The notes: generated by a model from the letters alone, not told the origin. 64,000 bases of DNA from Candidatus Thorarchaeota archaeon (GCA_019057475.1 DXJO01000007.1:1-64000); one strand, 5' to 3'; positions 1 through 64,000 are shown, numbered from the stretch's first letter. Numbers and translations are program-made.

Positions 1-1
1 A

Positions 2-103
2 TTGAGGTCAAGGCTTGACAACAGGAGGGTTGCGGAGACCCTGCTCAAGGTGGTGATATACAATGCAGAGCGTGCAAACTACTTCTCATGGTCCAACCCA
101 TGA
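2..103 (+). pseudogene. Transposase C-terminal remnant at the window edge
   Basis: The first hundred bases are open in one frame up to TGA at 101-103. They encode a DDE-type transposase tail: a Leu-Arg-Ser-Arg motif, a helix with Glu-Thr-Leu-Leu-Lys, then Val-Ile-Tyr-Asn and a final aromatic stretch. The first 13 bases recur exactly at 49578-49590 inside the larger transposase remnant, and the following bases stay similar there, so both belong to one element family. The 5' part lies outside the window, so I cannot tell a truncated copy from an intact one. Bases 104-240 hold no gene that I can see. Confidence 0.6.
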
Positions 104-240
104 GTTACGCAACAGAGCCTGATTTGATGGTGTTTGTGAACCGAGCAGTTTAAGAGTGGCCCAAGCCGAGCCCCTTAGAGAGCCTAGCAATGGCTGGCCA
201 AAGCCCCTTTCCGCAAGAATGACATGGGGATACTTGAAAG

Positions 241-1170
241 ATGTTCGAAACGTTTGACCCTGAAGAATACGAGTACACTACAACCGACCCGTACAGCAAA
301 GGGTTGAGCGAACTTAAGATTAGTCCACATGTAGCAAGATTCATATTGCCCAGAAAGAAAAAGGGACGGTCTTACCAAGCTGTGTTTGATGTTGAATGGT
401 CTGAAGTTGTGTCGTACGAATGTTGCGAAGTCAGCTACTGCAAAGACGACAAGACTTGGCCCCTGGATGAAAAGAGTCCCCAAGGCTATGAAGCAATAGG
501 ACCCGCGGGCATGCTCTTTTTCTACTTAAGATCAGTTCAGGAGGCTTACTTCCAAATCTGGGCTTACATGCCTATTGAGGAAGTAAGCAAAGTTCAGAAT
601 CTCCTAGAAGAGCGTCTCGAAACGCCGCCATTGCCGGGACTAGCTCACCACGGCACTGCCGCGGCAGTCAGGCATGTCGTGAGCCACTGTAAGGTTCTTG
701 AGAAGCACGGGGCTCAGTGGCACGATTGGATTCACAGGGGTCCTTCCACGGAGCCACGGGAGAAGAAATTCAGGGAGAGAGGGCCAGACTATATCTTCTG
801 CAGAGAGGGGATGGCCATCGACTTCTACGGCGCAGGCGAACAACTGGAACAGATGTCTACGTTTTGGCCGTGGCGTGTGATGAAAGCTATTTTCGTGGAT
901 GATGCTGAGATTCTCTATCAATGGTTCGAAGACAGTTACACGTTCAGACAACAAGTATGGGATGACTCGGAACGGCAATCGATTCTAGATGCTGCTGAGA
1001 ATGCACTTGCCACTTACAGGGCCACCGATGACCCCCAAGAACTAGTCCTAATCAGGCCATGGTCATTTCCATCGAGGTTTCATCGGAGTTGGGACAAGTT
1101 AGAGCCCTTCGCGAGTAAGGCCACTAGAAACTCTTTTCCCCCAGTGTTTGACTTTGAAGAAGAGGAATAG
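241..1170 (+). CDS. Unknown soluble protein, 309 aa
   Basis: I do not recognise this family. It has no signal peptide or membrane segment. It is rich in Trp, Tyr and Phe and ends in a short acidic tail (Phe-Asp-Phe then four Glu). Residues about 45-125 alternate beta-like segments and close with an amphipathic helix (Ile-Glu-Glu-Val-Ser-Lys-Val-Gln), a pattern that could be a PH/GRAM-like fold, but this is only a guess. It lies alone between a transposase tail and a convergent permease gene. The ATG at 241 is the first start in frame and has no clear ribosome site. Confidence 0.6.
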   Translation: MFETFDPEEYEYTTTDPYSKGLSELKISPHVARFILPRKKKGRSYQAVFDVEWSEVVSYECCEVSYCKDDKTWPLDEKSPQGYEAIGPAGMLFFYLRSVQEAYFQIWAYMPIEEVSKVQNLLEERLETPPLPGLAHHGTAAAVRHVVSHCKVLEKHGAQWHDWIHRGPSTEPREKKFRERGPDYIFCREGMAIDFYGAGEQLEQMSTFWPWRVMKAIFVDDAEILYQWFEDSYTFRQQVWDDSERQSILDAAENALATYRATDDPQELVLIRPWSFPSRFHRSWDKLEPFASKATRNSFPPVFDFEEEE

Positions 1171-1264
1171 AGCGGAACTCTCGGTCCATGAAATCTGAAT
1201 AAAGAGAATGATGCAGAGCTGCTCATTTATATCTGTTAAGCTGAATCACTAAAAGAAAAGAGAG

Positions 1265-1286
1265 GAAGAGAGCGTTTGCTCTCTTC
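1265..1286. terminator. Bidirectional hairpin between convergent genes
   Basis: A perfect 9-bp stem (GAAGAGAGC with GCTCTCTTC) closes a GTTT loop in the 125-bp gap between the convergent genes ending at 1170 and 1296. The symmetry suits a transcript-end structure for both strands. There is no long T tract, so the terminator role is inferred from position. Confidence 0.45.
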
Positions 1287-1295
1287 TGCTCAAGT

Positions 1296-2837
1296 TTACT
1301 CTGGTGGAAGCTGTCCGAAGATAGCACCCATATCGATGCCCTTTGCTTTGTTCTTCGCGCCATAGTACATGTACATTAGCTGACCCCAGAAGTACACGAA
1401 CACAGTGAATGCGACCTCATAGGTTAGTCCTGGTACATATGCAATGATGGCCCAGAAGAATACAATGCCGGCGATGAGTCCACCGATACTTATCAGCGGG
1501 ATGCCAAGGATCTTCCATGCCCCACTCCGCTCCCATAACGTAGGCCGGTAGTACGGTAACGCTACGGCAGCTAACGCCATTTGCCACCTGATGAACACAT
1601 ACGTGTATCCGACACCTACGAGCGCGCTAAGCGCAGTGCCGTAAGTTATCTGTAGCCATGTGGCATATGCCGTTGTACCGATGGTGAGTATCAGCCAGAA
1701 GTACAGGGATACGTGCGGGACGTGGTACTTCGGATGTACGCTTGCAAATGATTCGGGACAGAACCGGTCCATTGCCATTGAATGGAACGGCCGTGTGACC
1801 CACAGAGCATTGCTCGGGGCGTCCAATACACTTGCATAGACTGGGCAAAGTATCACAAACCATGAAAGCGGATTGGTGCCGAGGATTACAGCAGCGTAGT
1901 TGCCGAATCCTGGGAACACTGTGCCTGAAAGGTTTGCCTTGTACAAGAAGTCACCCATGCAGCTCTTCAGCGCAAATCCTGACAGCAGGAAGAAGAATGC
2001 AATCCCTGCCCAACCCCCCATGTTGCTCAGAGGAATATTCTTGCTGGGCTGTGAAACCTCACCAGCAACTGGCATAATAAGATACGGCCACATCATACCT
2101 ACAGTAAGGATGAGTGCCGGTCCGATTGCACCTGGGTTGAAAGTGACATAATCCACTGGTGTCGTGACATTGATTGCATCTACTGTCGCGTAGGCTCCAG
2201 AGCCAAAGACTCCATCCCAAATCGCTGGAGTCATCGGAGTCATCAGCATCACTATGTCAGCTGTAAGTAAGGCGAGAATGTTAATTATCCCGCCGATAAT
2301 TATGAACCAGCCCAACCACTTGACACTGAGATAGCTGAATACGAAGCCCACAAGGGTCATTATTGTAGCCCAGATGAACAGATTGATTGGTTCGTTCAGG
2401 GCCACTGCTGCTGCAGTAATCGTAGCGTCACCCGTAGCACTTCCCATTACGAACAGGCCACCAGCAAAGATTTGCACCGCGAAGAAGCTTCCGACTCCCC
2501 TGAATACGGGGTTTGTGATTACGCTTCGCCAACCTTCCATAACACCAAAGATTGGGCTGAGACCTCTTCCGGTGAAGTAGTACGAGGCTCCTGACCTCGG
2601 CATTGAAAGCATAAGACACATGAGAGCAAGTGCTTCAAAGAATACCGTGCCAGCACCTATTGCAAACATTGGCACAAGGTGTGCGCCAGCAAACCACGTC
2701 GAGATCTGTGGTCCAGCAAAGTGGAACCACGGACCAAGCGTGAGGGCTATCGGTAGAAGCAATGCCATTCCTGTGCCTACTTCCTTAACTAGGCCGGAGC
2801 TCTCTCGCACGAATAGGAGTTTATCCTCCTCACTCAT
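1296..2837 (-). CDS. APC-superfamily amino acid/polyamine permease
   Basis: A 513-residue polytopic membrane protein with about twelve hydrophobic segments. The N-terminal part carries the APC signature region: Gly-Thr-Gly followed by a long helix, then Ser-Met-Pro-Arg-Ser-Gly-Ala-Ser-Tyr-Tyr and a Gly-Arg-Gly-Leu loop. This matches the amino acid permease family in length and organisation, so proton- or sodium-coupled uptake of an amino acid or amine is likely; the substrate cannot be read. The ATG at 2837 has a GGAG ribosome site about 10 nt upstream. Upstream DNA holds a TTAAATAC element near 2915 and a palindrome at 2978-2989 that may regulate it. Confidence 0.85.
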   Translation of the reverse strand: MSEEDKLLFVRESSGLVKEVGTGMALLLPIALTLGPWFHFAGPQISTWFAGAHLVPMFAIGAGTVFFEALALMCLMLSMPRSGASYYFTGRGLSPIFGVMEGWRSVITNPVFRGVGSFFAVQIFAGGLFVMGSATGDATITAAAVALNEPINLFIWATIMTLVGFVFSYLSVKWLGWFIIIGGIINILALLTADIVMLMTPMTPAIWDGVFGSGAYATVDAINVTTPVDYVTFNPGAIGPALILTVGMMWPYLIMPVAGEVSQPSKNIPLSNMGGWAGIAFFFLLSGFALKSCMGDFLYKANLSGTVFPGFGNYAAVILGTNPLSWFVILCPVYASVLDAPSNALWVTRPFHSMAMDRFCPESFASVHPKYHVPHVSLYFWLILTIGTTAYATWLQITYGTALSALVGVGYTYVFIRWQMALAAVALPYYRPTLWERSGAWKILGIPLISIGGLIAGIVFFWAIIAYVPGLTYEVAFTVFVYFWGQLMYMYYGAKNKAKGIDMGAIFGQLPPE

Positions 2838-2977
2838 TGCGTATTTTCTCCTTTGTTTTCTCTCTCACGGTCGAAAGTACTTCTCCGTGATAACAGAATG
2901 CCAAGGTAAACGCGTATTTAACACTTAAGGCGAAGGTGAAAACTCTGATATTCGCGTGGTTATTGCCCATCAAGACG

Positions 2978-2989
2978 GCCTCTAGAGGC
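2978..2989. promoter_or_regulatory. 12-bp perfect palindrome GCCTCTAGAGGC
   Basis: A perfect palindrome lies in the 250-bp gap between the Mrr-like gene and the permease gene, both read leftwards. A G-rich stretch and TTTTTT follow on the plus strand. It could be an operator for the permease or part of a transcript end; nothing seen decides between these. Confidence 0.3.
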
Positions 2990-3088
2990 GCTTTGTGGGG
3001 CGTTTTTTGTAACATAATGTTAAGCGTAAGTTAAACCAGAATGCCTAAACGCATCTAAACTGTCTTCAAGTTTACTTGCCTGAAGCTT

Positions 3089-3874
3089 CTAGTCGGATTC
3101 CGAAAGTTGGTCGAAGAACTCTTCATCCAAAAGAAAGACGTCGACACTTCTAAACCTCACTCCGGTCCTACTCTCAAACAATATGTTAAGAACTATATCG
3201 ATGTCCATAATGTGAACCGGGGGCACTGAGACCTTCACATCATTCACTGCGTAGCCAAGGGCTTCGTTCTTGCCCTCTCTCGACACAATGCCATTACTGA
3301 TGAGCACGCCTTGATTAGCGCTGACAGTTGGCAGTATTCCGCGAATCTCAGAGATTATTTCACGGCCAATGGGCTCATCAAGCGCGCATCTCTTCGCATA
3401 GACTACGACAGGTGAGCGCCCGCCATCATCAAGCCACGAAGTTAACATGACCACCGAGCGTTCATTGCGATGAATCACTTTCGTGTCTTCGTATCGAGCC
3501 CTAATGTTTGCCAGGATAATCTTAGCAAGCTTCTCGAAACCGTCCATATCCAACCTAGCGATAGCTTGGCGCATCTCCCTTCGCGTGGCAAGGTTGAACT
3601 CGTCAGCGCGAGCTCGGACTTCAACAATGAGATCCTCATCAATTGCGCCCTCACATAGGTCATTGTAACGGTAGAGCCCCGGTGCGGTTCTTATGAAATA
3701 CGGCGGCCGATTACCTACTATGGCCTGTCTTCTCTCGATAGATAAAGAAGCAGAAACTGAGCCGGGATCCCGCTGAAGTGCTTTGGCGATTTTCTTGTAA
3801 TGTATGGCTTCCGCACGAGCGTGCTCGGCAAGCCATTCCTTGAGGGTTAGTCTTGATTCACTCGGTTCCGTCAC
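3089..3874 (-). CDS. HARE-HTH plus Mrr-like nuclease-fold protein
   Basis: The protein has 261 residues. Residues about 8-70 look like a HARE-type winged helix: Leu-Thr-Leu-Lys-Glu-Trp-Leu, then a Lys-Ile-Ala-Lys-Ala-Leu helix and a closing Tyr-Arg-Tyr strand. About residues 110-250 resemble the Mrr restriction-endonuclease fold: a Phe-Glu-Lys-Leu-Ala helix, then Asp-Asp-Gly-Gly followed by Val-Val-Val-Tyr-Ala-Lys-Arg, the expected place of the Asp...x-x-Lys site. The usual Gln before Lys is Tyr-Ala here. No methylase or specificity subunit is adjacent. It may be an orphan modification-dependent nuclease or a regulator with an inactive nuclease fold. Translation appears to start at GTG. Confidence 0.6.
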   Translation of the reverse strand: MTEPSESRLTLKEWLAEHARAEAIHYKKIAKALQRDPGSVSASLSIERRQAIVGNRPPYFIRTAPGLYRYNDLCEGAIDEDLIVEVRARADEFNLATRREMRQAIARLDMDGFEKLAKIILANIRARYEDTKVIHRNERSVVMLTSWLDDGGRSPVVVYAKRCALDEPIGREIISEIRGILPTVSANQGVLISNGIVSREGKNEALGYAVNDVKVSVPPVHIMDIDIVLNILFESRTGVRFRSVDVFLLDEEFFDQLSESD

Positions 3875-4022
3875 TTTGCTTAGCCACCAATTCCAACGTC
3901 TGCCAAAGACTGAATTCGAGCCCTTTTTTGACGCGTTCAGTATCTGGCATATTACCTTAAGGTGTTAGTCCCACATCATTAGACTTAATTTAAACTTTAA
4001 CCATGCCACCACAGACCGTCTG

Positions 4023-4322
4023 GTGGATATAATGACCCAAATCTTCGTGAAGCTGATGCACAAGGGGCTGAAATCCCATGAACATGACAAGTTCAGCTTC
4101 GAAACGGCACCGAATTCCACTGTCAGAGACCTAATCAACGAGCTTCATGAGGAGTACGGTGAGAAATTCGAATTGTATCTGGGTGACACAGAAACCAGGA
4201 CGCTGAAGCGTGAGGCTGTGGTCATTGTCAATGGCAAGAATATGGTTGCCCATCGGGGAGAGCAGACGCGCCTGTCAGACGGCGACCTGATAGTATTCAT
4301 GATAGCCGCGGTTGGCGGCTGA
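4023..4322 (+). CDS. MoaD/ThiS-like (ubiquitin-like) protein ending in Gly-Gly
   Basis: A small beta-grasp protein of 96-99 residues (GTG at 4023 or ATG at 4032). It opens with a beta strand (Gln-Ile-Phe-Val-Lys-Leu), continues with Ser-Thr-Val-Arg-Asp-Leu-Ile and a helix, has a Val-Ile-Val-Asn-Gly-Lys turn, then Leu-Ser-Asp-Gly-Asp before a hydrophobic strand, and ends exactly in Val-Gly-Gly. This is the MoaD/ThiS/SAMP pattern, in which the C-terminal glycine is adenylated by an E1-like enzyme for sulfur transfer or protein conjugation. No E1-like, MoaE or tRNA-thiolation gene is in the window, so its pathway cannot be told from context. Confidence 0.8.
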   Translation: MDIMTQIFVKLMHKGLKSHEHDKFSFETAPNSTVRDLINELHEEYGEKFELYLGDTETRTLKREAVVIVNGKNMVAHRGEQTRLSDGDLIVFMIAAVGG

Positions 4323-4351
4323 GGTTATTGCCGCAGCTTCGAAGTTAATTC

Positions 4352-5548
4352 TCAGTCATCAGGAATGTAGTAGGGATCAAGAATCTCTTCATCTACAAGT
4401 CCTGCAGACACGGCCATGAGTTCAGCAACATCTAGGACCCTGATTGCTGCATCAGCCTCGTACGTTGCATGAGTCAGATTCATCTCGCATGCGGGACAGA
4501 TGGTTGCCACTATCTCGGAGCCTGTCGCCAATACGTCAGTAAGGCGCTCACGAGATACTGCCCGAGAATAATCGGGGTACATCAGCTTGACCCCTCCTCC
4601 ACCTCCACAGCAAAATGACTCCGCTTCCTTTCGACTCATCTCTACAAACTCAAGTCCAGGGATTGCATTCAACACCTTTCGAGGGGGCTCGTAGATATCC
4701 CGATACCTGCCAATCTCGCACGGGTCGTGGTATGTTACGCGTTTCTTCACTTTGTGCTTGAGCTTGATCTTCTTCTTCTCAACAATCTCCTCTAGGACCT
4801 CACTTGTGTGGCGCACCTTGATTGGCAACTTCTCGACCCCAAGGATTCGGGGGTATTCTTCGTCAAAGGCTCTGAAACAAGACGGACAGGGTGTGATAAT
4901 CACTTTGACACCGCGATTCTGCATCTTTTTCAGCTGTGCTGAAACCATCTTCTTGGCCTCTGCCATGTTTCCGGTTATCCAGAGAGGAGTTCCACAGCAT
5001 GTTTGCTCATCTCCAAGGAAGTCCAGATCATAACCTGCCGCCTGGAGCAGCTGCACTAAGATTCTCGTCTTCTCTTTGAACCGATGACTGGCAAGACAGC
5101 CTGGATAGAATAGAATGCCTGAGCCTTTCTTAAACTCAAGACCTTCCGCCCATTTTGCATGAAATGCGGGGCTATCACCAAAGATGTTCCCCTTCTCCAT
5201 AGCCAGGGATGCCATCTCATTTCCAGCTTCGGGAATCTTTACGCCATGGTCCACAAAATCAGCACGCATTGCCTTCGTTATTTCTACTATATCAATTTGA
5301 GCGGCTTTCTTGCATTCCTCTTTACACCTGGCACAGAGAAAGCAGCCGAAGATTCTCTCAGCAAGATCCTCAGTATACTCCAGCTTTCCTTCTAGGAGGG
5401 CGCGTGCGATTAGCATTCTGCCACGCGCAGTTGATGACTCCCACTTCTGTGTGAATATCTCAGGACAGCGCTCATTGAAATCAAAGCCGCGACAGAATTC
5501 ACACCTGCCGCACGCATAGATCATCTCTGCGTACTCTTCAATTCTCAT
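4352..5548 (-). CDS. CCG-domain iron-sulfur oxidoreductase subunit (HdrD/GlpC/LldE-like)
   Basis: The protein has 398 residues. Two 4Fe-4S motifs lie at the N-terminus: Cys-13, -16 and -19 with a fourth Cys before Pro at about 28, and a CxxCxxCxxxC cluster near residue 70. Two cysteine-rich CCG domains follow, each with a Cys-Cys-Gly core (one reads Phe-Cys-Cys-Gly-Gly-Gly-Gly) and a matching Cys-Pro-x-Cys. This is the electron-transfer subunit paired with flavin dehydrogenases of 2-hydroxyacids or glycerol-3-phosphate. Its ATG overlaps the stop of the flavoprotein gene by four bases and has a strong GGAGGAG ribosome site, so the two are co-translated. The electron acceptor (quinone-like carrier, disulfide or ferredoxin) is unknown. 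Confidence 0.88.
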   Translation of the reverse strand: MRIEEYAEMIYACGRCEFCRGFDFNERCPEIFTQKWESSTARGRMLIARALLEGKLEYTEDLAERIFGCFLCARCKEECKKAAQIDIVEITKAMRADFVDHGVKIPEAGNEMASLAMEKGNIFGDSPAFHAKWAEGLEFKKGSGILFYPGCLASHRFKEKTRILVQLLQAAGYDLDFLGDEQTCCGTPLWITGNMAEAKKMVSAQLKKMQNRGVKVIITPCPSCFRAFDEEYPRILGVEKLPIKVRHTSEVLEEIVEKKKIKLKHKVKKRVTYHDPCEIGRYRDIYEPPRKVLNAIPGLEFVEMSRKEAESFCCGGGGGVKLMYPDYSRAVSRERLTDVLATGSEIVATICPACEMNLTHATYEADAAIRVLDVAELMAVSAGLVDEEILDPYYIPDD

Positions 5549-6927
5549 AGCAGCTCCTCCTTTGGGATGAAGATGCCGCGCTGCAGTATGTTCTTCGGAT
5601 CTACTGCTTTCTTGATTACCTTGAGTAGACGATAGTATCCGGTGTTTCGAGCCTCAACAATCGGCCTGAGTCCCTCTCGCCCGCCAATACCATATGGAAC
5701 AACTGGACCACTGAGTACAAGCTCATTGATCTCATCGGCGAGCTTCATTATCATCTCAGATTCTTCTGGCTCCTTGTAGTTCGTGACCATGAATGCGAGC
5801 CAATCGCGTGGCAGGAAATTCCCTCCAAACCCGGCCTTCGTGTATCCTCGTTTCTCGATAAGTTCCTCTCTCCAAATTTTGTAGATGACCCCAATATCGT
5901 CAATCCGCAGAGACCCTGAGCCAAAGAAGTGCCACACCCCTGTGGCGAATATGTCGGTGAGACCTGTCAGGATTCCATCGAAGTAACCATTCGCAGGTTC
6001 AGAATCGCCGAACACTCCTCCAAGTTCCTTCACCTTCTCAATCACACGCTCTTTTCTGTGCTCAATGATTTCCTTTTCATATCCAAAGACATCCATCATT
6101 AGCAAGAACACATCTGGGGCTGAGGGGTCCACCCAGAGATAGGCGCCCTGAAGGTATTCATCGCCCACATGGCGGTTGATGAAGTGCCCGAACTCTATGA
6201 CCTTGTCAAGGCTGTCCATTGTGGCTAAGAGACGCTCTTTGAAATCTGTTGCAGGTCGGATTCGCAGAGTCAGCTCCGTACAGATACCCAGAATGCCCTC
6301 GGCACCGATAAACAGCCCAGCCAAGTCAGGACCCAGGCACTGTCTCTTGAACTTACCAGCGCTTGGCCAGGCCGCTGAGCCGGTTTCCACAACTTCACCG
6401 TTGGGTAAAACCATCTCAAGTGTGATTATGTCCTGATTACCGTGGAAACCAAACTTTGCTGTGCCATGGGGACCGCCGCCACCCTTCATAACTGACCCAC
6501 CAATCGTCATTGCAGGACCGCCTGCTTCGCTGCAGAGGTAAGTAAGTCCTTGTTTTCTGAGTTCGAAATCCAGTTTCGCCCATGTGCAGTTCGGTTGGAC
6601 TGTGGCTGTTAGATCGCGCTCGTTTATCTCTACTATAGCATTCAGGAAGGATAGGTCAAGCATGATGCCAGGTTCTTGAGCAAGGAATGCATCCCAGTGA
6701 GAAGTCCCACCCCCTCTTATGTAGATGGGCACATCATGCATATTGGCAATCTTCAGGATCCCCTGAATCTCCTCACGACTCTTTGGCATGACAACATGAG
6801 TTGGGAGTTTCTCCTTTGCAGGGCTGAGGTCTCGCCCATAAGGAATCAAGTCAAAATGTTTGTCACTTACACGGTCAGAACCAACAACTTTAACCAAGAG
6901 CTTGGTTATCTTGCCAACATTGGCCAT
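5545..6927 (-). CDS. FAD-linked oxidase/dehydrogenase (GlcD-like)
   Basis: 460 residues of the FAD_binding_4/FAD-oxidase C family, which includes glycolate, D-lactate and alkyl-glycerone-phosphate enzymes. The PCMH FAD-binding signature is visible: Pro-Ile-Tyr-Ile-Arg-Gly-Gly-Gly-Thr-Ser near residues 68-77, and Gly-Pro-Ala-Met-Thr-Ile-Gly-Gly-Ser-Val near 140. The C-terminus keeps the usual Asp-Pro-x-Asn-Ile-Leu ending. It is the first gene of a two-gene unit with the iron-sulfur subunit downstream, so it probably oxidises a 2-hydroxyacid and passes electrons to it. A second such module with two flavoproteins lies at 15.3-19.3 kb; this one is only distantly similar. The substrate is not readable. 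Confidence 0.85.
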   Translation of the reverse strand: MANVGKITKLLVKVVGSDRVSDKHFDLIPYGRDLSPAKEKLPTHVVMPKSREEIQGILKIANMHDVPIYIRGGGTSHWDAFLAQEPGIMLDLSFLNAIVEINERDLTATVQPNCTWAKLDFELRKQGLTYLCSEAGGPAMTIGGSVMKGGGGPHGTAKFGFHGNQDIITLEMVLPNGEVVETGSAAWPSAGKFKRQCLGPDLAGLFIGAEGILGICTELTLRIRPATDFKERLLATMDSLDKVIEFGHFINRHVGDEYLQGAYLWVDPSAPDVFLLMMDVFGYEKEIIEHRKERVIEKVKELGGVFGDSEPANGYFDGILTGLTDIFATGVWHFFGSGSLRIDDIGVIYKIWREELIEKRGYTKAGFGGNFLPRDWLAFMVTNYKEPEESEMIMKLADEINELVLSGPVVPYGIGGREGLRPIVEARNTGYYRLLKVIKKAVDPKNILQRGIFIPKEELL

Positions 6928-7046
6928 ATCTTGCCACTTCCTTCGAGCATAATCTGATTGGGTCAGGCTCGCAGCTTGGTGCTCAACGATTACATCCGCA
7001 TTAATTAAACTAACTTAAAGTCAAAAAGGAGCGACGTTCACAGGTC

Positions 7047-7058
7047 TTTTTAATATAA
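7047..7058 (+). promoter_or_regulatory. TATA box for the URO-D-like gene
   Basis: TTTTAATATAAA is centred about 25 nt before the ATG at 7077. In archaea transcription starts roughly 25 nt after the TATA centre, so the message would begin at or beside the start codon (leaderless). No ribosome site precedes this ATG, which agrees. Confidence 0.6.
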
Positions 7059-7076
7059 AAAACGAGTGCAGACAAC

Positions 7077-8210
7077 ATGAAACCCCGCGAACGATTCCAG
7101 AAAGCTATGAACTATGAGGAACCTGACCGAGTGCCAATTGACCTTTGGATAACAGGGGCGGCATATGAGAACCTCAAGAGCCACCTCAGAATCATAGCAC
7201 CTGGGACCCAAGAATGGGGAATTATGAGCAACTGGAAGATCTCTGAGGAGATGCTTCGCAGGCTCCATGTGGATTTCCGACGCGTGTACATGAATCCGTC
7301 GTCAAGTTTTGAGCCAAAGGACCATGGCGACGGCACGATTGACAGCGAATTCGGCTCTCGCTTTGCGTGGTTTGGTCCCTATTTGGAGGTCGTTCACTTC
7401 CCGTGGGCTAAGTTCACCGAGATCGAACAGGTTGAACAATACGAGTGGCTCGACCCTGATGACCCCTCAAGGATGGATGGCGTCGTGGAGCGAGCAAGGT
7501 ATCTTCACGAGGAAACAGACTTTGCAGTTATCGGGATGGTCGGCGGACCTTGGGGTGCGTTCGAAATCTGTGCACACTACATGAGGGGCTTCGACAAGTT
7601 CCTTGTTGATTTGGCCACTCGAAAGGACCTTGCAAAGGCCATGATGGATAAGTCAATGAATCTGGCAATTGAGATGAACAGAGTGCTCCTTGATGAGGCG
7701 GGGGATTACTTGGACCTTGTACTCGTGGGCGATGACCTTGGCCATCAACACGGGCTCATAATGAGTCCCAAAATGTATCGTGACTTGGTCAAACCGAGGC
7801 ACAAGAAAATCTACGGAGACATCCACAAGCGCGCTCCGCATGTCAAGGTGCTCTATCACTCCTGCGGGGCCATAGAGCCGATGATTGATGACCTCATTGA
7901 AGTTGGGGTTGACATTCTAAACCCCCTTCAGCCTCTGGCAAGGGGAATGGAATCAGCACTGCTCAAGAGGAAATACGGTGACCGTATCTGTTTCCATGGA
8001 GGCGTCGACCTGCAAGATGCCATGGCGGCAACTGGCACCTTGGATGATGTGAGAAAGGAAGTTGAAACGAGACTCTCAGCTTTCGCTCCCGGAGGCGGCT
8101 ACATATTCGCGCCGGCACATAACCTACAACCTGACTCGACCCCAGAGAAGATTGTGGAGATGTACGACCATGCAGAGAAGAAGGGAAAATACCCGATTTC
8201 TGCAAACTAG
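7077..8210 (+). CDS. Uroporphyrinogen decarboxylase-family protein, probable corrinoid methyltransferase (MtaA-like)
   Basis: The 377-residue protein starts with the family signature Met-Lys-Pro-Arg-Glu-Arg-Phe, then Asp-Arg-Val-Pro-Ile-Asp. Residue stretch His-Ser-Cys-Gly in the second half is the His-x-Cys zinc-thiolate motif of the methyltransferase branch; true UroD lacks it. Near the end Phe-Ala-Pro-Ala-His-Asn replaces the usual second Cys region, so zinc ligation may differ. Members of this branch move methyl groups between corrinoid proteins and thiols or act in demethylation. No corrinoid protein gene is adjacent. It is a single gene facing the RraA-like gene with a 28-bp gap. Confidence 0.78.
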   Translation: MKPRERFQKAMNYEEPDRVPIDLWITGAAYENLKSHLRIIAPGTQEWGIMSNWKISEEMLRRLHVDFRRVYMNPSSSFEPKDHGDGTIDSEFGSRFAWFGPYLEVVHFPWAKFTEIEQVEQYEWLDPDDPSRMDGVVERARYLHEETDFAVIGMVGGPWGAFEICAHYMRGFDKFLVDLATRKDLAKAMMDKSMNLAIEMNRVLLDEAGDYLDLVLVGDDLGHQHGLIMSPKMYRDLVKPRHKKIYGDIHKRAPHVKVLYHSCGAIEPMIDDLIEVGVDILNPLQPLARGMESALLKRKYGDRICFHGGVDLQDAMAATGTLDDVRKEVETRLSAFAPGGGYIFAPAHNLQPDSTPEKIVEMYDHAEKKGKYPISAN

Positions 8211-8238
8211 ATGAGGAATAACCATCATTGCTCCGCAT

Positions 8239-8907
8239 CTAGGGTATCGGTCGCTCCTTATGTAGTTCATGAGGATCTTTACCCTCGTCCAGTTTTTTTG
8301 CCCACCAGTCATCAGTGTCTACTATTCCTTCTGCAGCTGCCAGAACTTCATCAACAGAGTCCCGAGACACAACGACCACACCATCACCATCGCCGAAGAT
8401 TAGATCTCCGGGATGAACTGTCACGCCACCGCATAGTATTGGCTCGCCGATACTTTCCATGTCCATGCGTCCACGCATCGTGGCGGGATGGCGACCTCTA
8501 GCGAAGACAACGAAATCCGTTTTGTCAATGGTTTCGATGTCGCGGACAGTGCCGTCTACTACAGCACCACGAATCCCCAGTGGTTGACCTATTTGCGTTA
8601 GCACCTGACCCCAACCAGAACAATCCGTGGCATCGGACATGTTGATCACAATCAAGTCGTTGGTTTTTGCCTTGGTGGCAAGACTCATGAACTGATCCAG
8701 CTGGGTTTCGTCGTACGGGCGATCAACAGGTGACCTCACCAACTTCCCAGGCCGTGCGAATCCAACCATCTTCTGTTTCATGGTCATCGGTTTGATGCCA
8801 CGGTCCATGCAGACACGCCCTATGCCCACTTCATCAGCGCCATCAGACAGAGCTGGCACATAGAGTTTCAAACAACGCCCGATAATCTGGCTTCTCTTAT
8901 TGGTCAT
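8239..8907 (-). CDS. RraA-like / HMG-aldolase-family protein
   Basis: 222 residues matching the RraA/4-hydroxy-4-methyl-2-oxoglutarate aldolase superfamily. Visible signatures are Gly-Ala-Val-Val-Asp-Gly-Thr-Val-Arg-Asp in the middle and Val-His-Pro-Gly-Asp-Leu-Ile-Phe-Gly-Asp-Gly-Asp-Gly-Val-Val near residue 180, the phosphate/metal-binding loop. Family members cleave 4-hydroxy-4-methyl-2-oxoglutarate or oxaloacetate, or have other roles; the name as a methyltransferase in older annotations is wrong. It lies 15 nt after the ATC-hydrolase-like gene on the same strand, so the two are probably one operon. The role here is not known. Confidence 0.75.
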   Translation of the reverse strand: MTNKRSQIIGRCLKLYVPALSDGADEVGIGRVCMDRGIKPMTMKQKMVGFARPGKLVRSPVDRPYDETQLDQFMSLATKAKTNDLIVINMSDATDCSGWGQVLTQIGQPLGIRGAVVDGTVRDIETIDKTDFVVFARGRHPATMRGRMDMESIGEPILCGGVTVHPGDLIFGDGDGVVVVSRDSVDEVLAAAEGIVDTDDWWAKKLDEGKDPHELHKERPIP

Positions 8908-8922
8908 GGTTTCACCTTCAAC

Positions 8923-9399
8923 CTACTTCCGCTTTTCATACCTGTAAATGCAGTAATCATCTCCGCGCATCATACACTTGGGCAAAGTCATCGTTGTATT
9001 CGGGTCTACCGCCTGACCGATCCCCACATCGATTTCGCATACCCAATGACATATGTCAGAACCAGCACCCTTTGCCCTGAATGTGTCAATCCAAGGACAA
9101 GAGGTCACTTTCATCTCCAGAACCCTATCTGATGCCTCAAGCAACTCGATGTCAAACCCGAAGTATGGATGCGCTCCATCGAAGAACCCAAAGATGGATG
9201 CCAAGTCTCCCGCTCTGAGACCCCCGTCTTTGATACCTTCTTTCCCCAGATCTATACCGTGCAAGCGGTTGGCTTCTCCGATTACCGCCAAGCCTTCGGC
9301 CCCCATTAATCTGCGGATGGCCTCGATATAGACCACATGCGTGGAGGCTAACGTGGCCATGCTACTTCTTCTGACATCGTCTGCTGATGGACCGGTCAC
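8923..9399 (-). CDS. ATC-hydrolase-like (L-2-amino-thiazoline-4-carboxylate hydrolase family) protein
   Basis: 158 residues. The C-terminal half has the features I associate with this family: a Cys-Pro-Trp motif, a Cys-His-Trp-Val-Cys-Glu segment, then Asp-Pro-Asn-Thr-Thr and a final Cys-Met-Met-Arg-Gly-Asp-Asp-Tyr-Cys. The founding enzyme opens a thiazoline ring in cysteine synthesis, but most members are uncharacterised and occur in catabolic clusters of anaerobes. The gene sits directly before the RraA-like gene in the same direction. Assignment is by motif only; the substrate is open. Confidence 0.6.
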   Translation of the reverse strand: MTGPSADDVRRSSMATLASTHVVYIEAIRRLMGAEGLAVIGEANRLHGIDLGKEGIKDGGLRAGDLASIFGFFDGAHPYFGFDIELLEASDRVLEMKVTSCPWIDTFRAKGAGSDICHWVCEIDVGIGQAVDPNTTMTLPKCMMRGDDYCIYRYEKRK

Positions 9400-9501
9400 T
9401 CGTCACACATCCTTGGCTCTTCGATACGGATGAGATTGCAGCGAACATTAAGCACATCCCCATATATCTTAGGCCATCCTTTAGAGGGACGCTTCAAGAG
9501 G

Positions 9502-9510
9502 TTATTTAAA
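9502..9510 (+). promoter_or_regulatory. TATA box for the aminotransferase gene
   Basis: TTATTTAAA lies about 26-30 nt before the cluster of possible starts at 9536 (TTG) and 9539 (GTG). The spacing predicts transcription from about 9531-9535 and a message with almost no leader, which favours one of these non-ATG starts over the ATG at 9548. Confidence 0.5.
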
Positions 9511-9535
9511 CGGGGAGTTTGCCCACGTCGATTCA

Positions 9536-10708
9536 TTGGTGCCTTTGATGCTTGCAGATAGAAACAAACTGATTCCACAAAGCGAAATCAGAAGGATGTA
9601 CAACATGGCCTTCGGTCGGGAAGACATCCTTGACATGACGGTGGGTCTTCCCGATTTCGAAACCCCCAGTTTCATAATCAAGGCGGCCAAGAAAGCTATG
9701 GATGATGGATTCACCAAGTACACGCACAATGCAGGTCTCCTTGAGGTCCGGGAGGCATTAGCTAGAAAGCTGAAGCGCGAGAACAACATCGTCGCAGATC
9801 CAGAAACCGAGGTTCTCTGTACTGTGGGTGGCATGGGCACACTCGTCCTGACGAACATGGCGCTGGTCAATCCGGGAGACGAGGTGATTTATCCAGACCC
9901 GGGTTTCGTTAGTCATCGATCCCACGTCCTGTTAGCAAGAGGGAAACCTGTCCCAGTGCAGTTGAAGAAGGAAAATGGATTCGGTGTTCGAGCGGAAGAC
10001 ATTGAAGCTTTGATTACCGATAAAACAAAACTGCTAGTTTTGAACCACCCAAACAATCCAACCGGGGGTGTTCTGTCGAGGAAAGAAATGGAGAAAATCG
10101 CTGACCTAGCCATCCAGCATGACCTCTTCGTGCTATCCGATGAAGCCTACGAGAAGTTCCATTACGGAGAAGAGAATCCAGGACTCTTTGGGGCACTTCC
10201 GGGAATGAAGGAGAGGACGATCACTCTCATCTCATTCTCCAAGACCTATGCCATGACAGGATGGAGAATCGGCTTTTCCACGGGTCCTGCAGAAATTATT
10301 CATGCTATGACGATGCTTCAGGAGCATTTCGTTTCTCATCCTACCTCAATCTCGCAAAAGGCGGCGCAGGCCGCAGTAGATGGTCCGCAGGACTGTGTAA
10401 AGAAGATGTATGATACATTCAAAAAGCGGAGGACCATCATCACAAAAGGGCTGCAAAGTATCGAGGGTATAGAGCTAGACCGCCCGGGTGGTGCGTTCTA
10501 CGTGTTTCCTGATATAAGGGCTTACGGATTGAAATCGTTTGATCTCGCCAAGAAACTCCTAGATGACACTGGTGTTGTTACAGTCCACGGATCTGGATTC
10601 GGGCAATATGGAGAAGGTTTCCTCCGTCTATGCTATGCTGTGTCCACAGAACGAATAGAAAATGCTTTGCAGAGATTGGATACCTACCTGCCAAAGCTCC
10701 TCAAATGA
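9536..10708 (+). CDS. Class I/II PLP-dependent aminotransferase
   Basis: About 390 residues of the aspartate-aminotransferase fold type I. The PLP lysine lies in Ser-Phe-Ser-Lys-Thr-Tyr-Ala-Met-Thr-Gly-Trp-Arg-Ile-Gly, the substrate-binding Asn in Asn-His-Pro-Asn-Asn-Pro-Thr-Gly, the ring-binding Asp in Leu-Ser-Asp-Glu-Ala-Tyr, and the carboxylate-binding Arg in Phe-Leu-Arg-Leu-Cys-Tyr near the C-terminus. It transaminates an amino acid with 2-oxoglutarate or a similar acceptor; the amino acid is not readable. It starts a rightward run of catabolic genes ending at 19290. The start may be TTG 9536, GTG 9539 or ATG 9548; a TATA box favours the first two. Confidence 0.88.
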   Translation: MVPLMLADRNKLIPQSEIRRMYNMAFGREDILDMTVGLPDFETPSFIIKAAKKAMDDGFTKYTHNAGLLEVREALARKLKRENNIVADPETEVLCTVGGMGTLVLTNMALVNPGDEVIYPDPGFVSHRSHVLLARGKPVPVQLKKENGFGVRAEDIEALITDKTKLLVLNHPNNPTGGVLSRKEMEKIADLAIQHDLFVLSDEAYEKFHYGEENPGLFGALPGMKERTITLISFSKTYAMTGWRIGFSTGPAEIIHAMTMLQEHFVSHPTSISQKAAQAAVDGPQDCVKKMYDTFKKRRTIITKGLQSIEGIELDRPGGAFYVFPDIRAYGLKSFDLAKKLLDDTGVVTVHGSGFGQYGEGFLRLCYAVSTERIENALQRLDTYLPKLLK

Positions 10709-10742
10709 TTCAGCACCCCTAACAGAAGAATAAAGTGATGCG

Positions 10743-13124
10743 TTGGTAGTGTTTTCAGGGATGACCTCCAGAACAAAGCGCATGAAACGGAGGATGCTCG
10801 AATCGCCCCCCACGATATCGGCTGAGCGAGCTGAGCTCTTCACCGCCTACATCAAAGACCATGTGCAGGAACCAGCCAAACTCAGGCTAGCAAAGGGCTT
10901 TGCCAACGTCCTCCTCAATATGACAATCCGGATTGAGCCCGAGGAACTCATTGTAGGGAATATGGGGTCAACGCAGAGATCATGTCAGATATTCCCAGAG
11001 TACAGCTGGAGATGGATAGAGCAGGAATTAGACAGATTCGAGAAGCGACGAACCGAGAAGTTCATCATTAGCGAGAAGGACAAGAACACGCTCCGCGAAG
11101 TATTCGAGTTTTGGAGAGGAAGAAGCACTGCTGAGATATGCGCGACGGAAATGCCCGAAGCAGCCCAGCGTGCATCCAAAGCCGGACTGTTCACCATTGG
11201 AGCACCGGGAACAGGCATAGGTCACGTGATTGTTGACTATCAACGCGTGCTGAATGATGGCCTAGAGGCTATCCTAGCAGAAACTGCGCTTCTCAAGGAA
11301 GCGGAAGACGATTCCGAGAAATCAGTATTCTACGAGGCGGTCGGGATTGAGATTCGTGCTGTGATAGGATTCGCAGAGAGATTCGCTGAGCTGGCTGAAG
11401 AACAGGCGAAGAGCGAGAGGGATACGAAAAGAAAGAAGGAACTCATCACCATCGCAAAGGCGTGCAGACGCGTTCCAGCTAAGCCCGCCCAGAGCTTTCA
11501 AGAGGCATTGCAATCATTCTGGTTCATTCAGCTACTAGTGCAGATCGAATCGAATGGTCACTCCATCTCCACGGGGAGATTCGACCAGTACATGCACCCC
11601 TACTACATCAGGGACATCGAGTCTGGACAAATGGCAAGGGAGGAAGCTCTCGAACTCCTTGAGATGTTGTGGATTAAATTCTCCAGCATAATTAAACTGA
11701 GGAATGAATACTACAGCACTGCGTTTGCAGGACATCCGATGTTCCAGAATCTGACAATTGGAGGACAGGATTCGGATGGCAATGATGTGTGTAATGAGGT
11801 CACAGACCTAGTCCTCGAAGCTACTGCGAACGTGAGAGTGACTCAGCCAACTGTGTCATTCAGGTGGCACAAGAACACACCCGAGAACATTAAAATGAAG
11901 GTCACCGAAGTAGTTTCGCAGGGCTTGGGCATGCCCGGCTTGTTCAATGATGAAATCATCATCCCGCTAATGGCGAAGAAAGGCACGGATAAGGAAGAAA
12001 CGCACGATTACTCCGTACTGGGATGTGTCGAGCCCATCATCGAAGGGAAAAGCGATCCACGAGCAAACATCGGGTATGTGAACCTATTGAGAATACTCGA
12101 AGTCACCTTGAACGGGGGCAAAGACCCGAGAACAGGAAACATGGTGGGATCCAAAACCGGCAATCCACATGACTTCGAATCATTTGGCGAGCTGTGGAAT
12201 GCTTACAAGGAACAGATTGACCATGCAATAGACCTTCTTACCAGCGCGGACAGGATTGCTGCTGGCATTCTGGCCAGTGAGAAACCCACGCCCTTTATCT
12301 CGGCGCTCCTGCAGGACTGCCTCAAGAACGGGAAGACAATGCAAGAAGGCGGTGCCAAGTACAACTCAGGCGGTATAATGGGCGTTGGAGTTGCCATGGT
12401 TGCAGATTCCCTTTCCATGATTAGAAAATACGTGTTTGAAACCAAGCAGATGACTATGAGCAATCTTCTGGAAGCCTTAGCGGACAACTTTGAAGAACAC
12501 GAAGAACTTAGAGCCCGCCTTGACAATGACTCAGAGAAGTACGGCAATGACTTGGAAAAGGTCGACATGCTCGCTCGGGAAACTGGAAAAGCATTTTGCG
12601 AATCCATCCAATCGAGAATGACAGCACGTGATGGTCCATATCATGGAGCGTTATTCTCAGTATCAATGTATATTCCTCAGGGCGAAACCGTAGGTGCAAC
12701 GCCGGATGGACGGAAAGCAGGACTCATGTTGTCGGATGGAGTCTCACCAGCACACAGTAGGGATATACATGGACCAACCGCAGCAATGAAGTCAGTAGCC
12801 CGTCTTGACCACGGGCTCTGTTACAATGGAACACTCTACAACATGAAATTCATGCCACATAGCTTTGACACGGAGGCAGGACGGAAGAGATTCATAGGTC
12901 TCGTCGACGCCTATTTTGAGCTTGGGGGCCTTCACGTGCAATTCAATGTAGTTGACAGAGAGACCCTTGAAGATGCAAGAGTCAATCCGCATCTTCACCG
13001 AGACCTCATAGTTCGTGTAGCAGGGTACAGCGCTTATTTCATCGAACTCGATCCATTCGTGCAAGACGAGGTCATAGCTCGTACCGAATTCTCCACCGGA
13101 ACCGGCTGGAGGATATCTTGTTAA
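10743..13124 (+). CDS. Glycyl-radical enzyme of the pyruvate formate-lyase/dehydratase family
   Basis: 793 residues from TTG 10743 (ATG 10761 also possible). The thiyl cysteine is Cys-428 in Leu-Gly-Cys-Val-Glu-Pro, with the Glu two residues on that marks the dehydratase/lyase branch (glycerol, hydroxyproline, choline, isethionate enzymes) and not true PFL. The radical glycine is Gly-761 in Arg-Val-Ala-Gly-Tyr-Ser-Ala-Tyr, followed by the usual Gln-Asp-Glu-Val-Ile-Ala-Arg-Thr-Glu end. Such enzymes work only without oxygen and need a radical-SAM activase; none is present in the window. Neighbours handle keto acids and sugar acids. The substrate is unknown. Confidence 0.9.
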   Translation: MVVFSGMTSRTKRMKRRMLESPPTISAERAELFTAYIKDHVQEPAKLRLAKGFANVLLNMTIRIEPEELIVGNMGSTQRSCQIFPEYSWRWIEQELDRFEKRRTEKFIISEKDKNTLREVFEFWRGRSTAEICATEMPEAAQRASKAGLFTIGAPGTGIGHVIVDYQRVLNDGLEAILAETALLKEAEDDSEKSVFYEAVGIEIRAVIGFAERFAELAEEQAKSERDTKRKKELITIAKACRRVPAKPAQSFQEALQSFWFIQLLVQIESNGHSISTGRFDQYMHPYYIRDIESGQMAREEALELLEMLWIKFSSIIKLRNEYYSTAFAGHPMFQNLTIGGQDSDGNDVCNEVTDLVLEATANVRVTQPTVSFRWHKNTPENIKMKVTEVVSQGLGMPGLFNDEIIIPLMAKKGTDKEETHDYSVLGCVEPIIEGKSDPRANIGYVNLLRILEVTLNGGKDPRTGNMVGSKTGNPHDFESFGELWNAYKEQIDHAIDLLTSADRIAAGILASEKPTPFISALLQDCLKNGKTMQEGGAKYNSGGIMGVGVAMVADSLSMIRKYVFETKQMTMSNLLEALADNFEEHEELRARLDNDSEKYGNDLEKVDMLARETGKAFCESIQSRMTARDGPYHGALFSVSMYIPQGETVGATPDGRKAGLMLSDGVSPAHSRDIHGPTAAMKSVARLDHGLCYNGTLYNMKFMPHSFDTEAGRKRFIGLVDAYFELGGLHVQFNVVDRETLEDARVNPHLHRDLIVRVAGYSAYFIELDPFVQDEVIARTEFSTGTGWRISC

Positions 13125-13191
13125 ACGACACATTTAACATTCGCGCGATTCACCCATACCCAGATTAAGCTGACACGTGAGGCTGAACTTG

Positions 13192-14187
13192 ATGGGTTAC
13201 GATGTCGTTACCTTCGGCGAAGTAATGCTAAGGCTTTCGCCCCCTGACTTCATGCGATTTGAGAACACCGTGAGTTACAACGCTAATGCAGGCGGCGCCG
13301 AAATGAACGTTGCAGTGGCATGTGCAAGACTCGGTTTGAAATCAGCATACGTGACCAAGCTTGGTGACAACTCTGTTGGACATTTCATACGCAACAAGGC
13401 AAGGGAGCACGGAGTTGATACATCGCATATTCTCTGGGACTCCAACAGTCGATGTGGCGTTTATTTCGTGGAGTTCGGAGCTGCACCCCGGACAAATCGA
13501 GTCATCTACGATAGAAAGCACTCAGCAATCAGTAAAATCACACCAGGTGAGGTTCCGTGGAGGAACATCCTGAAAGGCACGAAGCTGTTTCACACCAGCG
13601 GAATCACGCCAGCGTTGAGTGAGTCGTGCGCCCGAGCTACCGAAGAGGTTCTGAAGACTGCCAAAGAACAAGGATGCAAGGTTTCCTATGACGTCAATTA
13701 TCGAGGTAAGCTTTGGACTACTGTCGAGGCTCGCAAATTCACAGAACCGGCCTCCAAGTACATTGACATCCTGATAACAACGGAAGAAGATACGAAGATC
13801 GTCTATGGCATCGAAGGCAAAGATTACGAAGAGGTTGCACAGAAATTAACAGACAAGTTTGGATTCGAAGCAGTCGTTATAACTCTCCGCGAAACCCCCT
13901 CTGTTTGGCATAACAAGTGGTCTGTTTTTGCCTACTCAGATGGCAAGGTGTACAAGAGTCCGACATACGACATCGAAGTTGTCGACAGGCTTGGCGGAGG
14001 AGACTCCTGCAGTGCAGGATTCATCTATGGATATCTCAAGCTGAAGGATCTACAGAAAGCAGTTGAGTTCGGCTCAGCCTTCTCAGCTCTGAAACATTCT
14101 GTGCCTGGGGATTTAGCATTTGTCTACCGGGAGGAAGTCGAGAAACTCATCAAAGGACGCAAGCGCGGTCTGCGTATCGAGAGGTAG
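13192..14187 (+). CDS. PfkB-family sugar kinase, probable 2-keto-3-deoxygluconate kinase
   Basis: 331 residues from ATG 13192, chosen because GTGAGG lies 8-14 nt before it; a GTG at 13177 is also in frame. The N-terminus Val-Thr-Phe-Gly-Glu-Val-Met-Leu-Arg-Leu with Asn-Ala-Gly-Gly-Ala-Glu-Met-Asn and the C-terminal Asp-Arg-Leu-Gly-Gly-Gly-Asp-Ser-Cys-Ser-Ala-Gly motif (catalytic Asp in the ribokinase family GxGD loop) are clear. KDG kinases carry the same Gly-Glu-x-Met-Leu-Arg-Leu start. It sits immediately before a KDPG-aldolase-like gene, which supports phosphorylation of KDG to KDPG and its cleavage to pyruvate and glyceraldehyde-3-phosphate (semi-phosphorylative Entner-Doudoroff route). 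Confidence 0.82.
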   Translation: MGYDVVTFGEVMLRLSPPDFMRFENTVSYNANAGGAEMNVAVACARLGLKSAYVTKLGDNSVGHFIRNKAREHGVDTSHILWDSNSRCGVYFVEFGAAPRTNRVIYDRKHSAISKITPGEVPWRNILKGTKLFHTSGITPALSESCARATEEVLKTAKEQGCKVSYDVNYRGKLWTTVEARKFTEPASKYIDILITTEEDTKIVYGIEGKDYEEVAQKLTDKFGFEAVVITLRETPSVWHNKWSVFAYSDGKVYKSPTYDIEVVDRLGGGDSCSAGFIYGYLKLKDLQKAVEFGSAFSALKHSVPGDLAFVYREEVEKLIKGRKRGLRIER

Positions 14188-14199
14188 GTGAACAATACT

Positions 14200-14856
14200 A
14201 TGTGGAACAAGCAAGATGCAATGAATCTAATCAGTGAAACTGCACTCATCCCGATCATCAGGGTGGATTCGATAGATGTCGGATTCAAAGTTGCAGATGC
14301 CTTTCTGGAAGGTGGTGTAAACATCATCGAAGTCACATTCAGTGTGCCTGGAGCCACAGAGTGCGTCCGTCAGCTCTCAGAGAAAATTGGCGACGAAGTG
14401 CTAATTGGCACTGGCACGGTCCTTGACCCTGAAACTGCTCGCAGGGCTATTCTGGCCGGTAGTGAGTTCATCGTTAGCCCAACCTATTCCAGAGAGCTCA
14501 TCGAGATGTCTAGAAGGTATGCGAAACCGGTGTTCCCGGGAGCGCTGTCCCCGACAGAGATTCTTGAAGCCTACACCATGGGAGCTGATGCAGTGAAAGT
14601 GTTCCCATGTGGGACCGTGGGAGGAGCATCCTACATCAAGGCGGTCAGGGCGCCTCTACCACAGATACCTCTAATCCCCACAGGCGGTGTGAACCTTGAA
14701 ACCGCAGGACCCCTTCTTGATGCGGGCGCCTTTGCACTCGGGGTGGGCGGTGCCATTACGGATAAGAAAGCCATCAAGGAAGGGAATTACGAAATCATAA
14801 CAGAGAATGTCAAGAAGTTCCTCAAAGTGGTCAAGAAGCACAGGAGTAAGAAGTGA
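14200..14856 (+). CDS. KDPG/KHG aldolase (Eda-like)
   Basis: 218 residues from ATG 14200, preceded by GGTAGGTGA; a GTG at 14188 directly after the kinase stop is in frame too. The class I aldolase pattern is complete: Leu-Ile-Pro-Ile-Ile-Arg, Glu-Val-Thr-Phe-Ser-Val-Pro, Gly-Thr-Gly-Thr-Val-Leu, Phe-Ile-Val-Ser-Pro, then the Schiff-base lysine in Ala-Val-Lys-Val-Phe-Pro and the Pro-Thr-Gly-Gly-Val phosphate loop. This is the bacterial-type Eda fold, not the DapA-like KDG aldolase usual in archaea, so it may have come by transfer. It could split KDPG or 4-hydroxy-2-oxoglutarate. It is coupled to the kinase gene upstream. Confidence 0.87.
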   Translation: MWNKQDAMNLISETALIPIIRVDSIDVGFKVADAFLEGGVNIIEVTFSVPGATECVRQLSEKIGDEVLIGTGTVLDPETARRAILAGSEFIVSPTYSRELIEMSRRYAKPVFPGALSPTEILEAYTMGADAVKVFPCGTVGGASYIKAVRAPLPQIPLIPTGGVNLETAGPLLDAGAFALGVGGAITDKKAIKEGNYEIITENVKKFLKVVKKHRSKK

Positions 14857-14928
14857 ACACCAGCGCCTAAGCCAAAAGGAAAGCTTTTTGCAGTGCCCTT
14901 TAGTGCCGCGAGAGAGAAGTGATCTGAA

Positions 14929-15255
14929 ATGACAGATGATTTACTTGAATTGATGCGCGAGAGAATCGCTATCGGTCTTGAACGCAAGAAAACCCAAGAA
15001 GCCCTGGATGGTTGGGAACGCAAGGCGCTGCTGACCCTCAAGGATGGAAGGCAGTACCATTTTCTCGTTGCAAACAACACCATAAAGGTCAACGAGGGTC
15101 CCATTGACAATCCGGACATGCGGGTTGAGGCCTCAGAAGAAACAATGCGGAAGCTCTTCTTGGAGGAGATGGGGGCTACAACTGCAATTCTCAAGAGAAA
15201 ATTGAAAGTTAAGGGTTCAACTTCCGACCTAATGAAATTGAAACACATATTCTAA
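14929..15255 (+). CDS. SCP2-like sterol/lipid-carrier domain protein
   Basis: 108 residues. After a charged N-terminal helix the protein shows the SCP2 pattern: Trp-x-x-Lys-Ala-Leu-Leu-Thr-Leu-Lys-Asp-Gly-Arg-Gln, a run of short strands, Asn-Pro-Asp-Met-Arg-Val-Glu-Ala-Ser, then a helix and Lys-Val-Lys-Gly-Ser-Thr near the end. Such domains bind hydrophobic molecules in a tunnel and occur alone or fused to lipid enzymes. The gene lies between the aldolase and the flavoprotein pair in the same direction; its ligand and any link to those dehydrogenases are unknown. Confidence 0.75.
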   Translation: MTDDLLELMRERIAIGLERKKTQEALDGWERKALLTLKDGRQYHFLVANNTIKVNEGPIDNPDMRVEASEETMRKLFLEEMGATTAILKRKLKVKGSTSDLMKLKHIF

Positions 15256-15283
15256 CAACATTCAGAAACGGGAGATGTAATTT

Positions 15284-16690
15284 GTGGATCAGAAAGTAGT
15301 AGATGAGCTTGCCCGGATCGTGGGCGACGAATTCGTGTCGACACGTGATGATGTACTTCTGACTTATTCCGCCTCGGCATCGATAGGATACGACTCAGTT
15401 CGTCCTGGAGCTATCGTAAGACCTGGAAGTACTCAAGAGGTTGCTGATATTCTCACGGTTGCCAACAAGTACAAAATCCCGGTGACACCACGTTCTGGAG
15501 GGTCAAGCCTCCAGGGAGAAGCTATTCCAAGACCTGATGGTCTGGTCATTGAACTCCTAAGACTTAAGGACATCACGGTATTTGAGGACCTCAGATCAGT
15601 CAGGGTTGGGGCAGGAATTACCTTTGGCAGGCTCGATAAGTTCCTGAACCAATACGACCTCTGGGTGCCCGTCTATCCGGAGTCAGCATTAGTCTGCACA
15701 CTGGCCGGGAATGTTGCTGTCAATGGCGCCGGACCAGGTTCAAGCACCTATGGTTGCATCGCTGAGATGGTCCTCGGACTTGAAGTAGTTCTGCCGGATG
15801 GTACGATAATCCAGACAGGTACAGAGGGCAATCCAAATGCTCCCGGTCCATTCTTGCGCTATGCCTTTGGACCGGATCTGACAGGCCTATTCATAGGATC
15901 TCTGGGCATTCTTGGGATAATAACCAGCGTGTCAGTAAAGGCATTCAAGAAGATGCACCATTTCCACTATGAAACGTATGGGTTTGATAGAGCAGAACAG
16001 ACTGAAAAATTCCTGATGGACCTGAAGCAAAATGAGATAGGCGTTCTGTTCGCATCAATCTACGAAGGCGAAATCCTAAGCTTCTTCATGGACATGGTCG
16101 AAGTGGAGTTTGGGATTCCGAAACACGAATGGCCTCCGTTCACGATCTCTGCAATCCTCGGCAGAGTCAGAGAAGATCAGCTGAAGAGCGACACCGAACT
16201 AACAAAAAGGATTTGCGAAGAGCTTGGAGGACATGTCATTGGAATAAGTGAGCTTCCTAGAGGTGAGTGGGATAAACGAATGTGGACTTTTGCCCGCACC
16301 TCTTACCTCCACGGATGGCACTGGCGTATTCTTTATCACCACCAGACGCCATCAAACTGGCACCGCTCAATTGAGGAAATATGGGCAGTAATGGACAAGT
16401 ACGGCTTGCTTGGCCACACTGCAGGCTTTCTGACAGGTCATGGGAGCTACAATTTTTATCCCCACCTCTACTTCGATCCGCAAGACAGAGAGGAAGAGAT
16501 GAAGGTTAGAGAGGCTCACAAGGAGCTCGCTCAGCGCCTCTTCAAAACCGGGGCAGTTCCATTCAAGCTTGCACCTTACTGGATCGAGGACGTCGAGGAG
16601 ATGAAGGATTATCTCAATCTCATCAAGACATTGAAACGGGTGATGGACCCCAACAACATCATGAATCCTGGCATCTTCGGGGAAATGTGA
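15284..16690 (+). CDS. FAD-linked dehydrogenase, GlcD-like, first of a tandem pair
   Basis: 468 residues from GTG 15284, which has GGGAGATG just upstream. The FAD-binding PCMH signature is Pro-Val-Thr-Pro-Arg-Ser-Gly-Gly-Ser-Ser-Leu-Gln-Gly-Glu-Ala, with Gly-Asn-Val-Ala-Val-Asn-Gly-Ala-Gly further on; the end reads Asp-Pro-Asn-Asn-Ile-Met-Asn-Pro-Gly. It belongs with D-lactate/glycolate dehydrogenases. The next gene is a close paralogue, and an iron-sulfur subunit follows, so the three probably form one complex like GlcD-GlcE-GlcF, except that here the second subunit keeps full length and FAD motifs. Position 87-style His-rich segments (Gly-Trp-His-Trp-Arg, Tyr-His-His-Gln-Thr) are conserved in both and may bind metal or substrate. 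Confidence 0.85.
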   Translation: MDQKVVDELARIVGDEFVSTRDDVLLTYSASASIGYDSVRPGAIVRPGSTQEVADILTVANKYKIPVTPRSGGSSLQGEAIPRPDGLVIELLRLKDITVFEDLRSVRVGAGITFGRLDKFLNQYDLWVPVYPESALVCTLAGNVAVNGAGPGSSTYGCIAEMVLGLEVVLPDGTIIQTGTEGNPNAPGPFLRYAFGPDLTGLFIGSLGILGIITSVSVKAFKKMHHFHYETYGFDRAEQTEKFLMDLKQNEIGVLFASIYEGEILSFFMDMVEVEFGIPKHEWPPFTISAILGRVREDQLKSDTELTKRICEELGGHVIGISELPRGEWDKRMWTFARTSYLHGWHWRILYHHQTPSNWHRSIEEIWAVMDKYGLLGHTAGFLTGHGSYNFYPHLYFDPQDREEEMKVREAHKELAQRLFKTGAVPFKLAPYWIEDVEEMKDYLNLIKTLKRVMDPNNIMNPGIFGEM

Positions 16691-16716
16691 TATTAGTTAG
16701 AGGAGTGCAGAACTCA

Positions 16717-18123
16717 GTGAACAAGAGGATAGTCTCGGAACTTGCCAAGATTGTTGGCGAGGAATATGTATCCACCAGAGAGGATGTTCTCCTCACGTAT
16801 TCTGAGACTGCGTCTATGGCTAAAGACCCAGTGACTCCAGGGGCTGTAGTGCGACCCGGGTCTGCTGAGGAGGTATCGCAGATACTTCAGCTCTGCAACA
16901 AACACAAGATCTTGGTGACTCCGCGCTCAGGCGGATCTTCACTTCAGGGGGAAGCTATCCCCAAGCCGGACGGTTTGGTTGTTGAGCTCTTGCGAATCAA
17001 GGGTATCACTCTTCACAAGGAACTCAGGTCTGTAACAGTCGGAGCGGGCATGACATTTGGTGAGCTCGATAAGTTCCTGAATCAACATGATCTCTGGATT
17101 CCCATCGCCCCTGAATCAGCTTTGGTCTGTACAGTTGCGGGCAATGTGGCTGTCAACGGCGCGGGTACCGGATCTAGCGCTTACGGCAGTATTGCAGAGA
17201 TGGTCCTTGGCGTGGAGGTAGTTCTGCCGAATGGAGAGATCATACAGACGGGGTCAGAAGCGAACCCCAATGCTCCGGGCCCATTCCTAAGATATGCCTT
17301 CGGGCCAGACCTAACAGGGTTGTTCATTGGGTCTCTTGGAAGTCTTGGAATCATAACGAAGGTTTCCCTGAAGACCTACAAGCGAATGCATCACTTTCAC
17401 TACGAAACATATGGATTCGACACGGCTGAGCAGGCTGAGAAGTTCCTTATAGAGATTAAGAACAATGATGTCCTCCCGATGTTTGCGTCCATCTACGAAG
17501 GCCCGGTGCTCAGCTTCTTTATGGACATGGTGGGTGAGGAGTACGGAATTCCGGAACATGAATGGCCCGATAGGACAATTTCAATGACAATTGGTCGACT
17601 CAGGGAAGACCAACTGAAGAGCGACGTTAGGAAAGCCAAGGAGATTTGTGAGCAACTTGGTGGACACGTGATAGGCATCAGTGAATTGCCACAAGGAGAA
17701 TGGGACGGCCGCCTCTGGGTCTTTGTGAGAACGTGTTACATACACGGCTGGCACTGGCGCACCCTGTACCATCATCAAACGCCTACGAACTCTCATCGCT
17801 CAGTGGAAGAGATAACGGCTGCCATGGATGAGCATGGATTTCTTGGGCACACCGCCGGATTCCTCTCTGGGCATGCCAGTTTCAACCTTTATCCCCATTT
17901 TTATTTTGATCCGCTCGACAGAGAAGAAGAACACATGATACGCGCTGCGCATGATGAGCTCGCTACTGCGCTCTACAAGACAGGGGCAGTTCCATTCAAA
18001 CTCGCAGAGTACTGGAAGGGCCGCATGGAAGGAATGGAGGACTACATGAAGCTCCTCTCCGCAATCAAAGAAGCGCTCGACCCTAACGGAATACTTAACC
18101 CGGGTGTACTTGGAGGCATATGA
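16717..18123 (+). CDS. FAD-linked dehydrogenase, GlcD-like, second of a tandem pair
   Basis: About 468 residues. I choose GTG 16717: it follows AGAGGAG at a good distance and makes the protein align with its upstream paralogue from the first residue (Lys-Arg-Ile-Val-Ser-Glu-Leu against Gln-Lys-Val-Val-Asp-Glu-Leu). A GTG at 16687 overlapping the previous stop would add ten unmatched residues. It keeps Pro-Arg-Ser-Gly-Gly-Ser-Ser-Leu-Gln-Gly-Glu and the His-rich Gly-Trp-His-Trp-Arg and Tyr-His-His-Gln-Thr segments. The two copies are very similar along their whole length, so this is a gene duplication, yet both appear intact. It may form a heterodimer with the first copy and pass electrons to the iron-sulfur protein encoded next. 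Confidence 0.85.
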   Translation: MNKRIVSELAKIVGEEYVSTREDVLLTYSETASMAKDPVTPGAVVRPGSAEEVSQILQLCNKHKILVTPRSGGSSLQGEAIPKPDGLVVELLRIKGITLHKELRSVTVGAGMTFGELDKFLNQHDLWIPIAPESALVCTVAGNVAVNGAGTGSSAYGSIAEMVLGVEVVLPNGEIIQTGSEANPNAPGPFLRYAFGPDLTGLFIGSLGSLGIITKVSLKTYKRMHHFHYETYGFDTAEQAEKFLIEIKNNDVLPMFASIYEGPVLSFFMDMVGEEYGIPEHEWPDRTISMTIGRLREDQLKSDVRKAKEICEQLGGHVIGISELPQGEWDGRLWVFVRTCYIHGWHWRTLYHHQTPTNSHRSVEEITAAMDEHGFLGHTAGFLSGHASFNLYPHFYFDPLDREEEHMIRAAHDELATALYKTGAVPFKLAEYWKGRMEGMEDYMKLLSAIKEALDPNGILNPGVLGGI

Positions 18124-18126
18124 GAA

Positions 18127-19290
18127 ATGACTGAGATTGACCTAGAAGAACTGATGGAAAACTTGGCGCAGTGTCGCAGATGTGGAATCTGCCGCGATGC
18201 TGTGTATGAAGACATGGGTTTTGACGGCATATGTCCTGTCTGGAAGAACACAGCAGGCTTTGAAACGAGCTTCATGCGAGGGAAACTCATGATTGCCATT
18301 GCCCTGCTTGAAGGACGGCTTGAGAAGACAGCAGACAACGCGGAAGCCCTATACTCATGTTCGCTCTGTGGGAACTGTACTGAGATATGTGCAGCGGAGT
18401 TTGATCCAACAAAGTCGCTTGAGTTGGCTAGGGCGGTTCTGAGTGACATCCCCAATGAGGTGCGGGATGCCATTGCAGAGAGGATTTTGACCACCAACAA
18501 TCCGTATGTCACGGACAAGAAAGGAAAACGCGACTGGGTAGCGGAGCTGGGGTTTGAGCCTCCAACCAAGGCTGACACGCTATACTACTTCGGATGCACT
18601 GCAGGCATGAAACTGCCCGAAACCGCCAAAGCAGCAGCGAAGCTGCTTAAGGCGGCGGGTATCGAGTTTGCGGTTCTAGAGGACGAGCCATGCTGTGGGT
18701 CCGTTATGATTCGAACAGGTCGACTCCAAGATGCCAAAGAAAATGCGAAGAAGGTGCTTGAATCAATCCAAGAGTCAGGAGCCAAGATTGTTCTCGTATC
18801 ATGTGCTGGCTGCCTCAAGACTCTGAGAAAGGATTATCCTGAGAAATTCAACCTGTCCATGCCCAAGGTAGTCCACTTCGTTGAGCACTTCCTAGAACTT
18901 GTTAAGAGCGGAAAAATCAAGCTCAAACCTCTAGGTGAGAACGTGAAGATTACATATCATGACCCCTGTCACATGGGTCGAGAGTTAGGCATCTACGAAG
19001 AGCCGAGAGACCTACTGAAGGCGATACCGGGGGTAGAACTCGTAGAGATGGAAACCAACAGGCGAGCTGCAATGTGCTGTGGAGCTGGAGGCGGGTTGCG
19101 CTCATATGATCCAGAACTCTCCAAGAAAATCGCAGCTGATAGAGTCAGAGAAGCTGAAAACGCAGGTGCGGAGATTATCGCCAATGCCTGCCCCTTCTGT
19201 GAGCAAAATCTCGAAAGCGGTGCCAAACTAATAGATAGCTCGATAGGAGTGGCCGACATTGTGGACCTCATTGTGGATCTTATTGAGTGA
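18127..19290 (+). CDS. CCG-domain iron-sulfur subunit of the dehydrogenase module
   Basis: 387 residues, beginning three bases after the flavoprotein stop. Two ferredoxin-type motifs lie at the N-terminus: Cys-Arg-Arg-Cys-Gly-Ile-Cys with a later Cys-Pro, and Cys-Ser-Leu-Cys-Gly-Asn-Cys-Thr-Glu-Ile-Cys. Two CCG domains follow: Phe-Gly-Cys with Pro-Cys-Cys-Gly and Cys-Ala-Gly-Cys, then His-Asp-Pro-Cys-His-Met-Gly-Arg with Met-Cys-Cys-Gly-Ala-Gly-Gly-Gly. It matches the HdrD/GlcF/LldE type and would take electrons from the two flavoproteins. It is homologous in layout to the protein encoded at 4352-5548 but clearly diverged. The transcript probably ends in the folded T-rich element at 19337-19405. 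Confidence 0.88.
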   Translation: MTEIDLEELMENLAQCRRCGICRDAVYEDMGFDGICPVWKNTAGFETSFMRGKLMIAIALLEGRLEKTADNAEALYSCSLCGNCTEICAAEFDPTKSLELARAVLSDIPNEVRDAIAERILTTNNPYVTDKKGKRDWVAELGFEPPTKADTLYYFGCTAGMKLPETAKAAAKLLKAAGIEFAVLEDEPCCGSVMIRTGRLQDAKENAKKVLESIQESGAKIVLVSCAGCLKTLRKDYPEKFNLSMPKVVHFVEHFLELVKSGKIKLKPLGENVKITYHDPCHMGRELGIYEEPRDLLKAIPGVELVEMETNRRAAMCCGAGGGLRSYDPELSKKIAADRVREAENAGAEIIANACPFCEQNLESGAKLIDSSIGVADIVDLIVDLIE

Positions 19291-19336
19291 TTATCAACTA
19301 GTCCGAATTGATCTGCACAGTTTGCATTAAGAAGAA

Positions 19337-19405
19337 GGTGGACGTCTGGCAGACTCCCTGACTTGGCAGCCAAGACATGGCTTTAAGGTCCACCCTCTTT
19401 TTTTT
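19337..19405 (+). ncRNA. Folded element ending in T8: terminator or small RNA
   Basis: GGTGGAC (19337-19343) pairs with GTCCACC (19388-19394), closing a region with two more hairpins: GTCT-GGC-AGAC (19344-19354) and CTTGG-CAG-CCAAG (19362-19374). Together they make a three-way junction. The second hairpin competes with AGCCA/TGGCT (19369-19373 with 19379-19383), so two folds are possible. Eight T follow at 19398-19405. It lies 46 bp after the iron-sulfur gene. At least it is a terminator; the branched fold is more than a terminator needs. The rest of the 404-bp gap (19406-19694) holds the promoter of the next gene (TTTAAAA near 19637) and nothing else I can see. Confidence 0.5.
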
Positions 19406-19694
19406 GAACGTGAAGCCCCTGCGCTCTCACTGGAACGCCTCCCTCTGAACCATAAGGTGAGAGTAGAATCTCCCTGCAGACGGACATTCTTTTGGGCATA
19501 CCAATGCAGAGTGTTGTCCAATTGCTTGAACTACTCGCGGAGCAACGGGCATCGACCAGTCGTCCGTTCCATACAATGTCAACAACACGAAATAAGCTTA
19601 TTGTTCTATGAGTATAGAATTCTACGGGCATAAAACTTTAAAACCAACCTCATCATGGAGCTGGAGCAGACACAATCGAGTGTGAGGCGGTATA

Positions 19695-20762
19695 ATGGAT
19701 GACATTAAGGTAGCCCTCATTGGCATAGGTAATTGTGCAAGCGCTCTTGTGCAGGGTGTTGAATTCTATAAGAATGCAAAAGCGAACGGTGATGTGATTG
19801 GACTCAATCACACGGATTTCGCAGGATATCATGTTCGCGACATCAAGTTCGTGGCAGCCTTTGACGTTGTTGAAGGCAAAGTAGGGCTTGACCTCTCAGA
19901 GGCTGTGTTCGCAGAACCGAACAACGTGATGCGGTTCAGTGAGGTACCAAAGACAGGCATCAAGGTTCTCAGAGGGCCGCTACTCGATGGTGTTGATGAC
20001 AACCTTCGAGCCCTTGTCAAGATATCCAATGACAAGGAAGCAGATGCTGCCAAAGCCCTAAAGGAATCAGGGGCTGAGATGGCAATCAATCTATTACCCG
20101 GCTCTGCCCAAGAAGCGACGGAGTTCTATGCCAATGCATGTCTTGAGGCCGGCTGTGCGTTCATCAATGGCACACCCATAGAGATCGCTTCAAACCCGGA
20201 ATGGAACAGGAAGTTCAACGAGAGGGGAATCCCGCTCGTCGGTGACGACATCCAGGACCAACTTGGTTCAACTGTACTCCACAGAAACATTCTGCAATTG
20301 CTAGTTTCTCGAGGTGTACGTGTGGACAAGAGCTACCAGCTCGACGTAGGAGGAGGCGCAGAATCACTCGATTCTCATTATCGCGGACGCCTGCGAAAGC
20401 GGGATATAAAGACCTCTGCAATCAGTCAAGATCTCCCATACGACGCACCCCTTGTCGCAGGTTCTTCTGATTACGTTCAATTCATGAACAATGAACGCGA
20501 GTCATACTTCTATGTGCACGGAAGGCAGTTTGGAGGAGCACCAATCACAATAGACATACGGGTGGAAATGACTGACGGACCGAATGCAGGACCAATCCTC
20601 CTTGATGCGATTAGAGGGACTAAGCTTGCATTGAAGAGAGAGATAGGTGGGGCACTCGAATCCATATCGGCTTATGGCTTCAAGAAACCGCCAAAACCCA
20701 CGACAATGTATCGTGCGGAGAGATGGGTTGAGGAGTTCCTACTGAACAAGAGAAGGCTGTGA
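19695..20762 (+). CDS. ino1: Inositol-1-phosphate synthase
   Basis: 355 residues of the archaeal/actinobacterial short form of myo-inositol-1-phosphate synthase, which converts glucose-6-phosphate to L-myo-inositol-1-phosphate using NAD. The NAD-binding start Val-Ala-Leu-Ile-Gly-Ile-Gly-Asn-Cys-Ala-Ser-Ala-Leu is clear. Further signatures are Phe-Val-Ala-Ala-Phe-Asp-Val, Ala-Phe-Ile-Asn-Gly-Thr-Pro, Leu-Val-Gly-Asp-Asp-Ile-Gln-Asp-Gln-Leu-Gly-Ser-Thr and Leu-Asp-Val-Gly-Gly-Gly-Ala-Glu. Inositol phosphate is used for archaeal phospholipid head groups or solutes. ATG 19695 has GAGGCGG upstream and a TTTAAAA box about 55 nt before it. Confidence 0.93.
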   Translation: MDDIKVALIGIGNCASALVQGVEFYKNAKANGDVIGLNHTDFAGYHVRDIKFVAAFDVVEGKVGLDLSEAVFAEPNNVMRFSEVPKTGIKVLRGPLLDGVDDNLRALVKISNDKEADAAKALKESGAEMAINLLPGSAQEATEFYANACLEAGCAFINGTPIEIASNPEWNRKFNERGIPLVGDDIQDQLGSTVLHRNILQLLVSRGVRVDKSYQLDVGGGAESLDSHYRGRLRKRDIKTSAISQDLPYDAPLVAGSSDYVQFMNNERESYFYVHGRQFGGAPITIDIRVEMTDGPNAGPILLDAIRGTKLALKREIGGALESISAYGFKKPPKPTTMYRAERWVEEFLLNKRRL

Positions 20763-20767
20763 AGGAG

Positions 20768-21172
20768 CTAGTCGTAGACCTTCAAGTACTGCTCAAGAAG
20801 GCGTTTCAGCGATGCTAAGTCATGTAGGACTATAAACTCGGTTTCATTGCCAGTTTCCTCAAGTGTCTCATTGAATGCAACTACACTCGCAAAGGTCTTC
20901 TGCAGCTCTTCCTTGGCAGCCTTGGTCTTGGCAGAAGCATCGAATACGACTATCTTGCTTTCGGGCTCAAAGTTGATGACAATGCTCCTCTTCAGGTACA
21001 TTACCTTCTTGCATTTGGGACATTGCACCCGATTAGCCTTACCGGACTTCAGGTTCCTGATAAGACTGCGATCATCATGCAGGTCGATGTGATCGATGGC
21101 CTCAGCTTCATACATTTTATTGCACTTCTCGCATGTCACTTCGACTGTTTTTGTTCCGACCATCGTCATCAC
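20768..21172 (-). CDS. CpXC-type zinc-ribbon protein
   Basis: 134 residues. The N-terminal half fits the CpXC pattern: Val-Thr-Cys-Glu-Lys-Cys, an acidic spacer with Asp-Asp-Arg-Ser-Leu-Ile-Arg-Asn-Leu-Lys-Ser-Gly, then Gln-Cys-Pro-Lys-Cys-Lys-Lys-Val-Met-Tyr and a strand with Val-Ile-Asn-Phe. The two cysteine pairs should bind one zinc. The C-terminal half is helical and ends in Leu-Lys-Arg-Leu-Leu-Glu-Gln-Tyr. CpXC proteins have no well-defined role. The gene converges with the inositol-phosphate synthase gene, five bases apart. The start could be ATG 21172 or ATG 21169. Confidence 0.7.
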   Translation of the reverse strand: MMTMVGTKTVEVTCEKCNKMYEAEAIDHIDLHDDRSLIRNLKSGKANRVQCPKCKKVMYLKRSIVINFEPESKIVVFDASAKTKAAKEELQKTFASVVAFNETLEETGNETEFIVLHDLASLKRLLEQYLKVYD

Positions 21173-21271
21173 CTTAGTTCTCTAGAAACAGTTTGGAACA
21201 CCTCTTAAGAGTTGTGAACAGCGTCATCCCTGACGATGTAAGAAACATGGAAACGAGAGGTTTTGCAGCCT

Positions 21272-21697
21272 CTATTTCGTGACATCTTCCACGCGAACTT
21301 TCTTCACGCCATCAAGTACCGTGAGTGCGCTCTTGAGGTCATCCAGACTTGTGTTCAACTGCTTCGCGCTGAAGTAGCATTCGTAAAAGCAACGCGTTCC
21401 TCTAAGACATACACCCGTTGAGAAAAGCAAGTCCACGAGTCCTGACTTCTTGAATATCTGCGATAGCTTGGTGAGGAAATCGTTTGTCAGCTTGCCAATT
21501 TCGAGACTCAAGAACGTTACGTCACTGCTATCAAGAGGGAAGATTTTGATCAACCGGTCTTTCAACACTAGGACCATAAGTCCCTTGCTTGTCCCCATAG
21601 CTGCCTTGAATGCAGCTGGAAACGCCACTGTTTTGCTGTCGTCAAAGACCAGAACTTTTCCTGCTGTTGCGCCTTCGTATTCGGAGTCCCCGGACAT
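21272..21697 (-). CDS. Small protein with an AbrB/MraZ-like N-terminus
   Basis: 141 residues, family not recognised. Residues about 12-55 (Gly-Lys-Val-Leu-Val-Phe-Asp-Asp-Ser, Phe-Pro-Ala-Ala-Phe, then Leu-Met-Val-Leu-Val-Leu-Lys-Asp-Arg-Leu-Ile-Lys-Ile-Phe-Pro) resemble a swapped-hairpin DNA-binding domain of the AbrB/SpoVT kind. The C-terminal part ends Leu-Asp-Gly-Val-Lys-Lys-Val-Arg-Val, like a small ferredoxin-like or ACT strand. A DNA-binding regulator is possible but unproven. A ribosome-site-like AGGCGAT precedes the ATG. Confidence 0.55.
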   Translation of the reverse strand: MSGDSEYEGATAGKVLVFDDSKTVAFPAAFKAAMGTSKGLMVLVLKDRLIKIFPLDSSDVTFLSLEIGKLTNDFLTKLSQIFKKSGLVDLLFSTGVCLRGTRCFYECYFSAKQLNTSLDDLKSALTVLDGVKKVRVEDVTK

Positions 21698-21833
21698 CTT
21701 ATCGCCTTCTTGAGTAAGTAGTGACCTCGCTGACTGGGTCCAATTCTATGAGTTCACCCTCTCTATTATAAATGATGTTCTGCTCTCATGAATGTTCATA
21801 TTACTAGAGTGACACCAAGAGTGTGCTGTTTTT

Positions 21834-21883
21834 GAGGAGCATTACGACATTCAGAGTTGAGTGATGCGGCGTATGAGCTCCTC
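21834..21883. other. Long imperfect hairpin in a gene-free gap
   Basis: GAGGAGC (21834-21840) pairs with GCTCCTC (21877-21883). Inside, ATTACG pairs with CGTAT, and CATTCA-GAGT-TGAGTG forms the tip. The whole is a 50-nt stem in the 760-bp gap 21698-22457, which holds no convincing gene. It may be part of, or lie just before, the structured RNA candidate at 22076-22369. Confidence 0.4.
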
Positions 21884-22075
21884 TAGAAGATTGCCTCCAG
21901 GGAGATACCGTCGGGTGTCGGACCTGCGAACACAGAGCCAATGTGAATACCGGCTTCATCTAAAGAGGGTACACGGCGACCTGCCTTCGGATGCAAGTGT
22001 GCGGGGTAGCAACAGCTGCCAAGAACTTGGACAATTTTGGGCATTTTGTAGGTGGTTATAACATACTGCTCAGGA

Positions 22076-22369
22076 TTGAGTGGTGTGGAGGTTCAATGCT
22101 GATTGCTATGACCAGATTTCTCCTGAGGAGTCTGTGAGCAGTAACGACCCCACCATGGCAAATACTATGGAAATATCGTTTGCAGCTACGAGTTCTGGTA
22201 ATCGTAGCTTCGTAAAGCAGCGAACAGAAACCTGGTGCCAACAGAGGGACAATGTCCCAGTGAAGTCGGGCAAAGCTCACGACACTGCATCTGGCTCAGG
22301 CCTGATGCAGGCTGGCGACTGCGGTCGTGAGAAGGGTGGAACACAGAAGTTTCTTAATGGTTCACTCAA
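22076..22369 (+). ncRNA. Candidate structured RNA of about 290 nt (RNase P RNA-like?)
   Basis: TTGAGTG (22076-22082) pairs with CACTCAA (22363-22369) and could close the molecule. Inside are consecutive stems: ATTGCT/AGCAGT with CTCC-TGA-GGAG at its tip (22102-22142), AGCTACGA/TCGTAGCT (22184-22209), GGGAC-AAT-GTCCC (22246-22258), and CTCACGAC/GTCGTGAG (22276-22331) around CTGCATC/GATGCAG. A TTATAA box lies at 22056-22061. GTGCCAACAGAG before the third stem and ACAGAA near the 3' end recall RNase P elements II and V, and the length fits. The invariant element I (GGAAA-G-TC type) is not clear, so RNase P is only a suggestion. Codon content of the overlapping open frames looks non-protein. Confidence 0.4.
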
Positions 22370-22457
22370 CCAGTTAGAGAACTAAACAGGTCATGCAACC
22401 ACTCAGCAGCTTGAAACACAGAGGTTTTTTACGGATTGACTTCTACCCTTAGTCACC

Positions 22458-22874
22458 ATGGGTTATGAGTTGGAGAACTTCCTCACACGCGTGATGAGTT
22501 CAAAGAGAACGCTGAAGGAAGTCTACTATACGACAAGAGACTCCGAAACAAAGTCTGACGCAAAGGAATTGGTTGTCGCAGCGATATCCTTGCAGAAGAC
22601 ATTGGAAGACCTACTAAACATGAAAAGGAAGGTCCGGGTTGCGACTAAGGTGTTGGAAGACCGAAAAGCAGTCCTATCACTGAGCAAGTGGACCAAGGCA
22701 TTGCCAAGAAGAGTCGATAGCTACACGAAGAAGAAGGGAAAATTCAAACAGGATCACCTTCACAAATACCAGGACAGCCTGCTCGAGTATATCGAGAAGA
22801 TTGGTGAGGAACTGGCGAAGTGGATTATCGATATTGAAACTCTGAGTGAGATACCTCGACCCCCAAAGAAGTAA
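22458..22874 (+). CDS. Small basic helical protein, unknown
   Basis: 138 residues, almost wholly helical by composition and rich in Lys (about one in five). It has no cysteines, membrane segment or known motif. The pattern of Leu/Val every three to four residues (for example Leu-Gln-Lys-Thr-Leu-Glu-Asp-Leu-Leu) suggests a helical bundle or coiled coil, perhaps nucleic-acid-binding. It ends Pro-Arg-Pro-Pro-Lys-Lys. The ATG has no ribosome site, and a T-rich element about 28 nt upstream could serve as its TATA box. It converges with the release factor gene, 14 bp apart. Confidence 0.6.
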   Translation: MGYELENFLTRVMSSKRTLKEVYYTTRDSETKSDAKELVVAAISLQKTLEDLLNMKRKVRVATKVLEDRKAVLSLSKWTKALPRRVDSYTKKKGKFKQDHLHKYQDSLLEYIEKIGEELAKWIIDIETLSEIPRPPKK

Positions 22875-22888
22875 ATGATGTGCCCGCG

Positions 22889-23968
22889 TTACCAGCGCAG
22901 CCTGGCCGCTACACCACCGAATGATTTCAACTGTGCACCCGACTCGGTCTGGCTTGAGAACACCATCACTTCAGAACCATAAGTCTGCGCTTTATTCATG
23001 AACTCGTCAACAAGGTCCATGTCATCCTCAATGACCAGTATCGTACGCACTCTGCCTGCTTGAAGGGCTTCAAGGACCTCCTTCTTACCGTAGGTTACTA
23101 TTGCATTGCCCTTCATCAAGTCCCCCATGAAAGCATCCCACGCCTGGCGCTCAGCGTAGATCTCCGTTTCTTTCAAGATTCGAGAGGCTTCCTTCATCGC
23201 CTGATACAAGCCAGTTTCGTCAATAATACTGACGGGTATTATTTTCTCAGCAACCTTCTCTCTCAAACGGTAGTCTAGGTCTCCCTTCTCTAGGAACTCC
23301 TGTGCACGAATTGTGTTGCCCCCAAGAACAATGGCATCAACGTTCTCTAGATTCTCCACGAGAAGCTTGTTCAGTAACCGTCCAACGAATTTGAAGAACT
23401 CAACCATCTTCTCATCACGTAAGCGATCGTAACGTTTGGCGCTTTGGCCTCCTGCACGTGTTTTCCCGATGATGAAGAAATCTTCGTCTCGGATAAGCTC
23501 CATGTGTTTTCCACGGAGATAGCCAACTGTGACTTTGCCACCCTCAATCAATACGATTACGACCAGGCTCTTAGGTCGCGTCATGTCCTCAAGCTCTTCA
23601 AGATTAAACTCTCGACCACAGATATAGCTGAACTGAGAGATTGGAGAAAGTGGAATCACAATCTCGCGTATCTCCTCGTTTGTACCACCTTCCTCTTTGA
23701 CGCCGTAGAAGAATGCAATACCATTCTCTGGAATCGAACCTATCTTCGTCAACTCGCTTAGTATCGCAGTCAAATTATCAGATACGTTCTTTCTGTTTTG
23801 CTTGCTCTTTATGTTCTCAGCACCAGCTAGTTCAGCCTTGACAAATGAAATCGTGTCAGTCAAGTTCTTCGTTGGGGGAACGTAGATTGTCGTGAAAGAA
23901 CTGTGTCGACCCTGATGCGCTCTAAGCTGATGCACCTTGCGCCTCAGGCGTTGTCTTTCGGCCTCCAT
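22889..23968 (-). CDS. prf1: Peptide chain release factor aRF1
   Basis: 359 residues of the aRF1/eRF1 family, which reads all three stop codons and triggers peptide release on the ribosome. The stop-codon loop NIKS is at residues 52-55, the second recognition motif YxCxxxF at 115-121 (Tyr-Ile-Cys-Gly-Arg-Glu-Phe), and the catalytic Gly-Gly-Gln at 173-175 in Arg-Ala-Gly-Gly-Gln-Ser-Ala-Lys-Arg. All three are intact. Archaeal members usually have about 400-420 residues, so this copy is some 50 shorter, mostly in the C-terminal domain. The protein starts with a basic segment, Arg-Arg-Lys-Val-His. Confidence 0.93.
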   Translation of the reverse strand: MEAERQRLRRKVHQLRAHQGRHSSFTTIYVPPTKNLTDTISFVKAELAGAENIKSKQNRKNVSDNLTAILSELTKIGSIPENGIAFFYGVKEEGGTNEEIREIVIPLSPISQFSYICGREFNLEELEDMTRPKSLVVIVLIEGGKVTVGYLRGKHMELIRDEDFFIIGKTRAGGQSAKRYDRLRDEKMVEFFKFVGRLLNKLLVENLENVDAIVLGGNTIRAQEFLEKGDLDYRLREKVAEKIIPVSIIDETGLYQAMKEASRILKETEIYAERQAWDAFMGDLMKGNAIVTYGKKEVLEALQAGRVRTILVIEDDMDLVDEFMNKAQTYGSEVMVFSSQTESGAQLKSFGGVAARLRW

Positions 23969-24286
23969 GTTCTATCACCTACTTTGTCGGATTAGTGCGA
24001 ATGTCAACAGAGAATTAGTTGTCGTCCGGCAACTGAAAGAAATGCAGGCTAGACCGTATTTTAAGGTTGTGAACTAGCAGGGCAGATTGCCTGCTGCAGT
24101 CTGTAAATTGCGGCCTTCGACGTGGGCGAATTGATGACCATGCCTTATTTGGAGCTTCTCTTTAGGTACTAGCGTATATGGTATGCTAGAGTGCCGCTGC
24201 TCTTACGCTGATTTCTATTCTGAAAAATAAGAGAGTGGCATGGAAAATTCCAAAGAATTCTCCACACCGTTTACCAGATAGGATTC
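23969..24286. other. Gene-free gap between aRF1 and the LamG-type gene
   Basis: The aRF1 promoter is probably the minus-strand CTTAAAATACGG element near 24055-24066. A hairpin AGCAGG-GCA / TGC-CTGCT lies at about 24077-24096. A broken inverted repeat with AATTC/GAATT just before 24287 could end the transcript of the LamG-type gene. I see no coding signal here. Confidence 0.35.
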
Positions 24287-27142
24287 TTATCCTTCGTACC
24301 AGGTCACATATCCAGTTGTCTCGTATAGGATGTTGACAAATGTGAAATATCCACTCCAGTATATCTCATATGTTCCTGCCGCTTGTGGGAGAACGTAGTA
24401 TCGATATGGGACATGTGAAACCCATTTTTCATTCGCCTCATCATAATGGACATCTAGATTTTTCCAGAGGTATCCTGAGTCGAGCCTTTTGAGTTCCTCA
24501 CCATTAAACGTTCCACCAAGTATGAATGAGTCTACGTAGTACCTGAGTGTTTGTTCGGCAATCTCAGCAGTTTCACCAGTCGCCGTCAATCCAAAACCGA
24601 TTGTAAGCCATGTTCCAGTTTTGATATAATGAGGCTCATTGAAGTGTGGATAGAATGCTGCATAATAGTGACCCTTTACCAATCTCGGAATATCACCAAA
24701 GAAACCAAGTATCCACACATAGTCTTTGCCTTGAATCTCACTCCCTCCAAACTCGTCTTTGAGATTGGCGTTGATATAGAATGGTTTGTTCAAGCCGCTA
24801 TAAGTCTGGAGTCTGAAAGCATCTACAACCTCGGGGATATCGAAATGCAGAACCAAATCCACATATCCATCACTTCCAGCCTCATGTCCGTCATATGGGT
24901 CGCCGACGAAAGGTGTGGCAACATCCTCATAGCTCCAGCGAAGAGGTGAAACTACTCCAGATTCTCCTTCAAAAGCAAGGACTATGGTGTTTGGATCTAT
25001 TGTCGTGACATCGAAGCCTTCAGTCCCGCATATAGCCACTGGAAGGACTCCTGCGCTTGCTAGATTTATCGGATTAGGCCAAGACTCAGGTTTGATATCG
25101 ACATACACTTGATATGGTGGTATCTCTGCTTGAAGAATTCCGCCTCCAAACTCGTATAGATTCGGAGGATTGTCACCAGTCCAACGAAGACTGGCGGCCC
25201 AAAGGTGGTTATTAGGACCAAATCCCATTCCCTCGACATACCCCACATCTGTATACTCGAAGACATTCTCTTCGACCCATACTCCATCAACCTTCGACCA
25301 TTGTGCAATCTTGTCAGAGAACATATCGGAGATCCAAATGGACCCCCCAGCGTAATCTAATCCATCATGATGTTCAGCCGAGTGATGAGGATTCATACCC
25401 GGATAATCGAAGATGACTTCCCAGGTTTCATAGAAACCATCAGAGTCAAGATCGCTAGCTTGCCAGATATCACGAGTGGGGTCTCCCAAGTCTCGTGCAC
25501 CCGCATACCAAACATCATTGTCAGGATCATATGCTAGAGTTTCAGTCCTTTCGAGGGTATTGCTCTGAGGAACAGGAGGTGCTAAGGCAATCTGCTCAGG
25601 TGGTCTATCGGGAATACCATCACCAGTGTCATCGTTCCAGCTGTGGTCCCATCGGTGAATGCCAAGTGGCCAAGCTCCCAAGAATATTCCTCTCTCATCG
25701 ACATGGAACTCATCGGAATGCCATCTAGCCCCATCTGTGTAACCTGTCAAGTCAGCACTGGAAACTATCTCGAAGTGTCTAGGTTCAACTGGTCCAGGAA
25801 CATTGGGATTGTCAGGATGCTGATGTGGTTCAATCCATCCGGGACTCAATGAATCGGTCCCTATCTCAGCATAATCAGTTAACCACACTCGTACTTGATA
25901 TGCGGTTGTTTCGGATAGGAAATACAAATATTGTTCCTCATCGCCCCACACATTGGGATCACCGTAGTCAGCTACCCATCCACCAACACTGGACACATAT
26001 TCCGCATCCGGAAAATAATGACTATAGACATAATAGTCATCCACTGGTTTGGTCTTTCCATCTACACCAGCATTGTAGATTGCTTGTATTTCTTCAAGAC
26101 TAAGTGCTCGATTGTATATTGAAATCTCATCCATCAGACCATTCAGTTCCTCCCCCCAATCACTGTTGAACATCACCCCGTCACCAGGAGCAACAAGACC
26201 ACTGAATGCATAATTACCCACTTCGACACCATCTAAGTACAGTCTCATGAAGTCTCCATCATATGTTCCCACAACATGATGCCATCGATAGGCTTCAAGA
26301 ACATCTGGAACCCATAAGTGATGCACCCCATAGGTAACCACATTCAGGGTCCAATCTCCAGGTTCTAATGAATAATCGAAACAGCCTACAACAAGACTGT
26401 CACACTCAAGACCCCAGCCTATGCTTCCCTGCTCGGGAGATGCAATGGATGCCATTTGGTTCCCTATGATGTTGTTTGCATAGGAATACTCAGCTGGATT
26501 CATGTCACCGGGCCAAGCCATGAAGTCCGAGTCAACATTTGTGAACTCTGCTGAGAGTGATATCCGCTCTACGAACTGCAGTCCTGTAATGGTGATGAAT
26601 GAGAACTGTGAGTGATCGATTGGGTTTCCGGTGAATGGACTGTATCCTTCATCTGGAATTACAAGACTGGAGGTTTCTGAATAGTAGTGAGCACCGAGAT
26701 TCATGTAGAAATGAAGATGTCCAGAATCATGACGAAGGGCTGCCTTCTCACCGCCCAATAATACGTAACGATTGATTTCGTCCGTAAGTGGCGACTCATG
26801 ACGGACCCAGGCTTCAATGGTGAGTTCTTGTAGGCCATCTATTCCATGTCCGGTCGACCATACCATATCTTGATACCCATCGAAGCTAAAAGCATCCCCA
26901 ACCATTCCTGGTGCGAATGTTGTATCATAGAGCAGGGTTCCATGGTTTGGGCCAGCGTAATCATATGCATTTCCGTCTCCGGGCCACCAGCTGACAAGTC
27001 CCGCTGGAGGCTCAATAGAATCGGCAACAGTGAATGCGTCTGGATTTTCCATATTGGTTGCTAATGGAGCTGTATTTGATAGTAGGGGCATAAACCCCAT
27101 GACAATAAGCAGCCCCATAGCAATTATAGCTATTATTCTCAT
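24287..27142 (-). CDS. Large secreted LamG-type protein
   Basis: 951 residues with an N-terminal signal peptide (basic start, then Ile-Ile-Ala-Ile-Ile-Ala-Met-Gly-Leu-Leu). Residues about 45-350 carry a concanavalin/LamG fold: Leu-Val-Ser-Trp-Trp-Pro-Gly-Asp-Gly, Val-Gly-Asp-Ala-Phe-Ser-Phe-Asp-Gly, and the closing Asn-Arg-Ala-Leu-Ser-Leu-Glu-Glu-Ile-Gln-Ala-Ile-Tyr-Asn; a long insertion splits it. The middle has propeller-like repeats with Asp-Ser-Asp-Gly. A segment Val-Asp-Ile-Lys-Pro-x-Ser and Gly-Val-Leu-Pro-Val-Ala-Ile is a domain common in secreted prokaryotic proteins. No C-terminal anchor is seen. The ATG follows GGAGGAGAG. Probable extracellular binding protein. Confidence 0.8.
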   Translation of the reverse strand: MRIIAIIAMGLLIVMGFMPLLSNTAPLATNMENPDAFTVADSIEPPAGLVSWWPGDGNAYDYAGPNHGTLLYDTTFAPGMVGDAFSFDGYQDMVWSTGHGIDGLQELTIEAWVRHESPLTDEINRYVLLGGEKAALRHDSGHLHFYMNLGAHYYSETSSLVIPDEGYSPFTGNPIDHSQFSFITITGLQFVERISLSAEFTNVDSDFMAWPGDMNPAEYSYANNIIGNQMASIASPEQGSIGWGLECDSLVVGCFDYSLEPGDWTLNVVTYGVHHLWVPDVLEAYRWHHVVGTYDGDFMRLYLDGVEVGNYAFSGLVAPGDGVMFNSDWGEELNGLMDEISIYNRALSLEEIQAIYNAGVDGKTKPVDDYYVYSHYFPDAEYVSSVGGWVADYGDPNVWGDEEQYLYFLSETTAYQVRVWLTDYAEIGTDSLSPGWIEPHQHPDNPNVPGPVEPRHFEIVSSADLTGYTDGARWHSDEFHVDERGIFLGAWPLGIHRWDHSWNDDTGDGIPDRPPEQIALAPPVPQSNTLERTETLAYDPDNDVWYAGARDLGDPTRDIWQASDLDSDGFYETWEVIFDYPGMNPHHSAEHHDGLDYAGGSIWISDMFSDKIAQWSKVDGVWVEENVFEYTDVGYVEGMGFGPNNHLWAASLRWTGDNPPNLYEFGGGILQAEIPPYQVYVDIKPESWPNPINLASAGVLPVAICGTEGFDVTTIDPNTIVLAFEGESGVVSPLRWSYEDVATPFVGDPYDGHEAGSDGYVDLVLHFDIPEVVDAFRLQTYSGLNKPFYINANLKDEFGGSEIQGKDYVWILGFFGDIPRLVKGHYYAAFYPHFNEPHYIKTGTWLTIGFGLTATGETAEIAEQTLRYYVDSFILGGTFNGEELKRLDSGYLWKNLDVHYDEANEKWVSHVPYRYYVLPQAAGTYEIYWSGYFTFVNILYETTGYVTWYEG

Positions 27143-27166
27143 CTAATTTCTCTCCTCCACATTAGA

Positions 27167-27194
27167 ACTCATGTGACAAAGCATTCGCATGAGT
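27167..27194. promoter_or_regulatory. Inverted repeat ACTCATG...CATGAGT before the LamG-type gene
   Basis: Two 7-bp arms (27167-27173 and 27188-27194) are separated by 14 bp and lie about 25-50 bp upstream of the ATG at 27142. The place and symmetry fit an operator or a leader hairpin. Confidence 0.3.
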
Positions 27195-27251
27195 CAGTAA
27201 AATGCACCTATTCCAGAGGTTTGATTTAAGGGTTTCGCAACTCATAGTTAG

Positions 27252-27440
27252 GATAAAAGAGTAATTCTGCATTCTCTACAAATTAACAGCAGGTTCAGCA
27301 ATACGACGACCGAAACTACGACGCCCACTGGCACTATTCCCGAAGGTCTTGACCCTTTGGTGATCATTGCTCTTGGAGCAAAAGTCGGAGCAATTGCAGT
27401 ATTGGTTTTTGTCGTTGTTTTTCTCAAGAAGAAATTATGA
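27252..27440 (+). pseudogene. C-terminal stump of a cell-surface protein
   Basis: A 62-codon open stretch without a proper start codon encodes a Thr-rich linker (Asn-Thr-Thr-Thr-Glu-Thr-Thr-Thr-Pro-Thr-Gly-Thr), then a hydrophobic helix (Leu-Val-Ile-Ile-Ala-Leu-Gly through Val-Phe-Val-Val-Val-Phe-Leu) and a Lys-Lys-Lys-Leu end. That is the usual membrane anchor of archaeal surface proteins, but the extracellular part is gone. It lies back to back with the LamG-type gene. The remainder of the gap to 27685 shows only the pheS leader. Confidence 0.5.
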
Positions 27441-27685
27441 GATAGCAGAAGGAAAACAATATACGAGCACGCCATATGGACTCCAAGAGGAATCCATCCT
27501 TCTATCTTCAGCGATAGATTCAAATCAGGGGATGAAGCCAGACGCACATAACAATGAGTGAGGAGCCATGGATCACTACCAATTTACATCATCCAAGTAG
27601 GTGTTTGTTTCTCTCTTGGATTCAGTCCGTACTCCGTGGTTCATCTCAAGCATCATCTCACAAGTGAAGGAGTTTTGAATGACAA

Positions 27686-29191
27686 ATGGCCGAGCTGACT
27701 ATAGGCGAAAGGAAAGTTCTGGGAAAACTGGCCGAGTATGATAAGCTGGTTTCCGCATCAGAGCTCGCTAGCGAGCTTCAAGAAAGGAATGAGCGAGTCA
27801 TCTCCATCCTCAACTCATTAGCTGAAAAGGGATTCATCAAACTGGACACCAGGGAACACATGACCCACCGCCTGACAGATGAGGGCCGCAGCTACGTGAA
27901 AGATGGGCTTCCTGAGGAACGCCTGTTTCATGCGGTTACGCGACTCGGCGGTCAAGCAGAGCTTGACAAGGCTGTTGCCGAAGCAGGTCTGGATAAGCAG
28001 GCTAAGGGAATATCTGTTAACTGGGCGCGAAGGAATGGATGGCTGGAGATTGAAAAGACCAATGGAACTACCGTCCTCAAGGTAAAGGTGGAAAACGCCG
28101 AATCAAGTGTGAAGAATGTCCTAGTCCTTCTGAATAAGGGAGATGTCAACGTACCCACGAAACTTGCAGGTGGTCTCGAAACCGCTGTTGAACGAACTCT
28201 TGTAGAGGAAAAAACCGCCAAAATGTTCGAGGCCGCAATTGCGGAGAATCGCAGAGGTGAGATTGAATCACTCCTATCGCAAACTGCTGAGGGTATTACT
28301 GATCTCACGCCAGAGCTGATTGCTAGCGGCGAATGGAGGAATTGCACCTTCAGACCGTATAATGTGGAGCTTGAGCCTGCATTCGTGAACTATGGGAAGA
28401 AACACCCATACAACGAGTTCATTGATTGGCTCAAGGAGGTTCTCGTTGGCATGGGATTCAATGAGTGGTATGGACCCTATGTTGAGACCGAGTTCTGGAA
28501 CAACGATGTCTTATTCGTGCCACAAGACCATGTTGCCAGAGAAGTTCAAGACCAGTTCAAAATCACCGAACCCTACGATCATGGTGACATTCCCGACGAG
28601 AAATACTACAGAAAGGTGAAGGCTGTACACGAGAATGGAGGGGATACAGGATCCACTGGATGGGAAGCGCCATTCAGTCGAGAGGTAACCACCAGACTAT
28701 GCCTACGTTCCCACACTACGCCAGTATCAATTAGATATCTCTGGGAAAATCCAGAATCGCCGCAGAAGATGTTCATAATCGACCGTAACTTCAGGTCAGA
28801 ATCATTGAGCGCCACTCACGCTCAGGAGTTTAACCAGTTTGATGGCATCATCATGGACAAGGGACTCACTCTCCGCGATCTCATGGGTTATCTGAAGGAG
28901 GTGTGCCATCGCATGGGAATCAAGAAAGTGAAGTTCAAGCCAGGACAATTCCCCTTCACGGAACCCAGTATCGAAGGCTTTGCGAAACACGACACGCTTG
29001 GCTGGATAGAGGTTGCGCCTGGAGGAATTTTCAGACCGGAGGTGACGCGTCCGCTGGGAATAACCGATCCCGTTCTAGCATGGGGCATAGGTGCAGGACG
29101 ACTCTACATGGCGTCGATGGACATCAAGGATATCCGAGATCTTTACTCAAGGGACTTGACTTGGCTTCGCAGGGCATACTTCGTGAGGTAG
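27686..29191 (+). CDS. pheS: Phenylalanyl-tRNA synthetase alpha subunit
   Basis: 501 residues of the archaeal/eukaryotic type. Residues about 1-80 are a winged-helix domain, with a second one following, as usual in these long alpha subunits. The class II catalytic core starts near 225: Phe-Asn-Glu-Trp-Tyr-Gly-Pro-Tyr (motif 1 region), Leu-Arg-Ser-His-Thr-Thr and Phe-Arg-x-Glu (motif 2 region), then Phe-Lys-Pro-Gly-Gln-Phe-Pro-Phe-Thr-Glu-Pro-Ser and the Gly-Ile-Gly-Ala-Gly-Arg-Leu motif 3. It works as an (alpha-beta)2 enzyme with PheT, encoded next. A GGAG site lies 13 nt before ATG 27686. Confidence 0.95.
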   Translation: MAELTIGERKVLGKLAEYDKLVSASELASELQERNERVISILNSLAEKGFIKLDTREHMTHRLTDEGRSYVKDGLPEERLFHAVTRLGGQAELDKAVAEAGLDKQAKGISVNWARRNGWLEIEKTNGTTVLKVKVENAESSVKNVLVLLNKGDVNVPTKLAGGLETAVERTLVEEKTAKMFEAAIAENRRGEIESLLSQTAEGITDLTPELIASGEWRNCTFRPYNVELEPAFVNYGKKHPYNEFIDWLKEVLVGMGFNEWYGPYVETEFWNNDVLFVPQDHVAREVQDQFKITEPYDHGDIPDEKYYRKVKAVHENGGDTGSTGWEAPFSREVTTRLCLRSHTTPVSIRYLWENPESPQKMFIIDRNFRSESLSATHAQEFNQFDGIIMDKGLTLRDLMGYLKEVCHRMGIKKVKFKPGQFPFTEPSIEGFAKHDTLGWIEVAPGGIFRPEVTRPLGITDPVLAWGIGAGRLYMASMDIKDIRDLYSRDLTWLRRAYFVR

Positions 29192-29199
29192 TGGTTAGG

Positions 29200-30870
29200 A
29201 TGTTAGTTGAATGTGTAATTGACGAGCTGTTGAAACTAATCGGCAAGAAACTGACGATGGAGCAGCTGGAGGACGCGTTATTCCTCGTGAAGGCGGAGAT
29301 AGACAAGGCGGATGATAAAATCATTGTGATCGAAATCAATCCCGACCGTACAGACATGCTGTCAACAGAAGGCATAGCGCGCGCCCTGAGAACATTCTTG
29401 AATGTAAGTTCGGGGATAACGGAGTACCCTGTTAAGAAGTCAGGACTCGAGATCATTGTCAAACCAGGGCTCAAGAAGATTAGGGAGTTCATTGCCTGCG
29501 GTATTGTGAAAAGCGTGCAGACAAGTGATGAGCTCATCAAAGAGTATATGCACCTACAAGAGGCCCTGACTACTACACATGGAAGGAACCGCAAGAAGGC
29601 CAGCATCGGCCTCTACGTTTTCGATGAAATCGAGTTTCCGGTGGTTTATTGTCCGGCAAGACCGGAGTCTATACGATTTGCGCCATTGGGCACTGAAGCA
29701 GAGATGGATGGTCCCACAATCATCAATGAGCATGAGAAAGGCGTTCTGTACGGACCGATTATATCGAAGCACAAGAAGTGGCCGCTCTTAATTGACTCCA
29801 AGGGCACAACCTTGAGCCTTCCGCCCATCATCAACAGCAACACATTGGGCCAAGTGGATATGACGACCCGAAACTTGTTCATCGAAGTAACAGGAACTCA
29901 CAAGAAGACAGTTGATCAAGCTCTGAACATCATGGTGACTTCTCTAGCTGAGCGAGGGGGCAATCTGGAATCAGTGACCGTACGTTATCCCAATGGCACC
30001 TCCATCATAACTCCCAACTTGAAGCCGAAGAAAATGCTCCTAAAAGTGGAGAATGTTGTCGGACTTACAGGGCTTTCACTCTCAGATGCGGAAACTGCAG
30101 TCTGCCTACAGAAGATGGGCTACGACGCACGAATCGGGGGAAAAGGGAATCTAGAAGTCAAGGTTCCAGCATATCGCACTGATGTTCTTCACCCAGTTGA
30201 TCTGATAGAGGATGTGGCAATAGGATATGGCTTTGATAGAATCGAACCGTCGATACCACAGACAGCAACATCAGGGAAACTGCTGCCTATCACTCGGCTC
30301 AAGAACAAAATTAGAGACCTATTGGTTGGCACGGGGTACCAAGAAATCAAGAGCTATGTCATGACATCGCCTGAAATTATGAATATCAAAATGCAAAGGA
30401 ATAAGCCACTGACTGTCACTGGGAACCCAAAGAGCCGAGATTACTCAGTTCTCAGAAACTCGCTCTTGCCAGTTCTGCTCGATTTTGCCTCTCAGAATCA
30501 GCATGCAGACTATCCTCAACGAATCTTTGAGGTGGGAGATGTCGTTATGCCTAATGCAAAAGAGCGGACGCGAACGAAACAAGTTCCACATGTATGCCGC
30601 TTGATCGTTGATACTCGTGTCAATATCACCGAGATGCTCACGGAGATGGGATTCATTCTACGGAACTTGGGTCTTGGCAGCAGAATCGAGTTCGCCGCTG
30701 AAAAGACTCCCGAATTCATAGACGGGAGATCTGGAAAAATCCTGATAAACGGAGAACCCGTGGGTGTCTTTGGCGAGGTTTCACCAGAGGTGCTGGATAA
30801 TTTCGGTATTGGAATGCCAGTGGTCGCATTCGAGATGGAGTTGCCAATAAATGGCATGTGGATAATGTAA
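29200..30870 (+). CDS. pheT: Phenylalanyl-tRNA synthetase beta subunit
   Basis: 556 residues from ATG 29200, eight bases after the pheS stop, with GTGAGGTAG as ribosome site. The N-terminus (Leu-Leu-Lys-Leu-Ile-Gly-Lys-Lys-Leu) and Asn-Pro-Asp-Arg-Thr-Asp-Met-Leu-Ser-Thr-Glu-Gly-Ile-Ala-Arg-Ala are typical of archaeal PheT, which is shorter than the bacterial form. The B3/B4 editing region follows (Pro-Pro-Ile-Ile-Asn-Ser), then the B5 helix with Val-Asp-Leu-Ile-Glu-Asp-Val-Ala-Ile-Gly-Tyr-Gly and the Arg-x-Ser-Leu-Leu-Pro segment of the catalytic-like core. It forms the tetramer with PheS and carries the tyrosine-editing site. Confidence 0.94.
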   Translation: MLVECVIDELLKLIGKKLTMEQLEDALFLVKAEIDKADDKIIVIEINPDRTDMLSTEGIARALRTFLNVSSGITEYPVKKSGLEIIVKPGLKKIREFIACGIVKSVQTSDELIKEYMHLQEALTTTHGRNRKKASIGLYVFDEIEFPVVYCPARPESIRFAPLGTEAEMDGPTIINEHEKGVLYGPIISKHKKWPLLIDSKGTTLSLPPIINSNTLGQVDMTTRNLFIEVTGTHKKTVDQALNIMVTSLAERGGNLESVTVRYPNGTSIITPNLKPKKMLLKVENVVGLTGLSLSDAETAVCLQKMGYDARIGGKGNLEVKVPAYRTDVLHPVDLIEDVAIGYGFDRIEPSIPQTATSGKLLPITRLKNKIRDLLVGTGYQEIKSYVMTSPEIMNIKMQRNKPLTVTGNPKSRDYSVLRNSLLPVLLDFASQNQHADYPQRIFEVGDVVMPNAKERTRTKQVPHVCRLIVDTRVNITEMLTEMGFILRNLGLGSRIEFAAEKTPEFIDGRSGKILINGEPVGVFGEVSPEVLDNFGIGMPVVAFEMELPINGMWIM

Positions 30871-30976
30871 TCCCCATCGGGTGCTGATAAGAATCCCCGC
30901 AGAAAAGATATAAGAACACGCTAGAACGCTTGTTTTGTAGCGCGAAATTTAGTTCTGGCTACGGGGTACCACTCGA

Positions 30977-31570
30977 ATGACTGAAATGCAGCCATCAGCG
31001 GCCGATGCTGATGATACAAGCACCGGATTCAAGTATAGAGTGGTATTGTTGGGAGAGGCTTCTGTAGGCAAGACTTCACTTCTCAGAAGGTTCGCTGAGA
31101 ATGTGTTCGATGAAGTATACAAACAGACCATAGGAACCACTTTTGCCTCCAAGGATGTTGCTGTCGTTGGCGAAGATGGTATGAAGCGCAATGTGCGTCT
31201 CGTGGTTTGGGACATGGCGGGTCAAGCAACATACCGCGAGTTGAGACGCCAGTTCATGAAAGGAGCATCCGCTGCAGTGATAGTGTACGACGTTACCAGG
31301 CCAGAAACTTTCATGAGTTGCAATAATTGGTTCGAGGCGTTTCGTGAAACATGCCCTGAAGCAGCAGTCATCGTCGCTGCGAATAAGATTGACTTGGAAG
31401 AAGAGAGGATTGTGCCAATAGAGCCCGGATGGATGTTACGGGACTGGTTCCAAGCCAATTACTATGAAACCTCTGCAAAGACCGGAGCCAAGGTTACTGA
31501 TGTCTTCACTAAAGTTGCTGAGATTGTTCTTAAGAGAGGCTTGGGTCAACGTAGTGACCTAGCCATGTGA
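30977..31570 (+). CDS. Ras-like small GTPase, first copy
   Basis: 197 residues with a full set of G motifs: G1 Gly-Glu-Ala-Ser-Val-Gly-Lys-Thr-Ser (26-34), G2 Thr-Ile-Gly-Thr-Thr (51-55), G3 Trp-Asp-Met-Ala-Gly-Gln (78-83), G4 Asn-Lys-Ile-Asp (136-139) and G5 Thr-Ser-Ala-Lys (165-168). The catalytic Gln of G3 is present; Met replaces the usual Thr of DTAGQ. No C-terminal cysteine for lipid attachment exists. Such GTPases are numerous in Asgard archaea and may act in signalling or membrane organisation. It lies just before a CBS-domain gene in the same direction. An AAAAGATATAAG element at 30903-30914 may be its TATA box. Confidence 0.92.
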   Translation: MTEMQPSAADADDTSTGFKYRVVLLGEASVGKTSLLRRFAENVFDEVYKQTIGTTFASKDVAVVGEDGMKRNVRLVVWDMAGQATYRELRRQFMKGASAAVIVYDVTRPETFMSCNNWFEAFRETCPEAAVIVAANKIDLEEERIVPIEPGWMLRDWFQANYYETSAKTGAKVTDVFTKVAEIVLKRGLGQRSDLAM

Positions 31571-31610
31571 CATTCACCAAATCATCAATAATCAGCAGGA
31601 GAGAAACAAA

Positions 31611-32015
31611 GTGCTAGTGAGTGACTTCATGACCAAGATGATCATCACCGCGGAAGTGTCGACCCTAGTAACTGACGCGGCCCGAGTGATGGCTGCAGAA
31701 GACATCGGCTGTCTTGTTGTGACAAAGGGAGATGTGCTAGCAGGCATTGTAGCACAACGTGATTTAATCGGAGCACATCTTCTCTCAGAGGAGGTCTATC
31801 GTACGATGGTGCTCGCAGATATAATGACAACCCCTGTGGTCACCGTAAGCCCTGAAGCAGACTTGGGGCAGCTCGTCGCCCTCATGCATCAGAGTGGAAG
31901 AAGGCACATTCCCGTGGTTGTTGGTGACGCCATCACTGGGATAATAACAGCCACTGACGTTATCAGAGTTCTGGCCACGATGAAGATGATTGCAGATAGC
32001 GGAAGCGATGACTAA
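31611..32015 (+). CDS. Two-CBS-domain protein
   Basis: 134 residues from GTG 31611, which follows AGGAGAG. It consists of a CBS pair and nothing else: Val-Ser-Asp-Phe-Met-Thr, Ala-Ala-Arg-Val-Met, Gly-Cys-Leu-Val-Val and Gly-Ile-Val-Ala-Gln-Arg-Asp-Leu in the first repeat; Met-Thr-Thr-Pro-Val-Val-Thr-Val, Gly-Arg-Arg-His-Ile-Pro-Val-Val and Gly-Ile-Ile-Thr-Ala-Thr-Asp-Val-Ile in the second. CBS pairs bind adenosine nucleotides and usually regulate a partner. It sits 40 bp after the Ras-like gene, so the partner might be that GTPase; this is inference. Confidence 0.85.
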   Translation: MLVSDFMTKMIITAEVSTLVTDAARVMAAEDIGCLVVTKGDVLAGIVAQRDLIGAHLLSEEVYRTMVLADIMTTPVVTVSPEADLGQLVALMHQSGRRHIPVVVGDAITGIITATDVIRVLATMKMIADSGSDD

Positions 32016-32731
32016 GCTGGCTGGTAGCGCTTGATTTCCTTCTTCATTTCCTTCTTTATCTTCAGTATATCTCGTGCTTGCAGTTCCTTTCTGCGGGGCA
32101 CAGCTGCCACGATACCATTCCACTTGTCAATTTTCACCATTATTGGATCACTTGGTACAATTTTGGTTATCTCCGCTTTCGAGGAGGCCATCTGATCCAA
32201 GACTGCTCCGGCCTTGCAGCCCATCTTCAGTGTTGCGACCATTGCTTCAAGCTGAGCAGCAATCTGTATGCCTGCATGTGGTGACACCGACCCTCCTGTC
32301 GCAATCGGATCTTCGACTGGTGCTGGAGCAACTTGAGCAGGTGCGGGTGCAGGTTTAGGTGCAGGGAGTGGGGAAGGAGTAGTAGCGGGAGCGATAGTCG
32401 GAGCAGAGGTGGGAGCAGAAGCGGGAGCAGGAATGTTCTGAACCATCGTCTGTATCTCTTGGCGGAAACTATCCAGGGTTGAATTGACTGAAGTATTGAG
32501 ACTTGCTAGATCGCCCCTGATTGCCGCAATTGCATCCTCCTGAAACGCCCCTTGTGCTTGGGTTTGAGGGATTGTCTGGATAGCCGTCATGATTTGTTCC
32601 GTTGCTATCCGGACTTCAGACTTGATCTCGTTAAGTGCGCTCAGGAGCGTTACCATACGCTTGAGTGTTTCACCCAGAGACGCGATGCTAGATTCTATCT
32701 CAGTAAGTCGACTCAGGAATTGCTCTGCCAT
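32012..32731 (-). CDS. Coiled-coil protein with Pro/Ala linker, unknown
   Basis: 239 residues from ATG 32731, preceded by GGGTGG; an in-frame GTG/TTG extension to 32818 is less likely. The N-terminal hundred residues are helical with coiled-coil character (Phe-Leu-Ser-Arg-Leu-Thr-Glu-Ile-Glu-Ser-Ser-Ile). A long disordered linker of Ala, Pro, Ser and Thr covers about 115-165. The C-terminal part has a short helix with Lys-Met-Gly-Cys-Lys and a basic end (Lys-Lys-Glu-Met-Lys-Lys-Glu-Ile-Lys-Arg). No family was recognised. It overlaps the convergent CBS gene by four bases and lies between two Ras-like genes, so it might be an effector or scaffold. Confidence 0.65.
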   Translation of the reverse strand: MAEQFLSRLTEIESSIASLGETLKRMVTLLSALNEIKSEVRIATEQIMTAIQTIPQTQAQGAFQEDAIAAIRGDLASLNTSVNSTLDSFRQEIQTMVQNIPAPASAPTSAPTIAPATTPSPLPAPKPAPAPAQVAPAPVEDPIATGGSVSPHAGIQIAAQLEAMVATLKMGCKAGAVLDQMASSKAEITKIVPSDPIMVKIDKWNGIVAAVPRRKELQARDILKIKKEMKKEIKRYQPA

Positions 32732-32898
32732 AGGTGCCACCCATTCATAGTTGACATCAGCTTGAGAGAATCCTAGCAATAAAGGCTTTGTCTGACGGGT
32801 GTCAACGCATGCCCGCAAGATTGGGAGGACACACGCACAGAAGCGTTAAATGTCAAAGATTGGGAATCCACAAGAGAGGAATCTAGGACGGTAATAGG

Positions 32899-33498
32899 TT
32901 GAACTCTGAACCAGTTTCGCACATGTTTAAGCTAGTTGCCCTAGGGGACGGGGCAGTCGGCAAGACTAGTTGCATTAAAAGATACACAGAGGACAGCTTT
33001 AGCGAGCAGTACATCATGACGATTGGTACGACCTTCGCGCTCAAGACAGTTGAGGTCGATTCGCCCGAGGGACATAAGATTACAGCACGAGTTGTTTTAT
33101 GGGATCTGGCAGGACAGCCCACGTACAACGAACTGCGTCGCCGTTACATGGCCGGCGCGTCGATGGGCATAATTGTCTATGATGTCACTCGTCCTCAGAC
33201 ATTTCTGGATATCGGCGAGTGGTTCACGAAATTCATCACAGTCTGCCCCAATGCTGTTGTTGCTGTGGTTGCCAACAAAATTGACAGGTCGGATAGGCTT
33301 GTGCCACCTGAAGCAGGCGATATGGTGAAGGAGTGGCTGGATGTTCTGCACTATGAAACTTCAGCCAAGAGCGGGGAAAATGTAGACACACTATTCACTG
33401 AGCTGGTTCTTAGGGCGATTGAGAAACAGAAGAAGCTAGGTCCGATGGAGCCAGGATTCCATGGTTCATCTCAATCGAAACCCTTTAAGACGACGTAG
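32899..33498 (+). CDS. Ras-like small GTPase, second copy
   Basis: 199 residues from TTG 32899 (ATG 32923 is a shorter choice). G1 is Gly-Asp-Gly-Ala-Val-Gly-Lys-Thr-Ser (16-24), G2 Thr-Ile-Gly-Thr-Thr (41-45), G3 Trp-Asp-Leu-Ala-Gly-Gln (68-73), G4 Asn-Lys-Ile-Asp (126-129) and G5 Thr-Ser-Ala-Lys (154-157). It is clearly paralogous to the GTPase at 30977, sharing the Trp before G3 and the Tyr-Met/Phe-Met segment after switch II. The Ser-rich tail lacks a prenylation cysteine. The next gene, 21 bp on, encodes a four-helix membrane protein, so a membrane link is possible. Confidence 0.92.
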   Translation: MNSEPVSHMFKLVALGDGAVGKTSCIKRYTEDSFSEQYIMTIGTTFALKTVEVDSPEGHKITARVVLWDLAGQPTYNELRRRYMAGASMGIIVYDVTRPQTFLDIGEWFTKFITVCPNAVVAVVANKIDRSDRLVPPEAGDMVKEWLDVLHYETSAKSGENVDTLFTELVLRAIEKQKKLGPMEPGFHGSSQSKPFKTT

Positions 33499-33519
33499 AA
33501 TACTCCCAGATATGGGCTG

Positions 33520-34062
33520 GTGCCAATGGTTCAGAGAGGGCAAATTGTCAAAGGGGCTTTGGCTCACTTCTTGCTGTTGGTCATTAATTTCTTCGTCCTG
33601 CTTGGTGTGATTGAGAGTCTACAGATATTCACCGACGACTTACCGATTATCAACGCGATTATTCTTGGCTACATGTTGCTACACACGATATCTTTGCTCA
33701 CAATACAGTTGAGCATCCAGATTCTTCAACTGATTAGAATTAGGACGCCATCTTTTCTTATTAGCTACTACTTCAGATTCGATGATGATGAAGCCATCCC
33801 GATCTCCCTGCTAGACCCCACCAAGAGCAGGCTGGCTGTGGTCATTCTTCTTCTAATTATCAGCGGAGGACCAATACTCTATCCAATATTCGCTGTGTAC
33901 GGCTTCTTCCTAGCCTACGCGCATCTTGCTTCCATTATCATCGACCCGTTGACGATTCTCTACTACTTCGAGGTGTTCTTGAATTACATGCCACCTGTAC
34001 TTGTGATTATAGTAGCCATTGTGATCATCTCGATTGTGGCCATTGAGTTCAGACATGTCTAG
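33520..34062 (+). CDS. Four-helix membrane protein next to the GTPase
   Basis: 180 residues from GTG 33520 (ATG 33526 in frame). Four hydrophobic segments lie at about 13-33, 44-70, 105-135 and 155-178. Between the second and third is a soluble loop with Arg-Phe-Asp-Asp-Asp-Glu-Ala-Ile-Pro. I do not recognise the family. Its closeness to the second Ras-like gene in the same direction (21 bp) suggests one operon, and it could be a membrane receptor or anchor for that GTPase; that is inference only. Confidence 0.65.
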   Translation: MPMVQRGQIVKGALAHFLLLVINFFVLLGVIESLQIFTDDLPIINAIILGYMLLHTISLLTIQLSIQILQLIRIRTPSFLISYYFRFDDDEAIPISLLDPTKSRLAVVILLLIISGGPILYPIFAVYGFFLAYAHLASIIIDPLTILYYFEVFLNYMPPVLVIIVAIVIISIVAIEFRHV

Positions 34063-34105
34063 TAAGCCCGGAAGAGCACCCGACACGCGTGTTGCGACGC
34101 ATGTG

Positions 34106-34112
34106 TTTATAT
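34106..34112 (+). promoter_or_regulatory. TATA box for the geranylgeranyl reductase gene
   Basis: TTTATAT is centred about 34 nt before TTG 34143, predicting a transcript start near 34135. This supports the TTG at 34143 as the start with a leader of a few bases, since the longer in-frame start at 34089 lies upstream of the promoter. Confidence 0.5.
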
Positions 34113-34142
34113 CGCTACGAACTTCTTGCAGCCCGACTCACA

Positions 34143-35498
34143 TTGAAACGACCCGACGTAATAGTAGTTGGTGCAGGGACAGCAGGCTGTGTTACTGCGA
34201 AACGGTGCGCTGAACTGGGACTGAAGACCATGCTTCTTGACCGCAGACAAGAACCAGAGATTGGGAAAAAGGTCTGCGGGGATGAGATCAGCAAGTCACA
34301 CTTCGAGTTCACAGGAATCGAACCACCACACGGCAATGAAATATCATCTGAAGTCAAGGGTGCGGACGTCTATCCGCCCAACATGTCGAACGAGCTGCAG
34401 GTTAGAGGATGGGACGAATTCGATGGTTGGACAATTGACAGACCGCTATTTGGACAGCGGCTGCTCCAGAGAGCGGTGCAAGTGGGGGTGGTCTTCAAGC
34501 CAGAAGTTCACGTTATCGGGCCAATGCTCATGCAGGAGAGGGTGGCCGGAGTAGTGTATCTCGACCGCAACACCGATGAAAAGATGGCAATCAGTTGCAA
34601 GCTGGTAGTGGATGCAAGCGGTTTCGCTGGAGCAATCAGAAAGAAGCTGGACGATCCACTTGTTGAGCGCGACATTGCGAAGGAAGATGTCGCCTTATGT
34701 TACCGTGAGATACTGGACTTGAAGAATCCAATGGCAGAGCCAGAGGTGGCACGAGTATACCTGGGGGGTGATGCCGCTCCGCAAGGCTATGCATGGGTGT
34801 TCCCTAAGGGACCTAAGACAATCAACGCGGGTGTTGGAATCACTGGAGGGAAGGGAAAGGGGTCTCCCAAGAGTTACTTCGAGACCTTCAAGAAACAAAA
34901 CCCACTGTTACATGGCGCGCGTGTATTAGAAGGCGGAGGAGGAGCAGTGCCAATCAGGCGGCCAATGAAGAGCCTTGTGGCAGACGGAGTGGCTTTTGTA
35001 GGTGATGCCGCTTGGCAGGTTAATCCCATACATGGTGGTGGTATTGGAGCCGGAATGAGAGCTGGAATAATCCTAGGCGAAGTGGCAAAACAGGCCATAG
35101 CGAGGAAAGATGTGAGCGCAGGAGGCCTGTGGGGCTACAACACACTGTACCTTCGTAGATTTGGAAGAAGACTCGCTTCTCTAGAGGTATTCAAGAGGCT
35201 TCTCCAAGCAGTCAGTGACGATGATATGAACTATGGCTTCGAGAAGCGCCTGCTCGAAGCAAACGACCTGATGGCTGCAAATCGCGGTGACGGATTATCA
35301 ATTAGCATGAGAAACAAGATAGGCAAGGCAAAAAGAGGCGCCTCACGCGTCAAACTCCTATTGAAGCTGCAGAAAGCGGCCAGTCTTATGAAGAAAGTTG
35401 ACCGCCACTATGCTCAATACCCCGGAACTCCAGACGGTCTTGAGAATTGGGCACGTGGCACCGATAAGATTATGGCTTCAGCTAAATTTGGCTCGTGA
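34143..35498 (+). CDS. Geranylgeranyl reductase-family flavoprotein
   Basis: About 451 residues from TTG 34143. The start was chosen because the FAD-binding motif then lies at the very N-terminus (Asp-Val-Ile-Val-Val-Gly-Ala-Gly-Thr-Ala-Gly) and a TATA box precedes it. Further family marks are Lys-Val-Cys-Gly-Asp, Val-Asp-Ala-Ser-Gly, and Val-Gly-Asp-Ala-Ala-Trp-Gln-Val-Asn-Pro-Ile-His-Gly-Gly-Gly-Ile, the second FAD contact. Members saturate the isoprenoid chains of archaeal ether lipids (digeranylgeranylglycerophospholipid reductase), and this is the likely role, though the family has other members with different substrates. Confidence 0.85.
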   Translation: MKRPDVIVVGAGTAGCVTAKRCAELGLKTMLLDRRQEPEIGKKVCGDEISKSHFEFTGIEPPHGNEISSEVKGADVYPPNMSNELQVRGWDEFDGWTIDRPLFGQRLLQRAVQVGVVFKPEVHVIGPMLMQERVAGVVYLDRNTDEKMAISCKLVVDASGFAGAIRKKLDDPLVERDIAKEDVALCYREILDLKNPMAEPEVARVYLGGDAAPQGYAWVFPKGPKTINAGVGITGGKGKGSPKSYFETFKKQNPLLHGARVLEGGGGAVPIRRPMKSLVADGVAFVGDAAWQVNPIHGGGIGAGMRAGIILGEVAKQAIARKDVSAGGLWGYNTLYLRRFGRRLASLEVFKRLLQAVSDDDMNYGFEKRLLEANDLMAANRGDGLSISMRNKIGKAKRGASRVKLLLKLQKAASLMKKVDRHYAQYPGTPDGLENWARGTDKIMASAKFGS

Positions 35499-35511
35499 CG
35501 AGCCAGCTTTC

Positions 35512-36609
35512 TTAGGTGGTCATCCCGTCAACGTCCCTGATGCCATCCTTGCATACTCTGAAGATGGCTTCGCCTTCAGGCAAATTCGGTGAGTCTACCA
35601 GTCTGCAAATCCTACGTTCACCCTTGGACTTTCTTAGATAGCAACGTGTCTGAGGTACGTGAGCCAGAACATGCCCACCGACAGGTGTTGTTGGATCACC
35701 AAAGAAAGCGTCGGGACGCGACATCACCTGATTCGTGATATAGATAGCCATATTGGCGACCTCTGCACCCCGCTGTAGATGATGCAGGTGCTTGTTGAGC
35801 TTCTGCTGTCGTGCCGCTAGAGTACCGCGACCTGTGTATTCAGCTCTGAAGTGACTGGTCACTGAGTCAAGAACGAGAAGCTTGGCATTTAGCTCTGTGG
35901 CCATCTCCAGTGCTTGGTCACATAACAAAATCTGATGATCGGAATTGAACGCTCGTGCCCACACCACGTTCTTCAGAACTTTCTTGGGATCAAGACCCAC
36001 AGCCTCAGCCATGTCAACAAGACGCTCCGGACGGAAAGTACCCTCGGTATCCACATAGATCGCTGTTGCGCTCAAGCCTCCCTTGTCAGGAGGTAGTTGA
36101 ACATTGACAGCCAGCTGGTGAGCCATCTGTGTCTTCCCCGAACGGAACGAACCGTACATCTCGGTGATACTCTGGGTTTCAAGACCGCCGCCGAAGAGCT
36201 CGTCAAGAGCCTTAGAGCCAGTACTGATTCTACCAGCCGTTCTGCGCCGCTCTAGCATTAGGTCAGCTGTTTCGAAGCCGATATCCAACATCTCTCTTGC
36301 TGCCTTGACGATTTTCGTCGCAGTTGTTTCGCCGATTGAGCCGGCTGCTGCAAGCTCTCTCGGTGAAGCCACTGCAATCGCCTCAACACTCTTGTAACCT
36401 GACTCAGCTAGCCTTTTTCCAATTGCAGGTCCGACGCCTGGAAGATCGGTCACATCGAGACTGGCGTTAGCTTCTGCACTGGCCTCTAATGTAGAATCTT
36501 TCCCTTCATCAAACTCCTCGTAGTCAACATCATCCTTGTCCTTCTTTGCTGGAATCCTAAAGACCTCCCTCAAGTGCTTGGTACGCTGAATTTCACCGAC
36601 GCAAAGCAC
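35512..36609 (-). CDS. radA: DNA repair and recombination protein RadA
   Basis: 365 residues. A short acidic N-terminal extension (about 25-50) comes before the helix-hairpin-helix domain ([10 protein letters not shown], 52-105). The ATPase core has Walker A Gly-Ser-Phe-Arg-Ser-Gly-Lys-Thr at 153-160 (Arg where Gly is common), a Leu-Leu-Val-Leu-Asp-Ser Walker B and Tyr-Ile-Thr-Asn-Gln-Val-Met, the L2 region with Gly-Asp-Pro-Thr-Thr-Pro-Val-Gly-Gly. It forms filaments on single-stranded DNA for strand exchange. I take GTG 36609 as start since a minus-strand TTTTTATA box (36638-36645) puts transcription at about 36615. Confidence 0.95.
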
Positions 36610-36637
36610 GTGGCTAAGCTATGGTGGATTCATACAG

Positions 36638-36645
36638 TATAAAAA
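36638..36645 (-). promoter_or_regulatory. TATA box for radA
   Basis: TTTTTATA on the minus strand lies about 30 nt before GTG 36609. A transcript starting about 25 nt downstream would be almost leaderless, and no ribosome site precedes the GTG. Confidence 0.5.
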
Positions 36646-36781
36646 TGGCACTAGTTGCGGCACCGAGTGAGTATGCGATGAAGACAGGATTCGACGAACC
36701 TAATCAAGCGAACCGTACAATGGGATTGGTCTGTCTTTAAGAGGCAGTGTGGTGCGTTTGTGAAACTGAGGTTCCGGTGAA

Positions 36782-37090
36782 TCAGAGCTTAGTCAGAGTA
36801 ACAAGAATAAACTCTTCTTGAGGAGCAATGCGAATTCCACCGAAGGTCGTTTGAACCTGGATGAAATGCAAATCACCGCCCTCATTGACCTGTCTGATGA
36901 TTTCTTTTGTCTTACCGATGAGGGCACTGAGCAGCGCCGATATCTCTTCAGCTCTTTCTAGACTTACGCCCCAGCTGTTTATCGGAAAGCCCTCTGGACT
37001 GATGAAGAGTGCGGCATAGACGTCCGGAAACTTGCTGGTAATATTCTGGATTATTCGTTCAAAGATCTCCCGCTTTGGCATTGCCGGCAT
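36782..37090 (-). CDS. Roadblock/LC7 (MglB-like) domain protein
   Basis: 102 residues (ATG 37090 or 37081). The whole protein is one roadblock domain: an N-terminal helix (Phe-Glu-Arg-Ile-Ile-Gln-Asn-Ile), a strand pair with Ala-Ala-Leu-Phe-Ile-Ser-Pro-Glu-Gly-Phe-Pro-Ile, the long helix Ala-Glu-Glu-Ile-Ser-Ala-Leu-Leu-Ser-Ala-Leu-Ile-Gly and a final beta pair. Such domains pair with small GTPases as GAPs or scaffolds (MglB with MglA, LAMTOR with Rag). Two Ras-like GTPases are encoded within 6 kb, so it is a candidate partner, but this is not shown by gene order. Confidence 0.82.
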   Translation of the reverse strand: MPAMPKREIFERIIQNITSKFPDVYAALFISPEGFPINSWGVSLERAEEISALLSALIGKTKEIIRQVNEGGDLHFIQVQTTFGGIRIAPQEEFILVTLTKL

Positions 37091-37437
37091 GAGTTACACA
37101 TCCGTGGTTGTCGCTGGACTTCCCGTATTAAGAAAAAGGGAAAATAAGAGAACAAAAGGTTTGCCATTGTAGACTTCTCGTATCAGCTTCGGAAATTCAC
37201 CACTTCCTCAAGACTGTCGGAGGAGCATCGAAGGGCTTCATGACCACACGGGATGCCTAAGCATTGCTCTACATCTGGCAATACGTCTAAGCTATCCTTA
37301 TGAAACACCACAAATCTATTTCTGGTAAGGATTACCTGAAACGCCGAGCTGACGCTGCTACGCGTTTGGCCTTTCAGTTTCTCCGTAGGCGTGCTGTTCC
37401 TCAATGATGACCAGCCGCAGTCAGTAATAGATCAGAT
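37091..37437. other. Gene-poor gap before the zinc-ribbon/TPR gene
   Basis: The 347-bp gap holds a 36-codon plus-strand frame (37299-37409, Met-Lys-His-His-Lys start, Arg-rich end) overlapped by a 73-codon minus-strand frame from a TTG. Neither has a ribosome site or family features, so neither is called. AT-rich DNA at 37130-37165 may hold the roadblock gene promoter. Confidence 0.3.
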
Positions 37438-37446
37438 GTGTGTGCA

Positions 37447-38787
37447 ATGGCTGAGTTTATAGAATGCCCAGAGTGTAGCAAGAGAATTCGCAAAGGATCA
37501 ACCTTCTGCTTGCATTGTGGAATCAGAATCGGAAAGGATATGAAATCTATGGGCAGTCCTATCGTCACGGAGAATGCGCCAAGCACTGAAACTGCTGGCG
37601 TGGAGGGTCTTGAGGACAAGATGGCAGACATGCTAGCACAATCTGGTTTGCCGACCACAGTGCACTCTACAGAGGCACCGACCAGCTCAGATGCAGAAGA
37701 AGACGTTCTTCCTGATATCGATGACTCTGTTCTTCCAGAACCTGAAGAGGTTACACGAACTGAAGAAGAATCCACACTCGAAGCAACATCGCTCCCACCA
37801 GATAATGAACTGAGCTGGGAAGTTGATAATCCAGCCCCGGTAGAGGGGATGCCTGTTGTGGCAGCCGATGAGCTACCAGCCGCTCCTACCGAACCCGAAT
37901 CAGCTCGAGAGGTTGAAGTGCGCGATTACGATCATGTAAGTGCTGAGATGAATTGGGACACAGCGTCCATACCTGAGTTCTCTTCAGATGAAGTCAAGGA
38001 GGGCATGCCATTCAAGGAAGTGGCGCCTCCAAGGATTGCTGCAGATGACATAGCCACTTCAACAGATGATGCACTGCGGCACCTATTCCCGGATGAAATT
38101 GATGCTAGCACAACAGAAGCTGTTACACACCTATTCCCCAGGGGACGTGGAGATGCATCGCGTGACTTCGTCGACGTTGTGGTAGGAAAACCCAAGAAGA
38201 TTACCATCACATCCAAAATGCACGAACTGAAGACACCATCCTGTCCGAATTGCGGAACCACAATCACAGGAGATGGTTATGAGTACCCGTCTTACGTTTA
38301 CGAAGCCATGGGGAAAGCAAGGCTTGGACAGGGAGTTCAGAAGCAGAAGGAGAATGAGCACGAAAATGCCATCGAATCGTTCGAGATGGCCAAGACGCTT
38401 TTTGAGAGGGCGGAGAATCCCAAGGCGATTTTCGAAGCCCAGAAGAGAATAGATGGCGGCTATGAAGCAATGGCGGCGTCACATCTCACGCAGGGCGAGA
38501 TGCACTTCAAGGCTGGCGAGTTTGAATGGGCTGCAGTTCAATTCAAGAAAGCACGTGAGATCTTCATGTTTACAACTCGAGCCAAAATGAGAGCCAAGTG
38601 TTCCGAGAGGATACGTGCATCCTACGGTGCTTGGGGGAAGGCCATTGAATCTGATGGTGATCGATTGTCCAAAGAGGGTCGGTCAAGAGAAGCACTCGCG
38701 AAGTACCAACTTGCTGCCAGGAAGTACAAGGAGGCTGACGCTCCCAAGAGACTCAGGAATCTCGACAAGAAAATTCGCAAGGCATAG
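37447..38787 (+). CDS. Zinc-ribbon protein with disordered linker and TPR-like repeats
   Basis: 446 residues from ATG 37447. A zinc ribbon lies at the N-terminus (Cys-Pro-Glu-Cys ... Cys-Leu-His-Cys-Gly). Residues about 45-265 are acidic and low in complexity, so probably disordered, with two similar Leu-Phe-Pro motifs (Arg-His-Leu-Phe-Pro-Asp and Thr-His-Leu-Phe-Pro-Arg) that may be short binding sites. A second, half zinc ribbon (Cys-Pro-Asn-Cys-Gly) comes near 275. The C-terminal 160 residues hold TPR-like helical pairs (Ala-Ile-Glu-Ser-Phe-Glu-Met-Ala, Ala-Val-Gln-Phe-Lys-Lys-Ala, Ala-Leu-Ala-Lys-Tyr-Gln-Leu-Ala). It looks like a scaffold protein; its partners are unknown. Confidence 0.7.
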   Translation: MAEFIECPECSKRIRKGSTFCLHCGIRIGKDMKSMGSPIVTENAPSTETAGVEGLEDKMADMLAQSGLPTTVHSTEAPTSSDAEEDVLPDIDDSVLPEPEEVTRTEEESTLEATSLPPDNELSWEVDNPAPVEGMPVVAADELPAAPTEPESAREVEVRDYDHVSAEMNWDTASIPEFSSDEVKEGMPFKEVAPPRIAADDIATSTDDALRHLFPDEIDASTTEAVTHLFPRGRGDASRDFVDVVVGKPKKITITSKMHELKTPSCPNCGTTITGDGYEYPSYVYEAMGKARLGQGVQKQKENEHENAIESFEMAKTLFERAENPKAIFEAQKRIDGGYEAMAASHLTQGEMHFKAGEFEWAAVQFKKAREIFMFTTRAKMRAKCSERIRASYGAWGKAIESDGDRLSKEGRSREALAKYQLAARKYKEADAPKRLRNLDKKIRKA

Positions 38788-38863
38788 ACTGCAGCTAAGC
38801 CTTGATTCGGACAACAAAGAGATAAGCCTTCAGACATACATAGAACCTGCGGGGAATCGTGTT

Positions 38864-39091
38864 ATGCTTGAGTACATCATCGCTGCGGCTTTGGCTATTC
38901 TTGTGGTGTCAGTAATAATAGGGTTTGGTGTCAAGCGATCTGAGGTTTCGTCTCGATCCTCTGCACCACCTAACGTGTACGACAGGTCCTATTTCCCAGG
39001 CATTACTGGCTCAACCGCGGGGCCATTGCCATTGGAAGGAAGGACCGAGAGGAAGAAGACAGAAACTTTCCGACAACATAGTGACAATTAG
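38864..39091 (+). CDS. Small single-pass membrane protein
   Basis: 75 residues from ATG 38864, with a GGGG-containing weak ribosome site. One membrane helix (about 4-22: Ile-Ile-Ala-Ala-Ala-Leu-Ala-Ile-Leu-Val-Val-Ser-Val-Ile-Ile) is followed by a polar tail rich in Ser, Arg and Pro. The family was not recognised. The same frame is open upstream to 38615 but overlaps the preceding gene, so the short form is preferred. It converges with top6A at nine bases. Confidence 0.5.
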   Translation: MLEYIIAAALAILVVSVIIGFGVKRSEVSSRSSAPPNVYDRSYFPGITGSTAGPLPLEGRTERKKTETFRQHSDN

Positions 39092-39100
39092 TTGCGGAAT

Positions 39101-41218
39101 TCAAATCCAATCTCCGGTTTCCAGCTTCGTAGGCAAGTACTCGTCAGTCAGATACTTGAATGAATGGCTAGCAAAGGCCTGTATCTCAGCTTTCTCCTTC
39201 AATTGCAGCATGAGCTTCAAGTCCCTGACCCAAGCTTTGTTCTTCTGGATAAAGGGCTCCTTGAGCATATCCTTTACTCGCTTGATGTCTGTTGGCTCCA
39301 TTGGTATCCGAACAGCCTTTGGAATATTGTACGCGTCAAGGTCTCTGCTCAGGACACCAAGCAGTTTCAGCTCGGGGGTGGCTATGAATGGTGACTCGTA
39401 ACTGAGCCTCTTGCTGCCACGGAGAAACACCGAGTAGATATAATGTCCGTACGGATCTGAGTCGACAAGGGCGAAAGCAGGAATCTCAAGCTCCTTCACA
39501 AGCGTCTTAAGGAATGCTCTTGTTGCGATGTCACCACTACCTTTTCCTGTAAGGACAATGCACGGTTGTCGGTTCCAGTACTTGGCTTCAGAAAGGCGCA
39601 TTACGGCAGCATCCTTCTCGGAAAGTAGGATGAATTCTGCATCGCTTTCGAGAATTTCTACCTGATCGAGGAATGGTGTGATTGCCCACCCACCTGTACC
39701 CATCTTCGTCAAATCAATAGTGTCGCCGCCATCTCTTATGACCACACGGCCCATGGCTGATCCTCGGGCTGAAGCAACAACATGGACACTGTCTCGAGTC
39801 GTACGAAGCATAGATGCGACATCCTCAATGATCTTATCGCTATACTTCTGTTCCCGAAACAGGTTAACGTCACTGTAGAATACCTCTCGTTTCGTTGCGT
39901 GTAGGTTGGCCTTGAGCAACTCGAATACTATCTCCATTACTCGAGCAGTACGTGTGGCATCTACGACGGAAGCCAATGAATGATAGGGACGCGTGATGGT
40001 CTTCATTCCGAGGAGGAGAAGGTCTCTAATCTCGTCCCAGATGATGTTGTCTGCGGATCTGCGAGGAATCTCAAAAGCAGGGCGACCTGTCATCATAGTT
40101 TCGTTGAGGACCTCCATAGCAACTTGGATTAGCTTGTCCTGTGTTTCATCGGTTGTCAGACCAACAACTTGGACTGTGTCCTCTGTTGTCAATTCGCCCT
40201 CTTTAGGTTCCGCCCCACCTGCGAGAGCCTCAGCTCTCTTCTCAGCTTCCCTCCACTTCCTCTTCATCTGCTTGGCAACATGAGTGACAGCCGCAGGGAC
40301 GGGAAGGCCTGATTTTTTCTTCTTCGCTTTCGTCCTTTGAAGCTTCTTTGGAATCTGCTTTGCATCTTCTTCCATTGGTTTCTTCTTGGTTGGTGCCTTC
40401 TTGGACGCAGCTTTCTTTTGTGGAGCCTTCTTTTTGGATTCCACTTTCTTGGCCGCAACTGCTGCCTCCGTAGGAACCTCCTCCTTGGGAGCCACGGGTC
40501 TCTCCACGGGCTTCGGTTCTACCTTGGGAATAGCCATACCAGTTATTGCCTGCATCTCCCTATCTTGAACAGCCTTCTTCGCCGCGACAATTATCATCTT
40601 CGCTCGATTAACGCTCAAGCCGCTCACAAGTCGGGCAACACTTTGCGGACGTGCTCGCGATAATCGGGACACAGAATTGTAACCTGAGCCCTCGAGCTTG
40701 CGTACCATTTTTGCACCCACCCCTGGCAGAGAAGCAAGAGGAATCTCAGCGGGGCCTCGTGTGATTTCCACTGCTGCAGCATCCTCAGGCTCAATGTCCG
40801 CTACAGGCTTCGATTTGGTACTCTTCTCAGGCACCTTAAGAGATTCCTTTGCAGCCCGCACCAAGTTCTTCGCACCCGTCTTACTTAATCCGTTCACTTT
40901 CTTCGCAACGCTTTTCGATCTGGCTTTTGAAAGCTTGAGAACAGAGTCATATCCTGCAGCTACAAGTCGGTTTCTAAGCTTGGACCCAACACCTGGAAGT
41001 GAAGCCAGTGGTGGACCTGTTACAACTTGCGGCTCTTTCTTGACAGAGGGCTTTGCCTTAACCTTCTTAGCAAGTGCCTTCCTCTTGGTTGTCTTTGCTG
41101 AGGATTTCTTCTTGGTAGTCTTCTTCTTGCTAGTGGTTTTCTTGGAAGGCTTTTTTACAAGCTCACCCAATGTAGATTGGATGGTTTCCTTTTTTCTAGT
41201 CTTCTTTCTTGGACTCAT
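39101..41218 (-). CDS. top6A: DNA topoisomerase VI subunit A with a long N-terminal extension
   Basis: 705 residues, about twice the usual length. The C-terminal 350 are a normal subunit A: catalytic Tyr-448 in Thr-Lys-Arg-Glu-Val-Phe-Tyr-Ser-Asp, Toprim motifs Leu-Thr-Gly-Lys-Gly-Ser-Gly and Val-Asp-Ser-Asp-Pro-Tyr-Gly. The first 350 carry Lys/Ala-rich tails (2-65 and 255-305) and two helix-hairpin-helix repeats at about 70-126 and 160-216, both with Leu-Ala-Ser-Leu-Pro-Gly-Val-Gly. These resemble the RadA N-terminal domain and probably bind DNA. The start overlaps the top6B stop by four bases. It cuts both DNA strands to relax or untangle chromosomes. Confidence 0.93.
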   Translation of the reverse strand: MSPRKKTRKKETIQSTLGELVKKPSKKTTSKKKTTKKKSSAKTTKRKALAKKVKAKPSVKKEPQVVTGPPLASLPGVGSKLRNRLVAAGYDSVLKLSKARSKSVAKKVNGLSKTGAKNLVRAAKESLKVPEKSTKSKPVADIEPEDAAAVEITRGPAEIPLASLPGVGAKMVRKLEGSGYNSVSRLSRARPQSVARLVSGLSVNRAKMIIVAAKKAVQDREMQAITGMAIPKVEPKPVERPVAPKEEVPTEAAVAAKKVESKKKAPQKKAASKKAPTKKKPMEEDAKQIPKKLQRTKAKKKKSGLPVPAAVTHVAKQMKRKWREAEKRAEALAGGAEPKEGELTTEDTVQVVGLTTDETQDKLIQVAMEVLNETMMTGRPAFEIPRRSADNIIWDEIRDLLLLGMKTITRPYHSLASVVDATRTARVMEIVFELLKANLHATKREVFYSDVNLFREQKYSDKIIEDVASMLRTTRDSVHVVASARGSAMGRVVIRDGGDTIDLTKMGTGGWAITPFLDQVEILESDAEFILLSEKDAAVMRLSEAKYWNRQPCIVLTGKGSGDIATRAFLKTLVKELEIPAFALVDSDPYGHYIYSVFLRGSKRLSYESPFIATPELKLLGVLSRDLDAYNIPKAVRIPMEPTDIKRVKDMLKEPFIQKNKAWVRDLKLMLQLKEKAEIQAFASHSFKYLTDEYLPTKLETGDWI

Positions 41219-43284
41219 TCTGTACCGCCCTCCATTGAAGCCTCAGCGGGTTCACCTTCGCCAAGAGATACGTCTGCAACAAGATCGGTTCCTTTTGCGT
41301 CTGTCTCGGTTTCCTCAGCGTCGACTTGTGTTTCAAATCCAGTTATGGAATCCCTCATTTTTCTGGCGAGTACCTCAGCATTGAACTTGGGCTTCTTGTG
41401 ACCATCATTGACTATGTTGGCTAGACTTTGAGCGAACTGGTCTGCGTACATAGCAAGGATTCCCGCTCGCTTTGCTTTTCGACGGGCAGTTTCACGCCTT
41501 GTGATGAACCTCTTGAACTTCCGACCTGCATCTTCAAGGGCAAGTTTGATCTCTCGTAGAAGAACCTCATCCTCTGCTAGAGCCTGCTTACTCTGACCCT
41601 TGAACATCACATGCACATATGCACCAGCCACATGAATGAAGACCATTATTTGACCGCGAGGAATGCCATTATCGAATGTGGCAACCTTGTAGTTCTTCCA
41701 ATTGACCGATGCTGTGCTTTTCCACGTCGCGCAGTCACTATTGTCCCTAAGCTTGGGCACGCGATTCACAAACCGCCAAAGCGCCATTGGGGCTGAAGTG
41801 GCAGTCCTCAGCTCCCCACCATACGCGATACAGACTTCCACTGCGAAGGAAAGGCCCTTACCTGAGGTGGGTTTGCGTGTCACAGCAGTGACGAACTCAG
41901 GACGGTAAGCTAAATCAATTGTTTGCTCGAAGACCTCAGCTCCGACTGGTACAACTGTATCCGTCGGAGGAGAGATGTAATCCTGACTTGAGAATGACTT
42001 GTACAGTAGCTCCACTTCTGTCTTGGACAGAGAATCAGCAGGCGTCTTCATGCTCAGAGTATCAAGGTGACGGCGCCGTAGTTCCTTATTCGCGCCTTGA
42101 ATGATAGTTCGGGCCTTGTTTATGCTTAGTCTAACAAACGCCCGCGTGAGGAAGCGCCCTAGGTCGTTCTCCTGGGTTTCCCGCAGAAGGTCCTGAAATT
42201 CTCCAATCCGTATACTTGCAGGATGAGGCTGAGCATACTTGGGCTCATCTGGGAAACTCCTCACACGCCGTGGATGGATATGAACAGCGCCGTATGGATC
42301 AATAAACACAAGTGTTGCGTGCGCGTTGAGAAGAGAAGCCATCTCTGTGTAGATGTCAGCGTAACCCCGTCTATACTGGATATTTAGGTAGTAGAGTTTG
42401 ATGAATGTACCGTGCTCAAATGGAAGGTCCATATCAATGGGACCACTGACGTAATCCTTTGTATTAGCTGTCGTCGTATAGAAGTCAGTTACAGTCGCTT
42501 TATCCGAGGTGAACCGCTTGGAAACGGTGAAGATTGGTTTTCCAGTCGTATTCTGCGAATCACTGAATGCAGATGGTGCACCGAAGCCCTGACTTCCTCT
42601 GGTTTGCTTCAATTTCTCCGATTTGCTTGATGCCAGATAGATACCATACTTCTCGAGGTCTGACGGAACCATACCCACACCATTGTCGAAGCAGATGAAT
42701 TCGTAAACCTTGAAACCCTCCTCGTCATCGAGTGGTATAAGGTCAGGCATTTGAACTTCCGTGAGCTGCATCACGACTAGGGGTTCACGTTTCTTGATCA
42801 AACTCCTGAATGGAACCAAGAACTTCCTAAACCTCGTGAGCTGCTCATCAAGCGTTTCTTTTCGGCGGAGGGGGATATCTATTTCCTTACCAGCGCGAAC
42901 ATCCTTTTCTAGCCGTTTGCTGAGAGCAATCGAGTCATGCAGGGTCCCCTCAAGCTTGTCCCGAATCTCCTGAATAATCTCCGGGTCCAGTGCATCTTTG
43001 AGCCGTGGTCTTTTATCTGTCTTCCACCACCAGCTCTCCAACGCGTCGATAGCATTGTCCAGGAACTCTATGCTAAACTGGGTGTGTTTGTTGAGTCCCG
43101 TTTCGAAGCCTACCAACTGAGTTCTCTTTCGCATGAACTTGGCAATCGTGCCTTGGCGAATGTCGCCTGTGTCGTCCATAATGGGGACATCTACTGTCGT
43201 CTTCTTGCCACTACTTGACTTACCAGCGCTACGCTTCTTTTTCTTGCCAGACTTGGTGCGTCCAGTCTTCTTCGAAGGACTCAT
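41215..43284 (-). CDS. top6B: DNA topoisomerase VI subunit B (enlarged)
   Basis: 689 residues from ATG 43284, which has GGAGTGAT as ribosome site (a GTG at 43293 is in frame). The usual length is about 530. The GHKL ATPase motifs are Glu-Phe-Leu-Asp-Asn-Ala-Ile-Asp-Ala, Cys-Phe-Asp-Asn-Gly-Val-Gly-Met and Arg-Gly-Ser-Gln-Gly-Phe-Gly-Ala-Pro. Counting from the GTG, about 120 residues separate the first two motifs where about 30 is normal, so a helical block of about 90 is inserted in the ATP domain. The N-terminus is Lys/Ser/Gly-rich and the C-terminal 50 residues are acidic. It opens and closes the DNA gate with subunit A. Confidence 0.93.
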   Translation of the reverse strand: MSPSKKTGRTKSGKKKKRSAGKSSSGKKTTVDVPIMDDTGDIRQGTIAKFMRKRTQLVGFETGLNKHTQFSIEFLDNAIDALESWWWKTDKRPRLKDALDPEIIQEIRDKLEGTLHDSIALSKRLEKDVRAGKEIDIPLRRKETLDEQLTRFRKFLVPFRSLIKKREPLVVMQLTEVQMPDLIPLDDEEGFKVYEFICFDNGVGMVPSDLEKYGIYLASSKSEKLKQTRGSQGFGAPSAFSDSQNTTGKPIFTVSKRFTSDKATVTDFYTTTANTKDYVSGPIDMDLPFEHGTFIKLYYLNIQYRRGYADIYTEMASLLNAHATLVFIDPYGAVHIHPRRVRSFPDEPKYAQPHPASIRIGEFQDLLRETQENDLGRFLTRAFVRLSINKARTIIQGANKELRRRHLDTLSMKTPADSLSKTEVELLYKSFSSQDYISPPTDTVVPVGAEVFEQTIDLAYRPEFVTAVTRKPTSGKGLSFAVEVCIAYGGELRTATSAPMALWRFVNRVPKLRDNSDCATWKSTASVNWKNYKVATFDNGIPRGQIMVFIHVAGAYVHVMFKGQSKQALAEDEVLLREIKLALEDAGRKFKRFITRRETARRKAKRAGILAMYADQFAQSLANIVNDGHKKPKFNAEVLARKMRDSITGFETQVDAEETETDAKGTDLVADVSLGEGEPAEASMEGGTE

Positions 43285-43561
43285 TCTAATCACTCCGTAG
43301 GCTTCATTGGTTCAAGCCCTAAGATCTACATTATTTCGTGGATAGGAAAACGAGCGTCTTCCCCACATAAAGCAGTTCTCTGCTTCTAGTAATCGTGGAA
43401 TCTCCATTATGCCTATTAGGCTTTTGCCGGTATACATGCTTGTAGAAGCATTCTGGTCCTTCTGGAGCACTCCTCCGATAGAGTGGGTTTCTTCCAGAGA
43501 AGTGAACAACAAACAGAGGATTTTTCCGTGTTACAGATACCGGGGGGGCCGAGATGAAGCA

Positions 43562-44317
43562 TTGAACAAGCAAAGTATCTCCATCATGGCCCTGGTAGGT
43601 GTCCCCATCATTGATTATGGAGATGATGTTGCAGATGCTATACTCAATGCTCTTGAACCCTCAAACATCCAGCTGCTGGATGGAGACCTGGTCATTATCG
43701 CTCATACAGTCGTTTCGAAGTCCGAAGGGAGAGTTGTGCACGGTGACGAGGTGTCAGTGTCAGGCAAGGCAAGAAAAATAGCTGAACAGAATGGCTTCGA
43801 TCCCGTGCAAGTCGAACTGGCATTGAGAGAAAGCAAGGAAGTGATTCGGAGTGAGGGAACTCTCATTACTGAAACCAAGACTGGACTTGTATGCAACTTC
43901 AGTGGGGTTGACCGTTCAAATGCACCCGAGGATTCGTATGTTCTTCTCCCTGAGGATCCTGACCGGAGTGCAAGAGAGATTTTGAGGAAGCTGACTGATG
44001 CAACCAGCGTCAGATTAGGAATTGTCATAACCGATACACAAGGAAGACCCTGGAGAAAAGGGTCCGTGAATCTTGCAATTGGGTCTGCAGGGATTAACGC
44101 ATTCAAACACAATAGAGGGAAGCAAGATCTCTATGGAAGAACTCTCAAGAGATCTACTGTCTGTCAGGTGGACGAGCTGGCAGCATCCGCGGAACCCCTC
44201 ATGGGACAGGCAGACGAGGGGATTCCAGTTGTTATCATCCGGGGTTACGAGTATGAAGATGGTTCAGAGAGCGGTAGAGATATTCCTCGCCCAAAGAGCG
44301 AGGACCTCTTCCACTGA
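43562..44317 (+). CDS. cofE: Coenzyme F420-0:L-glutamate ligase
   Basis: About 251 residues (TTG 43562; ATG 43586 is the shorter choice; the longer one keeps the first beta strand). The family marks are Gly-Val-Pro-Ile-Ile-Asp-Tyr-Gly-Asp-Asp, Asp-Gly-Asp-Leu-Val-Ile-Ile-Ala-His-Thr-Val-Val-Ser-Lys-Ser-Glu-Gly-Arg, Ile-Thr-Glu-Thr, and Gly-Ile-Val-Ile-Thr-Asp-Thr-Gln-Gly-Arg-Pro-Trp-Arg-Lys-Gly. It adds glutamates to F420-0 using GTP, so the organism probably makes coenzyme F420. No other F420 gene is in the window. The 270-bp gap before it holds no convincing gene. Confidence 0.9.
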   Translation: MNKQSISIMALVGVPIIDYGDDVADAILNALEPSNIQLLDGDLVIIAHTVVSKSEGRVVHGDEVSVSGKARKIAEQNGFDPVQVELALRESKEVIRSEGTLITETKTGLVCNFSGVDRSNAPEDSYVLLPEDPDRSAREILRKLTDATSVRLGIVITDTQGRPWRKGSVNLAIGSAGINAFKHNRGKQDLYGRTLKRSTVCQVDELAASAEPLMGQADEGIPVVIIRGYEYEDGSESGRDIPRPKSEDLFH

Positions 44318-44329
44318 CGAAGGATCGTC

Positions 44330-45148
44330 CTAGACCGGTTGCCCACACTTGCCGCAGAACTTGGAACCCGCAGGCAGTGGTTGGCCACACTTCGTACAGA
44401 ACCCGCCGCCTCCCTCTGTGGGCACGTGGATGTGGATGGTTTCGCCCCCGCCTTGAGCTGGTGCTCCTCCGCCGCCTTCGAGTGGCGCTCCACACTTTGG
44501 ACATGTTGTGGCATTGGGAGCAGTTGTACCGCAATATGGGCACTTGCCTTCGTTCTGGGCAGAATTGACATTTGCAATGACAGAGGGAATGACCTTGCTC
44601 TGCTTGAACTCAAACTGCATGTTTCCGCCTGATTTGAGCTCGACTATCAGTTTCTTACCGCTCTGAGTTGCTTGACTGATTGCCACAAGCGGGAGGGCGA
44701 TGGTTTCCGTATTTCCGTTCTTATCCTTGTTGTAATAGGAATCCATGGTCCATGAAGAGACCGCCACGCCAATGGATGCATAGGCTACTGTTCGGCCAGC
44801 ACGCCGAATCGCGCGTCCGGCAACGCCGCCAATGCTATCTCCAATTATGTCAGCGGCTATAGCTCCACCAACTGCAGCAGCGATTCCTCCGAACTTTCCC
44901 ATGCCGCCCCATTTCGAAGGCTTCTTGATCCATACGATGCGAACATCGGTGAGCTCGAGTGAGCCATCCTCACCATCAAACTTCACATCTTTTTCTCGTA
45001 TCATCTTCTTTTCATAGTTCATGGTCGTGAGACCAGAACCCGAATAGGTCACTGTTAGAAAGCCAGGTCGTTCTCCCAAGTTTAACACCGACCGTTTCTT
45101 GATATCAAATGATTTTAACTTTGCTGAGGATGAACTACGGAACTGCAT
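44330..45148 (-). CDS. PH/GRAM-like domain protein with zinc-ribbon tail
   Basis: 272 residues. The N-terminal 190 have the strand pattern of a PH/GRAM-type lipid- or protein-binding domain (Leu-Glu-Leu-Thr-Asp-Val-Arg-Ile-Val-Trp, Pro-Leu-Val-Ala-Ile-Ser-Gln-Ala, Leu-Ile-Val-Glu-Leu-Lys-Ser-Gly), interrupted at about 85-130 by a Gly/Ala-rich hydrophobic segment that may enter a membrane. After a helix come two zinc ribbons: Cys-Pro-Tyr-Cys ... Cys-Pro-Lys-Cys and Cys-Thr-Lys-Cys ... Cys-Gly-Lys-Cys, joined by a Gly-rich linker. No function is known to me. It converges with cofE at 12 bases. Confidence 0.65.
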   Translation of the reverse strand: MQFRSSSSAKLKSFDIKKRSVLNLGERPGFLTVTYSGSGLTTMNYEKKMIREKDVKFDGEDGSLELTDVRIVWIKKPSKWGGMGKFGGIAAAVGGAIAADIIGDSIGGVAGRAIRRAGRTVAYASIGVAVSSWTMDSYYNKDKNGNTETIALPLVAISQATQSGKKLIVELKSGGNMQFEFKQSKVIPSVIANVNSAQNEGKCPYCGTTAPNATTCPKCGAPLEGGGGAPAQGGGETIHIHVPTEGGGGFCTKCGQPLPAGSKFCGKCGQPV

Positions 45149-45212
45149 GTGACAATCAAATCATATCGTCGACCTTCCCACCAAGGAAGATCTAGCAGTT
45201 CGCACTTAGTGA

Positions 45213-46724
45213 TTACTCCTCCATGGGTTTATCGTCGAATACTTCAGTAGGCCACGACTCCGTGAATTCTTCCGAAGACTTGTCCCCGAGCACATCTGAT
45301 TCCATCGATGGTGTCGCCCAAGTGTCCTCTGTAGGGATTGGTTTTGGCTGGGCAAGTCCGTGTCTAATCAACAGCACACCCACTAAGGATACGATCGCTA
45401 TCCCCGTTAGTGTCAACGGAAAGCCATACATGGGAACGAGCATACCAAATAGTGCGATCTGCGGAATGGCAAAGACAATCGCTACGGTTGGAATGAGCGA
45501 GTAGATGCTGTTACGAATGCGATTCGGAATGACATCCAGGAGCATGCGTTGTGTGAGAATCTCTGCAAATCCGCCAAAGAAGCTCGTAGCGGCAAATGTG
45601 ATGAAAGCAAGGACAATAGGGATGATCGATTGCTGTGGTATGCTCACTATGATCAAGTCGGTGAAAGGCCACAATACATCAATTGTAGGCGCATTTGCCA
45701 GCGGCGGAGGAAAGATATAGGTAATTGCTGCAAGGATTCCAAAGAATAGGAAACCACACGTTTGAAGGAGACGAAAACGGGGTATCCATTTGATGGGCTC
45801 AAATCGTTTTGACCAAATGCCTGACCGCTCCCGTGCTGCGACTCCTGGCAAGAATAAGAGTGTACGATAGCTTGCTACTGCTACGTCGGTAATAAGGTAG
45901 CTAAAGTAGAAAGGAAAGAGAATCAGATTCCCCCAAACCATTATGCTGCTGATTGTTAACATCCCTCCGATGATAAGGTATTTGACAAACTTATCACCGA
46001 ACAGGAAATTCACTCCGGACCTGAGTATTGACAAGTATTCACTTGTGGAAGGGCGTTTCTCTCGGGCTTCTCGAACCTCTGGGAAGTCCACTACATATTT
46101 GAATACTGCAATTGCTACCACCACACAGAGGACAGCCTGGAGCTGAAACACCCAAGCCCTCTGAAATAGCATGGCCAGAATGCTGCCAGGAATCAGTGAC
46201 AGCGTCGCGACTATCCCAAAGACCATTCCAATCCGACCTTGAAAGACACCGTACTGTTTTCTATCAGTGTCCTCAGGCATCGCCGCCCTGTAATTATTGT
46301 CAAACCAAGCACCAAATGCTCCACTCTCTTGCGCCGATGCGAATCCTTGTAGTGCATAGATTACAACCAGAAAGAGGAATGGAGTCGAGCTGGTGACCAG
46401 CGACACCATATAGAATACGACACCATATAGAATGAAGGCTGAAGAGATTATATATCGCTGGCCAAGCCAGTCCCCGATCCCTCCTGTAGGATAGTCGAAA
46501 ATTGTTTGTACCGCCAGCTGAATAACTACAAGAACACCTACCAAGCCCATACCCTGCATAAAGTCGCCGCTCCCCAGAGCCTCTGCTATGAAAATGACGT
46601 AAAACGTTGTTGAGAGCATGACCGTCACGGAAATTATGGGGAAGAATACAATCATGAGCCGAGCCATTCTCATTATCCTATCGTTGGGTTCAGTGAAACC
46701 AAAGAAGTTCGCTAATCTACTCAT
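45213..46724 (-). CDS. MFS transporter, second of a tandem pair
   Basis: 503 residues and about twelve membrane helices. The motif between helices 2 and 3 (Asp-Tyr-Pro-Thr-Gly-Gly-Ile-Gly-Asp-Trp-Leu-Gly-Gln-Arg-Tyr) is the MFS motif A. It aligns along its whole length with the upstream transporter, sharing Phe-Gly-Phe-Thr-Glu-Pro-Asn-Asp-Arg at the start and Trp-Phe-Asp-Asn-Asn-Tyr-Arg in the middle loop. The tail is acidic. The ATG at 46724 overlaps the stop of a 53-codon frame by four bases and has a GGAGGA ribosome site. It is probably an exporter or a facilitator; the substrate is unknown, but the micro-genes upstream make a peptide possible. Confidence 0.82.
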   Translation of the reverse strand: MSRLANFFGFTEPNDRIMRMARLMIVFFPIISVTVMLSTTFYVIFIAEALGSGDFMQGMGLVGVLVVIQLAVQTIFDYPTGGIGDWLGQRYIISSAFILYGVVFYMVSLVTSSTPFLFLVVIYALQGFASAQESGAFGAWFDNNYRAAMPEDTDRKQYGVFQGRIGMVFGIVATLSLIPGSILAMLFQRAWVFQLQAVLCVVVAIAVFKYVVDFPEVREAREKRPSTSEYLSILRSGVNFLFGDKFVKYLIIGGMLTISSIMVWGNLILFPFYFSYLITDVAVASYRTLLFLPGVAARERSGIWSKRFEPIKWIPRFRLLQTCGFLFFGILAAITYIFPPPLANAPTIDVLWPFTDLIIVSIPQQSIIPIVLAFITFAATSFFGGFAEILTQRMLLDVIPNRIRNSIYSLIPTVAIVFAIPQIALFGMLVPMYGFPLTLTGIAIVSLVGVLLIRHGLAQPKPIPTEDTWATPSMESDVLGDKSSEEFTESWPTEVFDDKPMEE

Positions 46725-46882
46725 TCAGTCATTCCTCCATGGATTTCACCCTCTGCCTTGGAAACCGGAATTGAAAGAGTTAGGCCAAGAATCCTTAAGA
46801 CTTCTTGCATAACAGGAAGTCCAATTGACGGATGCCACTCAACTAGTTTCTTTGAACTCGAAGCGGGAATCATTCGTATCAT
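46721..46882 (-). CDS. Small ORF of 53 codons overlapping the second MFS start
   Basis: Met-Ile-Arg-Met-Ile-Pro start (ATG 46882 or 46873), GTGGAG just upstream, and a TGA that overlaps the MFS ATG by four bases. The peptide has an amphipathic to hydrophobic centre (Val-Leu-Arg-Ile-Leu-Gly-Leu-Thr-Leu-Ser-Ile) and an acidic end. It fills the gap between the two MFS genes, which is the arrangement expected of a translated and coupled gene. It could also be an untranslated leader that is open by chance. Confidence 0.4.
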   Translation of the reverse strand: MIRMIPASSSKKLVEWHPSIGLPVMQEVLRILGLTLSIPVSKAEGEIHGGMTE

Positions 46883-46916
46883 TCTCCACTAGGTGGTTAG
46901 GCGGCCCCCAAGGGAG

Positions 46917-48356
46917 CTACTCCGCAGGGACCGCCAGTGAGATAGACTCTGTTTTGGCTATGTCGTCGTGCTTAGCTGGAATCGGGTAGCTTAGACCTTT
47001 CCGAATCATGACAACTCCGATCAAAGCCACGATTCCAACAGATGCTAGAGTCACAGGAAAGCCAGCTGTTGGTATTAGCCAGCCAAACAGCGCAATCTGA
47101 GGGATTGCGAAGATTGTTGCTATTGTAGGAGATAGAGAGTACATGCCGTTCCTGATCTTGTTCGGGATTACATCTAGTAGGATTCTCTGAGTTAGAATCT
47201 CAGCGAACCCACCGAACAATCCAGTCAGCGTGAATGTACACATTATCAATAGCACTGGCAAAACTGAACTAGCTGGCATCCGCATAATGGCAATGGTTGT
47301 GAAAGGTAGAATCACATCGATGATTGCCCCACCTGCGGCAGGGGGAAAGAGAAACATCGTGATTGCCAACACAATGTAGAACAAGAAACCTCCGAACTGA
47401 AGGAGTCGGAACCGCGGAATCCATGTCGTTGGATCGAATTTCCTAGACCAAACGCCAGATCTTTCCTGTGTGAAGATTCCGGGAATGAATAGAATTGTTC
47501 TGAAACTTGATACTGCGATGTCTGAAACCAAATACGAGAAGTATAGAGGGAAGAGAATCAGCTCAAACCATACGAATCCTGCGCTCCATATAACGCAGCC
47601 TCCAATGGTTACGTACATCATGAACTTATTACTGAACAGGAAACTAACTCCAGACTTCAGTAGCGATGTGTACTCGTTCATGGTCGGCTTCTGTCTGGCA
47701 GCCTCTACTTCAGGGAAATCCTGCACCAGACGAAGCACGATTGCAGCTATGACCACGCACAACACTGCTTGAAGCTGGAATACCCACGCCCTGCCGAGAA
47801 GCGCTGCGATGATGCTTCCAGGTATCAGAGCTGCAGTTGCCACGATTTGGAAAAGCATTCCGATTTTTCCCCAAAACACGCCATACTGCTTTCTGTCCTT
47901 ATCACCAGGCATCGCTACTCTGTAGTTATTATCAAACCAAGCATTGAATGAGCCACTGAGCTGGGAGCTTCCAATACCCATCAAAGCATAGAGAGCAATC
48001 AGGAAGACGAAGGGAGTGGTGCTATTAACCAGCGAGACCATGTAGTATGCAAGGCCATAACAAAGGAATGCGGACGCTATCACGTAGCGTTGACCAATCC
48101 AATCGCCTATCGCACCTGTTGGGTAATCCAACAAGGTCTGGACGACCATCTGAATGACGATCAAAAATCCTACGAGCATCATTCCGTCAATGAAGGAGCC
48201 ACCGCCCAAGGCCTCCGCCACGAAGACCATGAAGAAAGTGGTGCTAAGCTGTATTGTAGCAGCCACAACAGGAAGCAGCATAGACATTATCTTAGCTAAC
48301 CGCAGGATCTTATCGTTTGCGTCAGTCAATCCAAAGAAGGTACCTAGTTTGCTCAC
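46917..48356 (-). CDS. MFS transporter, first of a tandem pair
   Basis: 479 residues from GTG 48356, chosen because GGAGGTG lies 6 nt before it and because the protein then starts Met-Ser-Lys-Leu, like Met-Ser-Arg-Leu of its neighbour. About twelve membrane helices and motif A (Asp-Tyr-Pro-Thr-Gly-Ala-Ile-Gly-Asp-Trp) are present. A second conserved loop, Trp-Phe-Asp-Asn-Asn-Tyr-Arg, is shared with the paralogue, as is Gly-Gly-Phe-Ala-Glu-Ile-Leu-Thr-Gln-Arg in the C-terminal half. The gene stands directly after a 68-codon frame and two micro-genes on the same strand. Confidence 0.82.
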   Translation of the reverse strand: MSKLGTFFGLTDANDKILRLAKIMSMLLPVVAATIQLSTTFFMVFVAEALGGGSFIDGMMLVGFLIVIQMVVQTLLDYPTGAIGDWIGQRYVIASAFLCYGLAYYMVSLVNSTTPFVFLIALYALMGIGSSQLSGSFNAWFDNNYRVAMPGDKDRKQYGVFWGKIGMLFQIVATAALIPGSIIAALLGRAWVFQLQAVLCVVIAAIVLRLVQDFPEVEAARQKPTMNEYTSLLKSGVSFLFSNKFMMYVTIGGCVIWSAGFVWFELILFPLYFSYLVSDIAVSSFRTILFIPGIFTQERSGVWSRKFDPTTWIPRFRLLQFGGFLFYIVLAITMFLFPPAAGGAIIDVILPFTTIAIMRMPASSVLPVLLIMCTFTLTGLFGGFAEILTQRILLDVIPNKIRNGMYSLSPTIATIFAIPQIALFGWLIPTAGFPVTLASVGIVALIGVVMIRKGLSYPIPAKHDDIAKTESISLAVPAE

Positions 48357-48562
48357 TACAAGCACCTCCGCTCATGACTGCCATAGAGAACTGCCGTGAC
48401 GCGAGTCCCCTTTGGGGCAAATACTGCGCATTCCACGCAGGCTGCTGCATCTGTCGGTGTTGTTTCACTTCTCATTTCGTAGACCTCACATTTCTTTGGA
48501 CTGGTCACACTATATCCCGTTGATGGGCAATGGTGCCCAATTCTGTGACCACTCGTGACCAT
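48356..48562 (-). CDS. Possible 68-codon gene between micro-gene 1 and the MFS gene
   Basis: Starts at ATG 48562, five bases after the stop of the first micro-gene, and ends with a TAG sharing one base with the MFS GTG. The peptide would have five Cys and no membrane segment. It spans a nested palindrome (48503-48550), so the open frame might instead be a regulatory leader. The tight joints on both sides argue for translation; no family was recognised. Confidence 0.35.
   Translation of the reverse strand: MVTSGHRIGHHCPSTGYSVTSPKKCEVYEMRSETTPTDAAACVECAVFAPKGTRVTAVLYGSHERRCL
48503..48550. promoter_or_regulatory. Nested palindrome GGTCACA...TGTGACC
   Basis: The outer arms GGTCACA (48503-48509) and TGTGACC (48544-48550) enclose TATATC and an inner palindrome TGGGCA-ATGG-TGCCCA (48524-48539). 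Another GTGACC lies at 48555-48560. The same GGTCAC/GTGAC words recur upstream of micro-gene 2 (48985-49013). It could be an operator for the MFS pair or an RNA hairpin. Confidence 0.45.
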
Positions 48563-48567
48563 GCAGT

Positions 48568-48669
48568 TTACCTTCTGTAGGCAAAAGCGTAAGAAACCGC
48601 TTCAGTAGACTGAACCTTTGCGATCTTCTTCAGCACGGATGAATCTCGATTGTTTGATGCTAGGGCCAT
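48568..48669 (-). CDS. Micro-gene 1: 33-residue peptide, paralogue of micro-gene 2
   Basis: The peptide starts Met-Ala-Leu-Ala-Ser-Asn-Asn-Arg, has Ser-Ser-Val-Leu-Lys, then Gln-Ser-Thr-Glu-Ala at 20-24, and ends Ala-Phe-Ala-Tyr-Arg-Arg. Twenty-four of 33 residues equal those of micro-gene 2. At least twelve of these shared residues use different synonymous codons (for example Arg-8 CGA/CGG, Ser-26 TCT/AGC, Arg-32 AGA/CGA), so selection acts on the peptide. GGAGTATGAT lies before the ATG. A minus-strand TATA box (CTTTATATA, 48733-48741) lies further up. It is too short and polar for a membrane protein and its role is unknown. Possible roles are a secreted or modified peptide, a signal, or a small regulator of the MFS genes downstream. 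Confidence 0.7.
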   Translation of the reverse strand: MALASNNRDSSVLKKIAKVQSTEAVSYAFAYRR

Positions 48670-48732
48670 ACTATCATACTCCTAAGTTTGTGTGCCAAAC
48701 CTTTCTGTAGTCCATGGCTTGCACATAAGTCT

Positions 48733-48741
48733 ATATAAAGG
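48733..48741 (-). promoter_or_regulatory. TATA box for micro-gene 1
   Basis: CTTTATATA on the minus strand predicts transcription from about 48711 and a leader of about 40 nt. The leader holds a small hairpin GTTTG-GCACA-CAAAC just before the GGAG ribosome site. Confidence 0.55.
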
Positions 48742-48820
48742 TTTTCTCTCCAAACCATATCCTGTGTAATCGTCTGGAGTTAAAACCCAATCATTCACTT
48801 ATCAGACACCTCTACACAAT

Positions 48821-48928
48821 CTACCTTCGGTAGGTGAATGCAAAGCTGATTGCTTCAGTTGACTGGATCTTCACGATATTCTTGTTCTTGAGCGCTGACG
48901 AGTTCCGGTTGTTAGTTGCTAGAGCCAT
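48821..48928 (-). CDS. Micro-gene 2: 35-residue peptide, paralogue of micro-gene 1
   Basis: Starts Met-Ala-Leu-Ala-Thr-Asn-Asn-Arg-Asn-Ser-Ser and ends Ala-Phe-Thr-Tyr-Arg-Arg, with Gln-Ser-Thr-Glu-Ala at 22-26. Relative to micro-gene 1 it has two extra residues in the Lys-Asn-Lys-Asn segment; the other changes are mostly conservative (Ser/Thr, Val/Ile, Val/Ala, Tyr/Phe, Asp/Asn). GTGAGAT precedes the ATG and a TATA box lies about 35 nt upstream. No signal peptide or cysteine is present. The two stops (TAG and TAA) and all flanking bases differ, so the copies are old and kept by selection. Confidence 0.7.
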   Translation of the reverse strand: MALATNNRNSSALKNKNIVKIQSTEAISFAFTYRR

Positions 48929-48959
48929 TATATCTCACAAGATATCCTCTCAGAATCAG

Positions 48960-48967
48960 TATATAAT
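48960..48967 (-). promoter_or_regulatory. TATA box for micro-gene 2
   Basis: ATTATATA on the minus strand, 32-39 nt before the ATG at 48928. Transcription would start near 48937 with a very short leader carrying GTGAGATAT. Confidence 0.55.
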
Positions 48968-48984
48968 GCGAAGCCACAATTCAG

Positions 48985-49013
48985 GGTCACAGAAAGTGGT
49001 CACATCTTGTGAC
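48985..49013. promoter_or_regulatory. Repeated GGTCAC / GTCACA-TCT-TGTGAC upstream of micro-gene 2
   Basis: GGTCAC occurs at 48985-48990 and 48998-49003, and the second belongs to a perfect 15-base palindrome GTCACA-TCT-TGTGAC (48999-49013). The site is 20-50 bp upstream of the TATA box, where archaeal activators often bind. Similar words lie before the MFS gene. Confidence 0.5.
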
Positions 49014-49107
49014 TATGTAAAGGGAGTCTGACAGTCAAACATATATCTGAACGAGTGATTGATGAATCAGAGGATGAGGGTACAAAGAGCACGCTCTCCT
49101 CTCACTC

Positions 49108-49136
49108 AGAAGACCCACACTGTTTGGGTTCCTTCT
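49108..49136. repeat. Hairpin AGAAGACCCA / TGGGT-TC-CTTCT
   Basis: A 10-bp stem with a two-base bulge and a CACTGTT loop lies between the micro-genes and the transposase remnant. It may be a leftover of the insertion-sequence end or a transcript end. Other bases in 49040-49196 show no gene. Confidence 0.35.
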
Positions 49137-49216
49137 GGCATAAGTCACTTCTCATCCTAGTGAAGGATTACTTCCAATACAGGTCAATGGTATTCCTGTG
49201 CTGACAGTACCTGCAC

Positions 49217-49757
49217 TTGAGTGGTTCTCCCGCCTTCAGCTTGGTGACCTCAATGAGGGTCAGAAACCGACCAAGTGATGATGCAAAGATGTTGATCCCA
49301 ATGCTCGAAGGGATGTGGGCAGATGAGCTTGAGGTGGTCTATGGTGACAAGGCGTACCTGTCGAAGATCAATGTGACCTACATTCACAGTCTGAGTGCAA
49401 AAGCTGTGATTGAACCGAAGAGGGGATTGACTGGGAAGGCTCATGGACACGGGGAGTACGCAAGGCTGGTGAAGGAGTATCCTGGAAATCCCGAGGATGG
49501 AAGGAGAAATACGAGTACGGGAAGAGGAGTCTGGTGGAGAGTGTGTTTGGAGCCGTGAAGGTGAAGTTCGGAGGGATATTGAGGTCAAGGTGATACAACA
49601 GGAGTCTTGTGGAAACCGTGTTCAGCATGATGAAGCTGAGATTCGGGGGAGGACTGAGTTCGAGAAGGTACAGAGAGCAGAGGAGAGAGTTACTCATCAT
49701 AGTGATCCTACATAATATCGGGAGGGTGAACTTCTTGGAGTATGCCGGGAGGTGATT
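49217..49757 (+). pseudogene. Chimeric IS4/IS5-type transposase remnant
   Basis: The readable protein begins in the middle of a DDE transposase (Arg-Pro-Ser-Asp-Asp-Ala-Lys-Met-Leu-Ile, then Val-Tyr-Gly-Asp-Lys-Ala-Tyr with the second Asp). Around 49500 the frame shifts; the new frame gives Lys-Arg-Ser-Leu-Val-Glu-Ser-Val-Phe (the catalytic Glu region) and runs to Leu-Arg-Ser-Arg followed by TGA. After the TGA comes a second, similar Arg-Ser-Leu-Val-Glu-Thr-Val-Phe segment and a tail to a TGA at about 49757. So the C-terminal part is duplicated from two related copies. N-terminal third, frame and stop codon are lost; it cannot be active. Confidence 0.7.
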
Positions 49758-49859
49758 TATTGGACAGAGCTTAAGAAAAGAAGGTTTTAAATAAAACAAT
49801 GATGAGTTAGATAATTGCAATTATTTTTTGTAATTGCAACGAAGTATAATGTGAGAGAA

Positions 49860-50474
49860 ATGAAAGCAAAATTCAAATCCAAATATAAATCTGCAATCTC
49901 TCTAGCGATGTTTTTGGTTTTAGTAAACACCATGGTAATTGCTGCACCCGTGAAAGCCGCTGATCCCAGTCGCATCTTAATGATTGATATCATGGCGATA
50001 GGAGACGATTTTGATGTTCCTGGAGCTAGAAGCTCTATCATAGGTAGGATTGAATACAATAAAGTCACCGGTGAATGTCAGGGACAGGTAGAATTTCATT
50101 TAAAACTCTATGATGAATCAGGTGAGAAAGTTTATTCGATGAAGGGAAAGCTCAAAGACGCGGCAGTTATGGAAATTCCCGCCTATTATTGCAATGTACG
50201 GGACGTCACGTGGACTAACTTATGGCTTGTCATAGGCGAGGGAAAAATTAAAACTACTGATACAGATATCGAGATAGAATATCGAGGGAATCTAATAACC
50301 TTGCCTAATACCGGAGGTCAGTATATCACAATAAACCTCGCTATGCTTGTAAGCCCTAATGGTGAATATATTGGGGGAGTTTGGGAACAAGGAGGATGGG
50401 CTGCTGCAGGAATGTTGGGAGTATTCGGTGCGGGAACCTATTTGACAAAATATATGGAAAAATTGGTCCCATAA
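49860..50474 (+). CDS. Exported protein of unknown function, AT-rich gene
   Basis: 204 residues from ATG 49860, which follows GTGAGAGAA; the frame is open upstream to 49815. A clear signal peptide covers about 1-35 (Lys-rich start, then Ala-Met-Phe-Leu-Val-Leu-Val ending in Ala-Pro-Val-Lys-Ala-Ala). The mature part is mostly beta-strand with two Cys. A Gly/Ala-rich hydrophobic end (Ala-Ala-Gly-Met-Leu-Gly-Val-Phe-Gly-Ala-Gly) might be a short anchor. The gene has clearly more A and T than its neighbours and lies next to an insertion-sequence remnant, which suggests recent transfer. Confidence 0.6.
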   Translation: MKAKFKSKYKSAISLAMFLVLVNTMVIAAPVKAADPSRILMIDIMAIGDDFDVPGARSSIIGRIEYNKVTGECQGQVEFHLKLYDESGEKVYSMKGKLKDAAVMEIPAYYCNVRDVTWTNLWLVIGEGKIKTTDTDIEIEYRGNLITLPNTGGQYITINLAMLVSPNGEYIGGVWEQGGWAAAGMLGVFGAGTYLTKYMEKLVP

Positions 50475-50493
50475 CACCACATCAAGCACGAAT

Positions 50494-51232
50494 GTGCCTG
50501 AAATAAGAATGAGGATTCTTCTCACAAATGAGCCGCGCTATTGGGAAACGCCGGTGAAACCCCCGAAGACAAAAGGTCGTGAGTTTCGGGTTCACAGGGG
50601 TAGGAAACTCTCAAGTAGAATGGACTGGCAGCCAGACACAGCGAAGAGTACCAAGAAAGGAAGAGAGAAGCCAATAAGGCTCAAGAAGGATTATCCTATA
50701 ATCTGGCGTCGATATCAGACCATACAAGGCTCCAAGAACAACGAGCTTTGGTATTTGATGATGAAGGTCTCATGATGCACCTCGCCGCACTTGCACTATT
50801 AGATTGTGACCACAAGATGTGCTTGAAAACGGTTCAATCTCATTTTGTTCACTGGTACTGTAGGTTGACGGATCAGCCAACTAGGAATTGTGGGGGAAAC
50901 ATCACAAAGTACTGCACCACCACAGACAGCAGGATGCCACTCAACACGAGCCCCTTTCCCTTCCCAGTGTTGATGTCAGTGAACCAGAGGATTGCTTCCA
51001 CAAGGACCACGATCACCCCACAGATGGAATGTTCGAGGACACAGATGGCTCCCCAACGGGGTTAGACGATTGGCCTATCGAATGGGTTGACGTGGAAGAA
51101 GAGAAGCACATGCGAGATATGAGATCATGGACCTGTCCCAAATGTTGGGCATCCCTCCTGCCTGACCTTGTTGAATCCATTTTGGCGGGTAGAACTGGGT
51201 CCTGTCCATTCTGTGGCACCACCCTTGGTTGA
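50494..51232 (+). pseudogene. Broken zinc-ribbon gene in three frames
   Basis: Three overlapping pieces look coding but in different frames. 50494-50775 is basic. The frame at 50748 begins Val-Phe-Asp-Asp-Glu-Gly-Leu-Met-Met-His-Leu-Ala-Ala and fades after about 45 codons. The frame at 50888-51232 is acidic and ends with Cys-Pro-Lys-Cys ... Cys-Pro-Phe-Cys-Gly, a zinc ribbon. The most economical reading is one gene broken by frameshifts, but the basic first part may be a separate small gene. Bases 51233-51513 hold no gene; the promoter of the next gene should be there. Confidence 0.4.
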
Positions 51233-51513
51233 GCAATGCATAGATTGCTATTAGATTAAGGCCACGCTGAAAAAGGGAACCGTTTATGTTTACTGGGTCA
51301 AGAAGTAGTTCTCCTACACTACAACGTCACATGTGAGTGAAGGCTGGGTGAAAAAATAAATCGCAAGAGTATTAGACCAAGAGACCCTTGACAACAAATA
51401 CTGACTCTCTGGGCCAGTGTTTCAGTGACACACGAAGTTCTCCATGAACAAACATATTACAGACCATCTTGCGAACCAATGACATACAAACCATCAACGA
51501 GAGGTTGTTAACG

Positions 51514-52395
51514 ATGGAGATAAAGAAGATAGCAGTTCTCGGAGCGGGTCAGATGGGCAACGGCATAGCCCAAGTCTGCGCACAGGCCGGCTACGAAGTC
51601 ACTATGCGAGACATCGCACAGAAGTTCTTGGATGGTGGCATGGCCACAATAAAGAAGAACCTAGAGAGAGGTCTCAAGAAGGGGAAAATCACTCAGGAAG
51701 AGGTTGACGCGGTTCTTGGCAGAATTAAACCAGTTCTTGAGATGAAGGATGCTGTGAAGGACGCGGACCTCATCATTGAGGCCATTCCAGAGATTGTGAA
51801 GCTTAAGCTCGATACTTGGAAGGAGGTCGACGAACTGGCTCCCAAAGAGGCGTACTTGGCATCCAACACGTCGAGCATCAGCATCACACAGATGGCTGCT
51901 GCAACAAAGAGGCCTGAGAAGTTCGTGGGTTGTCATTTCTTCAACCCAGTTCCAGTGATGGGTCTCATAGAGATCATCAAAGGCGCCGCAACGAATGACG
52001 AATCTGTCGAGGTCATAAAGCGGCTTGCCAAGAAGCTGAACAAGCAGACTGTGATTGTCAATGAAGCACCCGGCTTTGCAGTAAACCGCCTGCTAGTCCC
52101 AGCAATCAATGAAGCGATATTCGCAATCCAAGAGGGAGTCACCACGGTTGAGGACATGGACCTCTCAATCAAGCTTGGGCTGAACTGGCCGATGGGTCCG
52201 CTCACCTTGGCAGACTTCGTAGGTCTGGACACTCTGCTGTACATAAGCGACTACTTCGTCGACGAATTCAAGGACAGCAAGTACAGAGCACCGGCTCTAC
52301 TGAGGAAGATGGTGCGCGCAGGATGGATGGGACGAAAGACCCGGAAGGGCTTCTACGATTATTCCGGTGAAAAGCCCGTACCTCAGCGTTTCTAG
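51514..52395 (+). CDS. hbd: 3-hydroxyacyl-CoA (3-hydroxybutyryl-CoA) dehydrogenase
   Basis: 293 residues from ATG 51514, preceded by GAGAGGTTG; the frame is open to 51469. NAD-binding Gly-Ala-Gly-Gln-Met-Gly-Asn-Gly lies at the start. The catalytic His is in Gly-Cys-His-Phe-Phe-Asn-Pro-Val, with the partner Glu in Ile-Ile-Glu-Ala-Ile-Pro-Glu and Asn in Ser-Asn-Thr-Ser-Ser. The C-terminal domain has Gly-Pro-Leu-Thr-Leu-Ala-Asp-Phe-Val-Gly-Leu-Asp and ends Lys-Gly-Phe-Tyr-Asp-Tyr. It interconverts 3-hydroxyacyl-CoA and 3-oxoacyl-CoA. No other beta-oxidation gene is adjacent. A hairpin and T-rich run follow it. Confidence 0.92.
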   Translation: MEIKKIAVLGAGQMGNGIAQVCAQAGYEVTMRDIAQKFLDGGMATIKKNLERGLKKGKITQEEVDAVLGRIKPVLEMKDAVKDADLIIEAIPEIVKLKLDTWKEVDELAPKEAYLASNTSSISITQMAAATKRPEKFVGCHFFNPVPVMGLIEIIKGAATNDESVEVIKRLAKKLNKQTVIVNEAPGFAVNRLLVPAINEAIFAIQEGVTTVEDMDLSIKLGLNWPMGPLTLADFVGLDTLLYISDYFVDEFKDSKYRAPALLRKMVRAGWMGRKTRKGFYDYSGEKPVPQRF

Positions 52396-52403
52396 TTCAG
52401 GTC

Positions 52404-52459
52404 GAGGGTTGTGTGGACACCTGCAGGAAACCACAACACCCTCCCTTACTCTTTTTCTT
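52404..52459 (+). terminator. Stem-loop and T-rich tract after the dehydrogenase gene
   Basis: GAGGGTTGTGTGG (52404-52416) pairs, with two mismatches, with CCACAACACCCTC (52431-52443), followed by a T-rich run (52450-52459). It begins 8 bp after the stop codon and resembles an intrinsic terminator. Confidence 0.55.
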
Positions 52460-52508
52460 CGTCAAGATTAATTAGTGCAGTTCAACAGAATCATTGATAG
52501 TGCCCAGG

Positions 52509-53351
52509 ATGAAGCATGAAGAGAGTGAGTACATCGGATATGATGGAACCAGAATGTTCATGCATGTCTGGCTCCCCAGTCGCGAGAGACCTCGTGCTCT
52601 GCTAGTCGCAATACACGGACTAGGCAGCCACGGAGGAGGCTTGCAGGGCATTGGTGAGTATTTCGCAGAGAAAGGTTTGGCCGTCTTCGCGCCGGACATG
52701 AGGGGCTTCGGTCACTATTCCGGTTTGAAAGGCCATGTCATGAACTTCGATGAGTTTACCGAAGACCTGCAGAACATCATCATGCAAGTCAAAGACCGTT
52801 TCCTCAACACGCTCACATTCCTCTATGGAATATCATTGGGCGGCCTCCATGTGATAAGATACGTAGCGAGATATCCAAAAATGGTCGATGGATTGATGCT
52901 CACTTGCCCTGCAGTGTCTGAAACCCTAGATATTCCACTGGGCACGAGGATACTTGCTGAGCTGCTGTCTGTGCTGAATGTGAAGAAGTACTTCTCAAAC
53001 CTTGGCAGTCACGAAGATGGCACGCGTTCTCCCGAAGTGGTAAAAAGGCATGAAGAGGATCCTCTACGATTCGAATCTGTTACACCCCGATTCGGCATCT
53101 CCGGCCTAAAGGCCTCCAAGGATGCATTCCATGCTGCACCACAAATTACGTTGCCAATTCTTGTTCAACAAGCAGGCGATGACAAGCTAGTGTCACCGGA
53201 GAAGAGCAAGACATTCTTTGACAATCTCAAGTCCGAGGACAAGACCTGGCGACTCTACGAAGGCCTCTATCACGAACTTCCCGAAGAGCCGGAGAAGGCC
53301 ATGGTTCTAGGAGACATGAACGCTTGGCTTGAGAAGAGGCTGCCTAGATAG
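52509..53351 (+). CDS. Alpha/beta hydrolase (monoacylglycerol lipase-like), first of a pair
   Basis: 280 residues from ATG 52509, chosen to match the start of its downstream paralogue (Met-Lys-x-Glu-Glu-Ser-Glu-Tyr-Ile-Gly-Tyr-Asp-Gly). The nucleophile is the Ser in Gly-Ile-Ser-Leu-Gly-Gly, His-Gly-Leu-Gly-Ser-His-Gly forms the oxyanion loop, Asp is in Gln-Gln-Ala-Gly-Asp-Asp-Lys-Leu, and the catalytic His is in Tyr-His-Glu-Leu-Pro. This is the lysophospholipase/monoacylglycerol lipase type. The natural ester in an archaeon with ether lipids is unclear; it may act on exogenous lipids or other esters. Confidence 0.85.
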   Translation: MKHEESEYIGYDGTRMFMHVWLPSRERPRALLVAIHGLGSHGGGLQGIGEYFAEKGLAVFAPDMRGFGHYSGLKGHVMNFDEFTEDLQNIIMQVKDRFLNTLTFLYGISLGGLHVIRYVARYPKMVDGLMLTCPAVSETLDIPLGTRILAELLSVLNVKKYFSNLGSHEDGTRSPEVVKRHEEDPLRFESVTPRFGISGLKASKDAFHAAPQITLPILVQQAGDDKLVSPEKSKTFFDNLKSEDKTWRLYEGLYHELPEEPEKAMVLGDMNAWLEKRLPR

Positions 53352-53413
53352 GAGTTGCACTGAGTCCACAAGACAAATAGCGGGGGAAGCACTCTACCAG
53401 AGGGGTGGTCACA

Positions 53414-54253
53414 ATGAAGACTGAAGAGAGTGAATATATTGGATATGATGGAACAAAGATGTTCCTTCGCGCCTGGCTTCCTGACGCTGAACCGCGTGCG
53501 CTTGTGATAGGGATTCATGGACTCGGATCACACAGCGGCCTGATGTCGTTCCACGGTGAGAATTTCGCGGCGAAGGGTATGGCATTCTTCGCACCGGACC
53601 TGCGGGGTTTTGGCAACAATCCGGGTTTGAAGGGGCATGTCGAGAAATTCGATGATTACATAGAAGACATGAACAGCCTAGTTACACAGCTCAAGGACAG
53701 AATGTCGGACAAACCTACTTACATGTTTGGCCATTCTCTTGGGGGTTTGCATGTCATCAGATACGCCGCCACATATCCGGATGAGCTTGATGGGATTATT
53801 ATTCCGTGTCCTGCTGTTTCCGAGAGGTTAGAGATAAGTGCGGGGCTTAGGATCATGGCAAATCTTCTCTCCAAACTCAATATCAAGAAGACCTTCAACA
53901 ACGGTCTCAATTTCAATCTGCTTTCACGAAACCCAGAGGTTGTTAGGCGAAATCGGGAAGACCCGCTTAGAGTGGACGATGTGACTCCGCGCTTCGCCAC
54001 TGAGGGACTAGCAGCTCGCGTGGAAGGAGCCAAACTGGGTCCGAAGATCACACTGCCGGTTTTAGAGCAACAAGCAGGGGATGACCTCATACTTATTCCG
54101 GAGGAGAACAAGGCGTTCTTCGACACAATAGCCTCCTCTGACAAGACATTCAGGCTCTATCCGGGTTTCTACCATGACCCCTTCGAGGAACCAGGCGGGG
54201 AAGAGCTCGTTGCAGACATGTTCTCCTGGCTTGAAGAGAGGCTGCCGTCGTAG
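53414..54253 (+). CDS. Alpha/beta hydrolase (monoacylglycerol lipase-like), second of a pair
   Basis: 279 residues from ATG 53414, with GGTGGTCAC as ribosome site. It is a close paralogue of the gene 62 bp upstream. The nucleophile Ser lies in Gly-His-Ser-Leu-Gly-Gly (His replaces the Ile of the first copy), the acid in Gln-Gln-Ala-Gly-Asp-Asp-Leu, the base in Tyr-His-Asp-Pro-Phe. The cap region differs most between the copies (Leu-Asn-Ile-Lys-Lys-Thr-Phe-Asn-Asn), so the substrates may differ. It converges with the P-type ATPase gene nine bases on. Confidence 0.85.
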   Translation: MKTEESEYIGYDGTKMFLRAWLPDAEPRALVIGIHGLGSHSGLMSFHGENFAAKGMAFFAPDLRGFGNNPGLKGHVEKFDDYIEDMNSLVTQLKDRMSDKPTYMFGHSLGGLHVIRYAATYPDELDGIIIPCPAVSERLEISAGLRIMANLLSKLNIKKTFNNGLNFNLLSRNPEVVRRNREDPLRVDDVTPRFATEGLAARVEGAKLGPKITLPVLEQQAGDDLILIPEENKAFFDTIASSDKTFRLYPGFYHDPFEEPGGEELVADMFSWLEERLPS

Positions 54254-54262
54254 CCCGTCAAG

Positions 54263-57097
54263 CTATGTGATAGTTTCGGCAGCAGCTGCAAGTTTCTCTT
54301 CCTTGTGGTGACCAAACAGAATGTGAGGCGGTATCAAAAGCGCCGGTATGCATGCAAGAATAATCACTACCCAGTCCAGCGGATTTAGCGGAACACACTG
54401 GAACAAGACCGCCACAAATGGCACGTAAATGGTAACCAGAGTCAATACAAATGAGAACATAACCGCAATCATCAGCGCCTTCGATCCGGTGATGTGGGTC
54501 TTCCAGACAGGATGGTACTCATCCCGACAGTTCCATACGAAAAGCAGTTCAAAGAAGACAACACTTGCGAAAACTGTTGTACGTGCATGCGTTAACACAT
54601 AATCCCAAGTCAAACCAGTAACACTTGACACATCTGTAGCCCAGTTCACCACGGGTCCAGTAAGACCAGGAATCCAACCACCGTAGACAGTCAGAGACCA
54701 GAAGAATGCCGTAGCTGAAGCTAGGAATGCCACAAATCCAGCCACAAGGATGAAAGACATCATGCCTCGGTCCATCATCTTTTTGCCAGGTTTCCTTGGA
54801 GGCCGATTCATCACGCCCGTCTCAGGAGGGTCGACCCCCAGAGCCAGAGCAGGAAATCCGTCAGTGGCAAGATTCAACCAGAGTATCTGAATTGCAGTGA
54901 TTGGCAAGGGCAGACCAATCATTATTATTGTGAAGATGAGGAACACCTCGTCGAAGTTGGCCGCCAGCAAAAAGCGGACGAATTTGCGGATGTTGGAATA
55001 GATCTCCCTACCCTTCTCAACAGCTGAAACAATAGTTGCGAAATTGTCGTCAACCAGTATAACGTCAGAGGCTTCCTTCGTTACATCAGCTCCCCGTATT
55101 CCCATCGCGATTCCTACATCTGCGGCCTTTACGGCAGGAGCGTCATTGACACCGTCCCCAGTCATGGCAACGACTTGATTATGACCTTTGAGCGCCTCGA
55201 CGATACGTAGTTTGTGTTCGGGAGCTACTCTTGCATAGACGCTGCATGTATCAACAATGGCGTTAAACTCCTCGTCAGTCATATCATCAATCATGGCCCC
55301 GGTGATGACTTGACCATCACGTTCAATGAGACCGACTTCATGGGCAATGGCCCGTGCCGTGAGTTCGTGGTCGCCCGTTATCATGATTGGACGAATTCCC
55401 GCCTTTGCGCATGTAGCCATCGCTTCAAGAACCTCATCGCGCGGTGGGTCAATCATTCCCTGAAGCCCAACAAATACAAGGTCCTTCTCTACCTCCTCGG
55501 GTTCCCAATCGGGAATTTCGTGATCGAGGTCCCTGTAGGCGAAAGCTAAAATCCGGAGGGCCTTCGCAGCGAAACTGGCGACTGCTTCGAGGATGCTCTC
55601 GCGCTCATTCTCCTCCAATGGTCTAACAGTGCCATTCTCGTAGATGCGACTACAGAGGGACAAGAGGACCTCTGGAGCACCCTTGGAAAACGCCGTTAGG
55701 CTTTCTTCGGGACCCTTGCAGATGGATGTCATCCTCTTCCTGGCTGAGTCGAAAGAAATCTCTGTTATCTCCGTATACGTATTCCACGTTTGATCGTATG
55801 GTACACCAGCCTTCTCCGCCACCACCAATAGAGATCCCTCGGTCGGATCGCCTACAATGGTCCAATCACCTGCGCCCGACAGATCTTTCTGAAGCAAGGC
55901 GTTGCTGCAGAGCTGACCTATCTCGATTAGCTTGATGACGTGAGGGTCTTGATGAACGTCAAACTCCTTGTCTTCTTGGAAGAACTGCCCTTCCTTGTTA
56001 TACCCGACGCCTGTAACGTCGATAGTCATCCCATTGCTGAAGAAATTCGTCACTGTCATTTCATTCTTGGTGATGGTCCCTGTCTTATCAGAAGCAATGA
56101 CAGTTGTAGAGCCTAGGGTTTCGACAGACGGGAGTCTACGGACAATTGCATTTCTCTGAACCATTCGCTGAACTCCGATGGCAAGCGTTATGGTAACAAC
56201 CGCAGGGAGCCCCTCGGGGATGGCCGAGACTGCAAGGGCGATTGCCGTCAGAAGCTCCTCCATCAGCCCGCCTACATTGCGAAGTATCTCTGCAGCGAAA
56301 ACGATAACAACTAGTATGATCACAATGATTCCCAGCTTCTTCCCCAGGTCTTCAAGGTCATACTGGAGAGGAGTCATGTCCTTCTCGCTCTCTTGAACCA
56401 TCTCGGCGATTTTGCCAAACTCAGTATTCATTCCAGTTGCTGTGACAACAGCTCGGCCCTTGCCGGACACGATGGTAGTGCCAGAGAATACCATGTTGGT
56501 CATGTCAGCTATTATCGGGTTGTGAAGATGAATTGGGTCGTCAATCTTACGTACTGCCATCGATTCACCGGTGAGAACTGCTTCGTCTACGCCGAATCCA
56601 ACAGCATAGACGACCCTGCCATCCGCAGGAACGCGGGCTCCTGACTCAAGCGCTACTACATCACCCGGGACCAATTCTTTCGAGTCGATCTCTATCCACA
56701 GGCCATCTCTCATGACAAGGGCTCGCGGTGCAGCCATCTCTTTGAGAGCCTCAAGCGCCTGCTCCGACTTATACTCCTGGACAAAACCAAATACTGAATT
56801 GAAGACGACAATCGCAGAGATCACGATTGCGTCAATGAGCCCATGACCCCCATCATCGCCGAACATTGATGCGAAAACGGAGATGACTATGGCAACTAGA
56901 AGGATAATGACCATGGGGTCAGTGAACTGTCGCAGGAACATTCGGAGGGGGCTGATTCGGCCAATGGCGATTAGCTCATTGTACCCATGGGTCTCAAGAC
57001 GTGTCTGCGCCTCGGAACTGGAGATTCCGTCCATCGTGGTGTCAAGATGTTTAATTGCGTACTCGACGTCGTTGCTGTGCCACTCATGTTCGGACAT
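54263..57097 (-). CDS. P-type calcium-transporting ATPase (P2A-like)
   Basis: 944 residues. The phosphorylated Asp-337 is in Asp-Lys-Thr-Gly-Thr-Ile-Thr-Lys-Asn-Glu-Met, the phosphatase loop is Leu-Thr-Gly-Glu-Ser (175-179), and the ATP hinge is Gly-Asp-Gly-Val-Asn-Asp-Ala-Pro-Ala. The M4 ion site reads Ala-Ile-Pro-Glu-Gly-Leu-Pro-Ala-Val (292-300), as in SERCA/PMR1-type pumps, and M6 keeps Asn-Leu-Ala-Thr-Asp-Gly-Phe-Pro-Ala. These point to calcium (or manganese) export from the cytoplasm. The N-terminal domain begins with the usual Trp-His-Ser-Asn-Asp-Val-Glu. It is a complete gene with no partner. Confidence 0.92.
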   Translation of the reverse strand: MSEHEWHSNDVEYAIKHLDTTMDGISSSEAQTRLETHGYNELIAIGRISPLRMFLRQFTDPMVIILLVAIVISVFASMFGDDGGHGLIDAIVISAIVVFNSVFGFVQEYKSEQALEALKEMAAPRALVMRDGLWIEIDSKELVPGDVVALESGARVPADGRVVYAVGFGVDEAVLTGESMAVRKIDDPIHLHNPIIADMTNMVFSGTTIVSGKGRAVVTATGMNTEFGKIAEMVQESEKDMTPLQYDLEDLGKKLGIIVIILVVIVFAAEILRNVGGLMEELLTAIALAVSAIPEGLPAVVTITLAIGVQRMVQRNAIVRRLPSVETLGSTTVIASDKTGTITKNEMTVTNFFSNGMTIDVTGVGYNKEGQFFQEDKEFDVHQDPHVIKLIEIGQLCSNALLQKDLSGAGDWTIVGDPTEGSLLVVAEKAGVPYDQTWNTYTEITEISFDSARKRMTSICKGPEESLTAFSKGAPEVLLSLCSRIYENGTVRPLEENERESILEAVASFAAKALRILAFAYRDLDHEIPDWEPEEVEKDLVFVGLQGMIDPPRDEVLEAMATCAKAGIRPIMITGDHELTARAIAHEVGLIERDGQVITGAMIDDMTDEEFNAIVDTCSVYARVAPEHKLRIVEALKGHNQVVAMTGDGVNDAPAVKAADVGIAMGIRGADVTKEASDVILVDDNFATIVSAVEKGREIYSNIRKFVRFLLAANFDEVFLIFTIIMIGLPLPITAIQILWLNLATDGFPALALGVDPPETGVMNRPPRKPGKKMMDRGMMSFILVAGFVAFLASATAFFWSLTVYGGWIPGLTGPVVNWATDVSSVTGLTWDYVLTHARTTVFASVVFFELLFVWNCRDEYHPVWKTHITGSKALMIAVMFSFVLTLVTIYVPFVAVLFQCVPLNPLDWVVIILACIPALLIPPHILFGHHKEEKLAAAAETIT

Positions 57098-57273
57098 GCT
57101 ATGCGCTCCGAGGTCTAGTCAGATTGCAGACCTTTGCTAGGTGAGGTGCGGCAAATATTCGATAGAAATACCTTTCGGCATAGACTGGCCCCTTCAATCC
57201 ATTCCTCTGACGAAAGGATTAAGAGATTGCCAGAACACGCAGCCGACCGGTTCCAGAAGAAAGGTGACTAGAT

Positions 57274-57870
57274 ATGAGTGAGAAGTCCAAGTTCAGCTTC
57301 AAGTGCCTTGAACAGAAATGCGACACAAAGGCATGCCACATTCGAGCGCGCATCAATGTCACCATGGGTGATATCGCAAGATGGACAAGCCAGAACTACC
57401 TTTCTCAGATCATACCTGGTATAACTCTGAGCATGCCATCCAATGAAAACGAACCTCTTGCTCTTACTACTCTTCGGAAGCCCTTGGAGAGCGACCCAGA
57501 GCAGACTGCATGCATCTTCTACCATGAGGAGTCAAACGGGTGCACAATAAGGTATTCGCGACCAATCTCCTGCAGAGCATTCCCACTTGAATACAACGGC
57601 GAGAAGTACTTCTTGAGCGATAAGAACTGTCCCGGTGTTGGGGAAGGAGAAGTCAACAAGGACGCCTTGAAGGAGGTAAGAGACCTTGCCGAACAAGAGT
57701 ACAGGGAGAAAATCGAAACGCTAGCGGCCTTGCCAGGCGTCTACTCCATCTTTATGGGAATGATGATAAGACAGTCCGCAGAGGCAATGAAGGACTTGTC
57801 AGAAGACGATAAGAAGCACATTGAAGACATCATGTCCAAACCATCGGAAGATGAGAAGCATGACGAATGA
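57274..57870 (+). CDS. YkgJ-like cysteine-cluster protein
   Basis: 198 residues. Cysteines near the N-terminus (Phe-Lys-Cys-Leu-Glu-Gln-Lys-Cys and Lys-Ala-Cys-His-Ile) and in the middle (Ala-Cys-Ile-Phe-Tyr, Gly-Cys-Thr-Ile-Arg, Ser-Cys-Arg-Ala-Phe-Pro-Leu-Glu and Asn-Cys-Pro-Gly) fit the YkgJ family of putative zinc- or iron-binding proteins. The final 70 residues are helical and charged. The biochemical role of the family is not settled. The gene has its own upstream gap after the divergent ATPase gene; GGTGACTAGAT precedes the ATG. Confidence 0.78.
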   Translation: MSEKSKFSFKCLEQKCDTKACHIRARINVTMGDIARWTSQNYLSQIIPGITLSMPSNENEPLALTTLRKPLESDPEQTACIFYHEESNGCTIRYSRPISCRAFPLEYNGEKYFLSDKNCPGVGEGEVNKDALKEVRDLAEQEYREKIETLAALPGVYSIFMGMMIRQSAEAMKDLSEDDKKHIEDIMSKPSEDEKHDE

Positions 57871-57880
57871 CCATTCAGAT

Positions 57881-58990
57881 TTATACATCAATCTGAATTA
57901 GGTTCCTTGGCGAGTAGGTCAACACCTCAGGTCCGCCGTCCTTCACGCAAACCAGGTCTTCTACCCTGATTCCGAACTTACCTTCCAGGTATATGCCAGG
58001 CTCAACACTGTGAGTCATGCCCACTCTGAGTTCACACGGATTCCCTCGAACGAGATAAGGCGGTTCATGTACTTCGATGCCAATACCGTGTCCCAGTCGG
58101 TGCGTGAAGTACTCGCCATATCCGGACTCTTCGATTATGCGGCGCGCAATGCCGTCGGCTTTGCCGCAGGCAAGTCCGGGGGCTATCTTCTCAATGGCAG
58201 TCTGTTCAGCCTCCAACACTACAGAGTGGACCCGGTTCTGTTCGTCCGTGGGTTCACCAACAACTCCTACTCGAGTCATGTCAGTGTTATAGCCACCTAT
58301 TGAACAACCGCAATCCAAGAGAACGATATCGTGCGTAGTCAACTCTCTGAGAGAGGGATGAGCATGGGGGAGGGCACTATTCTCCCCAAACTGAACTGCT
58401 GCGAATGTTGGCTTGGCGCCTAGACGAACTATCTCATTTTGAACTATCTGCTTCATCTCCATCTCAGCCATTCCCAGCTGTGCCTTACTGAATGCCAGCA
58501 TGACTGCGTCATCAATAATTCGCCCTGCCTTCTTGATGAGGTCAAGTTCTGCTTGACTCTTGATGAGTCGCATCTCACCAAGATAGGGAGTCAGCGATAC
58601 AGCACTCTTGAACCCCCCAATAGATTTCTCAAGCGACCAGTATACGCCAAGGGGCAGACTGTTATCAAGAAGAACCGAGTAGCCTGATGTCTTTGAACTG
58701 AGTGTTTGTGAGATTAGCGAGTATGGGCTTTCCTCTTCCTCCCAAGGCAGAATCTCGTTAATCCAAGTCCCACTTGAGAGGTTGGAAACCTCAAATGCGG
58801 GAGCTATCATCTTGGGCACATCATCCGCTGTAAGAAGCAAACCAACAAGACGTTCACGCATCTCCAGATCCAGACCTGTGAGATACTGAAAGGCTGGCGA
58901 AGGCGTGAGAAACACAAAATCCGAATCAGTCTCCCGGATATGGTTTCTGATTCGATCCACTCTCTTCTGAAAGACCTTGTCTTCGAGCAT
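57881..58990 (-). CDS. M24 metallopeptidase, Xaa-Pro aminopeptidase-like
   Basis: 369 residues. An N-terminal creatinase-type domain covers about 1-135. The pita-bread catalytic domain has all five metal ligands: Asp in Leu-Leu-Asp-Cys-Gly-Cys, Asp in Tyr-Asn-Thr-Asp-Met-Thr-Arg, His in His-Arg-Leu-Gly-His-Gly-Ile-Gly, Glu in Ser-Val-Glu-Pro-Gly-Ile-Tyr and Glu in Arg-Val-Glu-Asp-Leu. It should remove an N-terminal residue before proline or split a proline dipeptide. It converges with the YkgJ-like gene ten bases away and is divergent from an MFS gene. Confidence 0.88.
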   Translation of the reverse strand: MLEDKVFQKRVDRIRNHIRETDSDFVFLTPSPAFQYLTGLDLEMRERLVGLLLTADDVPKMIAPAFEVSNLSSGTWINEILPWEEEESPYSLISQTLSSKTSGYSVLLDNSLPLGVYWSLEKSIGGFKSAVSLTPYLGEMRLIKSQAELDLIKKAGRIIDDAVMLAFSKAQLGMAEMEMKQIVQNEIVRLGAKPTFAAVQFGENSALPHAHPSLRELTTHDIVLLDCGCSIGGYNTDMTRVGVVGEPTDEQNRVHSVVLEAEQTAIEKIAPGLACGKADGIARRIIEESGYGEYFTHRLGHGIGIEVHEPPYLVRGNPCELRVGMTHSVEPGIYLEGKFGIRVEDLVCVKDGGPEVLTYSPRNLIQIDV

Positions 58991-59093
58991 ATATCAGCTC
59001 TCTCTACGCTTCACACGAGAAGTGACCAAGCAGATAATGCTGACGGTCTGTATCTTCAAGCTGGTTTCCTAAGACCTAGAGTTAATAGGGGAG

Positions 59094-60470
59094 ATGTCTG
59101 ACCGAGGGTCTACTTCGGGAAGGTTACTCATGGAGCAGGATGCAACTCAACAACGCACCAAGAAGCTTCCGCCAAGAGCATACCTCCTAGGATCGCTGCT
59201 GAGTTCTGCTCAGGGCATGTATGCTCCGTTCATGATGACATACTTGATTGACATGAATGCCAGTTTTACTGAGTTGGGAGCTTTCCGCAGCGTGGGCAAC
59301 ATTGCGCCTGCCATACTGCAGCCAGCATGGGGCGCTGGTTCTGACAAGGTAGGGCACAGGAACCTATTCGTGGCGTTTGGTAGTCTAACTGGGCTTCTCA
59401 CGGTGTATCTGTTCCTCTGGGCCAAGACACCATTTGAGATGATTATCCTTTACGCAATTCAATCCATGCTTTTCAGCATTCAAATACCAACTTGGCTCTC
59501 CCTTGTGGGCAGCTTCATTGATGAAGACAAGAGAGGCAATGAACTAGGGCGTCTCGAAATGATCACTCGATTGACCGCTCTTGTCGCCACGTTAGTGTCC
59601 GGATTCCTCATCGGACTAGAGGGCATGGTCACCTTGCTACGAAATACGCTGGGCGGAGTGGGAGTTATTCTTTTGCCCCCATCAGAAGCACTGGGTGAGC
59701 CATACTACCTTTCGTTTTATCTTACTGCCATTCTGGGTATCGTAGCTGCGCTGATTTCAATCACAATCCATGAGAAGCCACTTGACAAGGTCAAGAAGAG
59801 AGAGTTTCCACCAATCATCCGGTTACTCAGGAAACCCGGAGACTTTAGGAGATTTTGTCTTGTCACCATATTATTCTCATTTGCCATGGCCATGTCGTGG
59901 CCGTATTTCACCGTGATTCTGTATGGTAGGCTAGGGGCTACACATTTTGGTGTAGGAATTGCATCAGCAATAATGGCCCTAAGCGTCATTGTATTTACCG
60001 TTCCATTTGGACGCCTCAGTGACCGAATAGGTAGAAAACCCCTAATCGTCTTTGGGCGCGGCATTCTCTTCCTTGTTCCATTACTCTATGCCTTCGCACC
60101 GAATGTATACTGGATTTATGCAGCCAACACAATTGCAGGTATCTCCATGGCGTCATCATGGAATGCACTCACAGCATACATCTATGACATTGCACCGGAG
60201 GAAGAAAGAGGGGCGCATTTGTCGGTCTACAATATGTTCATTGGAATTGTCTTTCTTTCAGGCTCGCTTGTAGCGGGAGTGCTCGGTGACGTCATTGGGG
60301 TTTTCATGGAGGAATACGCAGTCGCATTCACGATGCTAGTGGCAAGCGGAGTGCTAAGGTTTGTGGCTTCATTTTTCTACCTGCTGCTCCGAGAGCCTCG
60401 GGACTACACATCCAACTTCTGGGCAGAACTGAGAGGATTTGTTCACAGGGAGAGACTTGATTATCCGTAG
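59094..60470 (+). CDS. MFS transporter
   Basis: 458 residues with about twelve membrane helices. Motif A appears twice: Gly-Ala-Gly-Ser-Asp-Lys-Val-Gly-His-Arg after helix 2 and Gly-Arg-Leu-Ser-Asp-Arg-Ile-Gly-Arg-Lys-Pro in the second half. The N-terminus is polar, with a second ATG at 59130 as an alternative start. It is only distantly related to the tandem MFS pair at 45-48 kb. It lies about 100 bp before the PadR-type regulator, so regulation by that protein is possible. The substrate could be a drug, sugar or metabolite. Confidence 0.85.
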   Translation: MSDRGSTSGRLLMEQDATQQRTKKLPPRAYLLGSLLSSAQGMYAPFMMTYLIDMNASFTELGAFRSVGNIAPAILQPAWGAGSDKVGHRNLFVAFGSLTGLLTVYLFLWAKTPFEMIILYAIQSMLFSIQIPTWLSLVGSFIDEDKRGNELGRLEMITRLTALVATLVSGFLIGLEGMVTLLRNTLGGVGVILLPPSEALGEPYYLSFYLTAILGIVAALISITIHEKPLDKVKKREFPPIIRLLRKPGDFRRFCLVTILFSFAMAMSWPYFTVILYGRLGATHFGVGIASAIMALSVIVFTVPFGRLSDRIGRKPLIVFGRGILFLVPLLYAFAPNVYWIYAANTIAGISMASSWNALTAYIYDIAPEEERGAHLSVYNMFIGIVFLSGSLVAGVLGDVIGVFMEEYAVAFTMLVASGVLRFVASFFYLLLREPRDYTSNFWAELRGFVHRERLDYP

Positions 60471-60572
60471 GCTTATTAGGAGACGGAAAAGTACTTAGTG
60501 TCACTATGTACTGCCCGGTTACAGGACTAGCGAGAATATGTTGATAAGAACCTGTGTTTAAACACTAGAGGA

Positions 60573-60935
60573 TTGTGGGAATTGAGGAAGGCGCCAAGCT
60601 TCGAAGACAGTTGGAAGGTCGAGATTAGGAGAGGAATTCTTCAATATGCAATTCTAGTCATTGTCAGTCGGCACAAAGATGATGGCATTCACGGATATGG
60701 AATAGCTCGCGAATTGGAAAAGAAAACGGACGGTCTTCTTGAAGTTAAAGAAGGAACGTTGTACCCCATCCTGCATAGACTTCGCAAGGAGAGGCTCTTG
60801 AACGTCAGAACAGAGAAATCAGAAGCTGGACCGGTTCGTAAGGTGTATGTATTGACAGGGGACGGTGATCGGGTCTATCGGGAACTCACGCGTATTCTTG
60901 GTAGCATTTATGAAAAGTTGGAGGCTTTGCGTTGA
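60573..60935 (+). CDS. PadR-family transcriptional regulator
   Basis: 120 residues from TTG 60573 (TTG 60582 in frame). It is a PadR winged helix: Ile-Leu-Gln-Tyr-Ala-Ile-Leu-Val-Ile-Val-Ser, His-Gly-Tyr-Gly-Ile-Ala-Arg-Glu-Leu-Glu, then Leu-Glu-Val-Lys-Glu-Gly-Thr-Leu-Tyr-Pro-Ile-Leu-His-Arg-Leu, the recognition helix, and Tyr-Val-Leu-Thr-Gly-Asp-Gly. The C-terminal helix is short. PadR proteins often repress transporter genes, and the next gene overlaps its stop, so the two form a unit, as in many PadR/HAAS pairs. Confidence 0.88.
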   Translation: MWELRKAPSFEDSWKVEIRRGILQYAILVIVSRHKDDGIHGYGIARELEKKTDGLLEVKEGTLYPILHRLRKERLLNVRTEKSEAGPVRKVYVLTGDGDRVYRELTRILGSIYEKLEALR

Positions 60936-61399
60936 GTATGAGAGAGATTGCGGAGATTGTTGAGGACTACCTCAAGAGTGTTGGTCGAGTCCTGCCGTCA
61001 GGTTTTGAAACTGAAGACATGCTCGAGGAACTCGAGATACACATTGACGAAGCTTTTCAAGAGAAGGTTCAAAAAAACCCTCAGGCCAGCAAAGTCGATC
61101 TCTTGAGAGAGGTGTTGAACGATCTGGGTGAGCCAAAGGAGATAGCTGAGGAGTTCAAAAGAACTGGCATTCATCTTCAGGAGCAGGAGGAATACAAAAA
61201 GAGAATATTCCGGCTGGTGGTGCGATTCATCATCAACATGGTTGTGGTTGTTGCTGCATCATGGTTCGTGTCAAACCTCCCCGATGCTGGGATATCCTTC
61301 TATTGGGCACTTGGTGTGCTTCTTGTGTTTGGTCTTTTTGAGTGGTTCATCCGAGTTTGGCAGATGCGAGAAGCTGGTCGGATAGATGTACAAAACTAG
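60932..61399 (+). CDS. HAAS (DUF1700-like) membrane protein
   Basis: 155 residues from TTG 60932; GGAGGC lies six bases before this TTG, which overlaps the PadR stop by four bases, so I prefer it over ATG 60938. The N-terminal part is the helical HAAS type (Met-Leu-Glu-Glu-Leu-Glu-Ile-His-Ile, Leu-Asn-Asp-Leu-Gly-Glu-Pro-Lys-Glu-Ile-Ala-Glu-Glu-Phe). Two membrane helices follow (about 93-113 and 120-138). Proteins of this type are usually next to PadR regulators and may act as membrane co-regulators. Confidence 0.75.
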   Translation: MSMREIAEIVEDYLKSVGRVLPSGFETEDMLEELEIHIDEAFQEKVQKNPQASKVDLLREVLNDLGEPKEIAEEFKRTGIHLQEQEEYKKRIFRLVVRFIINMVVVVAASWFVSNLPDAGISFYWALGVLLVFGLFEWFIRVWQMREAGRIDVQN

Positions 61400-61414
61400 G
61401 AGATAGCAGCGAAC

Positions 61415-62452
61415 CTAATCGAAGACCTCTACAAAGCTCTCCAAGTACTTCTTCTGTTCCTTAGTGGGCTTTTTGGGAATGTGGATCTTGACTCGCACCC
61501 GCTGGTCACCTTGTCGCCCATCTTGGGCATGCACGCCTTTTCCCCTCAGGCGAAGAATCGTGCCACCCTTTGTGCCCTTCTTGATCTTCATCTTGCTTGT
61601 GCCCCACATCGTAGGTACATCAACATCGCCCCCGAGTACCGCCACCGAGAAGGGTATGTCCATCTCCATGTAGACATGCAACCCACGACGCACGAATTGC
61701 TTGTGGCGCTTAACTGAGAATATCACGATCAGATCGCCATTGAGGCCGCCACGTGCTCCCGCATCTCCACCGCCCTGAATACGCTGACCCATGCTATCCT
61801 CTACACCAGGTGGTATTGGAACTGTGATCTCCATTCGTTTCGATTGTAGCCCGGTTCCGCGGCACGTCTTGCATGGGCTGTCGATAATCTCTCCAAGACC
61901 TCTGCAGCTTGGGCAAGTTTGTGCTACCGTCATGAATCCTCCCATGGACCGCATGACTTGGCCTTGACCTTGGCACGTAGGACATCTTTTGGGGGTGGTC
62001 CCAGGTTGGGCACCTGAAGCGCCACAGGTTTCACACCGCTCCTTTCGTTTGAATGCGATTTCCTTTTCGGTGCCAAAGAACGCCTCTTCAAAGGTGAGCC
62101 GTATCGTTATCCTGAGAGTCCTGCCCGGTGGCGGTCCGGCTCGGCCTCTCTGGCCAAAACCACCAAAGCCTCCAAATCCTCGGAATATCTGGCTGAACAG
62201 GTCGCCAAAACCTTCCATGTTGATGCTCTGGAAGTCTGCAGTACCGTACCGATCGTAGTTTGAGCGCTTCTCAGGATCACTCAGAACAGTGTAGGCTTCA
62301 TTGATACGTTTCAGCTTTTCTTCGGATTCTTTGCTGTCGGGATTCCTGTCGGGGTGATGTTTCTTGGCTAGATTCCGGTAAGCCCGTTTGATTTCATCTT
62401 GGGTGCTACTCTTGCTGACACCCAAAATGTTGTAGTAATCATTCTCAGCCAA
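61415..62452 (-). CDS. dnaJ: Chaperone DnaJ
   Basis: 345 residues from TTG 62452, which has GGTGACG as ribosome site. The J domain holds His-Pro-Asp at 33-35. A short Gly/Phe-rich region follows (Gly-Phe-Gly-Gly-Phe-Gly-Gly-Phe). Four zinc repeats are seen: Cys-Glu-Thr-Cys-Gly, Cys-Pro-Thr-Cys-Gln-Gly-Gln-Gly, Cys-Pro-Ser-Cys-Arg-Gly-Leu-Gly and Cys-Lys-Thr-Cys-Arg-Gly-Thr-Gly. The C-terminal substrate domain is complete. This is a type I Hsp40 that loads clients on DnaK, encoded 23 bp upstream. In archaea this pair was acquired from bacteria. Confidence 0.95.
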   Translation of the reverse strand: MAENDYYNILGVSKSSTQDEIKRAYRNLAKKHHPDRNPDSKESEEKLKRINEAYTVLSDPEKRSNYDRYGTADFQSINMEGFGDLFSQIFRGFGGFGGFGQRGRAGPPPGRTLRITIRLTFEEAFFGTEKEIAFKRKERCETCGASGAQPGTTPKRCPTCQGQGQVMRSMGGFMTVAQTCPSCRGLGEIIDSPCKTCRGTGLQSKRMEITVPIPPGVEDSMGQRIQGGGDAGARGGLNGDLIVIFSVKRHKQFVRRGLHVYMEMDIPFSVAVLGGDVDVPTMWGTSKMKIKKGTKGGTILRLRGKGVHAQDGRQGDQRVRVKIHIPKKPTKEQKKYLESFVEVFD

Positions 62453-62475
62453 TCTACGTCACCCAAACAAGGATT

Positions 62476-64000
62476 CTAGTCGAGGTCCTCAAAATCAACG
62501 TCAACTACGTCTTCGTCATCTGAGTCCTTCGACTTTGTCTTTTCACTACCTGGCATCTGGGTTGCATCAAAGCCCATCTTACTTGGGTCCATTCCAGCCG
62601 CGCCCGGTCCCTGAGCACCGTAGGCCTTCTCTGATATCTTGAATATCACTTGCTGCAGTGCGTCTGTTCCGGTCTTCATCTTCTCGTAGTCATCCGCTTC
62701 GATGGCTTTCTTGAGACCCTCAGACTCCTTCTCGAACTCCGTCTTGAGGTCTGCAGGGACCTTATCGCCGAGATCCTTCAGTAGCTTCTCTCCCTGGTAG
62801 ACCATCTGATCTGCATTGTTCTTGGTTTCCACCTGTGCTTTCCTCTTAGCGTCTTCTTCAGAGTACTTCTCCGCATCCTGTACCATTCTCGCAACGTCGC
62901 CATCAGATAGGTTAGTGCTTGCAGTGATGGTCATGGACTGCTCGTTACCTGTTGCCTTATCCTTGGCTGCGACGTTGACAATGCCATTGGCATCTATGTC
63001 AAATGTGACTTCAATCTGTGGGATGCCTCTGGGTGCAGGCGGGATACCAACTAGCTGGAAACGCCCAAGGGTCATGTTGTCCGCAGCCATTGGACGCTCG
63101 CCCTGCACAACGCGGATATCGACGGCGGTCTGGTGGTCTGCAGCAGTAGAGAAAATCTGACTCTTCCGCGTCGGAATCGTAGTGTTCTTGTCGATAAGAG
63201 GTGTTGCTACACCGCCCAGTGTTTCAATGCCAAGTGTCAGCGGAGTGACGTCGAGCAGAAGAATATCTGTGACTTCTCCAGACAGCACACCTGCCTGTGC
63301 GGCCGCACCCAATGCGACACATTCGTCTGGATTGATGCTCTTATCCCCTACTTTGCCGAACATGGCACGGATAATGTCCTGAATCATTGGCATCCTCGTA
63401 GCACCTCCAACTAGAAGTATCTTATCGATGCCTTCTGGTTCGACCTTGGCATCAGTGAGGGCTTGTCTAATTGGACCCAGTGTGGCCTGTACCAAGTCAT
63501 CTGTCATCTGCTCAAGCTTTGCCCGCGTGAGGTCTAGATTCAGATGCTTTGGACCACTCTGGTCAGCGGTTATGTAAGGAAGGTTGATTGTTGTCTGTTT
63601 GACAGTAGAGAGCTCGATCTTCGCCTGCTCAGCAGCATCCTTGATTCTCTGCATAGCAGATAGGTCCTTTGAGATGTCCATGCCAGTCGCTTTCTTGAAC
63701 TCCGCAATCATCCAGTCCATGACACACTGATCCCAATCATCGCCTCCCAACTGGGTATTGCCACTTGTGGAGAGTACCTCATAGACTTCTTCACCAATTT
63801 CGAGTATCGATACATCAAAGGTACCACCTCCGAGGTCGTAAACAAGGACCTTTAGTTCCTCATCCTTGTCAAGACCATAGGCCAGAGCTGATGCTGTGGG
63901 TTCATTAACAATTCTTAGAACCTCAAGACCAGCAATCGTCCCCGCGTCCTTCGTTGCTTGCCGTTGACTATCGTTGAAATATGCAGGCACCGTGATGACA
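62476..64000 (-). CDS. dnaK: Chaperone DnaK (Hsp70), N-terminal part outside the window
   Basis: The reading frame is open through the window edge, starting in Val-Ile-Thr-Val-Pro-Ala-Tyr-Phe, so roughly the first 130 residues are missing. About 508 residues remain. The ATPase part shows [10 protein letters not shown] and Asp-Leu-Gly-Gly-Gly-Thr-Phe-Asp; the linker Asp-Ile-Leu-Leu-Leu-Asp-Val-Thr-Pro follows, then the peptide-binding domain and helical lid. The end is acidic, Asp-Val-Asp-Phe-Glu-Asp-Leu-Asp. It forms an operon with dnaJ. Confidence 0.95.

What the first reader, a model, noticed from the sequence alone, without database searches (positions are those of the whole stretch)
45213..48928. 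Twin 33- and 35-residue peptide genes heading an MFS transporter cluster
On the minus strand the order is micro-gene 2, micro-gene 1, a 68-codon frame, an MFS gene, a 53-codon frame and a second MFS gene. The two peptides share 24 residues with the same start (Met-Ala-Leu-Ala), centre (Gln-Ser-Thr-Glu-Ala) and end (Ala-Phe-x-Tyr-Arg-Arg). At least twelve shared residues use different synonymous codons, which is the mark of selection on protein. Each has its own TATA box and ribosome site. I know no family with these motifs. The inference is an exported or modified peptide with dedicated transporters, or small regulators of the transporters.
Basis: partly seen in the sequence, partly recalled or inferred. 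Interest (0 to 1): 0.85.

Follow-up and report, generated by a model that had tools for sequence, protein, structure and literature searches.

The report
Asgard tandem mini-peptide operons, shared switch
The two tiny genes are real members of a previously unnamed multi-copy family of roughly 30-residue peptides in Thorarchaeota, made from tandem mini-operons behind a shared DNA switch that in several Asgard lineages also precedes bactofilin scaffold genes, a membrane protein and MFS transporters; what the peptides do is not known.

Summary
Both peptide genes are real and under purifying selection (in-frame dN/dS about 0.3; other frames about 1). Their family occurs in 47/47 genomes of this Thorarchaeota family and 0/181 other Asgard genomes. 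Copies usually form tandem mini-operons: basic peptide A, 4-7 nt, basic peptide B, often an acidic peptide C ending EVLALEAT. The C-terminal Arg-Arg codons double as the next cistron's Shine-Dalgarno, but Arg-Arg is kept where nothing follows. Promoters carry a palindrome GTCACA-N3-TGTGAC at a fixed -86. The same palindrome precedes bactofilin genes, a 369-aa membrane protein, MFS genes and, in other Asgard families, unrelated ~30-aa peptides. The MFS link is real and crosses genera, but most copies lie elsewhere. In the window three operator types are stacked: palindrome-P0002; GGTTTG-N5-CAAACC-P0001; GGTCAC repeats-39-aa ORF-MFS1-MFS2. The 68-codon frame is not a gene. Best reading: a regulated envelope/scaffold response whose products include many small cytosolic peptides. 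Export or modification is unsupported; molecular function is unproven. Novel.

The parts
48821..48928 (-). P0002, 35-aa peptide gene (long, 'A' type)
   Evidence: translation; family profile E 4e-15; orthologues in L048, L049, L050
48568..48669 (-). P0001, 33-aa peptide gene (long, 'A' type)
   Evidence: translation; family profile E 5e-14; orthologues in L048, L049, L050
48999..49013 (-). class-1 operator GTCACAAGATGTGAC upstream of P0002
   Evidence: one of only six exact sites in the genome; fixed -86/-85 position in 50 of 51 class-1 operons
48957..48969 (-). TATA box of P0002 (GCATTATATACTG)
   Evidence: conserved in relatives
48731..48756 (-). class-2 operator touching the TATA box of P0001 (GGTTTGGAGAGAAAACCTTTATATAG)
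   Evidence: conserved in 4 genomes of the genus; same motif before other peptide operons
48686..48701 (-). second class-2 site (GGTTTGGCACACAAAC) near the expected start of transcription of P0001
48532..48560 (-). class-3 operator (GGTCAC repeats) between P0001 and the MFS genes
   Evidence: unique in this genome for GGTCACN{1,4}GTGGTCA; conserved in 4 genomes; same type in other peptide loci
48502..48518 (-). TATA-like box and GTGACCA of the class-3 promoter
48356..48475 (-). 39-aa ORF MRSETTPTDAAACVECAVFAPKGTRVTAVLYGSHERRCL carrying the SD of MFS1; replaces the 68-codon frame
   Evidence: intact in 3 of 3 relatives, 77-92% identical; the 68-codon frame is broken in L048
46917..48356 (-). 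MFS1 transporter
   Evidence: PF07690 above cut-off; homologues in 39 of 47 family genomes
46721..46882 (-). 53-aa frame before MFS2, weakly conserved in the genus
   Evidence: 45-50% identity in L048 and L049
45213..46724 (-). MFS2 transporter, 59% identical to MFS1
   Evidence: PF07690 above cut-off; blastp

Best explanation
P0001 and P0002 are two members of a Thorarchaeota-specific, multi-copy family of about 30-residue basic peptides. Shown here: they are protein-coding; copies mostly sit in tandem mini-operons (A-B, often plus an acidic C) 4-7 nt apart, with the 3' codons of one cistron forming the SD of the next; their promoters carry a fixed-position palindrome GTCACA-N3-TGTGAC or one of two other operator types; the palindrome also precedes bactofilin, 369-aa membrane-protein and MFS genes, in this family and in other Asgard families, where it also precedes different tandem ~30-aa peptides. 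Inferred: one transcription factor, probably an activator because the site lies upstream of the TATA box, reads an envelope or surface signal and switches on a bactofilin scaffold, membrane proteins, transporters and many peptide copies. Inferred and weak: the peptides act inside the cell as small adaptor or regulator subunits that dock by the conserved C-terminal segment on a shared partner at the membrane or scaffold, with acidic C pairing with or restraining A and B.
For: Family in 47/47 genomes and 0/181 outside. dN/dS 0.27-0.32 in frame against ratios of 0.98-1.54 in shifted frames. 60 of 80 loci with A-B at 3-8 nt and 44 with C. SD in the last codons of all 102 followed peptides. Palindrome at -86/-85 in 50 of 51 operons; 137 exact sites against 9 reversed controls in 47 genomes. 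Palindrome before bactofilin at 12 loci and before the 369-aa protein at 5 in this family (PF04519). In other Asgard families the palindrome precedes bactofilins, the 369-aa protein, an MFS gene and different tandem small peptides, twice with peptide and bactofilin behind the same operator. MFS link across genera.
Against: No expression, protein or binding data exist here. A shared operator shows co-regulation at most, not a shared task. The regulator is not identified: HTH_45 stands beside bactofilin in this family and in f9 but was not found beside the f24 bactofilins. The peptides are not amphipathic and the fold model is a low-confidence helix (mean pLDDT 68, pTM 0.28), so a docking role rests on conservation alone. 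About a third of operons lack the palindrome and use other operator types.
Confidence: 0.5

Rival explanations
1. Leaderless exported peptides (antimicrobial or signalling), like phenol-soluble modulins or leaderless multi-peptide bacteriocins, with the MFS proteins as exporters and the bactofilin and membrane proteins as part of the producer's own envelope response.
For: Tandem, short, basic, no leader, multi-copy; conserved MFS genes at one locus.
Against: No elevated hydrophobic moment; long hydrophilic N-terminal part; most operons have no transporter beside them; acidic C peptide in the same operon.
Confidence: 0.15
2. Small regulatory subunits of the membrane transporters, like KdpF or AcrZ in bacteria: the peptides bind the MFS proteins and tune them.
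For: MFS genes in the same stacked locus in several genera; MFS paralogues also under the palindrome.
Against: No transmembrane segment; 5-14 copies per genome and most far from any MFS gene; in family f24 the peptides accompany bactofilin instead.
Confidence: 0.12
3. Toxin-antitoxin-like modules: A and B are growth-inhibiting basic peptides and acidic C neutralises them.
For: Opposite charges (A +4.9, B +5.7, C -2.4), tight coupling, dispersed multi-copy intergenic sites.
Against: Many operons have no C (36 of 80 loci, some cut by contig ends); no known TA family match; shared regulon with housekeeping-type scaffold genes.
Confidence: 0.1
4. Repeat-derived pseudo-genes: a mobile 410-bp element whose open frames are incidental.
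For: Near-identical 410-bp copies in some genomes, mosaic promoters, contigs ending inside copies.
Against: Purifying selection only in frame; no in-frame stop in any listed match; conserved SD and spacing; syntenic position kept between genera (L045 and L061).
Confidence: 0.03

Closest known systems
Phenol-soluble modulins / leaderless multi-peptide bacteriocins such as aureocin A70 (from general knowledge)
   Same: tandem genes for several short peptides without leader, under one regulated promoter, with a transporter known in the system
   Different: those are amphipathic membrane-active helices; these show no elevated hydrophobic moment, have a long basic N-terminal part, an acidic third peptide, and mostly no transporter beside them
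Type I toxin peptides (Ldr, Ibs; from general knowledge)
   Same: multi-copy, tandem, intergenic genes for ~20-35 residue peptides
   Different: those are hydrophobic membrane peptides controlled by antisense RNA; these are hydrophilic, in polycistronic operons behind DNA operators
SpoVM-SpoIVA of Bacillus (from general knowledge; SpoVM in PMC4307972 by title and abstract only)
   Same: a tiny peptide working with a polymer-forming scaffold at a membrane is the kind of role proposed here
   Different: SpoVM is an amphipathic curvature sensor and its partner is an ATPase; these peptides are not amphipathic and their partner is unknown
Small transporter subunits (AcrZ, KdpF; from general knowledge)
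   Same: short peptide genes linked with transporter genes
   Different: those span the membrane; these have no transmembrane stretch and mostly lie far from transporters

Membership tests
Phenol-soluble modulins / leaderless bacteriocins | amphipathic helix | tested here: not met
   mean hydrophobic-moment z-score -0.2 (A) and -0.8 (B) over the last 14 residues against shuffles
Phenol-soluble modulins / leaderless bacteriocins | tandem short genes without leader in one operon | tested here: met
   60 of 80 loci
Phenol-soluble modulins / leaderless bacteriocins | dedicated transporter with the genes | tested here: inconclusive
   MFS at one conserved locus per genome, none at most other copies
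Phenol-soluble modulins / leaderless bacteriocins | peptides found outside the cell | not testable with these tools
   needs proteomics
Type I toxin-antitoxin | hydrophobic transmembrane peptide | tested here: not met
   sequences are hydrophilic and basic, no hydrophobic run of transmembrane length
Type I toxin-antitoxin | antisense RNA antitoxin | not tested
   no transcript data; not searched for
SpoVM-like scaffold recruiters | amphipathic membrane-binding helix | tested here: not met
   fold model is a low-confidence helix
Bactofilin (PF04519), for the co-regulated gene | score above the curated cut-off | tested here: met
   41.6 bits against 27.9
MFS (PF07690), for MFS1 and MFS2 | score above the curated cut-off | tested here: met
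   47.7 and 48.0 bits against 33.4; no NCBIfam or PDB sequence match, substrate unknown

The most novel reading that the evidence does not exclude
An ancient Asgard regulon in which one palindromic switch controls a bactofilin scaffold, membrane proteins, transporters and lineage-specific sets of tandem ~30-residue peptides that act as adjustable subunits of the scaffold or membrane; the peptides were replaced, or diverged beyond recognition, between Asgard families while the switch and the other targets stayed.
Probability: 0.35. Interest if true: 0.92.

Novelty: categorically new. Interest (0 to 1): 0.78.

Why it matters
Peptides this short are missed by annotation, yet here hundreds of copies share a conserved operon plan and a conserved switch with bactofilin genes, in archaea whose cell architecture is central to the origin of eukaryotes. 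The operator gives a direct handle: the regulator, its signal and the whole regulon can now be sought, and the peptide-bactofilin link can be tested by expression in laboratory hosts.

Tried and rejected
Chance similarity (rejected). Non-coding repeat (rejected). The 68-codon gene (rejected). C-terminal Arg-Arg as a purely peptide-level mark (half rejected). Amphipathic membrane peptides, SpoVM-like or PSM-like (not supported). Viral origin (no relative in IMG/VR with the close-relative patterns). A fold search was not run because the peptide model was of low confidence. A first genome-contig query with the diverse alignment failed for lack of a conserved stretch; a narrower one found 14 loci, all Thorarchaeota. 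Operator hits inside coding sequence (L166, L171, L189, C8:81835) were set aside as chance or codon constraint. Paper searches on Asgard bactofilins and Thorarchaeota peptide operons gave nothing on this system, judged by title and abstract.

Full report
What is there. The two minus-strand genes are exactly as described: P0001 (48568-48669, 33 aa) and P0002 (48821-48928, 35 aa), 24 shared residues, 12 of them with different codons.

It is a family. One peptide as query found matches in 46 of 99 related genomes (loose cut-off). A profile of 36 members found it in 47 of 47 genomes (13 genera) of the window's family, 1-14 copies each, and in none of 181 other genomes of the phylum at E<=0.01. Named records carrying close members are all Candidatus Thorarchaeota. 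The window's peptides match nothing in Pfam, NCBIfam or PADLOC, the family profile matches nothing in the PDB, and no viral relative was found. The listed profile matches are free of in-frame stops although the search reads through them.

It is coding. Pooled over 216, 66 and 65 pairs in three identity bands, dN/dS is 0.32, 0.27 and 0.31 in frame, while the raw ratio in the two shifted frames is 0.98-1.54. The pairs are not independent, so these numbers are descriptive. Part of the near-identity between copies within a genome comes from recent duplication or conversion: in two genomes five and four copies share a unit of about 410 bp (-90 to +320) at 88-98% identity with unrelated flanks, and in another two copies share only the promoter and the first codons.

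Operon plan. In 80 fetched loci, 60 have peptide A (about 34 aa) followed by B (about 29 aa) at 3-8 nt, nearly all at 5-7, and 44 continue with a third ORF C, about 37 aa, acidic, ending EVLALEAT or similar; 38 of the 44 have a run of four or more T within 60 nt after C. All 102 peptides followed at 3-8 nt have at least 4 nt of AGGAGGTGA at their 3' end and 59 have 6 or more, against 10 of 50 of those not followed. So the Arg-Arg codons (CGG AGG, AGG AGA) double as the next SD. Yet several terminal B peptides keep Arg-Arg with codons such as AGG CGC that make no SD, so the protein end is conserved as well. In the window, P0002 has no close follower and P0001 none of the family.

Promoters. 51 first peptides carry GTCACA-N3-TGTGAC (41 exact, 10 with one mismatch), 50 of them at -86 or -85 of the ATG, followed by TGTGAC or TGTGGC half-sites and a TATA box. 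Two other types recur: GGTTTG-N5-CAAACC touching the TATA box, and GGTCA(C) repeats about 11 nt apart ending GTGACCA. In 47 genomes the exact palindrome occurs 137 times against 9 for the reversed control (my sum). In this genome it occurs six times: three peptide operons, the promoters of a bactofilin gene and of a 369-aa membrane protein, and one site inside a gene.

The regulon. Across the family the palindrome precedes the bactofilin gene (PF04519) at 12 inspected loci, each with an HTH_45 winged-helix gene directly upstream, and the 369-aa protein at 5. The palindrome is also frequent in other Asgard families where the profile finds none of these peptides (30 sites in nine genomes of family f24 against one control; also f17 and f9). 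There it precedes bactofilins, the 369-aa protein (57% identity), an MFS gene (40%) and different ~30-aa basic peptides, again often in tandem pairs. The f24 peptides are related to one another (phmmer E down to 6e-9; best shuffled 0.01) and in two loci one sits between the operator and a bactofilin gene. Because these genomes were chosen by the operator alone, this recurrence is the strongest evidence that peptides and bactofilin belong to one response. Only a subset of the sites was inspected.

The MFS link. MFS1 homologues occur in 39 of 47 genomes. Of 32 loci at >=56% identity, 20 have a detectable peptide gene within 1.3 kb upstream and 7 more an operator; among 19 more distant homologues one has a peptide and five (that one included) a one-mismatch palindrome upstream. 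Some of these loci were fetched because they hold peptides or operators, so the proportions are indicative. The locus stacks operators: in genus g5 palindrome, A, GGTCA type, A', B, GGTTTG type, MFS; in the window palindrome, P0002, GGTTTG type, P0001, GGTCAC type, 39-aa ORF, MFS1, MFS2.

Function. Shown: genes, coding selection, operon plan, operator sharing. Inferred: a common regulator, probably activating, and an envelope or scaffold response. Inferred and weak: the peptides act inside the cell through a C-terminal docking segment. Tested and not supported: amphipathic membrane peptides. The fold model is a low-confidence helix. Export remains possible, but nothing here favours it beyond the MFS genes.

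Noticed in passing
window 49045-51448: About 2.4 kb present only in the window's genome, inserted 31 bp upstream of the class-1 operator of P0002; the flanks are adjacent in three relatives with a 9-bp overlap that looks like a target-site duplication. It holds frames resembling transposase pieces, judged by eye.
   Followed up: partly
L109, L119, L132, L143, L149, L173, L174: Another small-peptide type ending around LYYEY(T)R precedes solitary family members, or stands alone behind the palindrome before an MFS gene.
   Followed up: no
L107, L130, L136, L146: A further 30-40 aa frame seems to lie between A and a distant second peptide 256-266 nt downstream.
   Followed up: no
L193 (own genome C29), L169, L184, L190, L191, L251: A 369-aa membrane protein with repeated transmembrane units and an Arg-rich N-terminal part, no Pfam or NCBIfam match, under the palindrome in two Asgard families.
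   Followed up: partly
L192 (own genome C42): HTH_45 winged-helix gene directly upstream of the bactofilin gene at all 12 family loci and in f9 (L254): candidate regulator of the palindrome.
   Followed up: partly
L042, L043, L046, L047, L051, L052: Contigs end inside near-identical peptide operons, so short-read assemblies probably undercount the copies.
   Followed up: no
L182: In one genome the exact palindrome stands before a nitroreductase-like gene.
   Followed up: no
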